The notes under the pieces were generated by a model. It saw nothing but the letters and a program-made list of their open reading frames with translations. It made no database searches and had not been told where the DNA came from. A stretch of 64,000 bases of DNA from Rubrivivax sp. (GTDB taxonomy: Bacteria; Pseudomonadota; Gammaproteobacteria; Burkholderiales; Burkholderiaceae_C), in contig JALHPF010000005.1 in assembly GCA_022842595.1 (NCBI GenBank), positions 95,281 through 159,280 on the forward strand, given 5' to 3'. This document shows, in pieces, positions 1 to 64,000 of the stretch (position 1 is the stretch's first letter; each line of letters begins with the position of its first letter). Position numbers and translations under genes: made by a program.

Positions 1-705
1 CAGGACAAGATTGACTTCACTTCGCTGATGCCCTGGCCTGGCAACCTCGTGTGCGCCGAGGGGCGCTACGTCGAGGGGTCCGCGGAGAAGCGTGCGGCGA
101 TCTTCATCGGCCCGGAGTTCGGCACGGTGGCACGCCCCGACTTGGTGGCGGCGGCGCGCGAGGCCGGCGACGCAGGGTTCGACGTTCTGATCGCCTGCGC
201 GTTCAACTACGACGCCCAATCGTCGGAGTTCGACAAGCTCGGGCGCATCCCGGTCCTCAAGGCGCGGATGAACGCCGACCTGCACATGGCCGAGGACCTG
301 AAGAACACGGGCAAGGGCAACCTGTTCGTCATCTTCGGCGAGCCAGACATCGACATCCTCGACGCCGGCGACGGCCGGGTGCAGGTGAAGGTGAACGGCG
401 TGGACGTGTTCCACCCCAACACCGGCGAGGTGCGAAGCGACGGCGCCGACGGCATCGCCTGCTGGTTCATCGACACCGACTACAACGAGGAGAGCTTTTT
501 CGTCCGTCATGCCTACTTCCTGGGCGCCAGCGATCCGTACAAGGCGCTTAAGACGACGCTGAAGGCCGAGATCGACGTCGATGCGTGGGCTACGCTCAAC
601 AGCGACACCTCGCGTCCGTTCGACAAGCCCAGGTCCGGCCGCATCGCGGTGAAGGTGATCAACCATCTGGGGGACGAGGTGATGAAGGTCTTCAGGGTCG
701 CTTGA
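1..705 (+). CDS. Site-specific DNA methyltransferase, C-terminal part (5' end outside window)
   Basis: The reading frame is open from base 1, so only the last 234 residues are visible. They resemble the C-terminal region of large site-specific DNA methyltransferases of the Mod/N6-adenine type, in the segment after the catalytic domain. A run around residues 38-110 (IFIGPEFGTV, then LKARMNADLHM and FVIFGEPD) is what I recognise from that family. The SAM-binding and catalytic motifs would lie to the left and cannot be checked. The next gene starts 115 bases downstream, after a perfect palindrome. The methylase probably provides the modification activity for the ATPase-helicase/Vsr genes that follow, which is inference from proximity. 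Family assignment is fairly confident. Target base and specificity are unknown. Confidence 0.7.
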   Translation, partial: QDKIDFTSLMPWPGNLVCAEGRYVEGSAEKRAAIFIGPEFGTVARPDLVAAAREAGDAGFDVLIACAFNYDAQSSEFDKLGRIPVLKARMNADLHMAEDLKNTGKGNLFVIFGEPDIDILDAGDGRVQVKVNGVDVFHPNTGEVRSDGADGIACWFIDTDYNEESFFVRHAYFLGASDPYKALKTTLKAEIDVDAWATLNSDTSRPFDKPRSGRIAVKVINHLGDEVMKVFRVA

Positions 706-746
706 TGGGCAACGGGAAGCAATCGATTGATGCCTGCCGACTTGGA

Positions 747-767
747 CTGGCTCACCTGGTGAGCCAG
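747..767. promoter_or_regulatory. Perfect palindrome, candidate operator before the kinase/flavoprotein operon
   Basis: Two perfect 10-base arms, CTGGCTCACC and GGTGAGCCAG, flank a single T. The element lies between the methyltransferase stop (705) and the GTG start at 821. Its position fits an operator or controller-protein site, or a short hairpin in the leader. No T-tract follows, so it does not look like an intrinsic terminator. No regulator gene is adjacent. Confidence 0.4.
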
Positions 768-820
768 GTGGTCGCTACATTGCGCTCTGACTTGGGTGAA
801 GACCGGAGCAGGAGAGACTT

Positions 821-1432
821 GTGGTGACGCTGAAGCCACACGCGAAGAATCGTCGCGTGCAAGTGGATAGGATCGAGATACTCGGGGTTTTCGGATCTGG
901 CAAGACGACGCTTGCTCACCGGCTTGCAGGCGACAAGCTTCGGGTGCTTGCCGAGAGCCATGAACAGAACGCCTTCTGGGGAGACCGGCGAGCTGGCAAG
1001 ACTCTTGGGTTCCTGCCGTACGACCTGTCGTTCCTCCTGCAGCACGCCCATGTCGTCGCTATGGCAGATGGCACCGGAATGCGATTCTGCGACTGGTCCT
1101 TCGCGTCAGACCGGTTGTGGGCCTCAATGCGTCTCGGTCACGAGCTTCCTGCATATGAAGCTGTCCACCGACTGATCCTGAAACGAGTGGGACAGCCGCT
1201 GGGCTACCTCTACTTGAAGCACCCGGTGAAAGAGATCGTTTCTCGCTTGGTTCAGCGTCGGAGGGAGCAGGAGGCAAGTTTCACTGAACAAGTTGCCGTT
1301 GCAGCTCAGCGGCTTGAGGAACTAGTAAAGGCCTTGCCAATGGATCGGGTTCTCACCGTAGGCGATGACGTGGCCCTGGGCGCGGTCAACGCCTGGGTCA
1401 TTGAAACAAGGAGGGCGGCAAGCGATGGCTGA
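821..1432 (+). CDS. Deoxynucleoside-kinase-like P-loop protein
   Basis: This 203-residue protein has a P-loop near its N-terminus (GVFGSGKTTLA, about residues 23-33). A later segment, DWSFASDR, occupies the place of the ERS/DRS substrate-base motif of deoxynucleoside kinases. A positively charged stretch with repeated arginines (QRRREQE) could be the lid. The length suits the deoxynucleoside/thymidylate kinase fold, which phosphorylates nucleosides or nucleotides in the cytoplasm. The start is GTG at 821, with GGAG at 811-814; GTG at 824 is an alternative. The 3' end overlaps the next gene by 8 bases, so the two are probably translated together. The substrate is unknown. A role in altering nucleotide pools during phage infection is inference from the island context. 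Confidence 0.6.
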   Translation: MVTLKPHAKNRRVQVDRIEILGVFGSGKTTLAHRLAGDKLRVLAESHEQNAFWGDRRAGKTLGFLPYDLSFLLQHAHVVAMADGTGMRFCDWSFASDRLWASMRLGHELPAYEAVHRLILKRVGQPLGYLYLKHPVKEIVSRLVQRRREQEASFTEQVAVAAQRLEELVKALPMDRVLTVGDDVALGAVNAWVIETRRAASDG

Positions 1433-3593
1433 CAGAAGCAGTGCCGCGGCCGACCTGCTGAAGACTTACCGCGTAGATGGAACGCCTCTCTACGTCATCG
1501 GCACGTTCGATACTGGCGTGACGGTCTTCAGCCAGCAGATTCGTGCCTTGAATCTGGCTTGGGCCGCAGTCGAGGCCGAGCTTGTGCCGGCCTCCGCTGA
1601 ATCCCCTGCGGTCGGGCGTTGCCGATGCAAGGTGGCGGTGATCGGCGCGGGCTTTGCCGGGCTTTCCGTTACTGCAGGCCTTCTCTCCAAAGGTGCGGAC
1701 GCGGAAATCACAGTCTTCGAGCAGCGCGACGCACTCCTTCCCCTCCAACAGGGCAGCGACTCCAGATGGCTGCACCCTCGAATTTACGACTGGCCCAGGA
1801 AGGGTAGCCAGGCAAGCGTCGCCATGCTCCCCGTGCTCAATTGGACCGCAGCGCGTGCCTCCGACGTCGTCGTACAGGTGCTGGCGGAGTGGAAAAAGGT
1901 CCTGACCGCGTCCGACCGGATCCGTCCGACCCTCTATTGCAATGCACGGCACTTGCAGATTCACGAGACGAGCGGGATCAGCCAACTGATGATCGAGTGG
2001 GTCGGTGAACGGCGTAGCGTTGTCGACGGTACAGCGCTGAATGAGCCCGAGATCTCAGCGATCGGCAGGTCCGACACGTTTGATCTGGTGATCTTGGCTG
2101 TCGGCTTCGGGCTTGAGCGCGATGGTGCTCTCTCCTACTGGCGGAACGAGACCATTGGCCAGCCCAGCTTGGATCAGCCTCGTCGGGCTTTCCTGGTCTC
2201 GGGCCAAGGCGATGGCGCCATGATCGACCTCTTGCGGCTACGCATATCGCAATACCGACAGGATCGCATCCTGGACGAGTTGTTCTACGGCAGGTCGGCG
2301 CTGCTGCAATCCATCCAGGCCTTGCATCAGATATACGGGGACGATCAGCACAAGAGCGGACTATTCGCGGAGCTTGAGTCATTGGAGCGCGACACCGCAA
2401 CAAGCGCCGATTTCAGGGAAGTCCGTGAGGACCTGTTCCGCCGACTCCGCAGGGACACCGATGTGATCCTGCGACTGCAAGTGAAGAAGCTGTCTCAGCT
2501 CTTCGATCCTGCTACTGCAAGGATTTCGTTCCAGAACAAGCTTCTCGTCTTTTTTCTATACAAGTGCGGCGGTTTTGTACCCTCGGCGCTCAATGAGGAC
2601 AAGTTGCTCCGTCAGCATGGCATCGCTCCGGAGCGCGTTGTCCGTCGACACGGAACCCTTCGCGACGATCAGCTGAAGGAGCTTCTTTCCGAGAAGCTCT
2701 ACCAAGCGATCGAGACGCGCAGGGGCAAGGCAAAGCCTGACCCGTTTTCGCAGTCGGACCAGGTGCGTTGGCCGGGTGGCTACTTCGATGTCCTCGGCAA
2801 GAGCAAGGACAGCGGCAAGGTTGGTGAACAGCAGCGTGCCCACTGGCGCAAGGAATACCTTCCTGGGCCTACCCAGCTGCTGGCGAGTGCATTCTGCAGT
2901 GCCTTGGCTGGCTTCTTGCGCTCACGCCATCCGAAGCCGGGTCGCCTGCGAGTCGCCCTTCACCGTGCGGTTGCCTTCGGAAACGAGGAGCTTCTTCAGC
3001 AGGCCTGCGACTACCAGGGAACAGCGGACGCCAGAGGCGATAGGTCGGCTGCCGCTCGGACCTTTCCTGCAGAGAATGGAACGATCGGACTTGCATACCA
3101 ATGCCGCCGCATCGTGCGGTCCGCCCGTGCCGTCAAGCCATTGAGGTTGAACGAGGCGATGAAGCCACTCAAGCTGCATGCCGCGTCAAGGCTGATGTCG
3201 AAGGAGGTCGGATTTGTCCTGGCCATTCCGCTTCTTGAGCCCGAACACGCTACTGGCTTTACGGCACCTTCCCCGGTGGCAGGTGTCATCTATGTCGACA
3301 GTCAAGCTCCTGGCTTCTTCATCGAAGACAAGGAACTCCGAGAACTGGTCGCGATGGCTGCTGAGTTCGTCGAGGTACTTACTCGTACCGACAAGAGCCC
3401 CGTCGACCGCATTCGAAATATCAGGCTGTCAGACCTTGGTGTTGCCGCGCGGCCGCCGGGGCGACTTCCGAAGAGCCTGGCGGGTATCCTGGATCTAGTC
3501 ATGGATGTGGAGCCACCCCGTTCATCAGCGCCACTGCAGATCAACTACGACTACTCGGACTTCTATCCCGTCCAGACGGCGAGCGCAAAGTGA
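1425..3593 (+). CDS. FAD/NAD(P)-binding protein with C-terminal GAF-like domain
   Basis: The protein has 722 residues. The ATG at 1425 is preceded by AAGGAGG at 1408-1414 and overlaps the upstream stop. Residues 15-55 form a short module with a QQIRALNLAWA motif that I do not recognise. A Rossmann dinucleotide-binding motif follows (GAGFAG, residues 74-79), with an acidic residue about 25 positions later (TVFEQRD). The central 350 residues carry no motif I can name. Residues 590-655 (PVAGVIYVDS, then a DKELRELVAMAA helix) match the pattern of a GAF domain core. Flavin or nicotinamide nucleotide binding is well supported; catalysis is not. It is the middle gene of three coupled genes (kinase-like, this one, DUF3850). 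It may be a sensor or redox enzyme of an uncharacterised conflict system, but that is inference. Confidence 0.6.
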   Translation: MADRSSAAADLLKTYRVDGTPLYVIGTFDTGVTVFSQQIRALNLAWAAVEAELVPASAESPAVGRCRCKVAVIGAGFAGLSVTAGLLSKGADAEITVFEQRDALLPLQQGSDSRWLHPRIYDWPRKGSQASVAMLPVLNWTAARASDVVVQVLAEWKKVLTASDRIRPTLYCNARHLQIHETSGISQLMIEWVGERRSVVDGTALNEPEISAIGRSDTFDLVILAVGFGLERDGALSYWRNETIGQPSLDQPRRAFLVSGQGDGAMIDLLRLRISQYRQDRILDELFYGRSALLQSIQALHQIYGDDQHKSGLFAELESLERDTATSADFREVREDLFRRLRRDTDVILRLQVKKLSQLFDPATARISFQNKLLVFFLYKCGGFVPSALNEDKLLRQHGIAPERVVRRHGTLRDDQLKELLSEKLYQAIETRRGKAKPDPFSQSDQVRWPGGYFDVLGKSKDSGKVGEQQRAHWRKEYLPGPTQLLASAFCSALAGFLRSRHPKPGRLRVALHRAVAFGNEELLQQACDYQGTADARGDRSAAARTFPAENGTIGLAYQCRRIVRSARAVKPLRLNEAMKPLKLHAASRLMSKEVGFVLAIPLLEPEHATGFTAPSPVAGVIYVDSQAPGFFIEDKELRELVAMAAEFVEVLTRTDKSPVDRIRNIRLSDLGVAARPPGRLPKSLAGILDLVMDVEPPRSSAPLQINYDYSDFYPVQTASAK

Positions 3594-3856
3594 AGACCCA
3601 TACCCTCAGAAGCTGGCCTCAGTTCTTCGAACCGATCGTCACCGGCAATCGCACTCATGAACTTCGACGGAATGATCGCGACTTCAAGGTCGGAGACACG
3701 CTGGAGTTGCATGAGTTCGAGCCAAGTACTGCCACTTACACAGGGCGGACATGCCGTGTGTCAATCACGTCCATGACGTCTGCGGAGGAGCCGTGTGCCG
3801 TCTCTGCCGAGGCGCTCAATCCGGCGTTCTGCATTTTGAGCGTGCGGCTTGCCTGA
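3590..3856 (+). CDS. DUF3850 (ASCH/PUA-like) domain protein
   Basis: This 88-residue protein fits the DUF3850 pattern along its whole length: a LRSWPQFFEPI start, then THELRRNDRDFKVGD, an acidic LELHEFEP strand and a YTGRTC turn. DUF3850 belongs to the ASCH/PUA-like fold, which binds RNA or modified nucleotides. It starts with GTG at 3590 inside the stop of the flavoprotein gene (GTGA overlap), so translation is almost certainly coupled. The partners are a nucleoside-kinase-like protein and a dinucleotide-binding protein. A nucleic-acid- or nucleotide-sensing role is plausible but not shown. Confidence 0.7.
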   Translation: MKTHTLRSWPQFFEPIVTGNRTHELRRNDRDFKVGDTLELHEFEPSTATYTGRTCRVSITSMTSAEEPCAVSAEALNPAFCILSVRLA

Positions 3857-3982
3857 ATGCTGAACGGGAAAGGATGTCGTGACGAACGGCGGCGCTCCAC
3901 CCGAGCGCTCGACCCCTTGGTTTTGCAAGCAAGGAAGCTAAACCGATTGAGGGGCGCTACCTGACGAGTGACGGGGACAAGA

Positions 3983-6900
3983 ATGGCGTCTGATCTACCC
4001 GCAGCGCTCAAGGCTTACGTCGAGCTCCACAACCAGGGGCTGCTGAATGCCTACGCGGCGCACAAGTCCCTGATCCGCGAGCATCACGGGATCGAGCAGA
4101 CGGTGATGGCCGGCGGCTACGGCTACCGCCAGATCCTCGAGCTGGTCCAGAACGGAGCCGATGCGATCCTGGAGGCGCACGAGTCCGGCCTTGCCGCACG
4201 GTCCCGCAGCCGCGTCCAGGTGCTGCTCAGAGGCAGTCGCCTCTACGTTGCCAACACCGGAGCCCCGCTGAGCCATGACGGTGTCGGCGCGCTGCTGAGC
4301 TCGCATTCCTCGCCGAAGCGCGGCAACCAGATCGGCCGATTCGGGCTCGGCTTCAAGTCGCTGCTGGCGCTCGGCGGCACGATCGACCTGTTCACCCGGA
4401 ACTCAGGCGCAATCCGCCTTGATCCGCCTCGCTGCCGACGGATGCTCAGCGAGAGGTTCGAGGTGGCGAACGCACCTGGCCTCAGGCTGGCCTGGCCGCT
4501 GGAGGACAGCGAGCGCCTCGACGACCGTGAACTGATGGGCCTCGGGTGGGCGGAGACGGTAGTGCGCGTCGGCGTCGGATCCGAGGAGACCCTGGAGCAC
4601 CTGAAGCAGGAGATCCGATCGTTTCCTGCAGAGTTCCTGCTTTTCTTCCCCGTGCCCGTCGAACTGGTGCTGGACGAGGGCGACCAGCCTGCACGCGAAC
4701 TCGGTGTCCAGGTAGACGGGGAGAGGCTGGTTCTGCAGGACGGCAAGGAGACCTCGCGCTGGCTCGTGGCGCGACGCGAGGTCCGGGTCGCCGACCCCAA
4801 GGCATTGGCGGATGCGACTCACATCCACGCGCGGGATTCGGTCCCCGTGACGTGGGCCGTGCCGGTCGAAGGGCGACGCGAGGAGGCAGGCCGGTTCTGG
4901 GCCTTCTTCCCGACGCATACGCCGACGTTCATGCGCGGCATCCTCAATGCGCCCTGGAAGCTGAACAGCGACCGCAACGCCATCATCGGCGGCGAATGGA
5001 ACCGCGCGCTCATGTCCGAGGTTGCAGCGCTCGTGGCCGAGACGATGCCGTCGCTTCGCACGGACGACGATCCCGCACTGCCGCTGGACGCGTTTCCGCG
5101 ACAGCTCGATCGCCGCGACGACGATGCAGCCCCTCTGGTGGAGGCGCTCTGGAAGGCGATCGAGACGGCACCTGTCATCCCTGATGCCACGGGAACACTC
5201 CGTGAAGCCGCCATGCTATTGAGGCATCCACGCGAGAGTGAGGAATTGGCGAGGCAGTGGCAGGCACTGGCAGCCTCAAGTACCGCGGCCGGTCTCGTGC
5301 ACCCAAAGTGTCACGATCGTCTGCGTTCCGCGAGGCTCGATGCCCTTGCGCGCCGGCTTGCCGAGCGAGTCGAGGAGCAGGGTACGAAGAACCTCAGGCG
5401 ATGCAGCGTCGAGTCGTGGTTTGCCGTCGTTGCCTCTTCCGATGCAGCACGCGCCATCGAAGTCCTCGGACTGGCGAAGGCATTCGCCGAGGATTGCAAG
5501 CCCGTCGAGTGGGCGGGCGTACGGGACGGCCTGCAGATCATTCCTGACACCGGCGGGGCCTTGAAGTCGCCGCCGCAGGTCATGCTGGCCCCGGAGGGCA
5601 CCCGGGTGGCGGGCCTGTCTGTGGTCGACGCCAGGCTTCAGGCCGATGACACGGCCCGTTCGATCTTGACCGCGGTGCTCGGGGTGCGACCGCTTGGCGA
5701 TCAGATCTGGGATGAGCTTCTCGGAGAACGGCTGTACGCGGTTCCGCCCCAGCCGCCAGCGGCGGCGGACAACGGCTGGCGGAGGTTCTGGGAGACTTTG
5801 AGGGAGGCACCGGCTGGAGTCCGCGCCGGCTTCATCCTGGCGCACAGGGTTCACATCCACGTAAGGCGTGCAGACGGGTCATGGACAAGGCCGGCGGACG
5901 TGTTGCTGCCCGGCGGGATCGTTGCGCCTGACGATCAGTCGGCCAGCAGGCTGATGCTCGCGGACCTGGGTACGCATGCCCTGGACTTGGACGCGCTTGC
6001 AAGATTGGGGGTGAGACCGGTGCCGGAGGGCAGCATTGGCCCCGGGAGCTACGAGACCGTGCGATCTGTGGTCCTTGATGACTGGCTGGAACACTGCCGA
6101 GGCCTGTACAAGAGCACGCACTCGAACTCCGCGTCATGGAACTATCTCGAGCCACGCTTCATGGCCATGCCGGCCGGTTTCCCACTGCTTCCGAAACTGG
6201 ATGGCGTCGCGAACGCGAGGCTGAGCAGGCACTACCTCGAACGTCTGGCGAAGGGCGAGTTCCGGGCGCGTATCAAGGTCGGGCACTGCACGATGAGCGT
6301 CTACCCGGAGATCGAGGTAGCACATCCGCTCGAGTGGCTCCTGCTGCGCCATGGCTGTTTCGAAATTGGCGGGCACGTGGTGCGCCTCTCCGCGATTGCC
6401 GACCGCCGCAACAGTTCAGTCTGGCTCGAGTTGCCTGGGTGGAGCGACGCCATGCAGCCAGTCATCGAGACGCTGGGAGCCGCACTTCCGGCAGTGCCCT
6501 CCACAGCGGCGGAGCGCCGGACGCTGTGGCTCGCGCTGATCGACACGCTTGCAAGTCCTGAGTCGATTGCCGATCCATCCCTTTCGCGGATATGGAGCGA
6601 CGCGGCAGCCGACGCTGTCGTGCCCTCGGCCCTGCCCGGCAGCAGCGGCCGAGTGCGTCTAGCTGAGGTCTTCGTGACGACTTCCGTCGACCTTGCACGG
6701 CGTATGCGGCTGACGGGCCAGACCGTGGTGACGCTGGAAGAGAACACGCTGGAGATCTGGCTGAAACAAGGTGCCCGGAATCTTGCCGAGTTCGTAAGGC
6801 CGGAGTGGACTGAGGCAACTGGACCAGTTTCCCCGCTCTCTTCCCTTTTGCCTGAACTCGCAGAGGCGTTCGACCCGGCTCAGGCCAGCGCAGCGCGCGG

Positions 6901-8728
6901 TCTGGCGGTTTCGGGACTTCGTTTGAGGCTGGCGGATGACGCGGAGCTGATTCCCTGCCTCATATGGAACGAGACCCTGCTTCTCGATCTGGAGCAGCTG
7001 AGTGCAATGTCCCGCTCCGACCGGCTGCGGGTGATGCTGGACGAAGCGTCTGCTGCGGGACTGCTGCGCATGTCCACGTTGGAGGCAATGGACCTGCTCG
7101 CCAATCGGCGGGTGGACGAGCTCAGGGGCGCGGTGCGAAGTGCGGCCACGCTCCCTGAGCGGCTTCTGCTGGCCTTGGGAGGTCGGCGCGAGCCGCTAAT
7201 CGCCGCGCTGGGCGCCGCAGGGCAGCTCGAAGTCGTCCAGGCCTGTGGTGAGAGGCAGCTTGCCGAGCTCGTGCTTGCACACCTTGGGCCGGCGGTCCTC
7301 GTCTCGCTGCGGGACGATCTCGACTCCGAGGGGCTGCGCCCGCCCTCGCGGTGGAGCGGTCAGGAAGCAAGGGCCTTCGTGGCAGCGATTGGCTTCCCTG
7401 ACAGCTTCGCAAGTTCGCCTGAGGCGAGGCGGGACGCGGAAGAGATGATCGCGGGACCCATCGAACTGCCTCCGCTGCATGACTTCCAGTGCGAGGTGCT
7501 CGAGGGAGTGAAGTCGCTTCTCGAATCGGGAAACGGGCGAAGACGTGCGGTCGTGAGCCTTCCGACCGGGGGCGGCAAGACCCGCGTGACCGTGGAAGCC
7601 GCGGTGCACCTGGTGCTCGCGCCAGAGGGGAGCCGGCGAAGCGTGATCTGGGTGGCGCAGACGGACGAACTTTGCGAGCAGGCCGTACAGGCCTTTCGCC
7701 AAGTCTGGCTCAACGTCGGCGCGGCGAGGACCGGGCTGCGCATCGTTCGGCTCTGGGGCGGCAATCCGACCCCTGCGCCTCAGGATCCGGCCAAGCCTGT
7801 CGCGATCGTCGCCTCGATCCAGACGCTCAACGCGCGGTTCTCCGCCCAGGAGCTGGCATGGCTGAGAAGACCCGGCTTGGTCGTCGTCGACGAGTGCCAT
7901 CACGCAATCACGCCAAGCTACACGAACCTGCTCCGCTGGCTAGACGCAGAGGCGCCCCGGCCAGGAGCTCCGGCAAGGGAAGAGCCGCTGATCATCGGCC
8001 TGAGCGCCACGCCGTTCCGGACCGACGACGACGAGTCGAGCCGGCTCGCCCGGCGATTCGACGGTCGATGGCTTCCGCATGATCAGGAGGCGCTCTATCA
8101 GCGGCTTCGCGCGCAGGGGGTCCTTGCAGAACCCGTCTACGAAGGACTGCAATCGGGCACCGCGCTTTTGCCGGACGAGGCAGACCGCCTCGCGCGCCTG
8201 CCGGTCCCGTGGGAGGGTCTCGACTTCGAGAACCTGCTCGAGGCCATCAACCAGCGCCTTGCAGGTGACGCGAAGCGCAACGAAAGGCTTGTGCAGTACC
8301 TGCAGGGTTGCGACGAGCGGTCTATCCTCTTCTTCGCCAACTCGGTGTCGCATGCGCACGAGATGGCGGTCCGGCTCAACTTGGCGGGAGTGCCCGCGGC
8401 GGCTGTCAGCGGTGCAAGTCCGAGTGCCGCGAGGCGGGACTTCCTGGGCCGGTTCCAGCAAGGCGCCGTGCGCGTGTTGTGCAACCATAGCGTCCTGACG
8501 ACCGGCTTCGACGCACCCAGGACGGACATGGTGCTCATCGCGCGGCAGGTCTTCAGTCCCGTGCACTACATGCAGATGGTCGGCCGCGGCCTGCGCGGCG
8601 AAGCGAACGGCGGCACCGCACGGTGTCGCGTGGTCACCGTACTGGACAACCTGGGGCGATTCCAGGACCGACACCCGTACCATTACTGCAGGCGGTACTT
8701 CGAGGCGCAGTTGTCCGAGACGGGCTGA
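3983..8728 (+). CDS. HSP90/sacsin-type ATPase fused to SF2 helicase (restriction-associated)
   Basis: The protein has 1,581 residues. The N-terminal 300 residues form a GHKL ATPase of the sacsin/HSP90 type. The N-box is ELVQNGADA (residues 53-61), a degenerate G1 box reads NTGAPL, and the glycine lid is IGRFGLGFKS (117-126). A long middle region has no motif I recognise. The C-terminal 400 residues are an SF2 helicase: PTGGGKT (1194-1200), DECH (1303-1306), a SATPF motif III and a QMVGRGLRG motif VI. ATG at 3983 is chosen because GGGGAC precedes it; GTG at 3968 is possible. A Vsr-type nuclease gene starts nine bases downstream. GHKL ATPases combined with SF2 helicases and Vsr-like nucleases are known from comparative genomics of restriction systems. 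A DNA translocase working with the Vsr protein and the methyltransferase at 1-705 is the likely role. Confidence 0.8.
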   Translation: MASDLPAALKAYVELHNQGLLNAYAAHKSLIREHHGIEQTVMAGGYGYRQILELVQNGADAILEAHESGLAARSRSRVQVLLRGSRLYVANTGAPLSHDGVGALLSSHSSPKRGNQIGRFGLGFKSLLALGGTIDLFTRNSGAIRLDPPRCRRMLSERFEVANAPGLRLAWPLEDSERLDDRELMGLGWAETVVRVGVGSEETLEHLKQEIRSFPAEFLLFFPVPVELVLDEGDQPARELGVQVDGERLVLQDGKETSRWLVARREVRVADPKALADATHIHARDSVPVTWAVPVEGRREEAGRFWAFFPTHTPTFMRGILNAPWKLNSDRNAIIGGEWNRALMSEVAALVAETMPSLRTDDDPALPLDAFPRQLDRRDDDAAPLVEALWKAIETAPVIPDATGTLREAAMLLRHPRESEELARQWQALAASSTAAGLVHPKCHDRLRSARLDALARRLAERVEEQGTKNLRRCSVESWFAVVASSDAARAIEVLGLAKAFAEDCKPVEWAGVRDGLQIIPDTGGALKSPPQVMLAPEGTRVAGLSVVDARLQADDTARSILTAVLGVRPLGDQIWDELLGERLYAVPPQPPAAADNGWRRFWETLREAPAGVRAGFILAHRVHIHVRRADGSWTRPADVLLPGGIVAPDDQSASRLMLADLGTHALDLDALARLGVRPVPEGSIGPGSYETVRSVVLDDWLEHCRGLYKSTHSNSASWNYLEPRFMAMPAGFPLLPKLDGVANARLSRHYLERLAKGEFRARIKVGHCTMSVYPEIEVAHPLEWLLLRHGCFEIGGHVVRLSAIADRRNSSVWLELPGWSDAMQPVIETLGAALPAVPSTAAERRTLWLALIDTLASPESIADPSLSRIWSDAAADAVVPSALPGSSGRVRLAEVFVTTSVDLARRMRLTGQTVVTLEENTLEIWLKQGARNLAEFVRPEWTEATGPVSPLSSLLPELAEAFDPAQASAARGLAVSGLRLRLADDAELIPCLIWNETLLLDLEQLSAMSRSDRLRVMLDEASAAGLLRMSTLEAMDLLANRRVDELRGAVRSAATLPERLLLALGGRREPLIAALGAAGQLEVVQACGERQLAELVLAHLGPAVLVSLRDDLDSEGLRPPSRWSGQEARAFVAAIGFPDSFASSPEARRDAEEMIAGPIELPPLHDFQCEVLEGVKSLLESGNGRRRAVVSLPTGGGKTRVTVEAAVHLVLAPEGSRRSVIWVAQTDELCEQAVQAFRQVWLNVGAARTGLRIVRLWGGNPTPAPQDPAKPVAIVASIQTLNARFSAQELAWLRRPGLVVVDECHHAITPSYTNLLRWLDAEAPRPGAPAREEPLIIGLSATPFRTDDDESSRLARRFDGRWLPHDQEALYQRLRAQGVLAEPVYEGLQSGTALLPDEADRLARLPVPWEGLDFENLLEAINQRLAGDAKRNERLVQYLQGCDERSILFFANSVSHAHEMAVRLNLAGVPAAAVSGASPSAARRDFLGRFQQGAVRVLCNHSVLTTGFDAPRTDMVLIARQVFSPVHYMQMVGRGLRGEANGGTARCRVVTVLDNLGRFQDRHPYHYCRRYFEAQLSETG

Positions 8729-8737
8729 GACACGAGC

Positions 8738-9160
8738 ATGGCGGACATCGTCGACACAGCGACACGCTCCCGGATGATGAGGTCCATCCGCGGGCGGGAC
8801 ACGGCGCCTGAGCGCATCGTGCGAAGGTACCTTCATGGAGCAGGGCTCCGGTTCCGCCTGGGCGGGGCCGGCCTTCCTGGGCGCCCCGATATCGTGCTGC
8901 CGCGGCATCGCGTGGCACTGTTTGTCCACGGCTGCTTCTGGCATAGACATGAGGGGTGTCGGTTCACCACGACACCGGAAGCCAATGCCGACTTCTGGAG
9001 GACGAAGTTCGCGCGCAACGTAACGCGCGACGCTTTGAACGAGAACAGGCTGGAGTCCCTGGGCTGGCACTGGTTGGTCATATGGGAGTGCGAGACGTCC
9101 GACGTCTGCGCACTTGACAAGCTCGTGTGGAAAGTGCTCTCGATGCCAACAGTCTGTTGA
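8738..9160 (+). CDS. vsr: Very short patch repair (Vsr)-type endonuclease
   Basis: The 140-residue protein is full length for the Vsr family. It shows the N-terminal RSRMMRSIRGRDTAPE segment, then PGRPDIVLP with the metal-binding aspartate, FVHGCFWHRH with the family histidines, and a GWHWLVIWEC strand near the end. Classical Vsr nicks beside T:G mismatches at Dcm-type sites and partners a cytosine-5 methylase. No cytosine methylase is visible here. The gene starts nine bases after the ATPase-helicase gene. Both points suggest it supplies nuclease activity to that ATPase-helicase rather than mismatch repair. Family assignment is secure; the change of role is inference. Confidence 0.85.
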   Translation: MADIVDTATRSRMMRSIRGRDTAPERIVRRYLHGAGLRFRLGGAGLPGRPDIVLPRHRVALFVHGCFWHRHEGCRFTTTPEANADFWRTKFARNVTRDALNENRLESLGWHWLVIWECETSDVCALDKLVWKVLSMPTVC

Positions 9161-9182
9161 GGCAGGGAGATGGCGCGCCACC

Positions 9183-9335
9183 TTCGACTTCCCGGACATC
9201 GCCAAGGGTCTGGACATGGCCTAGGTCAAGGAAAACGTTCGGAAGTTCCTGAAGGCAAACGAGGAACATCTGTCACGGCTGCGCCTGCTTCGCAGACTGG
9301 CACTCGAGTCGATCGACCAAGTGGCGCGAGCCTCG
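9183..9335 (+). pseudogene. Apparent remnant of a type I restriction (HsdR-like) C-terminus
   Basis: One frame reads FDFPDIAKGLDMA, a TAG stop at 9222, then VKENVRKFLKANEEHLSRL and about 15 more residues. The pattern of a short helix, then a VR-x-FL-x-A-x-E-x-H segment, resembles the C-terminal domain of EcoEI-type HsdR subunits. No start codon, helicase motifs or upstream portion are present. It lies in a gene-poor scar after the Vsr gene, just before an integrase remnant on the other strand. Assignment from a short fragment is tentative. Confidence 0.3.
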
Positions 9336-9380
9336 AATCATCGGGCGATTTCGCGCACTGTCACAACCTGCAGCGCAAGT

Positions 9381-9434
9381 CTCGGGGCACCGGAAGTCAG
9401 CCAGCCGCCCTGCTGTGAAATGCACATTTGTCAT
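9381..9434 (-). pseudogene. N-terminal remnant of a tyrosine recombinase gene
   Basis: Reading on the minus strand from the ATG at 9434, the first 18 residues are MTNVHFTAGRLADFRCPE. This parallels the intact integrase at 19688-21013, which begins MAKVNFTAGRLAEFTCPE. The similarity stops after CPE, and the frame then continues into unrelated sequence to 9273. The DNA differs enough from the intact gene that this is not a recent copy. It most likely marks the edge of an older insertion between the Vsr and Nudix genes. Confidence 0.55.
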
Positions 9435-9608
9435 CAGCACAGCCTCGAAGTTGCTCGCCTGCCAACTCATGTAAACGGCCGTGTAGGCGGCGCAGTCCGA
9501 CGGCTGCGGCCGTGGCAGCCAAAGGCTGGTGCGTTGGGTCTTTGTGGCACCCCGACTCTCGGGCCGTGACAATGGTTGCCAGTCCCAGCACACCCGGACC
9601 ACACGACC

Positions 9609-10052
9609 ATGCCCCGCTTCACATTGATTCCGGAAGCCCATCTGCTGTTGGTCAGCGAGGGCTGCATCCTGTTGCTGCGCCGGCAGAACACTGGCTACGA
9701 AGATGGCAACCACAGCGTCGTGGCTGGCCATGTGGACGGTGGCGAGACAGCACGCCAAGCCATGGCCCGCGAAGCCGAGGAAGAAGCCGGCCTGCGCATC
9801 GCGCCCGCCGACCTGCAGCTGGCGCATGTGATGCACCGCCGCAGCGACGTCGAGCGCGTGTTCTTCTTCTTCAGCGCCGCGCGCTGGGCCGGTGAGCCGG
9901 TGAACCGCGAGCCGCAGAAGTGCAGCGAACTCGCCTGGTACTCACTGCAGACCCTGCCCGCCAACACCGTGGCCTACGTGCGCCAGGCCATCGACGCCGT
10001 GGCGTGTGGCCAGACCAATTCGGAATTCGGCTGGCCCGATGCGCCACCATGA
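9609..10052 (+). CDS. Nudix hydrolase
   Basis: The 147-residue protein carries a complete Nudix box: G-x5-E-x7-REAEEEAGL, within GHVDGGETARQAMAREAEEE. This motif binds the divalent metal and hydrolyses a nucleoside diphosphate linked to another group. The ATG at 9609 (MPRFTLIPEAHLL) is chosen over an upstream TTG at 9576 because family members begin at this point. The substrate is not evident. It lies 150 bases upstream of the TIR gene in the same direction. TIR domains act on NAD-type nucleotides and Nudix enzymes hydrolyse related molecules, so a functional link is conceivable but speculative. Confidence 0.85.
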   Translation: MPRFTLIPEAHLLLVSEGCILLLRRQNTGYEDGNHSVVAGHVDGGETARQAMAREAEEEAGLRIAPADLQLAHVMHRRSDVERVFFFFSAARWAGEPVNREPQKCSELAWYSLQTLPANTVAYVRQAIDAVACGQTNSEFGWPDAPP

Positions 10053-10199
10053 GAACTGCCACCGATACCGAGGACGCCTCAATGCAGCAGAACCTCAGCA
10101 GACGGCGCGTTGGCAGAGCGCTGGTCGAACTGGCCTGTCAGCGCTCTGACGGCGAGCGTTCGCCGAAGAATTGTTGTTCCTCGACCACGGGAAGACGCG

Positions 10200-11717
10200 G
10201 TGAGCGCAGGGGCTGATGCGCAGGCAGGCGGCATGGCGCAGGCCGGCAGCCCGCCTGTGTACGACGCCTTCATCTCCTACCGCCGCAGCGACGGCGCCCG
10301 CGTTGCGCGCTGGCTGCGCCGTGCACTGCAGACCCACCGCGTGCCCAAGGGCTTTGCCGAGCTGCGCCAGCGCCGCCTGGTCGTCTACATGGACACGGCT
10401 TATGAACGCAGCACGCAGGACTTCTACGAACAAAGCATCCGCCCGGCCTTGCAGGCCTCGCGCCACCTGATCGTCCTGGCCACACCCGATGCGGCACAGC
10501 GGCGCCCCGACGCCACCACGGACTGGATGTGGCGCGAACTGCAGGACTTCTCAGCCCTGCCGCAGCGCGACCGCGTGATCGTCGTGCGTGCAGCCGGCGA
10601 CTTTGGCGGCGATCTGCCAGCCGGCCTGCTGCAGCGATTCCCGAACATCGAGGTGGTGGACCTGCGCGACGCCGGGCGCTTTGCCGCGCTTGCACCGTGG
10701 CGGGAAGCGAGGCTGAACCATGAGTTGGTGAAGATCGTCGGCCCGCTGCTCGACATTCCCGCACAGCGCATGCCCGACCTGCGCCAGGAACAGGAGCGCC
10801 GGCAGCAGGCCCGTCTAGGCGCCTTGGCCGGTGCTGCAACTGCGCTGTCCTTGGCAGCAGTGGCCGCGGCGGTGCTGGCCTTGCGCGGCGAGCAGCGTGC
10901 CGTGCAGGCCCTGCAGGACGCGGTGTTCGCCACCGAACGCGTGATCCTGGCCGCCGATCGCGCATTGGAACCCAGCGACGACGTGACCGATGCTCGCGGT
11001 CGGGTGCTCGACGAGGTCTGCGACCTGCGGTCGCGCATGTTGGCCGAGGGCCAGGGTCCGGGCGGCCTGCGCGAGCTGCGCATCTGCGAAGCCGAGCGTG
11101 CGCGCGGCCTGCTGGCGCAGGGCGACAACGAGCAGGCGCAGGCCCGGCTGGACCGCCTGGCAGTGACACTGCGAACCGCGATGACCCAGGGCGCCGACAG
11201 CGACGCCACGGTGCAGTGGCTCAGGGCGTGCGATGCCATCGCTGATGCAGCCCCGCAGCGGCTGGACGCAGCGGGCTGCGGCTCTGCGGCGCAAGACCAT
11301 GCCATCCAGCAACACCGGGGCAACGCCGACGCTGCCGACGCGCTGGCAGCCCGCTGGATCAGCCGCGCCGAGGTGCAGCGCCGCAAGGCCTCAGCCGCCG
11401 TCGATCGCAACGATGTGCCTGCAGCGCTGGGCTTTTGGCGCCAGGCAGTGGTGGAGTACGGGCAAGCCCGTGCCATCCAGTCTGACCCCGACAAGCAGCA
11501 GCGCGTGGCGTTGGACGAAGCCGCCACGCTGATTGCCGTCGCAGCGTTTGAAACCTCGTTGCGGCGTGCGCAACCTGCGGCGCAGGCCCGTCGTGCAGCC
11601 AAGCAGTTGCTCGACCAGGTTCAACGTGCGGCACCGCAGGACCGCGAGGTGGCAGGCTATGCCCGCGAACTGGCCCGCAAGTGGGCGGAGTTACCGTCGC
11701 TGGAGCGCAGCCCGTGA
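10200..11717 (+). CDS. TIR-domain protein with transmembrane segment and helical C-terminus
   Basis: The protein has 505 residues. Residues 20-165 form a TIR domain: YDAFISYRRSDG, then VVYMDTAYE, and WMWREL with Glu113 where the NADase glutamate of prokaryotic TIRs lies. A hydrophobic stretch at about 206-226 is a single transmembrane helix. The remaining 280 residues are alanine-rich and helical, with TPR-like spacing but no clear repeats. The GTG at 10200 has GGGAAG upstream; ATG at 10233 is an alternative. The last codons overlap the next gene (GTGA), so the two are coupled. TIR effectors in bacteria typically deplete NAD or make signalling nucleotides. The membrane anchor and exported partner suggest sensing at the envelope, which is inference. 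Confidence 0.75.
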   Translation: MSAGADAQAGGMAQAGSPPVYDAFISYRRSDGARVARWLRRALQTHRVPKGFAELRQRRLVVYMDTAYERSTQDFYEQSIRPALQASRHLIVLATPDAAQRRPDATTDWMWRELQDFSALPQRDRVIVVRAAGDFGGDLPAGLLQRFPNIEVVDLRDAGRFAALAPWREARLNHELVKIVGPLLDIPAQRMPDLRQEQERRQQARLGALAGAATALSLAAVAAAVLALRGEQRAVQALQDAVFATERVILAADRALEPSDDVTDARGRVLDEVCDLRSRMLAEGQGPGGLRELRICEAERARGLLAQGDNEQAQARLDRLAVTLRTAMTQGADSDATVQWLRACDAIADAAPQRLDAAGCGSAAQDHAIQQHRGNADAADALAARWISRAEVQRRKASAAVDRNDVPAALGFWRQAVVEYGQARAIQSDPDKQQRVALDEAATLIAVAAFETSLRRAQPAAQARRAAKQLLDQVQRAAPQDREVAGYARELARKWAELPSLERSP

Positions 11718-12274
11718 CCCTGGGGAAGCGCGGCGTCTTCGTGCTGAGCTTCCTACTGGCTGCCCTGGCAACCGGGCTGGCTGTTGGCGGCGGCGCCTGG
11801 CTGGCAGCGAGCCAGCTGGTCGGCAAGCCGCCTGAGAGGCTGCGCACCAGCGTGTTCGAGTTCGCGCTGGTTCCTGGCTGGAGCTGCGTGCGTGAAGGGA
11901 CCGAACAGGTCTGCCGCAAGGCCACGGCTTCCAAGGAAGCCATTGCCATCATGACGATGAAGGAACGCGGTCCCAGCGACACGCTGGAGAGGTACAGGCA
12001 ACATCTGTCGACGCCGCAACAGCAAAGGGACAAGAACGGCACTCAGTGGACGTCCGACGTCATCAGCGTGGAGCAGCGCCGCCTGGGCGGGCGCGACTGG
12101 ATCGTCGGGCGTCACTTGGGCTCCGAGGTGCGCAACTACTACACCGACTACTACGCTGCGCTGACCTCGCACAAGGCCATCCTAGTGACCTTCTCGGTCC
12201 ACCGCAGCGCCGTGCAGGCCTTCGAGCCCGAGTTCAGGCGCATGGTGGACACGTTGAAGGTCTTCCAGGATTGA
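11714..12274 (+). CDS. Membrane-anchored exported protein partnered with the TIR gene
   Basis: The 186-residue protein starts with GTG at 11714 inside the stop of the TIR gene. Residues 5-30 form a hydrophobic segment (VFVLSFLLAALATGLAVGGG), an uncleaved signal anchor or a signal peptide, so the rest should face the periplasm. That part contains two cysteines (WSCVREGTEQVC), consistent with a disulphide. It ends in a strand-rich region with HKAILVTFSVHRSA and FRRMVDTLKVF, similar in layout to small DcrB/PsbP-like envelope proteins. I cannot name a family. Coupling to a TIR effector with its own membrane helix suggests a two-component membrane complex. Confidence 0.6.
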   Translation: MTLGKRGVFVLSFLLAALATGLAVGGGAWLAASQLVGKPPERLRTSVFEFALVPGWSCVREGTEQVCRKATASKEAIAIMTMKERGPSDTLERYRQHLSTPQQQRDKNGTQWTSDVISVEQRRLGGRDWIVGRHLGSEVRNYYTDYYAALTSHKAILVTFSVHRSAVQAFEPEFRRMVDTLKVFQD

Positions 12275-12562
12275 TGCCCCGTCCCGCGCCCGCGCCGGCC
12301 TCAGTCGGCAATGGCCTGTGACATCAGGTCCTTCATGGCCCCGCGGTAGCAGGCCTGCAGCCGTCGGTGCCGTTCACTCAGCAGCATCGAAACAACCTCC
12401 AACGCGATAGCTCCGACAAGCAACCTGCAGGCTAGCGGCGACACCCCCGACTACCAAGGTTGACTGACGCAGATGCCGGCCGCCGCGACCACTTGGCTGC
12501 CGTTGGCTAGGCAGACATGTCAGGAGCAATCCGGGCGCGGTGACTGCAAATGGGCGGGAAGA
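12275..12562. other. Intergenic region with no convincing gene
   Basis: A short minus-strand frame with an ATG at 12387 and a stop at 12301 would give 28 residues and could be the tail of a lost gene. I see no promoter, terminator or repeat that I can support. Confidence 0.4.
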
Positions 12563-13069
12563 TCAGTTCGCGGCCAAGCCCGCCCGGGCATCTTCGGCCA
12601 GCGAAGCATAAATGATGTTTGCTTCGTCCCACAGAGCTTCACAGACTTCCTTGAACGCCGTCAGTTGGCGCGAGTAGTCGTAGAGACCCGATAGATACAG
12701 GACGCATGCGTCCTTGTACGTGGGCCAGAAGTAGATCTCCGGGCACAGTCGAAACTGCGTAAGTCGGTCGGTCTCCAGCGTCTGCACGATCTCGGTGGTG
12801 GGGTCGTCGGCTAAGCCCCATCGTGCCCAATCACCTTGCATGCTGAGCTCTGTGCTGCCTTGCAGCCTAGACAGGCATGCCGTGCTTACTAGGAACTGTT
12901 CGAATGCAAGGTATAGCCGCTCTGGCAGCTCGGCTGTAGCCTGTGCAACTGCAAGTGCCATCAACCTCTCTTGCGCGGCGTCGAAAGATTCAGCCTCGAG
13001 AGCCCAGGAAAACGTACCGTGAAATCGGACCCACAGGCGACGGACCGGCCCAGTCAATGCGATCGGCAT
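12563..13069 (-). CDS. Hypothetical protein, soluble, family not recognised
   Basis: The 168-residue protein begins with ATG at 13069. It is rich in aromatic residues (WVRFHGTFSWALEAESF, then LCPEIYFWPTYKDACVLY) and has no signal peptide, membrane segment or enzymatic motif I can identify. Balanced composition over its length supports a real coding region. It stands alone on the minus strand between the TIR module and the nuclease-like gene at 13541. No function is proposed. Confidence 0.5.
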   Translation of the reverse strand: MPIALTGPVRRLWVRFHGTFSWALEAESFDAAQERLMALAVAQATAELPERLYLAFEQFLVSTACLSRLQGSTELSMQGDWARWGLADDPTTEIVQTLETDRLTQFRLCPEIYFWPTYKDACVLYLSGLYDYSRQLTAFKEVCEALWDEANIIYASLAEDARAGLAAN

Positions 13070-13540
13070 GGAGTTGAAAGGTTCTGGGTTCGCAAGTCAG
13101 AAAGCGCCTTCCGGATTGTGTCTGTAGTTGAGCTGTTGACGCGAAAGAGCAGTCACCCTCATGAATCGCCTTTCCTCGACGCCCCGCGCTCCAGCCTAAG
13201 GCCCAGTAGCTGCCGCTCCGGGAGGGCTTCTCATACTGGCCGGGTCCGGTCTCCGATGGTCGTGCCGTTGAGCACCCCTCGTCCAGTCCGTCATCAAAAC
13301 AGATGACGGCTTCCAAGAACACCCGGAATTTTAGGACTTCGGCAAGTAGCGGCCACTCGAAATAGCTGCCGTTCGTACCGCCTCGGCGGAACGTGGGTCA
13401 ATCGCTCATGCGTTCACGCGTGAGCCGCCATACGCCGCTGCGCTCCTTCGCGTCAACCTTCGCCTACGGCATTTCACTCCGGTAGAGTTCGCGGGGCGCT
13501 CAAAGGCGACGGTCGGCGTCCAATATGGGCAGCCGCCCGC
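13070..13540. other. Gene-free stretch
   Basis: Frames here are shadows or arginine/serine-rich without ribosome sites. I see no tRNA, terminator or long repeat. It may include the leader of the minus-strand gene ending at 12563 and the 3' flank of the nuclease-like gene. Confidence 0.4.
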
Positions 13541-14476
13541 TTACTCGGGACGGACAATGCACAACTCCAGGGGAATCACCGGATCCTTGAGGTAGTTCAG
13601 CAGACTCGTGGTTTGGCCGTGGGTTAGCTTGTCCCTATTCTTCACCTCTACGAAGCGTAGTTGCTTAGTTGCGGGGTCAAACACCGTCAAGTCGTAGTTG
13701 CTGCCGGGCACTTCGAAAACCTCGAGTTCGTTGTACGCTGCTGAGTAGCCGCCTTGGTCTAGAACAGCACAGGCAAATTCTAGGAAGTAAAGGGAGCTCC
13801 CATACTTATCTAGGCCGGTTGCAACGTAGTCCTGTTGGGCAAGTTTAAGGAATGGGCCCAAAAGAGCACCGGCTTTGTCCTTCAGCGCTGAGATCAGGGC
13901 GCGGTACCGATTGGAGAGCTCTTCTTTTGAAACTGTGAGGTCAAACAGTGGCTGGGGCTCGATGATGGCTACGAAATATGCCTGTCTCGTGGCACGCGCT
14001 GGGGGAAGAGCAGCCCCAGCGAGATCGAAATAGACGTGGCCATGCAGAAAATCTCCGAATTTCACGACGTCCGCGACGTCTAGGCTCAGATCTTCACGCA
14101 AATGCCATGTGTAGTTCTGGGAACTCCTGGGGGTGATTTCGATGTTCCTGTTGTAGCGATAGGAACCCGCGAGGCCCGCACAGATGTAGAGCTTCACCGC
14201 TTTGCGCAGAAACTGAAAGGCGGCGCCTTCACTCCAGGTCGCGATGCACCCCTGGCTCTCGAAGTATTTTTTCGCCACCAGTTCCACTCTGGAGAAAGTT
14301 GCGTCTCCGTACCTGAAAGAGCGATAGGGCTCCGCGCGCACATCAGGAACTACTGTGACAGGCAAACCATACGCAGCAAAAGCCTCCTGTGGGGTCTTGA
14401 ATTGCTTGGTGACTTCTACGGGTCGCGAAGGCAACCCGTCGCGGTCTTCCCCTACTGGCGTGAGTTCAACGGTCAT
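13541..14476 (-). CDS. PD-(D/E)XK-like (DUF3883-type) putative nuclease
   Basis: The protein has 311 residues. Its C-terminal 90 residues show the spacing of a PD-(D/E)XK nuclease core. An acidic strand (YNELEVFEV) is followed by SNYDLTVFD with the active-site aspartate, then RFVEVKNRD with the E-x-K pair, and a HGQTTSLLNYL helix. This arrangement resembles DUF3883 domains found in defence proteins. The first 200 residues contain aromatic strand-rich segments (YRYNRNIEI, GHVYFDLAG) and could be a sensor or DNA-binding part. The start is ATG at 14476. It is divergent from the large STAND gene at 15096 and has no obvious partner on its own strand. Confidence 0.55.
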   Translation of the reverse strand: MTVELTPVGEDRDGLPSRPVEVTKQFKTPQEAFAAYGLPVTVVPDVRAEPYRSFRYGDATFSRVELVAKKYFESQGCIATWSEGAAFQFLRKAVKLYICAGLAGSYRYNRNIEITPRSSQNYTWHLREDLSLDVADVVKFGDFLHGHVYFDLAGAALPPARATRQAYFVAIIEPQPLFDLTVSKEELSNRYRALISALKDKAGALLGPFLKLAQQDYVATGLDKYGSSLYFLEFACAVLDQGGYSAAYNELEVFEVPGSNYDLTVFDPATKQLRFVEVKNRDKLTHGQTTSLLNYLKDPVIPLELCIVRPE

Positions 14477-15095
14477 GCGGTTCTCCAGAAGATTCGCTCA
14501 TCTTAGGGGTGGGCGCACAGATTCGCGGACTGGGGGAACGCTGACAAAGTCAGAAGTTGGTACTGCACCTGTTCGTTCGTTCGCATGAAGGTCCAGACCC
14601 TCGCTGAGGAGAGCGGTCGTTCAGCCGCCGCTCTGACCGGCGGCGTCGCCCGGCGGGCCGGTCACAGAAGCGGAGCAGTCAGCGGTAGGGCCAACAACCT
14701 GCGTGAGACCGCTTTCCGGCCAAGAGTCGCCACTCAAACGACGAGCCTGAGTGGCTGCAACCAGTCTTAAACAGACGGTCGCGCTCGAGTTCTCCCTGTC
14801 ATCGTTCAGCCAACCGCCTCATCAAGCTTGATGACTGCTGTCGGACAGCGGGATCTCCGGTGCGGTCGACAAGATTCGACCCGGTGCGGCCGTTCGCTGT
14901 TTTCCGATGAGCAGCAGCAATGCCGCAGCAGCTGACATTTGTCATCGGTGGACCGAGTCTAAGTTGAGTCGATCTCAGCAATCCAAGCATCTTGGTCGGA
15001 GCGGCCGCCCGAAGTTTTATCGCCTGCGCCGCCAAGTCCCCCAACCTACTGGATGCCCTCCCGCTGTCTCCTTTGCTGTTGTACCCTCTCCATGC
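14477..15095. other. Divergent intergenic region before the STAND gene
   Basis: This 619-base gap should hold the promoters of the two divergent genes. The frame of the STAND gene stays open upstream to an ATG at 14907, but that extension is rich in serine, arginine, cysteine and proline and reads as noncoding. I see no clear promoter pair or operator. Confidence 0.4.
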
Positions 15096-18000
15096 ATGGA
15101 CTCCGACATCACGAGCCTGCTTGCCCAATACGCAAGTGCCGAGCCGCGCCGCGCAGCAGGTGGAATCTATGCGATGGCAGGCTTTGCCTTTCAGGCGCGC
15201 GTCTATGTTGCGGAACTGGCTGAGGCACTCACTCGTTCAGGCGGTGATCTAGGCAGCAAAGGCGATGTCTTCGTAGAGGCCCTATCGGATATCGCAAAGT
15301 ACGAAACCGCCCAGCAATTGGTGCTGCTGCAGGTGAAGCGGACGTTGACTCCAGCCACACTTGATTCCGCAGCTGGCGAGGTTGCTGCGATCGAGGCATT
15401 CGTAGCCAGCGCTAGGCCCGATTTGAAGGGCACATTCAAGTACGGCGTCGTCTCGGCGTTCACTTCGGGAGCAACCCAATGGGCTGATCTGCCGAAGGGC
15501 TCATCGCACAGAGGCTTGATCGAGCAGTTGGAGGCAGAAGGCCGCCTTGTATCGCCAGGCATTGAGAAGGATCCATGGTGGCGCGCCGTTACTGCCCTCT
15601 GGCCTCACGTTGTCGATCCCTTTGGCTTTGCCAGATTTGCATTCGAACGCGTCTTGCTCAGACGCCTCGAGCCGGACGATGCCCGCGCGTGTCGAGATGC
15701 GATTGCTGAGCGCTATGCGACTTCCCGCCATGCGGGACCTCGCCTTGGGCAAATGCTCTCGGCTGCCGATTTCGCGCTTGAAGGTGGGCAACAGCGTTTT
15801 CGTCTAGAGGTAGGTCGGCAAGCGACGCTGGCCCGAGTACGTGCGGGCCAGTACATGCCGCGCGACGGCCGAGTGGCGGCGTTGGCCGAGCGGGCATCCG
15901 CTCTCAACGATCTCGCCGCGCTTTCCCCAGAAGCCGCCGTCCGGGTGTTCTGGCTAAGCGGGCGATCTGGCGCGGGCAAGAGCGTACTTTTGCTCCAATT
16001 GCTTGAGCACTTGGTTGCAATCGGGCGCCGGGTACTTTGGCTCGGTGGTGACGCAGGTTTGCTCGATCGCGCGCTTCGCGACCTGCAGAGTGTGCCGGCA
16101 CACGAAGCTCCCGAGTTCATCGCCATTGACGACCTCTACGATCGGGATGCGCGCGAACAGCTGGAACTGGCCGCACTGGCCGGTTACATCGATGAACAGG
16201 GTCGACGCCCCTGGCCGCTGCTCATCACCTGCGGTCCCACGGAGTTTGCAGACGCATTTGTGGACGCGACCCGGTTCCGCGGCTTCGAGGTCACCGCCGC
16301 CCCGGTCATTCCTCTAGGAGCGGGCGAAGCGGCTGACCTTCTTCGTTGGGTGGGCGCCAAACGCGGAACCCTGGCGAGCGGGGAAGGCGACGCGTTTGCC
16401 CAGGCACAGCACGGGCAAGGTCTCTTCGTGTCCATGGCGTCTGAACTGGAGTTCGGTGACCTTAGGGAGTTTGCAGCCCGATTCTGTGACCGCGTTTCGG
16501 CCATGTCGCTCCGAGAACCGCTGCGCCCCATGCTCGCGCTGAACCGACTCTACCTTCGGGCACCGTACCGATGGCTGAGCGATTCAGACCGCGAAAGACT
16601 GGAGGTATTGAATCGCGATGGCGACTTTTCGCTGTTGGAACTCTTGCCAGGCAATGCGCTGGTGCGCCTCACCCACCCTCACCTGAGCGATGCCATTTAC
16701 CGCGCGCTTGTCAGTCCCGCCACGCCTTTGGCATTCGCCAATGACCTTGCATCCGCATTCGAACGCGCCCTGGACGAAGGGGATGACGCACTTGCCGCCC
16801 GGCTACTACGGACCTTCTCTGCCAGCGATCGAAGCTTGGTAGCCGACCGTCTGGTGGACGTCAACATGCCTGCATTGGCCGAGCGGTGTGTAGCCAAGTG
16901 GCGGACTTTGCCACCGGGAGGTGATCGAAGGATTCAGTCAGACATGGCCATCAGCTGGGCATGTTGGCCCGCCGCGCACGCAAGCCTGGGTAGTAGCGCA
17001 AACGCTTTGGTTCAAGTGGCGCTGGACAGCATGGGGCAGTGGCGCGATTCAGATCCACGCCAGTCCTATTGGCCAGCGTTTTGGTGGCGTCTGTGGCGGT
17101 CCCATCCGAATACCGAAGCGCTGGCGGTTTGGGCAGGGCAGCGCATCGTCTCGGACGAGGGCTTGAAGCTCCCGCAGTGGTCTCGGATATGGGAGACCCT
17201 TGCTGAGCGTGATCCCACCAGTGAGGGCGTCGCGCCAGAAATGGCCAGGGTCGCCGTGCGCTGGCTTGCCTGCAGTCAGGAACGCGCAGACTGGCACTTC
17301 GTGTGGAAGAAGTTGCCGCGACATGAGGCGACCGCTCTGGAGACCTCTCGCCGTCTTGCAATCACCGAACTTGAAATGCCTTCTGCCCCGTGCTGGGCAT
17401 TTGTGTTCCAGGACATGCTCGCTCACGCAGCAGCCTCGGCGAACGAAGCCGAAGCACGTTCCCTGGTCGCGCAGGGCTGCTCGTGGCTGACGGGTCGAGA
17501 GGATCGCGCGGAATGGAACTATGTCTGGCAGGCGCTGCTGGAGCGGACCCAGTTGCTTCCGCCGACCGTCGACGAGCGCGCCCTGGTCGTGCAAGGCTGC
17601 GCTTGGCTGACGGGTCGAGAAGATCGTGCGGAGTGGAGCTATGTCTGGCGGGCGCTGCTGGAGCGGACCCAGCTGCTTCCGCCGACCGTCGACGAGCGCG
17701 CCCTGGTCGAGCAGGGCTGCTCGTGGCTGACGGGTCGAGAAGATCGTGCGGAATGGAACTATGTCTGGCAGGCGCTGCTGGAGCGGAGCCAGCTGCTTCC
17801 GCCGACCGTCGACGAGCGCGCCCTGGTCGTGCAAGGCTGCGCTTGGCTGACGGGTCGAGAAGATCGTGCGGAGTGGAGCTATGTCTGGCAGGCGCTGCTG
17901 GAGCGGACCCAGCTGCTTCCGCCGACCGTCGACGAGCGCGCCCTGGTCGCGCAGGGCTGCTCGTGGCTGACGGGTCGAGAGGATCGCGCGGAGTGGAGCC

Positions 18001-19136
18001 ATGTCTGGGAGGCGCTGCTGGAGCGGAGCCAGCTGCTTCCGCCGACCGTCGACGAGCGCGCCCTGGTCGTGCAAGGCTGCGCTTGGCTGACGGGTCGAGA
18101 AGATCGTGCGGAGTGGAGCCATGTCTGGGAGGCGCTGCTGGAGCGGACCCAGTTGCTTCCGCCGACCGTCGACGAGCGCGCCCTGGTCGCGCAGGGCTGC
18201 TCGTGGCTGACGGGTCGAGAAGATCGCTCGGACTGGCTGCCTGTGTTCAAGGCCCTACTTGAGAGGCGAATGCTCTTGCCTGAGGGGGATGACAGCAGCC
18301 TGCAGGTTCAGGCTCTCAGTCTTTTGGCTGGGCTGAAAGACCTCTCGCACGGCGAGGCAGGACATCTCTTGGAATCGATGATGGACGCCGGCATCGCAGA
18401 CGAGGCCATCGTCCGCGCGACGCTTGAGTGGTTGCATGCGGATCGGTCTCACCCGGCCTGGCCTCTTGTTGCTGGGAAGTGCCTTCAGCGCATGCCTGAG
18501 GGTGAGCAGCGCGGTGCATTAGCGACTGAATTGGTTGACGCCATTCAACGCCACCCGAACGCCGGAGCCTGGCATCGGCTTCAAGGCATTTTTGAAGCGT
18601 ATGGCCCAGCAGGCGAATCCGATGCACGGAAACTTGTGCAGGAAGCACTGGCGCGGCGCAGGTCGTTGCCCGTTTGGAAGACAGTTACACACAAGCTGCA
18701 GTCTGGCGAACCGGTGAAGGCGACAGTGACAAAGCAGATGGGACAGGCTGTGACTGTCGAGCTTGACGGTGGGCTGTTCGCTGTGCTGAGCGTTGCCGAG
18801 GGCTTCCGACATCGGCGCGGGCAGATCATGCAAGTGGTGGTGTCGAAGATCGCCACGCATCTGGATCGAATAATCGTTTCGCCCTATGTGAAGGCAGCAG
18901 GCCCTTTGGTGGCGGCAGACCTTGTGCCGGGCGCAGACTATGAGGGCGTCGTTACCGGACACCAGCCGTATGGTTTGTTTGTGCAAATAAGCGGGCGGAC
19001 AGGTCTTGTGCACGCGAAATACTTGGCTGATGTTCCTTCGTTTTCGGCTCGTTTTCCAAAGGGTTCCAAGGTCCAGGTACGGCTCCTCGAGGTTGGGGCT
19101 AAAGGCCTTGTGCTTGCCTTTCCACCTGCGCCTTGA
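15096..19136 (+). CDS. Cap4-like nuclease / STAND NTPase / tandem-repeat / S1-domain protein
   Basis: The protein has 1,346 residues. Residues 1-210 resemble the Cap4/DUF4297 nuclease: GFAFQ at 29-33, E61 and D65 in VEALSDI, and QVK at 79-81. A P-loop NTPase follows with GRSGAGKS at 289-296 and FIAIDD at 341-346; the layout suits a STAND signal ATPase. Residues 600-1,060 are helical repeats, including six nearly identical 40-residue units and part of a seventh (17460-18239), each reading QGCxWLTGREDRAEW. The C-terminus has a degenerate OB-like domain, then a good S1 domain (GLFVQISGRTGLVHAKYL). ATG at 15096 is chosen by composition, though its ribosome site is weak. STAND proteins with nuclease domains are known antiphage sensors. 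Here the repeats or S1 domains are the likely ligand-binding parts, possibly for RNA. Confidence 0.75.
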   Translation: MDSDITSLLAQYASAEPRRAAGGIYAMAGFAFQARVYVAELAEALTRSGGDLGSKGDVFVEALSDIAKYETAQQLVLLQVKRTLTPATLDSAAGEVAAIEAFVASARPDLKGTFKYGVVSAFTSGATQWADLPKGSSHRGLIEQLEAEGRLVSPGIEKDPWWRAVTALWPHVVDPFGFARFAFERVLLRRLEPDDARACRDAIAERYATSRHAGPRLGQMLSAADFALEGGQQRFRLEVGRQATLARVRAGQYMPRDGRVAALAERASALNDLAALSPEAAVRVFWLSGRSGAGKSVLLLQLLEHLVAIGRRVLWLGGDAGLLDRALRDLQSVPAHEAPEFIAIDDLYDRDAREQLELAALAGYIDEQGRRPWPLLITCGPTEFADAFVDATRFRGFEVTAAPVIPLGAGEAADLLRWVGAKRGTLASGEGDAFAQAQHGQGLFVSMASELEFGDLREFAARFCDRVSAMSLREPLRPMLALNRLYLRAPYRWLSDSDRERLEVLNRDGDFSLLELLPGNALVRLTHPHLSDAIYRALVSPATPLAFANDLASAFERALDEGDDALAARLLRTFSASDRSLVADRLVDVNMPALAERCVAKWRTLPPGGDRRIQSDMAISWACWPAAHASLGSSANALVQVALDSMGQWRDSDPRQSYWPAFWWRLWRSHPNTEALAVWAGQRIVSDEGLKLPQWSRIWETLAERDPTSEGVAPEMARVAVRWLACSQERADWHFVWKKLPRHEATALETSRRLAITELEMPSAPCWAFVFQDMLAHAAASANEAEARSLVAQGCSWLTGREDRAEWNYVWQALLERTQLLPPTVDERALVVQGCAWLTGREDRAEWSYVWRALLERTQLLPPTVDERALVEQGCSWLTGREDRAEWNYVWQALLERSQLLPPTVDERALVVQGCAWLTGREDRAEWSYVWQALLERTQLLPPTVDERALVAQGCSWLTGREDRAEWSHVWEALLERSQLLPPTVDERALVVQGCAWLTGREDRAEWSHVWEALLERTQLLPPTVDERALVAQGCSWLTGREDRSDWLPVFKALLERRMLLPEGDDSSLQVQALSLLAGLKDLSHGEAGHLLESMMDAGIADEAIVRATLEWLHADRSHPAWPLVAGKCLQRMPEGEQRGALATELVDAIQRHPNAGAWHRLQGIFEAYGPAGESDARKLVQEALARRRSLPVWKTVTHKLQSGEPVKATVTKQMGQAVTVELDGGLFAVLSVAEGFRHRRGQIMQVVVSKIATHLDRIIVSPYVKAAGPLVAADLVPGADYEGVVTGHQPYGLFVQISGRTGLVHAKYLADVPSFSARFPKGSKVQVRLLEVGAKGLVLAFPPAP
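17460..18239 (+). repeat. 120-bp in-frame tandem repeats (six full units plus half), 240-bp higher-order period
   Basis: Units begin at 17460, 17580, 17700, 17820, 17940, 18060 and 18180, the last diverging halfway. Each encodes 40 residues of the large STAND protein. Odd units carry GCAGGGCTGCTCG (Cys-Ser-Trp) and even units GCAAGGCTGCGCTT (Cys-Ala-Trp), so the array grew by duplicating pairs. Differences cluster at a few codons (NYVWQ, SYVWR, SHVWE). Such near-identity at the DNA level implies recent expansion or gene conversion. Confidence 0.95.
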
Positions 19137-19687
19137 ATCTGCGTTTCGACATTGCTGCTTGATCGTTGCTCGAGCAAGACTCATCACGATGCGTGGCGCG
19201 GCGCGGCGGAGCCGACCGCCCGGTCGGAGTGGTTGGCATTGGTCAGCTCATGTCGGAAGCAGTTGCAGGCCAATAGCTCACATAAGACCGCACCTGGAGT
19301 ATTGCTGACGCTGGGATCGCCGAGTGGAGTGTCAGCTGATGGCCGACTGCCGGTGGCCACGAACAGTTGCTTCGTGGAAGCGAAGCGCCACAGTGCTCGG
19401 CTCGCTTGTCTGGCTGCTATCGGGAGCCGCGACCGGCGGCTCAGGGTCGATGGCCGTCGACCGGATCTATTCGGTGAGCGCCCGGTGTGGAGCAGGTTGC
19501 CGACGCTCCCTCCGCGTTATGCGACGGCTTTTGAGGGCCGGTCGTGGGTGAGTGCTCCAGGTTTGCGGCGCGACGTAGCTGCTGCCAGCCGCGGCGACTA
19601 CCCAACCTTCGCCAAAGTGCGTCGAGGAGCGGCTTGACCTAAACGCTTGTCTCGAATCGATCAAGCAGCCTTGTTCGCTGTCACGAC
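19137..19687. other. Gene-free stretch between the STAND gene and the integrase
   Basis: The two flanking genes converge here. Short frames exist on both strands but none has a ribosome site or recognisable sequence. I see no strong terminator hairpin with a T-tract. Confidence 0.4.
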
Positions 19688-21013
19688 CTAGTGAGCAGGC
19701 TTCTCGTCGACCTTGGGCTTGAATTCGATCTCGGCCTGATCCAGCACCCATGCTTCGATGCGCTCATGCCACATCCGCAACAAGTCGAGCGGGCGCACCC
19801 GGTAGTGCTTCTCGGCAATGGCGCTGGGCTTGTGGCCCTGAATCTGCGCCACCACGCCCACGGGCACCTCCACCCACTCCGACAGCGTACCGAAGGACCG
19901 GCGCAAACCGTGCAAGGTGACGTGGGGCAAGCCCGCGACCTTGAGAGCCCGGGTGTGGTTCGCCCGCGCGTCTTGCAGACGTCCACTCGCCGCGCTGGGG
20001 CTGGTAAAGACGTGGGGGTTCTTCGGCCGGCGCGGCAACCACGACAGCAGATGCGCGACGTAGGGTGTGAGCGGAATGGTCCGCTCACCCTCGACTTTGT
20101 CGCGTATGCGCAGCGCCTTCCACTGAAAGTCCACGTGCTCCCAGCGCAGGCCCGCCAGTTCTTCCCGGCGCGCACCGGTCAGGAGTAGGGTCTGCAGGTA
20201 CGCGGCGGCGACCGGGTTGGGGTCAGCACGCACGGCCTTGAACCACACGGCCAGCTGCTCGCGCTGCAGGGAGTCCGTCTTGGCGGTGGGCTTGCCTAGC
20301 TTCTCGCGGGTCTTCTTGCTGCGGCAAGCTTCAGGCTGAGCCATGAGGCGATAGTCATCGCTCTCGGCGCACCAGTTCAGGAAGGCTCGCAGTAGGCGAA
20401 AGCCCAACAGAGCACGCGCCGGCCGGGCCTTCGTCTCCCGCGTCACCCACGACTGCACGGCGGCGGCGTCAATCTCGGCCAGCGGGCGGGCCAGGAGCGG
20501 GCGCAGTGGGCCGACGATGGTCTTGCCCTCGGCGCGCTTGCGCTGCCTGCCGCCCTCGGTGGCGAATGCCAGGTGATCGGCGTGGTTTCGCTCGCTCCAA
20601 TGCGGCTTTCGCTCTGCGCAGTAGACCTCCCACGCCATGAGACCCGTGACTTCGAGCCGCTGGCGGGCTGCCTTGGCGGCATCACGGACGGCGCGGTCGC
20701 TGGCTTCCTGTTCGGAGCGCTCACGGCGTGGGTCCTTGCCCTCGTCGATAAGGCGCTGAAGGCGGCGGGCCTGCTCCTGGGCCTTGGGGATCGTGTACAC
20801 GCCACTGCCGTCCTCACTGATGGGTTCGCCGATGGTCAGGCGGACGGTCTGGCCGTCGCGAAGTCGCGTCTGAAAAATGTAGGCCCGCGCACCCTGGGCC
20901 GTAACCCGTAGCCCCAAGCCCGGTGCCTTCGCGTCCCATAGGAAGGCTTGAGCCTTGCCTTCAGGGCAGGTGAATTCGGCTAGCCGGCCGGCGGTGAAGT
21001 TGACCTTGGCCAT
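19688..21013 (-). CDS. Tyrosine recombinase (integrase) of the tRNA-Phe island
   Basis: The 441-residue protein has an N-terminal DUF4102-type arm-binding part (MAKVNFTAGRLAEFTCPE and GARAYIFQTRLRDG). A core-binding domain and a catalytic domain follow. Catalytic residues are visible: Arg in LTGARREELAGLRW, His-x-x-Arg in LHGLRRSFG, His in IQGHKPS and the nucleophilic Tyr in AEKHYRV. The ATG at 21013 has GGAGGG just upstream; a longer frame running on into the tRNA piece is spurious. It lies 185 bases from the 46-base tRNA-Phe fragment at 21199, the expected place for its attachment site. It probably integrated the island into the anticodon-to-3' part of tRNA-Phe. Confidence 0.9.
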   Translation of the reverse strand: MAKVNFTAGRLAEFTCPEGKAQAFLWDAKAPGLGLRVTAQGARAYIFQTRLRDGQTVRLTIGEPISEDGSGVYTIPKAQEQARRLQRLIDEGKDPRRERSEQEASDRAVRDAAKAARQRLEVTGLMAWEVYCAERKPHWSERNHADHLAFATEGGRQRKRAEGKTIVGPLRPLLARPLAEIDAAAVQSWVTRETKARPARALLGFRLLRAFLNWCAESDDYRLMAQPEACRSKKTREKLGKPTAKTDSLQREQLAVWFKAVRADPNPVAAAYLQTLLLTGARREELAGLRWEHVDFQWKALRIRDKVEGERTIPLTPYVAHLLSWLPRRPKNPHVFTSPSAASGRLQDARANHTRALKVAGLPHVTLHGLRRSFGTLSEWVEVPVGVVAQIQGHKPSAIAEKHYRVRPLDLLRMWHERIEAWVLDQAEIEFKPKVDEKPAH

Positions 21014-21198
21014 CCCGCACCCTCCAATGCGTACACCCGCGAACCCATGTAAGCAGAGATGTAAGCACATTCTAGGCATCCGGATCAACACCGTCCAACA
21101 TAAGGCGCAGACCTGGAACCCGGATGGATGCTTGATTTCATAGGAAACCGCCGGGAATTTCAACACGCCGAAACTGCTGCGAGTTCGGCATCTCGCAT

Positions 21199-21244
21199 AT
21201 TGAAAATCCGCGTGTCGGTGGTTCGATTCCGCCCCAGGCCACCA
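21199..21244 (+). repeat. Attachment site: 3' portion of tRNA-Phe (copy 1)
   Basis: The 46 bases match the anticodon loop (TTGAAAA, anticodon GAA), the variable region, T arm (GGTTCGATTCC), acceptor strand and CCA end of a Burkholderiales-type tRNA-Phe. The sequence to the left does not complete the anticodon stem or the 5' half, so it is not a functional tRNA. The break in the anticodon loop is a typical crossover place for tRNA-targeting tyrosine recombinases. Orientation implies the intact tRNA lies left of the window and this is the distal end of the island. Confidence 0.85.
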
Positions 21245-21469
21245 AGATCGCAAGCCCTTGATTCTTCACAGGATCGAGGGCTTTTTCACATCTTGGGCTG
21301 CGCTTCCCGCTTGGTTTGGTACACCGGGCAGGTACGCCATGAGTCTTTCGCAGCATGCCGGTAGCCGACACCTCTTCTTCAATGAATTGCTTGCTGGCGC
21401 GAACGCCGCGTGCTCGCGCTGCACTGCGCGACCTTGCACCCACCGACTCGCCCAGGTGAACTGCAAGCA
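21245..21469. other. tRNA-Phe downstream flank (copy 1) and junction
   Basis: After the terminator, sequence matching copies 2 and 3 continues to about 21365 (including CGCCATGAGTC). It then diverges into unrelated DNA leading to the hydrolase gene. There is no gene. Confidence 0.6.
21253..21286 (+). terminator. Intrinsic terminator downstream of tRNA-Phe fragment (copy 1)
   Basis: Stem arms AGCCCTTGAT (21253-21262) and ATCGAGGGCT (21273-21282) pair with one G-T wobble and are followed by five T residues. This is the natural tRNA-Phe terminator carried with the att copy. Confidence 0.8.
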
Positions 21470-22378
21470 TCAGATCTTGAACCAGTCCGACAGTTGCTCG
21501 ACATAGTCCGTTGGCAACAGATGCCCTGATTCAAATCGCAGGTGCTTCTTGTCCTGGCTGGGTATGGCATCGAAGAGGGCCTGGTTTTGCTTGGGGTTGG
21601 CCTCGTCATCCTCGTCACCCGTCAGCAGCCACACGCGCTTGCCTTGCAGTCCTGCGACCAGGTTGATGGGAGCCACGGCCGCGACGTTGTCGCCCAGATG
21701 AGGCGGCACCATGGCCGCGACGGCATGCACCCGCTCATCGAGCCCAGCCAGCAGCAGCGCGCCCTGTGCGCCCATGCTGTAGCCGGCTGCCTTGATGCGT
21801 TGGGCGTCCAGATGAGGTTGCGTGACCAGGAAGTCGAGCAGCACGCGGTGATCACGCACCGTGTCAATGATCATCTGTTCGTAGGCTTGACGCTTTCCGA
21901 ACCAATGCATGTCACGCATGGCCATGCGCATCGGATGCGGCTGACCCAGATTCCTGCGCTGGCCGTGCGCACGTGCATCGATGGCAACCACCGCGTAACC
22001 CCGCTGCAGCGCCATCTGCGTGATCCGGTGTGTCTGCTCGATGGTGGGTCTTCCGTTGAACTCCGCTTGCCACCAGCGCATGTGGGTGCTGCCCATGGCG
22101 TGCATGCCGATCAGCACGGGAAAGGGTCGTGTCGCCTTTGCCGGGTCACTGGGATAGACGATGCGGCCGTTGAACAGCGCGCCGTCAAAGCTCTGCAGGC
22201 GTAGATCGACCGAATGGGTGTCAACCGCGGTGAGTTGCTCTTTGTACGCATAGCGCGTCTGCAGCTCGGCGGGAGTGACGGTGTAGGGTTTGAGCCAGAC
22301 GAAGTGCCAGATGGCGGCGGCGGCCGCCGCCAAGCCAATGAAGATTCCGATCGCTGTGGTCGCTCGTCTGTGTTTCAT
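21470..22378 (-). CDS. Membrane-anchored alpha/beta hydrolase
   Basis: The 302-residue protein has a signal-anchor helix at residues 9-27. The alpha/beta-hydrolase fold follows, with nucleophile elbow GYSMGA, an acid in LTGDEDD and a histidine in ESGHLLP, in the expected order. It resembles dienelactone-hydrolase or cutinase-like enzymes that act on esters, here probably in the periplasm. ATG at 22378 is chosen because the hydrophobic helix follows it immediately. It lies 129 bases downstream of the sensor kinase gene in the same direction, so the two-component pair may control it. The substrate is unknown. Confidence 0.8.
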   Translation of the reverse strand: MKHRRATTAIGIFIGLAAAAAAIWHFVWLKPYTVTPAELQTRYAYKEQLTAVDTHSVDLRLQSFDGALFNGRIVYPSDPAKATRPFPVLIGMHAMGSTHMRWWQAEFNGRPTIEQTHRITQMALQRGYAVVAIDARAHGQRRNLGQPHPMRMAMRDMHWFGKRQAYEQMIIDTVRDHRVLLDFLVTQPHLDAQRIKAAGYSMGAQGALLLAGLDERVHAVAAMVPPHLGDNVAAVAPINLVAGLQGKRVWLLTGDEDDEANPKQNQALFDAIPSQDKKHLRFESGHLLPTDYVEQLSDWFKI

Positions 22379-22507
22379 GATCGCCCCGATGCTTGTTGAG
22401 AAGGCAGAGACCGGCTCTGGTGGCAGCGCACCTGAAACCGACTGCAACGCAACGCTAACGATGACGGTGTGAATGGCGCGTGAAGCTGGCGCCCGGCCGA
22501 CCCCCGG

Positions 22508-24025
22508 TCAGGCGCTGGCAGAACGCGCGGGCTTTGCCAGCCAAGCCTTGGTTGCCCACAGCAACTGCACTCGGGTGTTGCCGTCGGCCTGGGCAATTGA
22601 CAACTGCAGGCCCTGGTGTTCGGCCAAACGATGAACGATGGCGAGGCCGAGACCGAGCCCCGCGCTGGCTGCGCCCTTCTGGAAGGGCTGACCCAAACGT
22701 TCGCTCAAGCCCGCTGGCAGTGCCTGGCTGCGGTTCTGCATTTGCAGGCCCTCGACGTCGGCCGCCAGGCTTACCGGCCCAGGTTCGCAATGGGAAAACG
22801 CATTGCCGACCAGGTTGGACAGCAGGATGTGAAGCACGCCCGGGGCCAGGTCAATGCGCAAGGCCGGGCTGACGGCGATCTCCAACTGGATGTCCTTGCC
22901 CTGCAGCCGCGACATCTGTTCGAGCACCACACGTTCCAGCAGCGGCAGCACCTCCAGCGTGACAGGGGCGGTGACGGCTGCCATGTCGTCCGACACGGAT
23001 GCCGACATCCCGTTCGCCATCGCGGCAGAGACGGCAGCTTCGGCAGACAGGGCAGGCGCACGGGACTCGCGCGCCAAGGCCAGCAGGGTATTGGCGGTCT
23101 GCTCCAGATCCCACAAGATCTGGCGCATTTGCTGCAGCTGGGCCGCGACATCGGTGGGCAGATCCTTGCGGCCCAACAGGCGCTCGCTGGCCATGCCCAG
23201 AACTGACAGCGGCGTGCGCAGCTCGTGGCTGACATCGCGCGTGAAGACCTGTTCGCGCTCAATGAAGGACTGGGTGCGCGCCGTCAGCGCGTCAAGGTGT
23301 CGGGCCAGCAGGCCGACCTCGTCGTCATGGTGGTCCAGGGCGTAGGGGGTAGAACGAGCAGAACTGTCCCCCGGTCGGCTGCGCGCGACGGCGTCGGCCA
23401 GGCGCACCAGTGGCGCGCTGATGCGCCGCGCTCGCCATGTGGCCAGCCCCAGAGCTGCCAGTGTCAGGCCGCCGCTGCCGGCCGCCCACCAAGCCAGCAA
23501 CTCGCGGCGAATGGGCCGCACCACCAGCAGCCCGCTGGCCTCGGCAACCAGCAAGGGGTGGCGGGCGTCGGGAACTGGCGGGTCGGGGGGCGCCCCACCC
23601 GGGCGGTCCAGCCAATGCAGGTGGTAATGGCGACCCTGCGTGCCGGGGAATTCGCGTCGGTGCGGCTCGGCCTGCCAGGCCAGGCGCAAGTCAGTCGGAA
23701 GGCTGGCCGCAGCGTCATGACGCTGCATAAAGGCCTGCGGCGGCGTCGACCAGAGGCCGCCAGCCTGATGCCGGAGCTGCATCTCCGTGGCGGTCCGGGA
23801 CAGGGTTGAAACAACGAAACGGTCTTCCACCGAGTACACGAAGGCCATGGCGAAGAGGCCCAGCAGAGCACTCACGCCCAGGGTGAAGAGCGTGAAACTG
23901 AGCATCAGCTGGCGTCGCAAGCCTTGGCGTGGCCTGGGGAAAGGCGGCAGGGGCTGCGGCGCGGGCCGTGCTGGCGCGCCCGGCGCTGGGTTCGAGTGAC
24001 CGGGCGCTTGCGGAACTTCAGCCAC
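22508..24025 (-). CDS. Sensor histidine kinase (QseC-like)
   Basis: The 505-residue membrane kinase has transmembrane helices at about residues 40-65 and 205-230 flanking a periplasmic sensor. A HAMP-like segment follows, then the H-box VSHELRTPLS with His267, an N-box LLSNLVGNAFSH and the G2 box GLGLGLAIV. The usual D-x-G-x-G box is replaced by a degenerate stretch around NRSQALPAGL. GTG at 24025 overlaps the regulator stop by 8 bases and is the likely start; longer frames run backwards through the regulator gene. It should phosphorylate the adjacent regulator. The signal is unknown. Confidence 0.85.
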   Translation of the reverse strand: MAEVPQAPGHSNPAPGAPARPAPQPLPPFPRPRQGLRRQLMLSFTLFTLGVSALLGLFAMAFVYSVEDRFVVSTLSRTATEMQLRHQAGGLWSTPPQAFMQRHDAAASLPTDLRLAWQAEPHRREFPGTQGRHYHLHWLDRPGGAPPDPPVPDARHPLLVAEASGLLVVRPIRRELLAWWAAGSGGLTLAALGLATWRARRISAPLVRLADAVARSRPGDSSARSTPYALDHHDDEVGLLARHLDALTARTQSFIEREQVFTRDVSHELRTPLSVLGMASERLLGRKDLPTDVAAQLQQMRQILWDLEQTANTLLALARESRAPALSAEAAVSAAMANGMSASVSDDMAAVTAPVTLEVLPLLERVVLEQMSRLQGKDIQLEIAVSPALRIDLAPGVLHILLSNLVGNAFSHCEPGPVSLAADVEGLQMQNRSQALPAGLSERLGQPFQKGAASAGLGLGLAIVHRLAEHQGLQLSIAQADGNTRVQLLWATKAWLAKPARSASA

Positions 24026-24713
24026 GCGGCAGTTCCAGGGTGTAGCCGACGCCGTACACCGTTTTGAGCATCGGCGCAGCGAAGGGTTTGTCCAGCGCCT
24101 GGCGCAGCACATACAGGTGGCTGCGCAGCGGGTCAGACTCTGGTGGCTCATCGCCCCACACGCTGCGCACAAGCTCCGAACGCGTCACGATGCGCGGCCA
24201 GGCCTGCGCCAAGTGCAGGAGCAGTTGGTAGGCGATGGGCTGCAGGTCCAGAACCTGGTCGGCCCGCTCGGCGCGCCCGCGGGTCCGGTCCAGTCGCAGA
24301 TCGCCCAGCACCAATACATGGGGCTGGCCCAGGCGGTGGCGGCGCGACAGGGCGCGGCAGCGCCACAGCAGCTCTTCGCCGGCAAAAGGCTTGACGAGGT
24401 AGTCGTCGGCCCCGGCTGCGAAGCCCTGCGCCTTGTCGTCCAGGCTGTCCCGCGCCGTCAGCATCAATACCGGCACATGGGCGGGTGTGGACTCGCGCAG
24501 CGCGCGACACAGTTGAACGCCGTCCAGACCCGGCAAGCCAAGGTCCAGCACCAGTACATCGGGTGGTTGCTCCAGCACCATTTGCAGGCCCAAGCGGCCG
24601 TCGCTGGCTTCCTCGACGACGTGGCCAGCATCGCGCAGCAAAGCGACGATCTGGGCCCGCAGCATGCCGTGGTCCTCGATCACCAGAACGCGCAGCTGCG
24701 CGTTCTGGTTCAT
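24018..24713 (-). CDS. OmpR/PhoB-family response regulator
   Basis: The 231-residue protein has a receiver domain with acidic pocket VIEDHG, phosphoacceptor Asp57 (LVLDLGLPGLDG), Thr in LMLTARD and Lys in LVKPF. The winged-helix DNA-binding domain ends in VYGVGYTLELPRG. ATG at 24713 (MNQNAQLRVLVIEDH) is the natural start. It is first in a kinase-hydrolase operon, with coupled translation into the kinase gene. Confidence 0.88.
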   Translation of the reverse strand: MNQNAQLRVLVIEDHGMLRAQIVALLRDAGHVVEEASDGRLGLQMVLEQPPDVLVLDLGLPGLDGVQLCRALRESTPAHVPVLMLTARDSLDDKAQGFAAGADDYLVKPFAGEELLWRCRALSRRHRLGQPHVLVLGDLRLDRTRGRAERADQVLDLQPIAYQLLLHLAQAWPRIVTRSELVRSVWGDEPPESDPLRSHLYVLRQALDKPFAAPMLKTVYGVGYTLELPRG

Positions 24714-25095
24714 GACCGCTTCTCTCGACCCGGCGGCGCGGCAAAGGTCAGCTCGAGCTTGAGCTTCATCCAAGCTTCTCCAGGACAAGAAGGAAACAGT
24801 CTACGAGTCCGAATGTGAAGCCAAAGTCAAGCAACGCCTTCGTGGATGAAGACAGGCCACGCCGACCCGAGACGACGGTTGCGGAACCGAGTCTTCAGGC
24901 GTCTGGCGCCTCACAGCGCTTCCTTCGATTCCGCCCCAGGCCACCAAGATTGCAGGCCCTGATTTCTTCACAGGATCGAGGACTTTCTTGCATCTTGGGC
25001 TTCGCTTCCCGCTTGGTTCGCGAAACCGAGCAACTACGCCATGAGTCTTTCCCAGCAGGCCGGTACGAGTCGATGGTCCACGACTTCATCGAGCT
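24714..25095. other. Regulator leader and tRNA-Phe flank copy 2
   Basis: The first part is the leader of the response regulator gene. From 24924 the sequence repeats the tRNA-Phe end, terminator and downstream flank, running into the tail of the peptidase-like gene that stops at 25096. Confidence 0.6.
24924..24946 (+). repeat. tRNA-Phe 3'-end fragment (copy 2)
   Basis: A 23-base piece from TTCGATTCC to the CCA end matches the last part of copy 1. A decayed version of the same terminator follows (GGCCCTGAT and ATCGAGGAC), then the same downstream flank. It marks the edge of a second insertion unit. Confidence 0.75.
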
Positions 25096-25509
25096 TCACC
25101 CCGGCACGTCGTCGCCAGCCTCGAGCCTGCGTGCTTCCCGCTCGAAGTGGTTGTCGATGTACGGCCGGCGACCTCGGAGCAGTTGCCAGGCGCTGCTGCC
25201 CAGATAGAGCACGAAGAACAGCAGTCCCCACCGCTCGTACTGCGCGACGTGGACCCGTTCGTGCGAGCGCACGGCGCCGTGGCACGCATGCGTGCGCGCC
25301 AGCACGATGTGGCCCAGCGTGATCGCGCTGAAGGGCAGCCGTGCAAGCAGCCTTGCGCCGGGGAGCCGGTCGCTGTCAAACGCCACCTCGATGACGCCGG
25401 TGACGCGCCGCGCCGATGCGCCGGCGGCGGACAGCAGCAGCGCAGGCAGCACGCCCACCGCCGTGCAGGGCGCCACCCACAAGTACTTCCAGCTGGACGC
25501 TTGTCCCAT
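25096..25509 (-). CDS. Small membrane protein with HExxH-type motif (peptidase-like)
   Basis: The 137-residue protein has a hydrophobic N-terminus (residues 10-30), a segment LPFSAITLGHIVLART, then SHERVHVAQYERWG. The latter contains a His-Glu-x-x-His zinc-site pattern, followed by a second hydrophobic helix (LLFFVLYLGSSAW) and an acidic NHFEREARR tail. This layout is that of a widespread small envelope family of uncertain activity. ATG at 25509 has GGGGAC upstream. A near-copy occurs at 28069-28479. The gene lies 27 bases downstream of the polyhydroxyalkanoate-system gene. Confidence 0.65.
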   Translation of the reverse strand: MGQASSWKYLWVAPCTAVGVLPALLLSAAGASARRVTGVIEVAFDSDRLPGARLLARLPFSAITLGHIVLARTHACHGAVRSHERVHVAQYERWGLLFFVLYLGSSAWQLLRGRRPYIDNHFEREARRLEAGDDVPG

Positions 25510-25536
25510 CACGTCCCCGTCAGCCCCGACGCGGTG

Positions 25537-25848
25537 TCAGTCCTTCGTCAACAACAACTCCCCGGCTGTTTGCAGCCGGCCCCTGAACGCGCTGGCAATC
25601 CGGCCCAGCAGCCCGGGCAGCTCGATCTCGATGGCCACGACCGTGTCCAGCACGTCGATGGTCCCGGGCATCGTCTGACCCATCGCCGCGATGCTGAACG
25701 TCAGCCGGTCCCCATCCCAGCGTTGCGTGCAGACGCCCGCACCCCCGGGAAGCTGGCGGGCGAGGTTTCCGAAACCGCTCTCGATGCGGCGGCGAGCTTC
25801 CGCACGACCGAGCTGGTGGGGGATTTCGACCTTGAGCGGTTGAGCCAT
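25537..25848 (-). CDS. Polyhydroxyalkanoic acid system family protein
   Basis: The 103-residue protein matches the small PHA-granule-region family along its length: KVEIPHQLGRAEARRRIE at the start, a DRLTFSIAAMG strand and VAIEIELPGLLG before the end. Members are found with polyhydroxyalkanoate storage genes, but their molecular role is unsettled. The ATG at 25848 is the conserved start; the frame stays open far upstream without coding character. It probably shares a transcript with the peptidase-like gene. Confidence 0.75.
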   Translation of the reverse strand: MAQPLKVEIPHQLGRAEARRRIESGFGNLARQLPGGAGVCTQRWDGDRLTFSIAAMGQTMPGTIDVLDTVVAIEIELPGLLGRIASAFRGRLQTAGELLLTKD

Positions 25849-26212
25849 GCGCGCAGGGTGACGCAACCCGAAAGCCCCTGCCGCTGGTGAAGGAACCCGC
25901 GGCGCGCCGTCTGCGCTGATCGCTGGCCACCCGGCAGGCGGGCTTTCGGGCTGGACCCCGCGCGGCTGCGGGGCGGCGATGCGGGGCCTGGCGCATGGAT
26001 TGCCCGCGTGATGGCTTGGTAGAAGCGCGGGCGCGTCGCCCCCAGCGCACCGAAGCCTTCTCGCTTCTGGAGCCGATCGGCCGGGGCCCCGCCTGTCGGC
26101 GGTTCCTGCGGAAAGCCCGTGCGCAACAGCGCTTCGTCGCATCGAGCTCGCAGCGCAGTCCGCGCCTGCCTAAAGTGCAGTCATCGAATCGCAAACGCCA
26201 ACGGACATCATC
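25849..26212. other. Divergent intergenic region
   Basis: The region lies between the minus-strand polyhydroxyalkanoate gene and the plus-strand small protein at 26213. It contains a GC hairpin (CCCCGC with GCGGGG) but no promoter I can define and no credible gene. Confidence 0.4.
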
Positions 26213-26362
26213 ATGACCACCCACCAAACCTCGACCCTCTTCTCCCTTTTCGGCGCCGCCATCATGACGATCGCGATGCTGGCCGGCGTGAGCGGCTTGG
26301 CCACCAGCGAGGCGGCCAGCGCGCATCTGGCCCACGCCGCGGCGAGCTCCGCCAAGGCCTGA
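26213..26362 (+). CDS. Small hydrophobic protein (49 residues)
   Basis: A complete short frame from ATG at 26213 encodes a threonine-rich start, a hydrophobic core (FGAAIMTIAMLAGVSGLA) and an alanine-rich tail with histidines. It looks like a single-pass membrane or exported peptide of the kind common in Burkholderiales genomes. There is no clear ribosome site and no partner, so confidence is moderate. Confidence 0.45.
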   Translation: MTTHQTSTLFSLFGAAIMTIAMLAGVSGLATSEAASAHLAHAAASSAKA

Positions 26363-26438
26363 GCGTCGTCCGGGTCGCCGCCTGAACGCCCGGGCTGTGC
26401 GGGCGTTCGCGCTTCGGCGATCCACGTCTGGCTCCGCG

Positions 26439-27134
26439 TCAGCTTCCCTCGCGAGCCATCCTGGCATGCCGTTCGACCTCCTTCGCGCTCGGCGCGGTCT
26501 GGGCGAACGACCCGACTAGCAACTCGCCGGCAGTGGCCGCGGCACCCTGCAGGATCGACTCGTCGTTCCAGTTCAGGCTTTTCAGCGTGAGAGAAGCAAC
26601 GTGCTTGCGGGGCGCATTGAACGTCGTTGCGATCGGGCCGTCGGCCGGCTGGTAGGGTCAGTGGGTCTCGACGATTTCGTAGGTCCGGCGGCAGGGCAGC
26701 AACTCGAGATCCTTGCCTTCGAAGCCGTCACACAGCAGCCGCACAGAAGTCGGCAGGCCGGCCTCGTTGTGCAGCTTGTCGCGCACGAGCCGGAATGCGC
26801 GCAGGTAGTTGGTGACCTCCTCGACATCGGCAGTATTCGCCAGCACCTGGCCGGCCTCGTCGTCGAAGAGGTCGGTCAGCGTCGCCTGGGTGCCTTCGAT
26901 CTGCGAAGTGAGCAGCGCCTCCTTGCGGATGGCGCTGTAGAGCAGCCAGTCGACCGAAGGCACCAGGCCAGCCAAGCCGGCCAGCCGGGCCAAGGCCATC
27001 TCGGCGCGGTGGTTGCCGGTGGCGTGGATTTCAGCCGCCAACGGCGGGTCGGCCGGCGGCAGCGGGTGGGGCACGAACGCCTGCACCGCCTCGCCCAGCG
27101 TGGTGGTGGTGATGGTGGTGCCGGTGGTGCGCAT
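26439..27134 (-). pseudogene. Broken Fic-family gene: Fic N-terminal domain joined to a foreign tail
   Basis: From ATG at 27134 the frame encodes 158 residues. They match the Fic N-terminal domain: FVPHPLPPADPPL, then RKEALLTSQIEGTQATL and EVTNYLRAF. It stops at 26658 before the Fic core, so the AMPylation motif HPFxDGNGR is absent. Beyond the TGA the same frame continues to 26439 with an unrelated sequence (NAPRKHVASLTLKSLNWND). This looks like a deletion that fused two genes, followed by a nonsense mutation. The last residues before the stop (RRTYEIVETH) already appear to belong to the second gene. Confidence 0.65.
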
Positions 27135-27168
27135 CGTATGAAAGCCAGCTTGAGACGCCGACGTTCAT

Positions 27169-27186
27169 ATTAAAGCGATCTTTAAT
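27169..27186. promoter_or_regulatory. AT-rich palindrome upstream of the broken Fic gene
   Basis: Arms ATTAAAG and CTTTAAT surround CGAT, 35 bases before the Fic start. In this GC-rich DNA it stands out as a likely operator or promoter core. Confidence 0.4.
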
Positions 27187-27291
27187 TAGAGGGAAGGCAG
27201 CGCAAGCAGGTTTGCAGGGCGTCCCGCGGCGGCGCCCGCCCGTCAGCCCGTCCATGTGCGCGCGCGTTGGGGTTGCTCTGTGAACTTCCGC

Positions 27292-27714
27292 TTACTCCCC
27301 CATCACATGCAGCGCCACTTCCCGCCGATGCGGCCGAAGCCGGTGCTCCCAAAGGTAGATGCCTTGCCACGTGCCGAGCACGGGTCGCCCCTGGCTCACG
27401 GGAATCGACAGCTGCACGGCGGTCAGCGCTGCGCGCACATGCGCCGGCATGTCGTCGGGGCCTTCGTCGCGGTGGCGAAACAGCGGGTCGCCATCGGGAC
27501 CGAGCCGGGCGAAAAAGCGTTCAAGATCGGCCCGCACGTCCGGGTCCGCGTTCTCCTGGATCAGCAAGCTGGCCGACGTGTGCCGAACGAACAGCGTGAG
27601 CAAGCCGTCGCGCAAGCCGCTGGCAGCAACCCATGCGTGCACCTCCTCGGTGATCTCGTGAAGGCCACGTCCCTTTGTGTGGACGATGATCGTGGTGTTC
27701 AGCTGTCGAAGCAT
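27292..27714 (-). CDS. yjbQ: YjbQ/UPF0047 family protein
   Basis: The 140-residue protein covers the UPF0047 fold: HTKGRGLHEIT near the start, LFVRHTSASLLIQENAD with conserved His and Asn, and a C-terminal GRPVLGTWQGIYLWEHR segment. The family has been linked to secondary thiamine-phosphate synthase activity, but the physiological role is not firm. ATG at 27714 (MLRQLNTTI) is the family start. It lies just left of tRNA-Phe copy 3. Confidence 0.85.
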   Translation of the reverse strand: MLRQLNTTIIVHTKGRGLHEITEEVHAWVAASGLRDGLLTLFVRHTSASLLIQENADPDVRADLERFFARLGPDGDPLFRHRDEGPDDMPAHVRAALTAVQLSIPVSQGRPVLGTWQGIYLWEHRLRPHRREVALHVMGE

Positions 27715-27905
27715 ATGCCAAGCATAGCCAGAGCTCATCGCCTGCTGCCTGAGTGACACTCGCTTGTCAGGTTAGCCAGCGGACTGCACACAGCACACGC
27801 GAAGCACGCGCGCTAAGCCGCCTTGGCGAAACCATGGACATAACCGGCCTGCCCGTACCGCCGTGAACCCAGCACCCGTGCGGCTTTCCGCGCTTCTTGC
27901 GGTAG

Positions 27906-27920
27906 CGCCCCAGGCCACCA
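27906..27920 (+). repeat. tRNA-Phe 3'-end fragment (copy 3)
   Basis: The last 15 bases of the tRNA (CGCCCCAGGCCACCA) are present, followed by the same flank. It is the shortest of the three copies. Confidence 0.65.
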
Positions 27921-27928
27921 AGATTGCG

Positions 27929-27962
27929 AGCCCTTGATCCTTCACAGGATCGAGGGCTTTTT
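27929..27962 (+). terminator. Intrinsic terminator after tRNA-Phe fragment (copy 3)
   Basis: Arms AGCCCTTGAT and ATCGAGGGCT are followed by five T residues, as in copy 1. It would stop plus-strand transcription reaching the TIR locus from the left. Confidence 0.75.
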
Positions 27963-28068
27963 GCATCTTGGACTTCGCTCCCCGCTTGGTTCGGGATACC
28001 GAGCAGGTACGCCATGAGTCCTTCTCAGCATGCCGGTACGAGTCGATGGTCCACGACTTCATCGAGCT

Positions 28069-28479
28069 TCACCCCGGCAGGTCGTCGCCGCCCTCGAGCC
28101 TGCGTGCTTCCCGCTCGAAGTGGTTGTCGATGTACGGCCGGCGAGCTTGGAGCAGTTGCCAGGCGCTGCTGCCGAGATAGAGCACGAAGAACAGCAGTCC
28201 CCACCGCTCGTACTGCGCCACGTGGACCCGTTCGTGCGAGCGCAAGGCGCCGTGGCACGCATGCGTGCGCGCCAGCACGATGTGGCCCAGAGTGATCGCG
28301 CTGAAGGGCAGCCGTGCAAGCAGCCTTGCGCCAGGGAGCCGGTCGCTGTCGAACGCCACCTCGATGACGCCGGTGACGCGCCGCGCCGATGCGCCGGCGG
28401 CGGAAAGCAGCAGCGCAGGCAGCGCGCCCACCGCCGTGCAGGGCCCTTCGGGTGCTCTCGCGCCGAAGGACGGTTGCAC
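28069..28479 (-). pseudogene. Second, 5'-truncated copy of the HExxH small membrane protein gene
   Basis: From 28069 to about 28442 this is a near-identical copy of the gene at 25096-25509, including SHERVHVAQYERWG. Homology ends abruptly inside the first hydrophobic helix, and the frame continues into foreign sequence (QPSFGARAPEG) with only a GTG start at 28479. The native N-terminus is lost, so function is doubtful. The shared block includes the tRNA-Phe end and flank, so the unit of duplication is about 540 bases. Confidence 0.6.
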
Positions 28480-28791
28480 TCACAAAAGCGAACAGTCGAG
28501 GCTTCAGGCCCACGTCCTGGGTCGAACGACCGTTTCCATACGGGTTGAACTCACCAAAGCGACCTTCTGCAGACATGGACCCCATCCGTCGCGCCGTCGC
28601 AGACCGGACATTCGACAGGCGGCGCCATAGGCTACAGCGGCGATATCATCCGAGTGAGCCAAGGCAACACTCCTGCGGTTCCATGCCCCGCCATGCGGGC
28701 AGCGTGCGCGACACAATCTGCGCCAGGTAGTTCGCTTCCATCGATGTGCACCCCAGCCAAGTCTTCAGGTCGTCGACAAGGGAAGGTTCAG
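28480..28791. other. Leader region of the TIR operon
   Basis: The frame of the 157-residue gene is open upstream to 28654, but that part is cysteine/proline/serine-rich without coding character. I see no clear promoter or repeat. Confidence 0.4.
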
Positions 28792-29265
28792 ATGGGATAT
28801 CCGAAGGACTTGCCGGGACTCGCACAGAGTGCACGAAATCTGTCCAAGGCCATCTTCGAAGGGGAGCCCACGGAGACGTGGGATCTTCTCTTTCCGCGCG
28901 AACCGAGCCTTCGCGCCAGGCGAATGGCATGGCAAGAATTGAGCGTGCCGTACTGCATGCTCTTGTTCCTCGTCAGCGTGCATCGCAAGCTCGAACCCGA
29001 GAACTACAAGGCTTGGCATGCAGCGATCCTCTCGCCTTTTGTCGGAAAGCCCTTTTCGGGGAGCCCGGACTTTGAACCGGCGATCAACGCATTCATGAAA
29101 CTCGTCTATCACATGGGCGAGTCAACCAAGCAGCAACAAGACTCCTTCGTCTCCGCGCTGCAGTGGTTCTGTGAAGATCTAGGCGCCGACGAGGAACGAA
29201 CCATCAAGCTTGCGGCTCGGGTGTTCGTGGGGATGAGCCAGTCCGTGGACGCGGAAATCGCCTGA
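28792..29265 (+). CDS. Hypothetical protein paired with TIR effector
   Basis: The 157-residue helical protein has a start at ATG 28792 with GGGAAGG six bases upstream. It contains PYCMLLFLVSVHRKLEPENY, a hydrophobic but probably buried segment, and an acidic C-terminal half (CEDLGADEERTIKLAARVF). There is no signal peptide or enzymatic motif. It lies 13 bases before the TIR gene in the same direction, so it is probably its regulator, sensor or antitoxin-like partner. I do not recognise a family. Confidence 0.6.
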   Translation: MGYPKDLPGLAQSARNLSKAIFEGEPTETWDLLFPREPSLRARRMAWQELSVPYCMLLFLVSVHRKLEPENYKAWHAAILSPFVGKPFSGSPDFEPAINAFMKLVYHMGESTKQQQDSFVSALQWFCEDLGADEERTIKLAARVFVGMSQSVDAEIA

Positions 29266-29278
29266 TCGGGCGTACCAG

Positions 29279-31105
29279 ATGACCGAACCGAGAACCAAGG
29301 TCGTCATCGACAACTCCTCCGTCGCGGGCGCTGGTCGGGCGCTCTACGAGGCGGAGCCGGATCCATTGGATATCGCGGGACTCGAGCATCTCCTTCTATC
29401 CTTGTTGTTGTCGGACGAGGTCGTCCTCGACGGGTCGTCGCGGCGCATCGGCATCCAGGCGCATCACAAGCTGCCAGAGCCCTTCCGGGCCATGGCGGCA
29501 AAGGGTGTCGATGCGACCTGGACATGGCATTTGGCCTTTCCTGCGCTGACGAAGCTGGGGCCGATCACGGACATGTACGTCAAGAACAAATACCGGGCCA
29601 TCGATGCGATCGCTCCGTACCTTCTCAGATACTTCTCTCGTGCCGAGCAGAGCGAGTATCTGTTCTCCAAGGTCCCCAGCATCTACCGATCATCCGCGCA
29701 CTTCGACTGGTATGCGTTCGAGCAGGCGGAAGCCCGGATCAGGGATGCGGATCCCGGCTTCCAGGCCAGCGATGCCGCGTTTGCCTGCGCGCTGTACGCG
29801 TGGCGGGGCCTGTACTACTTCGAGTTCGCGAAAGAACAGGGCCTCACCTACTTGCCAAGTCCCGAGCGAACCGCTTTCATCGAGCGGATCGCGATTCCTG
29901 GAGCGCGACTGGTGAACCTGAGTACCGTCGACATTGCGCGAATCGCCGACCTCCTCAGCGAACCGCGCGTCGAATTGCTCGAGTCCAGCTTCGCGAGCGA
30001 CCAGACTCTAGAGTTCGTACTTCCGCCGGTGGTGAACCTGCTGGTGGGAGAGGCGAAGACCAGCCGAAGCGAGGTGGTCGACCGATTCGTCGAGTTGCGT
30101 CTCTCGAAGGAGGGCAAGGCGCTGCGGCGTTGGTTCGCGCGATACCTGCGAGCCTATCGGTCCGGTGACTTCGTGATGCTCGGATCACTCACGGGCGAGT
30201 TTCGCGAGTCTGTCGAGCGAGCGTTTTCCGAATGGGGCGCCGCCGGAGCCCCGCAAGGTGGTACTTGCATCAAGCCGAAGCTTCCGTTCCAGGGCGTCAG
30301 GGTCCCGAAGACCTTGAAAGGCGAGGCGTCCAGACTCCTTGCAGGGATCTTCGAGAACAAGAGCTTCGACATGCTGATCTCGCAAATCGTGCGCCGGTCC
30401 GTGGATGCAACCCAGTGGCACGAGAGATTCGCACAGCTGTCACCGATCGCCGATGCACCAGATCGGGTCACGTGGGTCGTCAAGGACGACTCGCCGCTTG
30501 TTGCGCTGGCAGAGCAGCAGAGCCGTTCGCGCATGAAGACCGAGTCCGCAGTGGACCAGTCGGCCTGGTATCGGACGGGGCGGCCGTGGACGCCGGCCGG
30601 AGGCGGGCCCGCCCACACTGCCGAGACCCAGGGGTCGCAGTGCGCTGACGACGCCGAAGGCAGCGCTGGGAACTTCCGATACGACGTCTTTATCAGCTAT
30701 AGCCACTTGGACAGCGAATGGGTGAACGGCGAGTTGCTGCGCAGACTCGAAGACGCCGGCCTGAAGGTTTGCATTGACCACCGGGACTTCGAGATTGGCA
30801 CTGCGAGCCTCCTCAACATGGAGCGTGCGGTAGATTCAAGTCGGCACACGCTGTTGGTACTCACGCCACACTTCGTGAACAGCGAGTGGACCGATTTCGA
30901 AGCGCTGCTCGTGGGAACGAAAGATCCCGCCGGGCGCCGGCGCAAGGTCTTTCCGCTGATGCTGGAGCGATGCAAGGTCCCACCGCGTATTGCGATGTTG
31001 ACTCACGCGGACTTTGTCAATCCCGCCGCGCGCGACGGGGAATTCTCTCGCCTGATCGGCCAATTGCGCGGATCGCGGGCTTCAAAGGAAGTGCGTAACG
31101 TTTGA
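29279..31105 (+). CDS. TIR-domain effector with a large unknown N-terminal region
   Basis: The protein has 608 residues. Residues 465-598 form a TIR domain: YDVFISYSHLDSEW, VCIDHRDFEIG and SEWTDFEALL with Glu541 at the NADase position. The first 440 residues match nothing I know. They open with KVVIDNSSVAG, a hydrophobic strand followed by Asp that recalls PIN-like folds, and continue as a mostly helical region with RYFSRAEQSEY and RLSKEGKALRRW. A low-complexity glycine/proline linker precedes the TIR domain. It forms a two-gene unit with the gene at 28792. By analogy with other bacterial TIR systems it may degrade or convert NAD when triggered. The trigger would be sensed by the N-terminal part or the partner. 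Confidence 0.75.
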   Translation: MTEPRTKVVIDNSSVAGAGRALYEAEPDPLDIAGLEHLLLSLLLSDEVVLDGSSRRIGIQAHHKLPEPFRAMAAKGVDATWTWHLAFPALTKLGPITDMYVKNKYRAIDAIAPYLLRYFSRAEQSEYLFSKVPSIYRSSAHFDWYAFEQAEARIRDADPGFQASDAAFACALYAWRGLYYFEFAKEQGLTYLPSPERTAFIERIAIPGARLVNLSTVDIARIADLLSEPRVELLESSFASDQTLEFVLPPVVNLLVGEAKTSRSEVVDRFVELRLSKEGKALRRWFARYLRAYRSGDFVMLGSLTGEFRESVERAFSEWGAAGAPQGGTCIKPKLPFQGVRVPKTLKGEASRLLAGIFENKSFDMLISQIVRRSVDATQWHERFAQLSPIADAPDRVTWVVKDDSPLVALAEQQSRSRMKTESAVDQSAWYRTGRPWTPAGGGPAHTAETQGSQCADDAEGSAGNFRYDVFISYSHLDSEWVNGELLRRLEDAGLKVCIDHRDFEIGTASLLNMERAVDSSRHTLLVLTPHFVNSEWTDFEALLVGTKDPAGRRRKVFPLMLERCKVPPRIAMLTHADFVNPAARDGEFSRLIGQLRGSRASKEVRNV

Positions 31106-31194
31106 CCTGCATGCCATGCCGACGAGTATCGGCCGCGGCCTGCAGGTTCAGGGCAACGAGACCCGCGCGAGCAGCTTGCGCGCAAGCTCAGAAG

Positions 31195-31974
31195 TCATGT
31201 TGTCGACCCCTGGGTGCTTCTGACAAACCGGGACAGATGGAATGCAATCAGCTGCACGTCTTCGTTGCGCAGACGAAGCGGTTCCTGCTCCAGGAAAGAA
31301 GGCAGAGCCTTGGGCTCCAACACCCACACCTTCTCTCTGCTTGACGCCGCCTGCTCGACGAACCAACCAGGGAAGACGACGACTGGGAAAACGCCAACGG
31401 TGCGGCCCGTACTCTCCAGGATGAGGGTGCGTAGCCAGGAAGCCTGAGCGCGGGCCTGGGTGACCGGGTCGCGATCGGGCACGTGACCAGCGGCCGTCAA
31501 GGTTTCGCCATTGAAGACAACCCGGGCATCGCCGCGAGACGGCTTGCTCCAGGTTTTGGTTTCCACGGTGAAGACACCCGCAGGTCCCACCAGAACGTGA
31601 TCAAGATTGAACCGCGGGCCGACGACGTCGTGGAAGACGCGGTAGCCCCGCGATCGCAATCCAGCCAGATATTCCCCGACGACACGTTCGCCTTCGATGC
31701 CCTGCCGCAGCCGCTTCAGCTTCGGCAACGCCCGCCAGAGCTTCCAACCCGCTAACGCGGCAAAAGAAGCGGCGACGGCGCTGACAAGCAGCGGGGTTGG
31801 AGGCGACTTCGTGACGTATCTGAACCATTCCAGTGCAGCGGTGGCGATCATGAACACGGCCAGCATCAACCACGGTTCGATTTTGTCGTCCCAAAGTGCC
31901 TTGCGTTCCTCCGAAAGTGACTGCCCAGGCAGTCGCAACGGTCGGTCTTTGATTGGCGAACGAGCTTCCCTCAT
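31195..31974 (-). CDS. Membrane protein with NERD (nuclease-related) domain
   Basis: The 259-residue protein has two hydrophobic helices, at about residues 33-50 and 60-80. A cytoplasmic NERD domain follows: GERVVGEYLAGLRSRGY, then FNLDHVLVGPAGVFTVETK with the acidic and E-x-K residues of the PD-(D/E)XK-like core. NERD domains are thought to be nucleases or nuclease-derived and occur in defence islands and plasmids. It converges with the TIR gene. The substrate and role are unknown. Confidence 0.75.
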   Translation of the reverse strand: MREARSPIKDRPLRLPGQSLSEERKALWDDKIEPWLMLAVFMIATAALEWFRYVTKSPPTPLLVSAVAASFAALAGWKLWRALPKLKRLRQGIEGERVVGEYLAGLRSRGYRVFHDVVGPRFNLDHVLVGPAGVFTVETKTWSKPSRGDARVVFNGETLTAAGHVPDRDPVTQARAQASWLRTLILESTGRTVGVFPVVVFPGWFVEQAASSREKVWVLEPKALPSFLEQEPLRLRNEDVQLIAFHLSRFVRSTQGSTT

Positions 31975-32137
31975 GGAATCAGATCGTACTGGGCGTTAGC
32001 GGGCCAGGACCCTTGCATTGATGAGCGTGGTGGCCACGCCAGCGCCAAGCATGCTTGACCGGGCGTGGACAGCCACCGAAACTTCGTCGGGCCGCGTGTT
32101 CGCGGCCGGGTCGCCACGGGCGTGATCCGCGAGCTCG

Positions 32138-32761
32138 GTGTCACAAGGAGACAGCCGCCTGGCCAGTTGGTGCTTGACCATCCGCGACGCCGAACCGCCG
32201 GCAGCCGGCATCTACCGGGGGCTGCAGCGCATCCGTGGCACGACCCAGGTGGCCACCCACAACTTCAGGCCGCGACGCGACAAGCCGGACGGAACTGCCT
32301 TCTTCGTCCACACCGGCCAGGCTGCGACGAATCATCAGTACCCGCATGTCAGCGTGATGATCACCGGCGCGCTGTTCCAGCGCGCCGGCCTGCTGTTCTT
32401 CAGCAGCAACGAGTTTCATGTCTCGCTCAGCGATTCCTACAAGCTCTTCTACAGCGTGGTGGACGGCATGTACCAGCGAGATCGAGGTCAGGGTTCGCTG
32501 CTGGGCCTGGACACCATGGCCCAGATGGCCGACACCTTCATCCGGATGGTCCGGCGCGACATCACCGCCGGCATCACGCCCGAGCGCCTGGCCCAGGGCC
32601 GGCGCGACCTGGCGCCCGAAGACTCCTATGGCCAGCCCATCTGGGTGCGCGAACAAGCCGAACGCCAGGCCGTCGAAAACGACCAGGGCCGTCTGCGCCA
32701 GATCGTGCGTCGGCAAGACGAGGCCTGGGCCAGCCAGTTCGAGTGGCCCGACGCGCGGTAG
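32138..32761 (+). CDS. Hypothetical protein, family not recognised
   Basis: The 207-residue protein begins at GTG 32138, the first start in its frame; the ribosome site is weak, so the true start is uncertain. It has FFVHTGQAATNHQYPHVSVMITGALF, a segment suggestive of a globular alpha/beta core, then an arginine- and glutamate-rich helical C-terminus. There is no signal peptide or membrane helix. Composition supports coding. It lies at the edge between the accessory region and the likely chromosomal backbone. Confidence 0.5.
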   Translation: MSQGDSRLASWCLTIRDAEPPAAGIYRGLQRIRGTTQVATHNFRPRRDKPDGTAFFVHTGQAATNHQYPHVSVMITGALFQRAGLLFFSSNEFHVSLSDSYKLFYSVVDGMYQRDRGQGSLLGLDTMAQMADTFIRMVRRDITAGITPERLAQGRRDLAPEDSYGQPIWVREQAERQAVENDQGRLRQIVRRQDEAWASQFEWPDAR

Positions 32762-32815
32762 GCCACCCAGGCCCTTCGCGCCGGCCCCGGGCCACCGGCT
32801 TCAGCGCCCCGCCCT

Positions 32816-34234
32816 TCAGGGGCAGGCAGGGTCTGGCGCCTGCGTATCGCTCACGGCCGCCATGGCGTCGATCTGCTTGACCGAGGCATTGCAGAGCGGT
32901 TTGCTGCGGTCTTCCAGGCGTTTCAGCAGGTCTTCGGGCAGCCACTGGCGCTGGGGTGGGCGGGTCGGGTCGCCGTCCCTGGGCAGGGTGGCCAGCACCA
33001 GGGCGGCGGTGCCGGTGGCCAGCGGCGCGGCCATCGACGTGCCCGACCAGGTGCCCCAGCCACCGCCCGGCACGGTGCTGATGATGGCTTCGCCGGGTGC
33101 GGCCAGCTTGATCCAGCCGCCGGAATTGCTGAAGGCGGCCAGTTGCTGCTGCGCGTTGCCGGCGGCCACGGCGCGGGTGCCCTTGACCTCTTCGGCGGCG
33201 GGGTAGATGCGTTCGTCGGCACTGCCGCTGTTGCCCGCGGCGGCCAGCACGGCGGCGCGGTGGCCCAGTTCGCAGCGCAGGCGGTCGTCGTCGAAGCCGG
33301 GGTCCTCGTAGTCGTCATCGTCGTCGCCGAATTCGCAGCTCACGAGTTCGGCCACCGTTTTCAGCAGCGCGGTCGGCCGGGTCGTGCCCAGGCTCAGATT
33401 GACGAGATGGGCGCCGTCATCGGTGCGCGGGTTGCCGTCCGGGTCCACGGCCCAGGCCAGGGCTTCGGCCAGCACCCAGGCGTTGCCGCGGCCGGCTCGG
33501 TCCAGCACCCGTACCGGCATGATGCGCGCGGCCGGCGCGGCCAGCGCCACCAGCCCGGCGACATGGGTGCCGTGGCCCCAGCCCAGGTCGATGCGGCTGC
33601 CTTCTTCGGCCGGGTTGGCGTCGTCGTCGACGAAGTCGCGGCCGAGCAGGCTGCCGTCGGCGCGGCGTGCCAGCACGCCGGCCAGCGCCGGGTGGTCGGC
33701 GTCGATGCCGGTGTCGAGCACGGCCACGCGCACGCCCTCGCCTCGGCTGCGGGCATGGGCCGGGCCCAGGCGCAGGGTCTGCGGCGCCCATTGCGTGCCG
33801 AAGGTGCCGGCGTCGCCGCCGATGGCCCATTGCGAACTCCGCCGGCCCTCGGGGGTTTCGCTCAGCACATTGGGCTCGGCGAACTTCACGCCTGGCGTGT
33901 TGCGTAGCGCATCCAGCATCGCGTCCAGGTTGCCGCCGCCGCGCAGCCGCAGCCGGTAAATGGGCCGGCGGCCGAACTGGTCCAGCACGGTCAGGCCAAG
34001 GGCCGTGGCGATGGGGGCGATGGCAAAGCCGGGTTCCAGCTGCACCACGACTTCCGGGCCGACCCGTGAAACCCGGCCCGGGCCGGCGCCAGTGGCCTTG
34101 CTGATGCCTTCCGGATTGCTGGCCGGGTCGAGCCCGGCGTCGATGTCGGCTTCGCCGCCGCCGCAGGCTGCCATCAGCAGGCTGGCAGCCAGGGCGGTCG
34201 CGCGGATGGGCATGGAAGTGGAAAGCGGGTGCAT
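32816..34234 (-). CDS. Subtilisin-like (S8) serine peptidase lipoprotein
   Basis: The 472-residue protein has a lipoprotein signal peptide with lipobox LLMAAC, so it should be anchored in the envelope. An inhibitor-like prodomain leads to the S8 catalytic domain with Asp in VAVLDTGID, His in GHGTHVAGL, the oxyanion Asn in AAAGNSGSA and Ser in SGTSMAAP. An acidic insertion with two cysteines (EFGDDDDDYEDP, LRCELGH) lies between the His and Asn motifs and could bind calcium. ATG at 34234 fits the signal peptide. The gene is last in an operon with the TPR-CHAT protein and an ECF sigma factor. Confidence 0.85.
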   Translation of the reverse strand: MHPLSTSMPIRATALAASLLMAACGGGEADIDAGLDPASNPEGISKATGAGPGRVSRVGPEVVVQLEPGFAIAPIATALGLTVLDQFGRRPIYRLRLRGGGNLDAMLDALRNTPGVKFAEPNVLSETPEGRRSSQWAIGGDAGTFGTQWAPQTLRLGPAHARSRGEGVRVAVLDTGIDADHPALAGVLARRADGSLLGRDFVDDDANPAEEGSRIDLGWGHGTHVAGLVALAAPAARIMPVRVLDRAGRGNAWVLAEALAWAVDPDGNPRTDDGAHLVNLSLGTTRPTALLKTVAELVSCEFGDDDDDYEDPGFDDDRLRCELGHRAAVLAAAGNSGSADERIYPAAEEVKGTRAVAAGNAQQQLAAFSNSGGWIKLAAPGEAIISTVPGGGWGTWSGTSMAAPLATGTAALVLATLPRDGDPTRPPQRQWLPEDLLKRLEDRSKPLCNASVKQIDAMAAVSDTQAPDPACP

Positions 34235-34294
34235 GGAGCTCGTCCTGAGTGCTTCATCGGTGCCCACAGAGCGCGGGCGCTGCGCATTGATACA

Positions 34295-37051
34295 TCAAGC
34301 CCGGCCATGCAGCACAAAGCCTGCCCAGTAGAAGGGGTGCTGCCCCGCTGCAGCGCGCGTGGCCTGGGCCTGCTGCAACGCCGCGGCGGCGCAGGCGCCA
34401 GCGCGCAGCCGGCCGTAGAAGTCGGCCATCAGGTCGGCCGTGGCGGCGTCGTCCACCTGCCACAGCGTGGCCAGCACGCTGCCGGCGCCGGCCAGCATGA
34501 ACGCACGCACCAGGCCCAGCACCTCGTCGCCAGGGGCCACGCGGCTCTGCCCGGTTTCGCAGGCCGACAAGACCACCAGGCTCGCCTGCAGCCGCAGCGC
34601 GCCCAGCTCATGCAGCGACAAGGGGCCGTCGGCCAGCTGCAGCATCGAGAAGGCCGGGTTGTCGGCGCGAAAGCGGCCGTGGCAGGCCAGGTGCAGGACG
34701 TCGGCCTCGGGGGCCGCCGCCAGCCACGCGGCACGGCTCGCGGCTTCGCCCAGCAAAGCGCGCGCGCCTGCCCCGGCAGCCGCGGTGACGGCCTCGACTT
34801 CGCGCACGACGTGCGGCAGGGCGCTGGCGCCTGCGCCCAGCGCCAGCACGCGCTCGTAGCGCGGCGCCGCGCGCAGCTGCTGCTGCAGCCAGACGCTGGC
34901 GCTCGGGGCGAGCAGCAGTTCGTGGGTTTCGGCCAGACTCTGGCGGCCGTCGTGCAGGGCGGCGAAGGGCAGGTAGTGCAGCTCACGGTGCGGCACCACC
35001 ACCACACGTGCACTGCCCTGCAGCAGTGGCAGCAGCGGCGCCCAGACGAGCGCATGCAAGGCTTGCAGATGGGCCTGGGCGCGCGCCAGCAGCAGCGGCC
35101 CATGGCGTTGCATGGCGGGGCCGCGGGCGCGCAGGCTGTCGATCTGGAAGCGCAGGGACTGCAGCCGCCCCGGCAGCTGCAGGGCGGCCAGCACACGGTG
35201 GGCGATATGGCTGTGGTTCACCACGCAGGCCAGCAGCTGGTCGCCGTGCAGGTAGTAGGACAGCAGCGCCGTACCCGCGGGCAGGGCCTGCTGCAAGGCG
35301 GCGAGCAGGGCTGCGGGCTCCGTGGGCGTCGAGGGTGATGCGTTCGCGGGGGCCACGGCAGGCTGCGACAGCAGTTCGCGGCGGTGGGCTTCCAGCAGCT
35401 CGTATTCCTGCGCCTGCACCTGCCGGGCCAGTTCGGGCACACGCAGCCGGTCGCCGTCCGCCAGGGCCTGGCGCCACTGTTCACGCAGCCATTGCAGGCG
35501 GGTGGAAGCAGGTGCAGGCGCGGGGCGCGGTGTGGTGTCGCGCAGGCTCAGCGCCAGCGCCCGCGCGCGGCCGCGTTCCAGGTCGGCCAGCAGCCGTGCA
35601 GGGTCGCCCAGAGCCAGCGCCTGCTCGACGAGCAAGGCATGCGCGGCGCCGCCGTCGGCGGCCACTGCGCTGCGCAGGGTGTCGTCGGGCAAGGCCAGGC
35701 GGGCTGCGTCGACGAGCTGCAGCGCCGCTTCGAGCGCCGTGCGCGCGCCGGCCAGGTTGCCAGCCCGCAAGGCCAGCGCGCCCAGCCCGGTGTGGCAGGG
35801 CAGGGCCAGCTGCGACAGCCGTGCTGCACCCGCCTCGCCAAGAACGGCCTCGAACTCGCTTTGCGCAGCCTGGCCACGGCCTGCGGCGGCGTCGGCCTGG
35901 GCCTGCAGCACGCGGGCCTGCAGCCACCAGCCGGTGATGCCATGGGCCAGCAGCACGGGTGCTGCACGCGCGGCCAGGCGGCGGGCCTCGTCGGCCTGGC
36001 CCATGACCAGGGCCAGTTCACCCAGGCACAGGTCACACCAGGCCACGGTGGCCGGGTTGTCGAGTTCGGCGAACCGGCCGCGTGCCTGCTCGAAGCCTTC
36101 GATGGCCTGGGCGTGATGGCCGCGCCGCCCATGAGCCTGGGCGCGGTGCAGCAGGGCGCGGGCGGCTTCGGCAGGCGCCTGCAGGGCCTGCGCGGCGTCC
36201 AGCACGCGGGTGTACAGGGCCACCGCCTCGTCGAGCAGGTTCACTGCCAGGTAGGCGTCCGCAAGTGCTGATTCGGCCTCCAGGCAACGCTGCGGCGGTG
36301 CCCCGGCCGCCGCCAGCAGCCGGCTGCCTTCGGCCAGCTCGCGCAGTGCCCGGTGGCGGCGCCCACGGTGCAGTTCGATGTGGCCGATGGCTTGCTGCGC
36401 GTCGGCACCCAGCACGGCATAGCGATGCGTGCGGGCGCGGGTGCGGGCTCGCTCGTTGACCCGCAAGGCCTCGTCGAACTCCAGCTTCCACATCAGCGTG
36501 TTGGCCAGTGCGATGTCGGCAGAGATCGAATGTTCGACATCGCCGGTGCGCGCAAAACGCACGGCGGCGCCGCGAAAGCGTGCTTCGGCTTCGGTGTGGC
36601 GGTCCTGGCGCGACAGCATCGTGCCCAGATTGATCTCGATCTTGCCGGCGGAGCGCTCGTCACCGCTGGCGACGAACTGCGCCAGCGCGGATTCGGCGCG
36701 CTCCAGTGCCTGGGCATCGCGGCCCAGCATCGCCAGCGCCACCACCTGCGGCACCTGGGCCTCGGCGGCGTGCTGGGCGTCGCCCTGGCGGTCGAAGCCG
36801 GCTTGCGCCGCTTCCAGCCTCGTCAGTGCGTCGGCCAGCCGGCCATCGGCCAGGTGGGCAATGCCGGCGGTCCAGTCGGCCAGGGCGCGCAGCGTGGCGG
36901 CATCGGCCGTCTCGGCATCTTGTGTCGGCAAGGCTTCGACCAGGGCCTGGATGGCGTCGGCCGAGGCCTGGGCATCGCGCGGGGCCGTGTGCCAGGCCTC
37001 GTAACACGCGGCCTTCAGCGCCCAGGCCTGGTCCAGTGCGTGGTCAGCCAC
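34295..37051 (-). CDS. TPR-CHAT (caspase-like) protein
   Basis: The 918-residue protein starts with about 550 residues of alanine-rich TPR helices. It ends in a CHAT domain with PHRELHYLPFAAL, the catalytic histidine in LACHG (about residue 788), the cysteine in LSACETG (about 828) and a C-terminal HPFYWAGFVL motif. CHAT proteases are relatives of caspases and separase and cut specific partner proteins. GTG at 37051 lies eight bases after the upstream stop. The operon order is ECF sigma, unknown 180-residue protein, TPR-CHAT and S8 lipoprotein. A proteolytic signalling cascade ending in transcription control is plausible. Confidence 0.85.
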   Translation of the reverse strand: MADHALDQAWALKAACYEAWHTAPRDAQASADAIQALVEALPTQDAETADAATLRALADWTAGIAHLADGRLADALTRLEAAQAGFDRQGDAQHAAEAQVPQVVALAMLGRDAQALERAESALAQFVASGDERSAGKIEINLGTMLSRQDRHTEAEARFRGAAVRFARTGDVEHSISADIALANTLMWKLEFDEALRVNERARTRARTHRYAVLGADAQQAIGHIELHRGRRHRALRELAEGSRLLAAAGAPPQRCLEAESALADAYLAVNLLDEAVALYTRVLDAAQALQAPAEAARALLHRAQAHGRRGHHAQAIEGFEQARGRFAELDNPATVAWCDLCLGELALVMGQADEARRLAARAAPVLLAHGITGWWLQARVLQAQADAAAGRGQAAQSEFEAVLGEAGAARLSQLALPCHTGLGALALRAGNLAGARTALEAALQLVDAARLALPDDTLRSAVAADGGAAHALLVEQALALGDPARLLADLERGRARALALSLRDTTPRPAPAPASTRLQWLREQWRQALADGDRLRVPELARQVQAQEYELLEAHRRELLSQPAVAPANASPSTPTEPAALLAALQQALPAGTALLSYYLHGDQLLACVVNHSHIAHRVLAALQLPGRLQSLRFQIDSLRARGPAMQRHGPLLLARAQAHLQALHALVWAPLLPLLQGSARVVVVPHRELHYLPFAALHDGRQSLAETHELLLAPSASVWLQQQLRAAPRYERVLALGAGASALPHVVREVEAVTAAAGAGARALLGEAASRAAWLAAAPEADVLHLACHGRFRADNPAFSMLQLADGPLSLHELGALRLQASLVVLSACETGQSRVAPGDEVLGLVRAFMLAGAGSVLATLWQVDDAATADLMADFYGRLRAGACAAAALQQAQATRAAAGQHPFYWAGFVLHGRA

Positions 37052-37059
37052 GCCGGCGC

Positions 37060-37602
37060 TCAGCTGCGCTCGGCCGTCTGGAAGCTGGGCAGCACCAGTT
37101 CCCAGTCGGCGCTGCGCAGCACCAGGCTGCAGTCGCCGGCCGGCACTTGCTCGAAGCCGAATTCAGCGAGTTCGTTCCAGGCCGTCTGCAGGCAGATGGT
37201 GCCGGCCATCAGCTCGGCCATGCCACCGCCGTCCGGGCCGAGAACCTGGCCGCGGATGTCCCAGTGCAGGCCGTCGGCGCCCGGGCTGATGCGCAGGTCG
37301 ATGTCGCGGCCTTCTGACGTGAAGAGCAGCTGCCGCGTATCGCCGGGCTCGGCCGCGGCGCGCAGCCCCAGGGCCAGCCCGCCTGCTTCGTTCACCCCGG
37401 CCGCGCTGTCGAAGCTGAGCACGGCGCCCAGGCGCTGCAGCAGGCTGGCGCCCGAACGCGCGGCGGCCCGCGGCTGGAACACGCCCATGGCACGCTGGAT
37501 CAATGCTTCGGGCGCGTCTTCCAGTACGCGACTGCGGCGCAGCGCGTCGGCCAGGGTGTCGTCGTCGGGCTCGGGGGATGCAGTCATGGTGGGCAGCGGC
37601 AT
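37060..37602 (-). CDS. Hypothetical protein between ECF sigma and CHAT genes
   Basis: The 180-residue protein has a helical N-terminal third (LADALRRSRVLEDAPEALIQ) and a strand-rich C-terminal part (RQLLFTSEGRDIDLRISP, WELVLPSF). It has no transmembrane helix, so it is not a classical membrane anti-sigma factor. By position it could be the sigma regulator or the CHAT substrate. ATG at 37602 and at 37587 are both possible starts, and neither has a strong ribosome site. Confidence 0.6.
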   Translation of the reverse strand: MPLPTMTASPEPDDDTLADALRRSRVLEDAPEALIQRAMGVFQPRAAARSGASLLQRLGAVLSFDSAAGVNEAGGLALGLRAAAEPGDTRQLLFTSEGRDIDLRISPGADGLHWDIRGQVLGPDGGGMAELMAGTICLQTAWNELAEFGFEQVPAGDCSLVLRSADWELVLPSFQTAERS

Positions 37603-37660
37603 GGCAGAGGGTGCACCGATCAGCGGGCGGGCTGAAAAATACCAGGCGTTACAAACGACT

Positions 37661-38272
37661 TCATGGCAGCGCCAGCAGTTCCCGCAGCTTGGCCAGGCAA
37701 CGTGCCCGGGTCGGGCCGATGCTGCCTTCGGCCATGCCCAGGCGCAAGGCGATCTCGGCGTAGGGCATGGGTTCCTCCTGCAGGAACAGCAGTTCGACGA
37801 ACTGGCGTGAGCGCGGGTCGAGCCGGTCCACCGCCTGGCGCAGGCGGTGGTGCTGCTGCAGTGCGGACAGCGCGTCTTCCTGGAGCGGGCTGTCGGCTGG
37901 CAGCCGGTCGAGTGGGTCGCCGAGATCGGCGTCGTTGTCGGTGTTGCCGCGGCCGGCCACCGGGGCCAAGTCGACCTGGCGGGCGTTTTCGTTCAGCAGC
38001 CGCAGCGTCTCGCGCCGCGCCGTTGTCACCAGCCAGGCGCGCACACGCGACAGATCGTCGATGCGGTGCAGGTGTTCGTGCAGCCGCGTGAAAGTCGCCT
38101 GGAAGACGTCGGCGGCCTGCGCTTCTGACAGGCCGGCGCGGCGCGGCACGGTGTAGATGAGGCGCTGGAAGCGCCGTACCAGCGTGTTCCAGGCGGCCTG
38201 TTCACCTTGCCGGCAGCGTTGTGCCAGCGCTTCGTCTGAGAGCTCTTCCAGCTGGGTTACCGCTCGCGTCAT
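37661..38272 (-). CDS. ECF-type RNA polymerase sigma factor
   Basis: The 203-residue sigma factor has region 2 (AWNTLVRRFQRLIYTVPRR, ADVFQATFTRLHEHL) and region 4 (LDPRSRQFVELLFLQEEP, then YAEIALRLGMAEGSIGPTR, the helix-turn-helix). The frame extends upstream, but ATG at 38272 (MTRAVTQLEELSD) gives the usual ECF length. It is the first gene of the CHAT operon and probably controls it or its own regulon. Confidence 0.85.
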   Translation of the reverse strand: MTRAVTQLEELSDEALAQRCRQGEQAAWNTLVRRFQRLIYTVPRRAGLSEAQAADVFQATFTRLHEHLHRIDDLSRVRAWLVTTARRETLRLLNENARQVDLAPVAGRGNTDNDADLGDPLDRLPADSPLQEDALSALQQHHRLRQAVDRLDPRSRQFVELLFLQEEPMPYAEIALRLGMAEGSIGPTRARCLAKLRELLALP

Positions 38273-38458
38273 GGCCGCGGATGATGCCATCGGCATCGGC
38301 CTGCGCTTGCACGGCAGCGGTGGCGATTGCGTTGCGTTCGCTGCCACGGCCAGCGTTTCATCTGCTCACGTATCGGCCAGCAAGGTTCGCCCTCTGTGCA
38401 CGGCGAGCGCCCCGGTGGTCGGGGTGGCCGCAAGAGCCTTCCAATCCAGGAGATTCCC

Positions 38459-39034
38459 ATGAAGACCTACGCCTCGAACCCTGCCCGCCACCTGGCCGTG
38501 CTGGCCGGTATCGGCGCCGCCGCGCTGCTGCTGGCCATGCCCGCGGTTGCCGAAGAACGGCAGTGCACCGGCACCATCGGCCCGGTCTATCTCGACAACA
38601 TCTTCGTGCCCGACGGCGCCAGCTGCGTGCTGAACCGCACGCGCGCCAACGGCAATGTCGTCGTCGGCACAGGCGCTTCGCTGATCGCCAACGGGGTCTC
38701 GATCAACGGCAACCTGCAGGCCGAAGGTGCGCAGTCGGTGGTGGTGCAGGGTCGTTCCAGCTTCGGTGGCTCGGTGCAGCTCGTCAAGGGCGGCAGCGCC
38801 AGCATCGACGCGGCACGCGTCAAGGGCGACATCCTGTTCGACGAGAACACCGGCCCGCTTTCGGCCAGCGCCAACACCGTGGGCGGCAGCCTGCAGGCCT
38901 TCAAGAACATGGGCGGTGTCGCGATCAACCGCAACCGCATCGACGGCAACCTGCAGTGCAAGGAGAACATCCCTGCACCCACCGGCAGCGGCAACCAGGC
39001 CGCGAGCAAGGAAGACCAGTGCTCGCGGCTGTGA
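38459..39034 (+). CDS. Secreted repeat protein, probable beta-helix
   Basis: The 191-residue protein has a signal peptide ending near MPAVAEE, then repeated short strands with glycine/asparagine turns (NGNVVVGTG, NGVSINGNLQ, GGSVQLVKGG). This is the pattern of a small right-handed beta-helix of the kind seen in bactofilin-like or adhesin passenger regions. Cysteines near both ends could bond. ATG at 38459 has AGGAG upstream. It is divergent from the ECF sigma gene. Function is unknown. Confidence 0.65.
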   Translation: MKTYASNPARHLAVLAGIGAAALLLAMPAVAEERQCTGTIGPVYLDNIFVPDGASCVLNRTRANGNVVVGTGASLIANGVSINGNLQAEGAQSVVVQGRSSFGGSVQLVKGGSASIDAARVKGDILFDENTGPLSASANTVGGSLQAFKNMGGVAINRNRIDGNLQCKENIPAPTGSGNQAASKEDQCSRL

Positions 39035-39094
39035 TGCGCTGACCGCATCGACCGCGCCGACCCCGCTGCAGCGGGCGGCCAGCCTCCTGCCCTT

Positions 39095-39583
39095 TTACAG
39101 CTGGCCGGCCGGCGTCGCGTAGATCGTCTTCCAGTTCGACTCACCCTTGCGGATGGTGCCGGCCGTGTCGCCCAGGAAGAGCTTGTTGTGCGCGGCGTCG
39201 CTGCTGTTCAGGTACAGCTGCCCGTCGACCACGGCCCAGTATTCGGCTGGCCTGGTCATCACCTTCTTGCCCTTGCTGGCCCCGGCCGAGCACCAGCCGC
39301 CATAGGCCGGGGAATACCTGGCCGGGCTGGCCATGAAGGCGTCGCGGTTGGCGGCGCTGGCGAACTGCCAGGTCACGCCCTGGTACTGCGCGGTGAACTG
39401 GCTGCTGCCCGGCGTGGGCTTGCCGGCGGTGTGGAAGGCCACGGTGTCGTAGCCCTCGATGGCGACACCGCCCTTGACGAAATGTTCGTCGGCGGCATGG
39501 CTGGCGCTCATCGGCAGCAGCACGAAGGCCGCGGTGGCGGCGATGGCGGCGGCATGGCGAAACATGTTCGGGGTGCGGTTCAT
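39095..39583 (-). CDS. Exported YHS-domain protein
   Basis: The 162-residue protein has a signal peptide ending in ASHAADE. A YHS-type domain follows (IEGYDTVAFHTAGKP, WQFASAANRDAFMASP, YGGWCSAG), a small metal-associated fold in periplasmic proteins. The end is lysine-rich. ATG at 39583 has GGAGAG upstream. It follows the second ECF sigma gene in the same direction by 79 bases and may belong to its regulon. Confidence 0.8.
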   Translation of the reverse strand: MNRTPNMFRHAAAIAATAAFVLLPMSASHAADEHFVKGGVAIEGYDTVAFHTAGKPTPGSSQFTAQYQGVTWQFASAANRDAFMASPARYSPAYGGWCSAGASKGKKVMTRPAEYWAVVDGQLYLNSSDAAHNKLFLGDTAGTIRKGESNWKTIYATPAGQL

Positions 39584-39629
39584 GGTGTCTCTCCTGTGGA
39601 CGTGGCGGGGGGAACAGGGACTTGGAATT

Positions 39630-39660
39630 GGGACTTGGGACCTGGGACCTGGGACCTGGG
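39630..39660. repeat. Heptanucleotide tandem repeat (GGGACYT, about 4.4 copies)
   Basis: Four units of GGGACTT/GGGACCT and a partial fifth lie in the gap between the YHS gene start and the sigma stop. A degenerate unit precedes them. Such slippage-prone repeats could alter the leader length of the YHS gene. Confidence 0.85.
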
Positions 39661-39662
39661 CT

Positions 39663-40217
39663 TCAGCACATCAGCGCCTTGCGCGCGCGGTGCAGGCGGA
39701 CGAACAGGTTCTGTTCGCTGATGTGCAGGGTGTTGCAGACCTCGGCGCTGCTCTGGTCGTGCAGCAGGCGCAGTTCGACCACGCGTTTCAGCGTGGGCGG
39801 CAGCGCAGCGATGCGCTTCATCGTCTGCGCCAGGCGCTGGCGTTGTTCGGCCACTTCGTCGGGGCGCGGCTGTGGGCATTCCAGGCCAGCGTGGCCGAAG
39901 TCGCTGCCGAATTCCTCGTCGCTGCTGCCGGCGTCCAGGCTGTCGTGGCCGCTGCGCTGGCGCACCAGGTCGACGATCTTGTGCTTCAGGATGCCCACCA
40001 GCCAGCTGCGCAGGGCGCTGCGGCCGCCGAAGCTGGCGCGGCCGGTGACCACGGCCTCGAAGACGTCGTGCACCAGGTCTTCGGCCAGCGCCGGGTCCTG
40101 CAGGCGGCGGCGGGCATAGCTGACGAGGAAGCCGCGGTGCGGGGCCAGATCGGCCCAGCCCAGGGCCTGGAAGGTGGCCAGGGCCGGCGCGGCGTGCAGG
40201 GTGTCGAGGCTGTTCAT
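39663..40217 (-). CDS. ECF-type sigma-70 family factor
   Basis: The 184-residue protein has region 2 with DPALAEDLVHDVFEAV and LRSWLVGILKHKIVD, and region 4 with LPPTLKRVVELRLL and VCNTLHISEQNLFVRLHRAR. ATG at 40217 is the natural start; the longer open frame upstream runs opposite to a response regulator gene. No anti-sigma gene is apparent. It is divergent from the two-component pair at 40359. Confidence 0.85.
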   Translation of the reverse strand: MNSLDTLHAAPALATFQALGWADLAPHRGFLVSYARRRLQDPALAEDLVHDVFEAVVTGRASFGGRSALRSWLVGILKHKIVDLVRQRSGHDSLDAGSSDEEFGSDFGHAGLECPQPRPDEVAEQRQRLAQTMKRIAALPPTLKRVVELRLLHDQSSAEVCNTLHISEQNLFVRLHRARKALMC

Positions 40218-40239
40218 GGTGGTGCGCGTTGGGGTGGAG

Positions 40240-40261
40240 GCGATGACTACACTGTCATCGC
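40240..40261. promoter_or_regulatory. Perfect inverted repeat between ECF sigma and response regulator genes
   Basis: Arms GCGATGAC and GTCATCGC flank TACACT, 22 bases upstream of the sigma start and about 100 bases before the regulator start. It is a good candidate operator for a dimeric regulator, possibly the neighbouring response regulator. Confidence 0.45.
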
Positions 40262-40358
40262 CGGCCCTCGCATGCCGCTCACCGAAGATCACAACCAGAT
40301 CACATCGCCGGCAACATGGGCGATGTAAGAGGCCTCTGCCGCCGCGCGACCCCCTGCC

Positions 40359-41072
40359 ATGCCCACACACATCCTCGTTGCCGAAGACCAGGCCGACATC
40401 CGCGACCTCATCGTGCTGAACCTGCAGCAGGCCGGCTACCAGGTGCAGGCCGTGGCCGACGGCAGCGCCGCGCTGGCCAGCCAGCTGGAGCAGGCTTCCG
40501 ACCTGCTGGTGCTGGACCTGATGATGCCGGGGCTGGACGGCCTGGAGGTGTGCAAGGCGCTGCGCGCGCGCGGCCGGGCTACGCCGATCCTGATGCTCAC
40601 GGCCAAGAGCACCGAACTCGACCGCGTGCTCGGCCTGGAACTGGGCGCCGACGACTATCTGACCAAGCCTTTTTCGATGGCCGAACTGCTGGCGCGTGTG
40701 AAGGCCCTGCTGCGCCGGGCCGAACTGCTGCGCGCCGCCGCCCTGGCGCCGGCCTCGCCGGCGCAGACAGTGCGCAATGGCGAACTCGAGATACTGCCCA
40801 GCCGCCGGGAGGTGCGAGTGCGCGGCGGCGCGCTCGACTTCACGGCGCTGGAATTCGACCTGCTGCTGCATTTCGCCAGCCACCCCGGGCGCGTGTTCTC
40901 GCGCGCGCAACTGCTCGACGCCGTGTGGGGCTACACCCACGAAGGCTACGAACACACCGTCACCACCCACATCAACCGGCTGCGCGCCAAGCTCGAACGT
41001 GACCCGATGCAGCCGCAATTCATCCTGACCGTGCGCGGCGCCGGCTACAAGATGCGGGACGCACCGGCATGA
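40359..41072 (+). CDS. OmpR/PhoB-family response regulator
   Basis: The 237-residue protein has a receiver domain with VAEDQAD, phosphoacceptor Asp53 (LVLDLMMPG), LMLTAKS and LTKPF. The winged helix includes LLDAVWGYTHEGYEHTVTTH and ends in VRGAGYKM. It overlaps the kinase gene by four bases (ATGA). Confidence 0.9.
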   Translation: MPTHILVAEDQADIRDLIVLNLQQAGYQVQAVADGSAALASQLEQASDLLVLDLMMPGLDGLEVCKALRARGRATPILMLTAKSTELDRVLGLELGADDYLTKPFSMAELLARVKALLRRAELLRAAALAPASPAQTVRNGELEILPSRREVRVRGGALDFTALEFDLLLHFASHPGRVFSRAQLLDAVWGYTHEGYEHTVTTHINRLRAKLERDPMQPQFILTVRGAGYKMRDAPA

Positions 41073-42604
41073 CCGTTCGCGCCCGGCTGGCGCTGGCGGT
41101 GCTGCTCACCGGCGTGCTCACCGTCATCGGCGTCATCGCCACGCTGGCGCTGGCCTTCCAGCGCGTCGAGCACGAAAGCGCCTACCTGCGTGCCGACGAA
41201 TTCCTCGGCCGCGTCGTCGCGAAGTACGACGACCTGATCGACCTGCACGCGCGCAACCCCGAGAACTTCACCCAGTTCCTGGCCAGCCTGCTGCTGTTCG
41301 AACCCGACAGCCAGCTCTACCTGCTGGCCGCCGACGGCACGGTGCTGGCCCACACCGGGCAGGTGGTGCTGCCTGCGGGCTTCAAGGTGGCGCTGGGCCC
41401 GGTGCAGCAGTCGGCCGCCGCGGCCGTGGACGTGCAGGCGCGAAAGCTCGCGCCCTATGTGATGGGCGACGACCCCGAACGCATGGACGCCGACGCCGTG
41501 ATCGCCGCGCGCGCGCTGCAGCGCCCGCTGATCCGCGCAGCCGAGCCCGTGGCCGGCTACCTGTACCTGGTGTGCCGCAAGCAGGGCCTGCCGGGTGCCA
41601 GCCAGGCCCTCTTCCGCAGCAGCCTGGCCGGGCCGGCGCTGGCGGCAGTGGCCGCGCTCATCGTGCTGGGTTCGCTGCTGGCGGCCTGGATCATCGGCAC
41701 CGTGACGCGGCCGCTGCGGGTGCTGAGCGACGAGGTCGCCAAGGCCTCGCGCGACGGCTTCAGCGCGGCGGCTGCGGCGGCCACGCGGGTTCCCGCCGCC
41801 ACGGCTCAGGCCGTCACCGGCAACGACGAATTCAGCCGCCTGCGCCAGGGCTTTCACGCGATGCTGGCGACGCTTCGCACGCAGTGGGACGCGCTGCAGC
41901 GCATGGACCATTTCCGCCGCGAGAGCGTCTCGAACCTGTCGCACGATCTGCGCAGCCCGCTCACCGCCACCGTGGCCTGCCTCGAAACACTGGAACAGCG
42001 CTGGGCCGGCGACACCACGCGCCGCGACGACCGCCACCTGGTGCAGGTGGCGCTGCGCAACACGCGCAACGCCGCCGGCATGGTGCGTTCACTGGGCGAC
42101 CTGGCCCTGCTCGACGAGCCCGAGTTCAAGCTCAAGCCGATGCGCCTGAACCTGGCCGAAGTGCTGGACGACATTGCCCTGCGCTTTGCCGAACGCGCGC
42201 AGCAGCAGGGTGTGGCGCTGCGTTTCGAGCAGCAGGGCGACGAGGCGCCGGTGGCTTCGGTCGATGTCGAGCTGTTCGAGCGCGCGGTGGCGAACCTGCT
42301 GGACAACGCGTTGAAGTTCACGCCTGCTGGCGGGCAGGTGCTGCTGCGCGCCGGCTGCCACGGCGACCAGGTGCAGGTGGCCGTGGCCGACAGCGGTGCT
42401 GGCATCGCCGCCGACGAACTTCCGCACCTGTTCGATCGCCTCTACCAGGTGCGCCAGACCGTGGCGCCGGCCACCAGCGACGAGGGCAAGGGCCTGGGCT
42501 TGGCCATCGTCAAGCGCATCGTCGAACTGCATGGCGGCACGGTGGACGTGGCCAGCAGGGTCGGCCAGGGCACGAGCGTGCGCATGGTGCTGCCGGCGGC
42601 CTGA
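41069..42604 (+). CDS. Sensor histidine kinase
   Basis: The 511-residue protein has transmembrane helices at about residues 10-30 and 193-215 around a periplasmic sensor. HAMP follows, then a phosphorylation helix SNLSHDLRSPLT with His292, an N-box VANLLDNALKFT, DSGAGI and GKGLGLAIVK, so all kinase boxes are intact. It is the partner of the regulator at 40359 through coupled translation. The signal and regulon are unknown. Confidence 0.9.
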   Translation: MTVRARLALAVLLTGVLTVIGVIATLALAFQRVEHESAYLRADEFLGRVVAKYDDLIDLHARNPENFTQFLASLLLFEPDSQLYLLAADGTVLAHTGQVVLPAGFKVALGPVQQSAAAAVDVQARKLAPYVMGDDPERMDADAVIAARALQRPLIRAAEPVAGYLYLVCRKQGLPGASQALFRSSLAGPALAAVAALIVLGSLLAAWIIGTVTRPLRVLSDEVAKASRDGFSAAAAAATRVPAATAQAVTGNDEFSRLRQGFHAMLATLRTQWDALQRMDHFRRESVSNLSHDLRSPLTATVACLETLEQRWAGDTTRRDDRHLVQVALRNTRNAAGMVRSLGDLALLDEPEFKLKPMRLNLAEVLDDIALRFAERAQQQGVALRFEQQGDEAPVASVDVELFERAVANLLDNALKFTPAGGQVLLRAGCHGDQVQVAVADSGAGIAADELPHLFDRLYQVRQTVAPATSDEGKGLGLAIVKRIVELHGGTVDVASRVGQGTSVRMVLPAA

Positions 42605-42656
42605 GGCTGGAAGGCGCGGCCGACCCCAGGGCGAGAGGCGTTGGAGAAAGCCGGCC

Positions 42657-44567
42657 TCAGTTCAACACCCCTGCAAAAAACGCCGACAGCTCCTCGAACC
42701 CGTCCAGCGGCAGCACGTTGGCGGTGTATTGATCCGGGCGGACGACGATCATGCAGCCCTTCTCGCGCTGGATGCCGCGCATGTCGAAGATGTCGCCGGC
42801 GCCCTTGTGGTCGACGCAGAACACCTTCTCGTGGTCCTGCAGGCCCAGCTTGCCGGTCATGGGCTTCAGCAGCGACGGCATCGGCGCGTCGACGAGCTGG
42901 TCGAAGGTCTGCTGGAACACGGCGCGGACGTCGATCACCGCGTCGATGTCTTCGCCCTGTCGGGCATGGCGGACGAGCGGGGACAGCGGGTCGGTCTCCA
43001 GCCAGTGGGCGAGCTGGTGGATGGCCGAGCCGGGGCTGGCGTTGTCGGCGTGGCCGGCGAAGAGGTAGATGCGCCAGCGTGTGTCGGCCTGGGCCACATG
43101 GCCCAGCTGCATCTGCCTGGCGTCCGCCAGCCGCACCACCGGCGCCGAATGGAAGCGGCGGCCGATCGCTTCGCCGCGGGCCAGCGCCTGGTGCGTGCCG
43201 GGCGCGATCAGCGCGGAGGTTTCGTACAGGACCGCGTTGCCACCGGTGAACTCGAGGTTGGCCTTGAACTGCCGGACGATGCGTGGCTCCTCGAAGCCTT
43301 CACGCTCGGCCTGGGTGGTGGGCGCGGACATGACGCGTGACCAGGCGTGGTCGGTCTCGACCAGGCGCCTGGCCTCGGCCAGGCGTTCCCTGGAATAGCT
43401 GCGCAGCAGGCTGGCAGGCGCCCGGCCCTGGAGCACGTGCACCAGCTTCCAGCCCAGGTTGAAGGTGTCCTGCATCGAGACGTTCATGCCCTGGCCGGCC
43501 TTGGGCGAATGGGTGTGGCAGGCGTCGCCCGCGGTGAAGACGCGCGGGTTGCGGTCCGTGCCCTCGGGCACGTCGTCGAACCTGTCGGTGAGGCTGTGGC
43601 CGATGTCGTAGATCGACCACCAGACCACCTCTTTCACGTCGATCGAGTAGGGCCTGAGGATGCGGTTGGCCGCAGCGATCATGTCGTCCTGCGTGAACTT
43701 GCGGCTCGCCGCCTTCTCGCCGTCCTTGAGCTTGTCGAGCTCGACGTACATGCGGAAAACATAGCCGCCCTCGCGCGGCAGGATCAGCACGTTGCCCTCG
43801 CTGGCCGAAGAGATCAGGCACTTCTGGCGCACGTCTGGGAAGTCGGTGTTGGCCAGGATGTCCATCACGCCCCAGGCCTGGTGCGCAGCGTCGCCATGCA
43901 GGGTGCCGCCGATGGCCTTGCGCACGGCAGAGTGGGCGCCGTCGCAACCCACCACGTAGTTCGCGCGCACCGTGCGCGTGGCCCACCAGTTCACGCCGCT
44001 GGCGTCCTTCAGCGTCACCGTCACCGGGTGGTCGTCGGTGCTGGGGTCCACCGCCAGGCCCACGATCTCCCAACCGTAGTCGGGCTCCAGGCGCGACGGC
44101 GAGTTCTTCATCACTTCCAGGAACAGCTCGTGCAGCCGTGCCTGGTTGATCAGGATGTGCGGCATCTCCGAGCTGTCGTCGGCCACGTCCTGCACCCGGC
44201 CGACGCGCTGGATGTGCTGCGGGTTCGCGGGGTCGGGCATCCAGAAGTTGGTCTGGTTGACCCAGCAGGTTTCGCGCTTGACCTTTTCGGCGAAGCCGAA
44301 GGCCTGGAACATCTCCATGGTGCGCGTGTTGATGCCGTCGGCCTTGCCCTTGACGATGTTGCTGGGCATGCGCTCGACGATCATGGTCTCGATGCCGGGA
44401 AACTGCGCCAGCTGCGCGGCCAGGCACAAGCCCGCAGGGCCGGTGCCCGCGATCAGCACGTCCACCTGGTCCGGCAGCGGCTCGTTGATGCCGCGGTTGC
44501 GGCGGTTCGGCGCGGCCTGCTTGACGTCGGGATTGCCGCCGCGGAAGCCGTCTTTGTAGAACTGCAT
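42657..44567 (-). CDS. mobA: FAD-dependent aromatic hydroxylase (3-hydroxybenzoate 4-monooxygenase-like)
   Basis: The 636-residue protein has the three signatures of class A flavin monooxygenases: GTGPAGLCLAAQL, CDGAHSAVRKAIGG and the GD motif TAGDACHTHSPKAGQGMN. A C-terminal thioredoxin-like extension is characteristic of phenol hydroxylase and MobA. Length and start (MQFYKDGFRGGNP) are those of MobA, which makes protocatechuate from 3-hydroxybenzoate with NADPH and oxygen. Other phenolic substrates are possible. It is transcribed divergently from a MarR-type gene, as mobA is from mobR. ATG at 44567 is chosen. Confidence 0.75.
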   Translation of the reverse strand: MQFYKDGFRGGNPDVKQAAPNRRNRGINEPLPDQVDVLIAGTGPAGLCLAAQLAQFPGIETMIVERMPSNIVKGKADGINTRTMEMFQAFGFAEKVKRETCWVNQTNFWMPDPANPQHIQRVGRVQDVADDSSEMPHILINQARLHELFLEVMKNSPSRLEPDYGWEIVGLAVDPSTDDHPVTVTLKDASGVNWWATRTVRANYVVGCDGAHSAVRKAIGGTLHGDAAHQAWGVMDILANTDFPDVRQKCLISSASEGNVLILPREGGYVFRMYVELDKLKDGEKAASRKFTQDDMIAAANRILRPYSIDVKEVVWWSIYDIGHSLTDRFDDVPEGTDRNPRVFTAGDACHTHSPKAGQGMNVSMQDTFNLGWKLVHVLQGRAPASLLRSYSRERLAEARRLVETDHAWSRVMSAPTTQAEREGFEEPRIVRQFKANLEFTGGNAVLYETSALIAPGTHQALARGEAIGRRFHSAPVVRLADARQMQLGHVAQADTRWRIYLFAGHADNASPGSAIHQLAHWLETDPLSPLVRHARQGEDIDAVIDVRAVFQQTFDQLVDAPMPSLLKPMTGKLGLQDHEKVFCVDHKGAGDIFDMRGIQREKGCMIVVRPDQYTANVLPLDGFEELSAFFAGVLN

Positions 44568-44617
44568 GGCGGGTCTCCCGGGTTGAAGTGCTGCCAGAGC
44601 CATGGGTGTGCGAACAA

Positions 44618-44668
44618 ATGATATTGATACTTACTATTGCCTGTCAATACAGTACGTATACTTATCAA
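44618..44668. promoter_or_regulatory. Divergent promoter/operator of the hydroxylase and MarR genes
   Basis: On the minus strand, TTGACA (44642-44647) and TATCAT (44618-44623) are separated by 18 bases and fit a sigma-70 promoter for the hydroxylase. Inverted arms TTGATA (44624-44629) and TATCAA (44663-44668) overlap it and are a plausible MarR site. The strip is strikingly AT-rich. Confidence 0.55.
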
Positions 44669-44707
44669 ACGACGACCTGGGCGTCGATCTGGAAGCGGAG
44701 CGCGACG

Positions 44708-45127
44708 ATGGACTCACTCGACATGGCCGGGCACCTGATCCGCCGGCTGCACCAGCAGTCGACGCTGGTGTTCGCCCAGCGTACGCAGGCCGCGGGCCAT
44801 GACCTGACGCCGATCCAGTTCGCGGCGCTCGACGCCATCCACCACCAGCCGGGCACGGACCAGGCGCGGGTCGCGGAAATGATTGCCTGCGACCGCGCCA
44901 CCATCGGCGGCGTCATCGAACGGCTGGAGCAGAAGGGGTGGGTTCGCCGGGTCGTGAGCGAGCGCGACCGCCGGGCACGCGAACTGTCGCTGACGCCTGA
45001 AGGGCAGCGCATCTTCAAGGCGCTGGTGCCGGTGGTGCGGGGTCTGCAGGGCGAGATCCTGCTGGCCCTGAGCGAGGCCGACCGCGCGCGCTTCCTCAGG
45101 CTCGCGCGTCAGGCCGTGGGGCAATAG
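44708..45127 (+). CDS. MarR-family transcriptional regulator (MobR-like)
   Basis: The 139-residue protein has a MarR winged helix: LTPIQFAALDAIHHQPGTDQ, VAEMIACDRATIGGVIERLE (recognition helix) and the RRVVSERDRRAREL wing. ATG at 44708 gives normal length; the frame upstream lies in the promoter strip. It probably represses the divergent hydroxylase gene until an aromatic ligand binds, by analogy with MobR. Confidence 0.85.
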   Translation: MDSLDMAGHLIRRLHQQSTLVFAQRTQAAGHDLTPIQFAALDAIHHQPGTDQARVAEMIACDRATIGGVIERLEQKGWVRRVVSERDRRARELSLTPEGQRIFKALVPVVRGLQGEILLALSEADRARFLRLARQAVGQ

Positions 45128-45173
45128 CCAAGGGCGGCTGCTTTCGCCGGGGACCGCGGACGACCTCGCCGCG

Positions 45174-45653
45174 CTAGAGCCCGGCCGCTGCCTTCGCGCG
45201 GATCTTCGCGTTGATGTACGCGCCATGCGGCACGTGCAGCAGGTCGGCCACCCGCCACAGCACATGCTGTTCGTGCGCGGCCAGTTCGCCGTCGGCATAG
45301 GCCACGTCCCACATCGCCTCGACCACGCGCACCTTCTCCTCGAAGTTCAGCCGGTCGTTCAGGGCCGAGGTGAAGGCGTGGAAGTCGGTGGCGCCATGGG
45401 CCGTGGTCTCGGCCAGCTCCAGCAGGCGCGCGAGCTCGTCGTCGGCCAGGTCGAACTTGCGTTTCAGCGCGCCCAGTACCGAAGCACGTTCGGCCGCGCC
45501 CAGCGTGGTGTCGGCGCGCATCACTTCCACCAGCAGCACGGCGGTGGCCAGCTGCAGGCGGTGGTCGGGGCTCATGGTGCCCAGCGGCGAAGCCAGGGCC
45601 GCGCCTTGCGGCGGCAGCAGGCTGTCGAACAGGTCTTTCAGGGTGCGCAGCAT
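45174..45653 (-). CDS. TerB-like (DUF533-type) protein
   Basis: The 159-residue helical protein has a TerB-like all-alpha domain with acidic metal-binding stretches: VEVMRADTTLGAAERASVL, LADDELARLLELAE and MWDVAYADGELAAHEQHVLW. Family members bind divalent cations, and links to tellurite resistance are weak outside ter operons. ATG at 45653 overlaps the end of the M20 peptidase gene by 16 bases, so it is the last gene of a three-gene unit. Confidence 0.8.
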   Translation of the reverse strand: MLRTLKDLFDSLLPPQGAALASPLGTMSPDHRLQLATAVLLVEVMRADTTLGAAERASVLGALKRKFDLADDELARLLELAETTAHGATDFHAFTSALNDRLNFEEKVRVVEAMWDVAYADGELAAHEQHVLWRVADLLHVPHGAYINAKIRAKAAAGL

Positions 45654-47047
45654 GGTGGGTTCGTGGTGGTGTCGCCCAGGTCCCAGAAGAGGCCGGCCAT
45701 GATCTGCAGCGCCTCGCGCGCCACAGGGGCCAGCAGATGTTCGTCGGGGGCGTGCTGGCTGCAGCCGGCGTAACTGTGCGGCACCCAGACGGTGGGCAGG
45801 CCCAGGATGTCGGCAAACACTTCGTTGGGCAGGCTGCCGCCCAGGTTGGGCAGCAGAACGGGGGCGCTGCCGGTGCTGCGCTCGATCGAGGCCAGGCACC
45901 AGCGTACCCAGGGGTGGCCGGGGTCCAGGCGGGTGGCAGGCATCACCTCGCCGGGTGTCACCTGCACGCCGTCGATGCCATGCGCTGCCAGGTGGGCACG
46001 CACATGCTCGGCCAGGTGGGCGATGTCGGTACCGGGCACGAAGCGCATGTGCATGTGCGCTTGCGCCGCGGGCGGGATGGCGTTGACCGGGAAATCGGGG
46101 TTGCCGGTGCGCATGGCCAGCACTTCCAGCGTGTTCCAGGCGATCACGCGTTCGGCCGGGCTCAGCCCGGGTTCGCCCCAGTCGGCGTCGACCTTCGGGT
46201 CGCCGGCGTCGCCGCCGAACTGCAGGCCTGCGAGGGCCACGCGCACGTTCGCCGGCACCGGCGGCGGGCGCAGGCCGGGCACCTGGATGACGCCGCGGGC
46301 GTCCACCAGGCAGGCAATGGCATGCGCCAGCACCGTGCCCGGGTTGCGCAGCAGCCCGCCCCAGTTGCCGCTGTGGTGCGCGCCCTCGCGCAGGTTCAAG
46401 GACAGCGTGAAGTTGGCCACCCCGCGCGAGCCCAGGAAGACGGTGGGCCGGTCGCTGCGGTAGCGTGGGCCGTCGCTGGCGATCAGCACGTCGGCGGCAA
46501 GTTCGTCGCGCTGCGCGGCGCAGAAGGCGGCCAGACCGGGCGAGCCGGTTTCTTCCGACATCTCGAACAGCCAGGTGATGTTGAAGCCCAGCCCGCGCCC
46601 TTCGGCCCGGCGCACCGCCAGCACCTGCGCGAGTGCGGCGATGTTGATGCTGTGCTGGCCCTTGTTGTCGGCGGTGCCGCGGCCATACAGGCGCGGGCCA
46701 TCGGCGGCCAGCCGCCAGGGGCCCTGGCCGCGGGTCCACGACTTGTCCTGCCCGCGCACCACGTCGCCGTGGCCGTACATCAGCACCGTGGGCAGGGCAG
46801 CCGCTTCGATGCGGCGGGCGATGAGCAGCGGCCCGCCCCCGGGCACCGGGTTGGCGTGCGTCTGGCAGGCGAAGCCCAGCGCGGCCAGCGTGGGTGTCAG
46901 CTCGTCGACCAGGTAGGCCAGCAGCGCGGGGGCAGCGGCCGGGTTTTGGCTTTCGGTGGGCATGGCGACGCGGCGGGCCAGGTCTTGCGCGAAGCTGCCG
47001 CTGTCCAGGTGTGCCGCCGCGGCGGCCAGCACGGCCTGCCGGGTCAT
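45638..47047 (-). CDS. M20-family metallopeptidase (dipeptidase-like)
   Basis: The 469-residue protein has the M20 layout: MYGHGDVV with the zinc His-x-Asp, YGRGTADNKGQ, EMSEETGSPG with the catalytic Glu, and a C-terminal ligand region HSYAGCSQHAPDE. A lid domain lies in the middle. It probably hydrolyses dipeptides or N-acyl amino acids in the cytoplasm. ATG at 47047 overlaps the stop of the upstream monooxygenase-like gene (ATGA). Confidence 0.85.
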   Translation of the reverse strand: MTRQAVLAAAAAHLDSGSFAQDLARRVAMPTESQNPAAAPALLAYLVDELTPTLAALGFACQTHANPVPGGGPLLIARRIEAAALPTVLMYGHGDVVRGQDKSWTRGQGPWRLAADGPRLYGRGTADNKGQHSINIAALAQVLAVRRAEGRGLGFNITWLFEMSEETGSPGLAAFCAAQRDELAADVLIASDGPRYRSDRPTVFLGSRGVANFTLSLNLREGAHHSGNWGGLLRNPGTVLAHAIACLVDARGVIQVPGLRPPPVPANVRVALAGLQFGGDAGDPKVDADWGEPGLSPAERVIAWNTLEVLAMRTGNPDFPVNAIPPAAQAHMHMRFVPGTDIAHLAEHVRAHLAAHGIDGVQVTPGEVMPATRLDPGHPWVRWCLASIERSTGSAPVLLPNLGGSLPNEVFADILGLPTVWVPHSYAGCSQHAPDEHLLAPVAREALQIMAGLFWDLGDTTTNPPCCAP

Positions 47048-47346
47048 CAGGGCTTGCTCACCAGTTCGAAATGCTCCACCGCCGGGGGCGCGGCGAAGAA
47101 GGGGCCGACGATGGCCCGCCACTCGGCGAACAGCGGGCCGCCGCGGAAAGCCACGGTGTGGTCTTCCAGCGTCGCCCAGAAGATCTGCAGCACGTAGCGC
47201 TCGGGGCTTTCGATGCCGCGGTTGACCTTGGCGCCATGGAAGCCCCGGGCCCGGCTGATGACGCTGGCGATGCCACGCTGGATGGCTTCTTCGAAAGCGG
47301 CCTGCTGGCCGGGCTGGATGCGGATGTCGGCGAGTTCGAGGATCAT
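47047..47346 (-). CDS. Antibiotic biosynthesis monooxygenase (ABM)-like small protein
   Basis: The 99-residue protein has a single ferredoxin-like fold (ILELADIRIQPGQQAAFEEA, then SPERYVLQIFWATLEDHTV) that fits ABM/Dabb-type dimeric barrels. These may oxidise small aromatics or act without cofactors. It heads the unit with the M20 peptidase and TerB-like gene; the last bases are shared with the peptidase start. Confidence 0.75.
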   Translation of the reverse strand: MILELADIRIQPGQQAAFEEAIQRGIASVISRARGFHGAKVNRGIESPERYVLQIFWATLEDHTVAFRGGPLFAEWRAIVGPFFAAPPAVEHFELVSKP

Positions 47347-47416
47347 GGCGGCATGGCAGGGGCGTTCGGGGCACCTAGTCTAGGCTGCACCCGGCGCCGC
47401 CGTGCAGCGCCTGCGT

Positions 47417-50335
<2,919 letters not shown>

Positions 50336-50531
50336 GGTGGCGGTTTTGCACAGGCAAACCGCGGACTATAGCGACCGCCCCCCAAATGGGTAGCCCCCTG
50401 CTGCTGGCGAAAGGGCGGGTCTCGGTGTGCGAGCCTTCGTGGCCACGGGCCACGGGCCTGGTACCCAGGTGTGGAATGGCGCGGGGCAAGCGGAATGGGG
50501 ACGATCGCGTTGCGTCCGACGAGTGCGTGAC

Positions 50532-52496
<1,965 letters not shown>

Positions 52497-52656
52497 GATG
52501 GCCGGGATCGTAAGCCAGCGCCTGCCTCCTTGGCCCGGCCTTCGACCCCACGGCCGGGTGCCGACCTTCGAGGCAACCTGTCGGCGGGTGTCGACGGCAG
52601 GGGCCAGGGGTCGATAATCTCGCCATCCCACTCTTCAGCCCGTCGGAGCAGCCCCC

Positions 52657-53163
52657 ATGGCCTCAGTCAACAAAGTCATCCTCGTCGGCAACTGCGGCCG
52701 CGACCCCGAAGTGCGCTACGCGCCCAGCGGCTCGGCGATTGCCACCGTCAGCATCGCGACATCCAGCAAGCGCAAGGACAAGGCTTCTGGCGAGATGATC
52801 GAGGACACCCAGTGGCACCGCGTCACCTTCTACGACCGCCTGGCCGAGATTGCCGGTGAATACCTGAAGAAGGGCCGCTCGGTCTACATCGAGGGCCGGC
52901 TGAAATACGGCAAGTACACCGACAAGGACGGCGTCGAGCGCAACACCACCGACATCGTTGCCAATGAGATGCAGCTGCTGGGTGGCCGCGAAGGCGGCGG
53001 CATGGGCGGCGGTGGTGGTGGCGACGACGGCTATTCCCAGGCCCCGGCCCCGCGCAGCGCCCCCCCGGCCCGCAGCGCCCCAGCCAGCCGCCCGGCCCCC
53101 GCACCCGCCGCATCGAAGCCGGCTTCGGGCTTCGATGACATGGACGACGACATTCCGTTCTAA
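52657..53163 (+). CDS. ssb: Single-stranded DNA-binding protein
   Basis: The 168-residue protein has an N-terminal OB fold ([44 protein letters not shown]). A glycine/proline linker and the acidic tip DDDIPF recruit repair partners. ATG at 52657 is supported by the canonical start MASVNKVI. The palindromic element begins 45 bases after its stop. Confidence 0.97.
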
Positions 53164-53208
53164 CCGGCATCAGAGCCGTTCTAGCCAGTCCTGCTCCAAG
53201 GTCGGCTT

Positions 53209-53548
53209 GCGGCAGGTTGCGGTCGTTCACTTCTTGCGTGCATGGTCCCTTGGGCTGGGCGAGCCGGGTGGCCCCTTCCGCTCATGTCCCCCGCCGCCGG
53301 CCCTGGCGGGCCGGCGGCTCCTCCTTTACTTCGCTCCAGGGGCCACCCGACTCACCCAGCCCAGACAACGTGTCGGCGCGCGACGGAAGAGCGCCAAACA
53401 CGCTGTTTGCAAAGGTGGGCTGGGGCTGGCTGTGGCGCGCAAGGGACGCGCCGAGGATAAGCGCCACAGCCAGCCCCAGCCCGCCTTTGCAGGGGACCAA
53501 GCAGGCACACGAACAAGCACGAAAGCAAACGTCCGCAACCTGCCGCCC
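53209..53548. repeat. Palindromic element with terminal inverted repeats and three large hairpins
   Basis: Perfect 14-base terminal repeats lie at 53209-53222 and 53535-53548 (GCGGCAGGTTGCGG and its complement). Inside are a 25-base pair of arms at 53252-53276/53338-53362 (23 matches), a 10-base hairpin at 53294-53303/53308-53317 nested within it, and a 30-base pair at 53409-53438/53461-53490 with one mismatch. A small CAAACA/TGTTTG stem lies at 53395-53409. No credible gene is inside. It could be a MITE-like element or a structured RNA. Confidence 0.85.
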
Positions 53549-53556
53549 GCAGCCCC

Positions 53557-54345
53557 TCAGAGCTGGAAGTCGTAATCTATGATCAACGGTGCGTGGTCGC
53601 TGAAACGCTGAGCCAGGTAGATCACTTCCCGTTTGGCGGTGGCCGCCAGTGCCGGTGTCGCCAGCTGGTAGTCGATGCGCCAGCCCACGTTTTTCGCCCA
53701 GGCTTGGCCGCGGCTGCTCCACCAGGTGTACTGGTCGGGGTTCGGGTTCAGGGTGCGGAAGACGTCGACGAGGCCACCTTCGGTCAGCAGCTTCGTCATC
53801 CAGGCGCGCTCTTCGGGTGTGAAGCCGCTGTTCTTCTGGTTGCTGCGCCAGTTTTTCAGGTCGATGGCCTGGTGGGCGATGTTGATGTCGCCCATGAGAA
53901 CGAATTCACGTTCGGCCCGCAGCCGTTGCAGGTGTTGATAGACGCTGGCCAGGAAGCGGAATTTCGCCAGTTGGCGCTCTTCGCTGCTGCTGCCGCTGGG
54001 AAAGTAGGCGCTGATCAGGCTGAGTTTGCGCGCCGGCGTGTCGAATCGCACTTCGATCCAGCGGCCTTCAGTGTCGAATTCACCACCGTCGAAGCCGCGG
54101 ATCACGTCGCTGGGCTCGCGCCCGGTATACAGGCCGACACCCGAGTAGCCCTTCTTGTCGGCGAGGTGGAAAAAGCCCGGCATGCCGGCCAGCGTTTCAT
54201 GCCCGCCGGACAGCTGATCGGCCTGGGCCTTGACTTCCTGCACGCCGATACAATCGGCGCCTGTGGTTTCTGCCCATTGCGGGAAGCCTTTCACCGCCGC
54301 GGACCGGATACCGTTCAGATTGATCGTGAGCAGCCGAAAACCCAA
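53557..54345 (-). CDS. xthA: Exodeoxyribonuclease III
   Basis: The 262-residue protein shows the ExoIII/APE fold: [20 protein letters not shown] with the metal Glu, [37 protein letters not shown] and [11 protein letters not shown]. It acts on abasic sites and 3' blocks in base excision repair. TTG at 54345 is preferred because AAGGAA lies just upstream and the conserved domain begins four codons later. It starts only 38 bases from the divergent pyrE start. Confidence 0.9.
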
Positions 54346-54383
54346 GTCTGTTCCTTCAAGACTGCAATCCTGGCAAGCCTGGC

Positions 54384-55082
54384 ATGACAAGCCCTACCGA
54401 CACCCATCTCGCTGCTGACTTCGTGCGTTTCGCCGTGTCAGCGGGCGTGCTGCGTTTTGGTGAATTCAAGACCAAGGCGGGGCGGTTGTCGCCCTACTTC
54501 TTCAACGCCGGCCTGTTCGACGACGGGGCCAAGCTCTCTCGGCTGTGCGAATTTTATGCGCACCGCCTGCTGGCGCATGCCAGCACCATCCCCCAGGGCC
54601 AGGGGTTGGGCTTCGACATGCTGTTCGGCCCGGCCTACAAGGGCATCACGCTGGCTGCCGGCTTGGCCATCGAACTGGCCCGGCTGGGCCATAACCTGCC
54701 GTTTGCCTACAACCGCAAGGAAGCCAAGGACCACGGCGAAGGCGGCACCCTGGTCGGTGCGCCGGTGCGTGGGCGGGTGCTGATCGTCGACGACGTCATC
54801 TCGGCCGGCACCTCGGTGCGTGAGTCGATCACGATGATCCGCGCTGCCGGCGGCGAACCCGCCGGGGTGGCCATCGCACTCGACCGCCAGGAACGCGCCA
54901 CCCACGAAGGCCAGGACGCGCCCTGGAGCGCCGTGCAGTACGTGCAGCGTGAATTCGGCCTGCCCGTGGTCGCCGTGGCCACCCTGGCCGACCTGATGGC
55001 CGTGCTGCAGGGCAGCGACGACCCGGCGTTGCAGGCCCACGCCCAGCCCGTGCTGGCCTACCGCACCCGCTACGGAGTCTGA
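54384..55082 (+). CDS. pyrE: Orotate phosphoribosyltransferase
   Basis: The 232-residue protein has [16 protein letters not shown], the catalytic loop [13 protein letters not shown] and the PRPP-binding motif [13 protein letters not shown]. It joins orotate and PRPP to make OMP in pyrimidine synthesis. ATG at 54384 is the standard start. The DUF4124 gene starts directly after its stop. Confidence 0.95.
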
Positions 55083-55790
55083 ATGCGGCTGGCTGTCCTT
55101 GCGGTTCTCTGGTTCGGCCTGGCTGGCGCCGCCTTCGCTCAAGCCACGGGCAAGGCGCCTGCGGGCATCTACACCTGCGTCGACGCGCAGGGCAAGCGCC
55201 ACACCGCCGACCGGCCGATCCGCGAATGCCTGGCGCGCGAGCAGCAGGTGCTGAACAAGGACGGTTCGATCAAGTTCGTGCTGCCGCCGTCGCTGACCGC
55301 CGAAGAGCGCATCGACCGCGAGGCCCGTGAACGCCGCCTGGCCGAGCAGCGCATCGCCATCGCCGACGCCGGCCGGCGCGACCGCAACCTGCTGGCCCGC
55401 TACCCCGACGAAGCGGCGCACCAGCGCGCCCGCGAGGCTGCCCTGGACAATGTGCGTCTGGCCATCAAGGCCAGTGAATTGCGCTTGCGGGAACTGGCCC
55501 TCGAACGCAAGCCGCTGCTCAACGAGGCCGAGTTCTATGAAGGCCGACAGTTGCCACCCAAGCTGCGGCAGTCGCTCGAAACGAACGAAGCCGCTGCCGA
55601 CGCGCAGCGCACGGCCAGTGCCAACCAGGAAGCCGAACTCGGCCGTGTGAACCGCCTGTTCGACGCTGAACTGGGCCGTCTGCGCCGCCTGTGGGCCGGC
55701 GTTGCGCCGGGCAGCCTGGGGCCGCTGACGGTGCCGCAGTCGCCGCAGGGTGCGCTGGCAGCGCAGCCGGCGCCGACCAGCACCCGTTAG
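55083..55790 (+). CDS. Exported DUF4124-domain protein with coiled coil
   Basis: The 235-residue protein has a signal peptide (LAVLWFGLAGAAFAQA), a DUF4124 segment (GIYTCVDAQGKRHTADRP, REC) and a long charged helix rich in Arg/Glu/Ala. DUF4124 proteins are common envelope proteins in this order with unknown roles. The gene follows pyrE with no gap and ends one base before the convergent gatB stop. Confidence 0.85.
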   Translation: MRLAVLAVLWFGLAGAAFAQATGKAPAGIYTCVDAQGKRHTADRPIRECLAREQQVLNKDGSIKFVLPPSLTAEERIDREARERRLAEQRIAIADAGRRDRNLLARYPDEAAHQRAREAALDNVRLAIKASELRLRELALERKPLLNEAEFYEGRQLPPKLRQSLETNEAAADAQRTASANQEAELGRVNRLFDAELGRLRRLWAGVAPGSLGPLTVPQSPQGALAAQPAPTSTR

Positions 55791-55791
55791 C

Positions 55792-57255
55792 TCAGGACAG
55801 CGCGCGCTTCAGCAGTTCGCTGGCCTGGCCCGGGTTGGCCTTGCCCTTGCTGGCCTTCATCACCTGGCCCACCAGTGCGTTGAAGGCCTTGTCCTTGCCG
55901 GCGCGGTATTCCTCCACCGACTTGGGGTTGGCGGCGATCACTTCGTCGACGATGGCCTGCAGCGCGCTGCTGTCGTTCATCTGCTTCAGGCCCTTGGCAT
56001 CGATCAGGGCGTCGACGTCCTGGCCCTGATCTTCGGATTGTCCGGCCCAGAGCGCGTCGAAGACCTGGCGAGCGCCGTTGTGCGAGACCGTGCCGTCGGC
56101 CACACGGCCGATCAGTGCCGCCAGCACCGGTGCGGGTACCGGCACCGCCGTGATGTCCAGTGCCGCTGAATTCAGGCGCTTGCTCACCTCACCCATCAGC
56201 CAGTTGGCGGCCAGCTTGGGTTGCCGGCAGGCGTCGCGCACGGCTTCGTAGTAGCGCGCGAAGGGCAGGCTCTGCGTCATCAGGTGGGCATCGTCGGCGG
56301 GCAGGCCGTCCTGCTGCTGGAAGCGCGCGGCCATGGCCGCTGGTAGTTCGGGCATCGTGGCGCGTACGCGCTCCACCCATTCCGGCGCAATCACCAGCGG
56401 CGGCAGGTCGGGGTCGGGGAAGTAGCGGTAGTCGTGCGCATCTTCCTTGCTGCGCATGGCCCGGGTCTCGCCCGTGTCGGGGTTGAAGAGCACGGTGGCC
56501 TGCTCGATGGCCAGACCGTCCTCGATGCGGTCGATCTGCCACTGCACTTCGAAGTCGACGGCCTGCTGCAGGAAGCGGAAGCTGTTCAGGTTCTTGATCT
56601 CGCGCCGCGTGCCATAGGGCGCGCCGGGCTTGCGCACGCTGACGTTGGCGTCGCAGCGGAAGCTGCCTTCCTGCATGTTGCCGTCGCAAATGCCCAGCCA
56701 GACCACCAGCGCGTGCAGCGCCTTGGCGTATTCCACGGCCTCGGCGCTGCTGCGCATGTCGGGCTCGCTGACGATTTCCAGCAGCGGCGTGCCGGCGCGG
56801 TTCAGGTCGATGCCGGTCTGGCCGGCAAAGTCCTCGTGCAGGCTCTTGCCTGCGTCTTCTTCCAGGTGGGCGCGCGTCAGCCGCACCGAACGCGCCTGCC
56901 CGTCCAGCACGAAGTCGACATGCCCGCCCTGCACCACCGGCGTCTCGTACTGGCTGATCTGGTAGCCCTTGGGCAGGTCGGGGTAGAAGTAGTTCTTGCG
57001 CGCGAAGATCGACGTCAGCGCGACCTTTGCGCCCACGGCCAGGCCCAGGCGAATGGCGCGTTCGACGGCGCCGCGGTTCATCACTGGCAGGGTGCCTGGC
57101 AGCGCCAGGTCGACGGCGCAGGCCTGGGTGTTGGGGGCAGCGCCGAAGGCGGTGGAGGCGCCGCTGAAGATCTTGCTGGCGGTCGACAGCTGGGCGTGGG
57201 TTTCCAGGCCGATGACGACTTCGAAACCGCGAATCAGGGGGGCAGGGGTGGGCAT
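55792..57255 (-). CDS. gatB: Asp-tRNA(Asn)/Glu-tRNA(Gln) amidotransferase subunit B
   Basis: The 487-residue protein has the GatB kinase-like domain ([51 protein letters not shown]). A C-terminal YqeY-like helical domain follows ([20 protein letters not shown]). It phosphorylates Glu/Asp on misacylated tRNA for transamidation. ATG at 57255 is clear; it lies 8 bases after the gatA stop. Confidence 0.96.
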
Positions 57256-57263
57256 GGGCGTGT

Positions 57264-58793
57264 TCAGAAACCCGCAGGGCGGGCCAGGTGCCAGTCGGTG
57301 GCCTGCTGCAGTGCGTGGGCGGTGTGCAGCAGCTCGCCTTCCTGGAAGTAGTTGCCGATCAGCTGCAGGCCCACCGGCATGCCGTGGGCTCCGGTGCCAG
57401 CGGGTACGCTCATGCCGGGCAGGCCGGCCAGGCTGCCGGGCAGGGTGAAGATGTCGGCCAGGTAGGCCTGCAGCGGGTCGCCGCTTTTTTCGCCCAGCCT
57501 CCAGGCCACCGTGGGCGCCACCGGGCCGGCAATCACGTCGCATTGCGTGAAGCAGGTCTGGAAGTCGTCGGCGATCATTCGGCGGAGCTTCTGCGCCTGC
57601 AGGTAGTAGGCGTCGTAGTAACCGTGGCTCAGCACGTAGGTGCCGATCATGATGCGGCGCTTGACCTCGGGGCCGAAGCCTTCGGCGCGCGTCTTCTTGT
57701 ACATGTCGAGCAGGTCGCCGTGCTGTGCGGCGCGGTGGCCGAACTTCACGCCGTCGAAGCGACCCAGGTTCGAGCTGGCTTCGGCCGGCGCAATGATGTA
57801 GTAGACCGGGATCGACAGTTCCGTGCGCGGCAGGCTCACGTCCACCAGCGTGGCGCCCAGACGCTCCAGTTCGGCCAGAGCAGCGCGCACGCGGCCTGCC
57901 ACGTCGGTGGCCAATGCAGCGGGAAAGAATTCCTTCGGCAGGCCGATGCGCAGGCCCAACAAGGGCAGGCCCGATGTGGCGCCGGCGCGGGCTTGCAGCA
58001 TCCGGGCGTGGAAGTCTTGCGGCGGGCGCTCCGCGCTGGTCGCGTCGCGCGGATCGAAGCCGCTCATGGCCGACAGCAAGAGCGCGCAGTCGGCAGCGCT
58101 CTTGGCCATCGGGCCGGCCTGGTCCAGGCTCGAGGCGAAGGCCACCATGCCGTAGCGGCTGCACACGCCATAGGTCGGCTTGATGCCGGTGATGCCGCAG
58201 AAGCTGGCCGGCTGGCGGATGGAGCCACCGGTGTCGGTGCCCGTGGCCGCGGGCACCAGGCCGGCAGCCACCGCCGCCGCCGATCCACCCGAGGAACCAC
58301 CCGGCACACGCTGCAGGTCCCAGGGGTTCCTGACCGAACCGAAGGCCGAGTTCTCGTTGGCCGAGCCCATCGCGAATTCGTCGCAGTTCAGTTTGCCCAG
58401 GTTCACCATGCCGGCGCCCGGCGCTTCGCCCGGCAGCCCCGCGCCCAGCCGCGCCACCACGGTGGCGTCGAAAGGGCTCTGGTAGCCGGCCAGCATCTTC
58501 GAACCTGCGGTGGTGGGCAGATGGCTGGCGGGATAGTCGGTGGCGAAGATGTCCTTGTGCGCCAGCGGCACGCCGGTCAGGGGGCCGGCCCGGCCGGCGG
58601 CGCGGCGCTCGTCGGCGGCCTGCGCCTGGGCCAGCGAAGCTTCGGCGTCGACGGCGAGAAAGGCGCCGAGCCCGGCATGTGCGGCCTGGCGGGCCAGCAG
58701 GTGGCGGGTAAGCTCGACGCTGGAAAACTCGCCCTGCTGCAACCCGCGGGCCAGCGCCTCGACGCTGGCATGTTCTACAAGCCCGGCGCTCAT
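57264..58793 (-). CDS. gatA: Asp-tRNA(Asn)/Glu-tRNA(Gln) amidotransferase subunit A
   Basis: The 509-residue amidase-signature protein has the Ser-cisSer-Lys triad: Lys in AHKDIFA, the GGSSGGSAA motif and the nucleophile in [11 protein letters not shown]. It releases ammonia from glutamine for GatB. ATG at 58793 overlaps the gatC stop (ATGA). Confidence 0.96.
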
Positions 58794-59089
58794 TCCACCA
58801 CCCGCGGCACGAGGAACAGGCCGGCTTCGACGGCCGGGGCGCTGGCCTGGTTGCGTTCGCGCTGATCGGTTTCGGTGACGCGGTCTTCGCGCAGGCGCAG
58901 ATGCACTTCCTGGATGGCCGACAGCGGGGTGTACAGGGGTTCGACGCCGCTGGTGTCGACGGCACGCATCTGCTCGACGATGCCGAAAAAGTCGTTCAGC
59001 TGGCCCAGCATCTCGGGTTCTTCGGCCGGGCTCAGCTGCAACCGCGCCAGGTGGGCGATGCGGCTCACGTCGTTTGGGGTCAGGGCCAT
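58790..59089 (-). CDS. gatC: Asp-tRNA(Asn)/Glu-tRNA(Gln) amidotransferase subunit C
   Basis: The 99-residue protein has the typical GatC pattern ([36 protein letters not shown]). It stabilises GatA against GatB. It is the first gene of gatCAB, divergent from mreB. ATG at 59089 is conserved. Confidence 0.94.
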
Positions 59090-60471
<1,382 letters not shown>

Positions 60472-60501
60472 GCCAGCCAGCCACCCCGCAGGAGCGACCC
60501 C

Positions 60502-61446
60502 ATGCCCTTGGGAACGCTCGACCGCACCCCGCCGCCGTTCTTCCGCCAGGGCCCTTCGGCCTTGAGCAAGCTCATCTTCTTCTCGGCGCTGGCGTTGTTC
60601 CTGATGGTCGCAGACGTGCGCTTTCGTTGGCTGGAACCCCTGCGCGCCGCGCTGGCCGTGGCCTTGCTGCCGGCGCAGCGCGCCCTGGTCGTGCCGGTCG
60701 ACCTGTGGCGTGGCGGCAGCGGCTACCTGCGAGGCCTGGCCGCCGCTCAGGCCGACGCCGAGACGGCGCGCCGCACGCTCGCCGCGCAGGCGGCACGCAG
60801 CGCGCGCGCCGAAGCCCTGGCGCGTGAAAACGATCGCCTTCGGTCACTGCTGGACCTGCGTGCTGCGCTGGCCCCACGCACCCAGGCGGCCGAGGTCATG
60901 TTCGAAGCCGCCGACCCGTTCTCGCGCAAGGTGTTCATCGACCGTGGCCAGACCCAGGGCGTGGTCGCCGGTTCGCCGGTGATCAACGAAGCCGGCGTGC
61001 TGGGCCAGGTCACCCGCGTCTTCCCGCTGTCGGCCGAGGTCACGCTGCTGGCCGACCGCGACGCTGCCATCCCGGTGCTGAACGTGCGCACCCAGCAGCG
61101 CAGTGTCGCCTTCGGCGGCGGCGCGGGCGTCGAGGCTGGCATGGAACTGCGCTATCTGTCGGGCAATGCCGACGTGCAGGTGGGCGACGAGATGCAGACC
61201 AGCGGCCTGGATGGCGTCTACCCGCCCGGCCTGCCGGTGGCCAGGGTGAAGCAGGTGGAACGCCGAGCCGAAGGCGGCTTCGCGCGGGTGATGCTGGCGC
61301 CAGCCGCTGCCACCGACGGCGTGCGCCATGTGCTGGTGCTGGAGCCGCTGGGCGCGCAGTTGCCGCCGATGCCAGAGGCTGCGGCCTCGCAGCCGGTTGC
61401 TTCCGAACGGCTGCTCAAGACGCCGAAGCGGGGGGTCGCGCCGTGA
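60502..61446 (+). CDS. mreC: Rod shape-determining protein MreC
   Basis: The 314-residue protein has one transmembrane helix (LIFFSALALFLMVADV), a coiled coil (residues 85-115) and a periplasmic two-barrel region with VFIDRGQTQGVVAGSPV and LPVARVKQVERR. It links MreB to PBP2. The gene follows mreB by 30 bases. Confidence 0.94.
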   Translation: MPLGTLDRTPPPFFRQGPSALSKLIFFSALALFLMVADVRFRWLEPLRAALAVALLPAQRALVVPVDLWRGGSGYLRGLAAAQADAETARRTLAAQAARSARAEALARENDRLRSLLDLRAALAPRTQAAEVMFEAADPFSRKVFIDRGQTQGVVAGSPVINEAGVLGQVTRVFPLSAEVTLLADRDAAIPVLNVRTQQRSVAFGGGAGVEAGMELRYLSGNADVQVGDEMQTSGLDGVYPPGLPVARVKQVERRAEGGFARVMLAPAAATDGVRHVLVLEPLGAQLPPMPEAAASQPVASERLLKTPKRGVAP

Positions 61447-61471
61447 TCCTGCGCAAGCCCGGAGGACCGTC

Positions 61472-61993
61472 ATGATCATGCCGCGGGGTTCCGACCAGCT
61501 GCTGCTGCCCGTCAACCCCTTCTTCATCGCCTTCACGCTGCTGCTGGCCCTGGCCAGCAACCTGCTGCCGCTGGGACGCGCGCCGGCGCTTCCCGACCTG
61601 CTGGCGCTGACCCTGGTGTTCTGGAACGTTCACCAGCCGCGCCGGGTGGGGGTGGGCGTGGCCTTCCTGTTCGGGCTGCTCCTGGACGTGCACCAGGGCG
61701 CGATCCTCGGCCACCACGCGCTGGCCTACACGCTGCTGAGTTTCGGCGCCATCACCATTCATCGCCGCATCCTCTGGTTCGGGCTGCTGCAGCAGGCCTT
61801 GCACGTGCTGCCACTGTTCGTGAGCGTGCACCTGGTGCTGCTGGCCATCCGCATGCTGGCCGGAGGCATGTTCCCGGGCTGGACCGGCCTGCTGGCCCCC
61901 GTCTTCGAGTCGCTGCTGTGGCCGGTGGTTTCGGTGCTGCTGCTGGCGCCGCAGCGCCGAGCCCCCGATCCGGATCAGAATCGCCCCCTGTAG
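61472..61993 (+). CDS. mreD: Rod shape-determining protein MreD
   Basis: The 173-residue polytopic membrane protein has five or six hydrophobic helices and the conserved FGLLLDVHQGAILGHHALAY segment. It forms the MreCD complex. ATG at 61472 has GGAGG at 61461-61465. Confidence 0.92.
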   Translation: MIMPRGSDQLLLPVNPFFIAFTLLLALASNLLPLGRAPALPDLLALTLVFWNVHQPRRVGVGVAFLFGLLLDVHQGAILGHHALAYTLLSFGAITIHRRILWFGLLQQALHVLPLFVSVHLVLLAIRMLAGGMFPGWTGLLAPVFESLLWPVVSVLLLAPQRRAPDPDQNRPL

Positions 61994-62000
61994 CCGCGGC

Positions 62001-63971
62001 ATGACTGAATTCAAGGACGTCGAACAGGAAATCGGCCGTTTTCGCGGACGCCTGCTGGCCGCTGGGCTGTTCGTGCTGCTGGGCTTCGCGCTGCTGGCCT
62101 GGCGCATGGTGCATCTGCAGGTGATCCGCCATGACGACCTGGCGACGCAGGCCGAGGCCAACCGTATCGCCGTCGTGCCCGTGGTGCCGAACCGCGGCCT
62201 CATCGTCGACCGCAACGGCGTGGTGCTGGCCACCAACTATTCGGCCTACACCCTGGAAGTCACGCCTGCCCGGCTGGCCGACCGCAGCGCCGCCGCCATC
62301 GACGCGCTGATCGACGAGATCAACGGCCACGTCGAAGTGCCGCTGCGCGATCGCAAGCGTTTCAAGCGACTGCTGGAAGACAGCAAGAACGTCGATTCCC
62401 TGCCCTTGCGCACCAAGCTCAGCGACGAGGAAGTGGCGCGCTTCACCGCGCAGCGCTTCCGCTTCCCGGGGGTGGACATCAAGGCGCGGCTGTTCCGCAG
62501 CTATCCGCTGGGCGAGACCGGCAGCCACCTGCTGGGCTACATCGGCCGCATCAACCAGGCCGAACGCAAGGAAATGGCGGACTGGGACGACGAGATCCAG
62601 GACAACTACAAGGGCACCGACTACATCGGCAAGCTGGGCCTGGAGCAGAAGTACGAGCAAGTGCTGCACGGCAAGACCGGTTTCGAGGAGGTGGAAACCA
62701 GCGCCGGCGGCCGCGCCGTGCGGCGCCTGAACAGCCACCCACCCACGCCCGGCGACAAGCTGGTCTTGTCCGTCGACATCCGTCTTCAGGCGCTGGTGGA
62801 AGACATGTTCGGCGGCCGCCGTGGCGCCCTGGTGGCCATCGACCCGCGCAGCGGCGAGGTGCTTGCCTTCGTCAGCAAGCCCACGTTCGACCCCAATCTG
62901 TTCGTCGACGGCATCGACAGCGAGAGCTGGAAAGAGCTCAACGAGAGCATCGACCGCCCGCTCTTGAACCGTGCGCTGCGCGGCACCTACCCGCCGGGCA
63001 GCACCTTCAAGCCCTTCATGGCCATGGCGGCACTGGAAAGCGGCAAGCGCACGGCCAGCACCGTCATCAACGACGGCGGCACCTTCACCTTCGGCAATCA
63101 CACCTTCCGCAGCCATGGTGACCGCGGCCTGGGCCCGGTGGACATGTCACGCAGCATCATCAAGAGCAGCAACGTCTACTACTACTCGCTGGCCAACGAG
63201 ATGGGCGTGGACCTGATGCACGAGTACCTGTCACCGCTGAGCTTCGGCCAGCGCACCGGCATCGACCTGGAAGGCGAGGTGACCGGCCTGCTGCCGTCGA
63301 CCGAGTGGAAGAAGCGCGCCTACAAGAAGCCCGAGCAGCAGCGCTGGTATGCCGGCGAGACGATTTCGCTGGGCATCGGCCAGGGCTACAACAACTTCAC
63401 GATGCTTCAGCTGGCCCATGCCACGGCCACGCTCGTCAGCGGCGGCAAGCGCTACACACCGCGGCTGGTGCGCGAGATCGAAGACGTGATCACGCGTGAC
63501 CGCCGATTCGTGGCCAACGAGGCGCAGGAGCCCTTGCCCTACAAGCCGGATCATGTGGCCGTGATCAACCGCGCGCTGTATGGCGTGACGCAGGAAGGCA
63601 CGTCCACGCGTGTGTTTGCCGGAGCGCCCTATCAGAGCGGCGGCAAGACCGGCACCGCCCAGGCCATCGGCATCAAGGCCAACCAGCGCTACGACGCCAG
63701 CCGCCTGGAAGAGCACCAGCGCGACCATTCGCTGTACATCGCCATGGCCCCGCTGGACCAGCCCACCGTGGCCCTGGCCGTGGTCGTGGAAAACGCCGGC
63801 TTCGGCGCCGAAGCCGCCGCCCCCATTGCCCGCCGGGTGTTCGACTATCTGCTGCTGGGCCTGTACCCCAGCGAAGAAGACCTGGTGGCCACCCGCATCG
63901 GCAAGAGCAGCGCCCCGAGCGGCACGCCCCGGCGCGCCCTGGATGTGCCGCTGCCGGGGGCGGCGCCTTGA
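62001..63971 (+). CDS. mrdA: Penicillin-binding protein 2 (elongation transpeptidase)
   Basis: The 656-residue protein has an N-terminal membrane helix, a pedestal domain (PVVPNRGLIVDRNGVVLA) and a transpeptidase domain with active-site GSTFKPF, SSN in IKSSNVYYYS and GGKTGTAQA. It cross-links lateral wall peptidoglycan with RodA and MreCD. It starts seven bases after mreD. A rodA gene would be expected to follow outside the window. Confidence 0.96.
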   Translation: MTEFKDVEQEIGRFRGRLLAAGLFVLLGFALLAWRMVHLQVIRHDDLATQAEANRIAVVPVVPNRGLIVDRNGVVLATNYSAYTLEVTPARLADRSAAAIDALIDEINGHVEVPLRDRKRFKRLLEDSKNVDSLPLRTKLSDEEVARFTAQRFRFPGVDIKARLFRSYPLGETGSHLLGYIGRINQAERKEMADWDDEIQDNYKGTDYIGKLGLEQKYEQVLHGKTGFEEVETSAGGRAVRRLNSHPPTPGDKLVLSVDIRLQALVEDMFGGRRGALVAIDPRSGEVLAFVSKPTFDPNLFVDGIDSESWKELNESIDRPLLNRALRGTYPPGSTFKPFMAMAALESGKRTASTVINDGGTFTFGNHTFRSHGDRGLGPVDMSRSIIKSSNVYYYSLANEMGVDLMHEYLSPLSFGQRTGIDLEGEVTGLLPSTEWKKRAYKKPEQQRWYAGETISLGIGQGYNNFTMLQLAHATATLVSGGKRYTPRLVREIEDVITRDRRFVANEAQEPLPYKPDHVAVINRALYGVTQEGTSTRVFAGAPYQSGGKTGTAQAIGIKANQRYDASRLEEHQRDHSLYIAMAPLDQPTVALAVVVENAGFGAEAAAPIARRVFDYLLLGLYPSEEDLVATRIGKSSAPSGTPRRALDVPLPGAAP

Positions 63972-64000
63972 GTGCGGCTGCTTTCGGCCCAGAGCGGCCG

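Follow-up and report, generated by a model that had tools for sequence, protein, structure and literature searches.

A predicted NLR-like antiphage receptor with a nuclease, a STAND NTPase, a high-identity repeat array and a tandem S1 tail in a mobile defence island of Rubrivivax sp.

Avs3 (AVAST type 3) is composed of a Cap4 nuclease, a STAND domain and a C-terminal sensor, and according to the accessible part of PMC11291478 it tetramerises its nuclease domains. The same part describes the two-gene system DUF4297-HerA as acting by dsDNA cleavage and abortive infection. Avs5 is composed of a SIR2 effector, a STAND domain and helical repeats, with no S1 tail mentioned in the accessible portion of its description. 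SAMD9 and SAMD9L have the order AlbA, SIR2-like, STAND, TPR and OB-fold; SAMD9, a STAND-TPR protein, ends in an OB-fold with predicted RNA binding, and some members of its family are devoid of the AlbA and SIR2-like domains (PMC5445408). In fungi, the NLRs of the HET-D/E type are described, in excerpts of PMC4986451, as an effector, an NTPase and repeats with an internal identity of at least 85% and length polymorphism. S1 domains, as multiple OB-folds, or S1-like domains appear, in excerpts of PMC8195603 and PMC7159879, as variable parts of predicted bacterial conflict proteins of the TERNS3 and MoxR-vWA types. A survey of S1 proteins (PMC11641769) makes no mention of STAND proteins or NTPases, and among the search results listed from open PMC papers, bioRxiv being outside the scope, no paper dealt with the protein family described here.

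The gene lies in a window of 64,000 nucleotides of Rubrivivax sp., to which all positions refer. Its ORF (15096..19136, + strand) is read without a stop and encodes a 1346 aa protein composed, in this order, of a predicted nuclease, a STAND NTPase, helical repeats and a tandem S1 tail. On balance we favour the view that it is an NLR-like antiphage receptor, predicted to couple a sensor to a likely DNA-cutting domain: the likely sensor, a near-identical repeat array together with the bS1-like S1 tail, would engage a phage-derived ligand, which probably contains or handles RNA, and would thereby activate that domain. In NCBIfam the protein has no match above cut-off, and its sole PADLOC match is a P-loop match (E 0.08); the homologue P0025 likewise has a P-loop match only (E 0.037). 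As the Avs models in PADLOC, which include at least an Avs2 model, gave no match at E up to 0.1, the protein would not, by sequence, be classed as Avs. No promoter was found for the gene, and terminator-like sites are fewer (2) than in shuffled sequence (mean 4.6).

The first 212 residues (15096..15731, +) constitute a predicted Cap4/DUF4297-like PD-(D/E)xK nuclease. An earlier note, made from the letters alone, had proposed such a domain and had named the lack of a structural match of residues 1-210 to a nuclease fold as one outcome that would refute its proposal; residues 24-211 of the predicted model do match a nuclease fold, that of the DUF4297 type, which is a PD-(D/E)xK fold. The acidic residues and QxK motif typical of Cap4/DUF4297 nucleases (E61, D65, Q79-V80-K81; 15276..15338, +) appear in the translation exactly where they had been placed, as does the Walker A motif discussed below. 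In the homologue alignment, from which 6 truncated rows out of 94 had been excluded beforehand, E61 is found in 88 of 88 rows and D65 in 87, and Q79 and K81 are each found in 87 rows, the remaining one being gapped. The profile search suggested earlier for each segment succeeded for the STAND and S1 parts and failed for the nuclease part, for which no Pfam nuclease model matches the window protein at E up to 1. Out of six homologues scanned, three match LmuA/DUF4297 models (E 3e-6 to 2e-4), a fourth has E 0.005 and two are without a match. The assignment is therefore based on the structure, the conservation of the motif and the LmuA/DUF4297 matches of some homologues, and by analogy with its relatives the domain is likely to cut DNA.

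The STAND NTPase with the helical/winged part following it occupies residues 213-560 (15732..16775, +). As the earlier note had claimed a STAND NTPase and an S1 domain, it is relevant that both Pfam nSTAND_NTPase5 (PF25199, residues 258-347, E 1.4e-9) and Pfam S1 match above their cut-offs. The Walker A motif GRSGAGKS (residues 289-296; 15960..15983, +) has its K295 in 88 of 88 rows, and the same holds for each residue of the Walker-B-like acidic pair D345-D346 (16128..16133, +). Comparison of the predicted model with known structures yielded SAMD9, NLRs, Apaf-1, Avs5 and Avs3. With a Walker A, an acidic Walker B, helical/winged parts and an NLR-like modelled fold, the segment has what is expected of the STAND superfamily.

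The helical part starts with divergent hairpins (residues 561-788; 16776..17459, +), continues with seven 40-aa alpha-alpha hairpin repeats of which the first six are near-identical (residues 789-1068; 17460..18299, +), and ends with further divergent hairpins (residues 1069-1187; 18300..18656, +), both divergent stretches being taken from the predicted model. The near-identical array reported earlier is confirmed by Tandem Repeats Finder as a single array (17461-18226, period 120 bp, 6.4 copies, 92% matches). Its internal identity is 95% over 100 aa at an offset of 80, which places the protein among those with repeats of high internal conservation (at least 85% over at least 100 aa), a property found in 24 of 73 full-length members. 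Eight near-identical pairs of proteins were found, and in five of them no residue differs over the first 560 and the last 150 positions; the length differences in these five are 160, 320, 40, 80 and 40 aa, i.e. whole units; three of these five pairs derive from one trio of proteins, and as the pairs come partly from metagenome assemblies repeat collapse in assembly is a possible cause. The same caution applies to P0014 and P0059, both named Pectobacterium polaris and 320 aa apart in length. Within the window units the variable positions are 1, 4, 8, 20, 21, 24 and 30, and the same positions are more variable inside the arrays of ten remote homologues (mean within-array entropy 0.97 vs 0.45, p 0.0002). 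The overall pN/pS among the six units is 0.43, so that positive selection was not seen at the level of whole units or of the entire array. AP-2, importin and PUF proteins also came up as fold matches of the helical part; such matches are usual for helical repeats and were not taken as kinship.

The tail is composed of a linker with W1194 and a first, degenerate S1 unit (residues 1188-1264; 18657..18887, +), and of a second, canonical S1 unit with Y1292, F1295 and H1306 (residues 1279-1342; 18930..19121, +). Only the second is detected by Pfam (residues 1279-1333, E 2.9e-8); the first is recognised by the model strands at 1207-1263 and by a bS1 match spanning both units. In S1 structures the positions of Y/F1292, F1295 and H1306 contact RNA. 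Of the 116 tail rows, 64 are at least 130 residues long; in these W1194 is found 63 times, Y/F1292 57 times, F1295 46 times and H1306 53 times, so that the putative contact residues are common without being universal. Tandem S1 units, the W-containing bS1 linker and the canonical Y/F-F-H face on the second unit make this a tail of bS1 type. With the family profile bS1 beats all other PDB sequences over two S1 units and the linker (E about 1e-36, among the matches listed), and within the same genome the best bS1 stretch scores 74 bits against 51 and 41 for the next S1 proteins (L022 and L019). A profile built from 19 bS1 proteins, i.e. those 19 of 30 loci with a frame aligning to the host bS1, aligns the tail to D2-D3 (score 130) and to D4-D5 (117); D2-D3 scores highest, yet with D4-D5 so close the tail was not assigned to it specifically. 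By Pfam the S1 stretches range from 1 to 5 per protein in the members scanned. The earlier note was right that an S1 domain stands at the putative sensor end and had called this unusual; it is not a peculiarity of the window protein, because 73 of 77 full-length members carry an S1-type tail and SAMD9 and conflict systems offer precedents.

The family counts at least 93 proteins, a lower bound since the searches scored the candidates with the most shared words (7991; 7990). In the genome searches, which consisted of a first look followed by scoring of a few candidates per genome, the genus yielded a full match in one genome out of 81, the one from which the window comes, and the family in two out of 399, again counting that genome. 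None was found in E. coli genomes with a DNA query covering the N-terminal 1705 bases only. Annotated phages gave no match with the window gene; with the L013 homologue as query three records matched, over the S1 tail only, two of them annotated rpsA. One chassis carries different effector domains: P0086 has a Trypsin/Trypsin_2 effector by Pfam and is related over 97% and 85% of its length to P0096 and P0095, which have no Pfam trypsin match of their own (P0095 starts late), and P0094 and P0097 have DUF4062 matches (E about 0.001) below the Pfam cut-off. All five carry a STAND_5 domain and four of them S1, the exception being P0097 (887 aa). In the tree these five group together in a single supported clade, next to which stand the nuclease-bearing P0098 and P0083; the truncated rows P0049, P0072 and P0079, without a nuclease match, were labelled as nuclease there. 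As the tree is rooted at its midpoint, the direction of the effector change is not given by it.

The gene is accessory and lies among bacterial defence genes on a mobile island. The integrase noted earlier beside it is a tyrosine integrase (19688..21253, - strand; Arm-DNA-bind_3 and Phage_integrase by Pfam), whose true start may differ from that of the listed ORF. Next to it is a 46-bp att-like repeat (21199..21244, +) identical to the 3' part of an intact tRNA-Phe (G000:C5:74295-74370), and two such repeats, 42.2 kb apart, bound the island. Its contents include DISARM genes, a type III methylase, LmuA-like, TmtA-like, Vsr and TIR genes. A homologue on an Enterobacter plasmid has an integrase and AbiEii adjacent, and another is located on a contig of a viral collection carrying a phage terminase. 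At loci L002, L003 and L010 no known defence gene was present among the ORFs scanned; a short integrase ORF adjoins the gene at L010. Homologues confined to sites outside mobile or defence regions and with a housekeeping role, which would have contradicted the antiphage proposal, are not what was found. Since neighbour genes differ between the window, L005, L010, L011 and L013, a partner gene was rejected and a one-gene system is assumed.

From Avs3 the window protein differs in its C-terminal part, which is a 40-aa high-identity repeat array with S1 units, and from Avs5 in its nuclease, which is unlike the SIR2 effector. The nuclease fold is, by the predicted model, common to DUF4297-HerA and Lamassu LmuA; in the former the HerA motor replaces the STAND, repeats and S1. 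The modelled order of STAND, helical repeats and C-terminal OB-fold is that of SAMD9. However, the DUF4297-like nuclease stands in place of AlbA and SIR2, the Walker A is GKS instead of GGT/S, and the OB-fold is an S1 of bS1 type instead of a cold-shock-like one. Sequence homology to SAMD9 was rejected, SAMD9 being absent among the best 60 of 71 family-profile matches. According to the accessible description, the fungal HET-D/E NLRs share the order of effector, NTPase and high-identity, length-variable repeats; they differ in repeat fold and effector and have no S1. In TERNS3 and MoxR-vWA proteins the S1 domains are, in the excerpts cited, among the effector modules (with OST-HTH or KH), whereas here S1 is the constant tail.

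What the analysis itself shows is the order of the domains, the fold matches of the predicted models, the conserved motifs, the different effector domains on one chassis, the whole-unit length differences of the array and the setting in a mobile defence island. The missing Pfam nuclease and NCBIfam matches, the single weak PADLOC match, the three loci with no known defence gene among the ORFs scanned, the non-universal contact residues and the pN/pS value count against the favoured receptor. For this receptor we infer a mechanism from its relatives. At rest the STAND NTPase would keep the nuclease domains separated. During infection a ligand would reach the repeat superhelix, and the S1 units would contact either RNA itself or a factor that binds RNA or acts in translation. 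Nucleotide exchange would then lead to oligomerisation of the STAND domain, which would pair the Cap4-like domains, as reported for Avs3 and DUF4297-HerA; the paired domains would then cut double-stranded DNA. Host and phage DNA would be lost and the infection would abort.

It is possible, if somewhat doubtful, that the array alone is the sensor, recognising a phage protein by its shape as in Avs, with the S1 tail serving only to stabilise the receptor or to tether it to RNA or ribosomes. It is in the array that lengths differ by whole units, its variable positions recur in the remote homologues, and the fold matches include structures of Avs4 and Avs3. Variable surface positions are, however, general in repeat proteins, so that this pattern is not specific, and conservation of S1 throughout most of the family and in four of the five proteins with other effectors goes beyond the needs of a dispensable tether. 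The bS1 matches described above, to PDB sequences, within the genome and in the comparison with 19 bS1 proteins, would also suit a tail that copies ribosomal protein bS1 and serves as bait or for docking; the receptor would then sense phage factors binding or damaging bS1 or, seated on the ribosome, the shut-off of translation. We regard this as unlikely: among the S1 proteins of its genome bS1 is the richest in S1 units and may for that reason be the best match of any tandem S1, the preference for D2-D3 is modest and the number of S1 stretches varies among members. A bolder combination, which we consider improbable, is an NLR-like receptor with a captured piece of bS1 as integrated bait, tripped by phage factors or RNAs seizing bS1, in which the adjoining minisatellite-like array would, by gain and loss of 40-residue units, shift what is recognised or the amount of it, and the effector (nuclease, protease, DUF4062) would be freely swapped. 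The S1 domains could also point to an ordinary protein of RNA metabolism or repair which is on the island by chance, but the rarity of the gene in genus and family, its settings (island, plasmid, phage-like contig) and the different effectors on one chassis make this very improbable.

If the favoured reading holds, the protein would add a class of STAND receptor in which a fast-changing array of repeats and a module of RNA-binding type together make up the sensor end. In layout it would be a bacterial counterpart of SAMD9, the human antiviral factor in which effector, STAND, repeats and OB-fold follow one another. Two questions would become accessible to experiment: whether RNA or the translation machinery is sensed by NLR-like proteins of bacteria, and whether a different number of repeats is enough to change which phage is recognised, a possibility suggested by the variable repeats of fungal NLRs.

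As for the periodicity of the arrays, an initial scan gave a period of 80 for many members. An 80-aa (two-unit) super-period was rejected for the family, identity two units apart exceeding that of adjacent units in only 5 of 16 proteins. The window DNA itself does show a two-unit pattern, its units 2, 4 and 6 being 97-99% identical.

The receptor gene (15096-19136, forward strand) is a stop-free reading frame of 1346 amino acids; its start at 15096 is consistent with the N-termini of the closest homologues, the frame being open already from 14907. Two Pfam domains score above cut-off, nSTAND_NTPase5 (residues 258-347) and S1 (residues 1279-1333). The residues E61, D65, QVK 79-81 and GRSGAGKS 289-296, proposed in the earlier note as nuclease and P-loop motifs, are each correctly placed in the translation. 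In the homologue alignment (88 rows, 6 of 94 sequences being left out as truncated) E61, K295, D345 and D346 are invariant (each 88/88), D65 is kept in 87 rows, and Q79 and K81 are each present in 87, the remaining row being gapped. The domain layout, a nuclease effector, a switch and a sensor, corresponds to that of a STAND immune receptor, and we infer antiphage activity. A search of 5.8 billion proteins (7991 candidates scored) recovered at least 93 homologues, from Delftia, Roseateles, Rhizobacter, Achromobacter, Variovorax, Shewanella, Pectobacterium, Pantoea, Enterobacter, Pseudomonas and Photobacterium, among others; several are named in databases merely as "S1 RNA-binding domain-containing protein" or "P-loop NTPase".

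In the predicted model of residues 561-1346 (mean pLDDT 89.6) alpha-alpha hairpins fill the region as far as the S1 tail. The DNA carries a single tandem array of 120-bp units (17461-18226, 92% matches), and seven 40-amino-acid units are found at residues 789-1068. Units one to six share 91-99% DNA identity, with a pN/pS of 0.43. Array identity reaches at least 85% over 100 amino acids in 24 of 73 full-length proteins and at least 70% in 34. Five of eight near-identical homologue pairs agree fully over the first 560 and the last 150 residues but differ in total length by 160, 320, 40, 80 and 40 amino acids, i.e. by whole units, three of the five pairs being drawn from a single trio (P0051, P0058, P0060) and repeat collapse in assembly being a possible artefact. 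High internal conservation with length polymorphism is described for many fungal NLR sensors (PMC4986451). Unit positions 1, 4, 8, 20, 21, 24 and 30 vary in the window's array; all except 30 map in the model to the two helices of the unit with helix-like spacing, and in 10 remote homologues the same positions are likewise the more variable ones within the array (p 0.0002), which is consistent with one exposed, changing face.

NLR-type receptors habitually combine one switch and sensor with differing effectors. A second protein search with Pfam scans found the STAND_5 chassis with non-nuclease fronts. P0086 has a trypsin-like protease above the Pfam cut-off; P0096 and P0095 are related to it across 97% and 85% of its length, respectively, with no Pfam trypsin match at E up to 0.05. 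P0094 and P0097 match DUF4062 with an E of about 0.001, which falls short of the curated cut-off. None of these five matches the receptor family's nuclease profile, which P0098 does match. These five group together in a single clade (99/91) of the NTPase tree, neighboured by the nuclease-bearing P0098 and P0083. S1 is present in four of them, the Pfam scan finding none in P0097 (887 amino acids). Different effectors occur on one chassis, which links the S1 tail to the sensing side. P0094 has five S1 stretches, near the six S1 units of ribosomal protein S1 (bS1). S1 domains are also described from other bacterial conflict systems, there on the effector side (PMC8195603, PMC7159879).

Moderate support for a trigger containing RNA, the idea of the earlier note, comes from the persistence of the tail and from its second S1 unit, which is canonical. 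The likeness of the tail to bS1 opens a bolder reading, in which the tail would be a bait that mimics bS1, and phage factors or RNAs that seize bS1 would trip the receptor. By analogy the receptor is predicted to work like Avs3, but no Avs model in PADLOC matched it at E up to 0.1; its layout is shared with SAMD9, yet it lacks two features that define that family, an AlbA plus SIR2-like N-terminus and a GGT/S Walker A. For these reasons it is set apart as a variant of its own.

Within the genus one genome of 81, the window's own, has a full match to the receptor; a second hit covers the P-loop only, over 58 residues. Full matches number two among 399 genomes of the taxonomic family and two among 369 of the class, own genome counted in both and the other of the class being a 30% relative; the gene is thus accessory. 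At 21199-21244 lies a perfect 46-bp copy of the end of an intact tRNA-Phe that is located 42.2 kb upstream (C5:74295-74370, on the window's contig), and an integrase adjoins the downstream copy. The two copies delimit a 42.2-kb tRNA-Phe island beginning ahead of the window (window 1-21244 plus G000:C5:74371-95280). It carries DISARM (DrmMII, DrmA, DrmB), a NERD-helicase, a type III methylase (type III R-M), an LmuA-like gene, a TmtA-like sacsin/helicase gene, Vsr, a TIR protein and a BovA-like fragment. Since the DNA up to and including the tRNA-Phe is matched wholly or partially in 81 of 81 genus genomes, and at least five other genomes (G003, G008, G021, G030, G055) repeat its last 46 bases on the same contig, 7 to 22 kb away, this tRNA-Phe looks like a hotspot for integration in the genus.

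Elsewhere, on an Enterobacter plasmid, the receptor gene has AbiEii on one side and an integrase on the other, and PD-Lambda-1 lies about 13 kb off; at locus L010 the receptor gene adjoins a short integrase ORF. L013, a contig from a viral collection, bears a family member (L013:2363-6688) together with phage terminase, metallopeptidase and DNA methylase genes, and is possibly a case of prophage-carried defence. At L011 about 5.6 kb separate a distant relative from a ThsB-like TIR protein; among the ORFs scanned at L002 and L003 there was no telling neighbour. Two records of "Acinetobacter phage MD-2021a" (CAKLQH020000011, CAKLQF020000009) include a gene with the annotation rpsA, apparently bacterial sequence within a phage record.

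Within the window, 3968-8728 encodes a 1586-amino-acid protein with a sacsin-type ATP-binding domain and a RadD-like SF2 helicase, with TmtA matches in the N-terminal part. No PADLOC model matches the TIR_2 domain protein (10110-11717) at E up to 1e-5. The BovA model has 711 residues, and the 168-amino-acid product of 12563-13069 (reverse strand) matches its first part only (E 7.8e-26); this product may be a short form or a remnant. The ORF at 13541-14476 (reverse strand, 311 amino acids), divergent from the receptor gene, matches NOV_C weakly, at E 0.014, which does not reach the cut-off.
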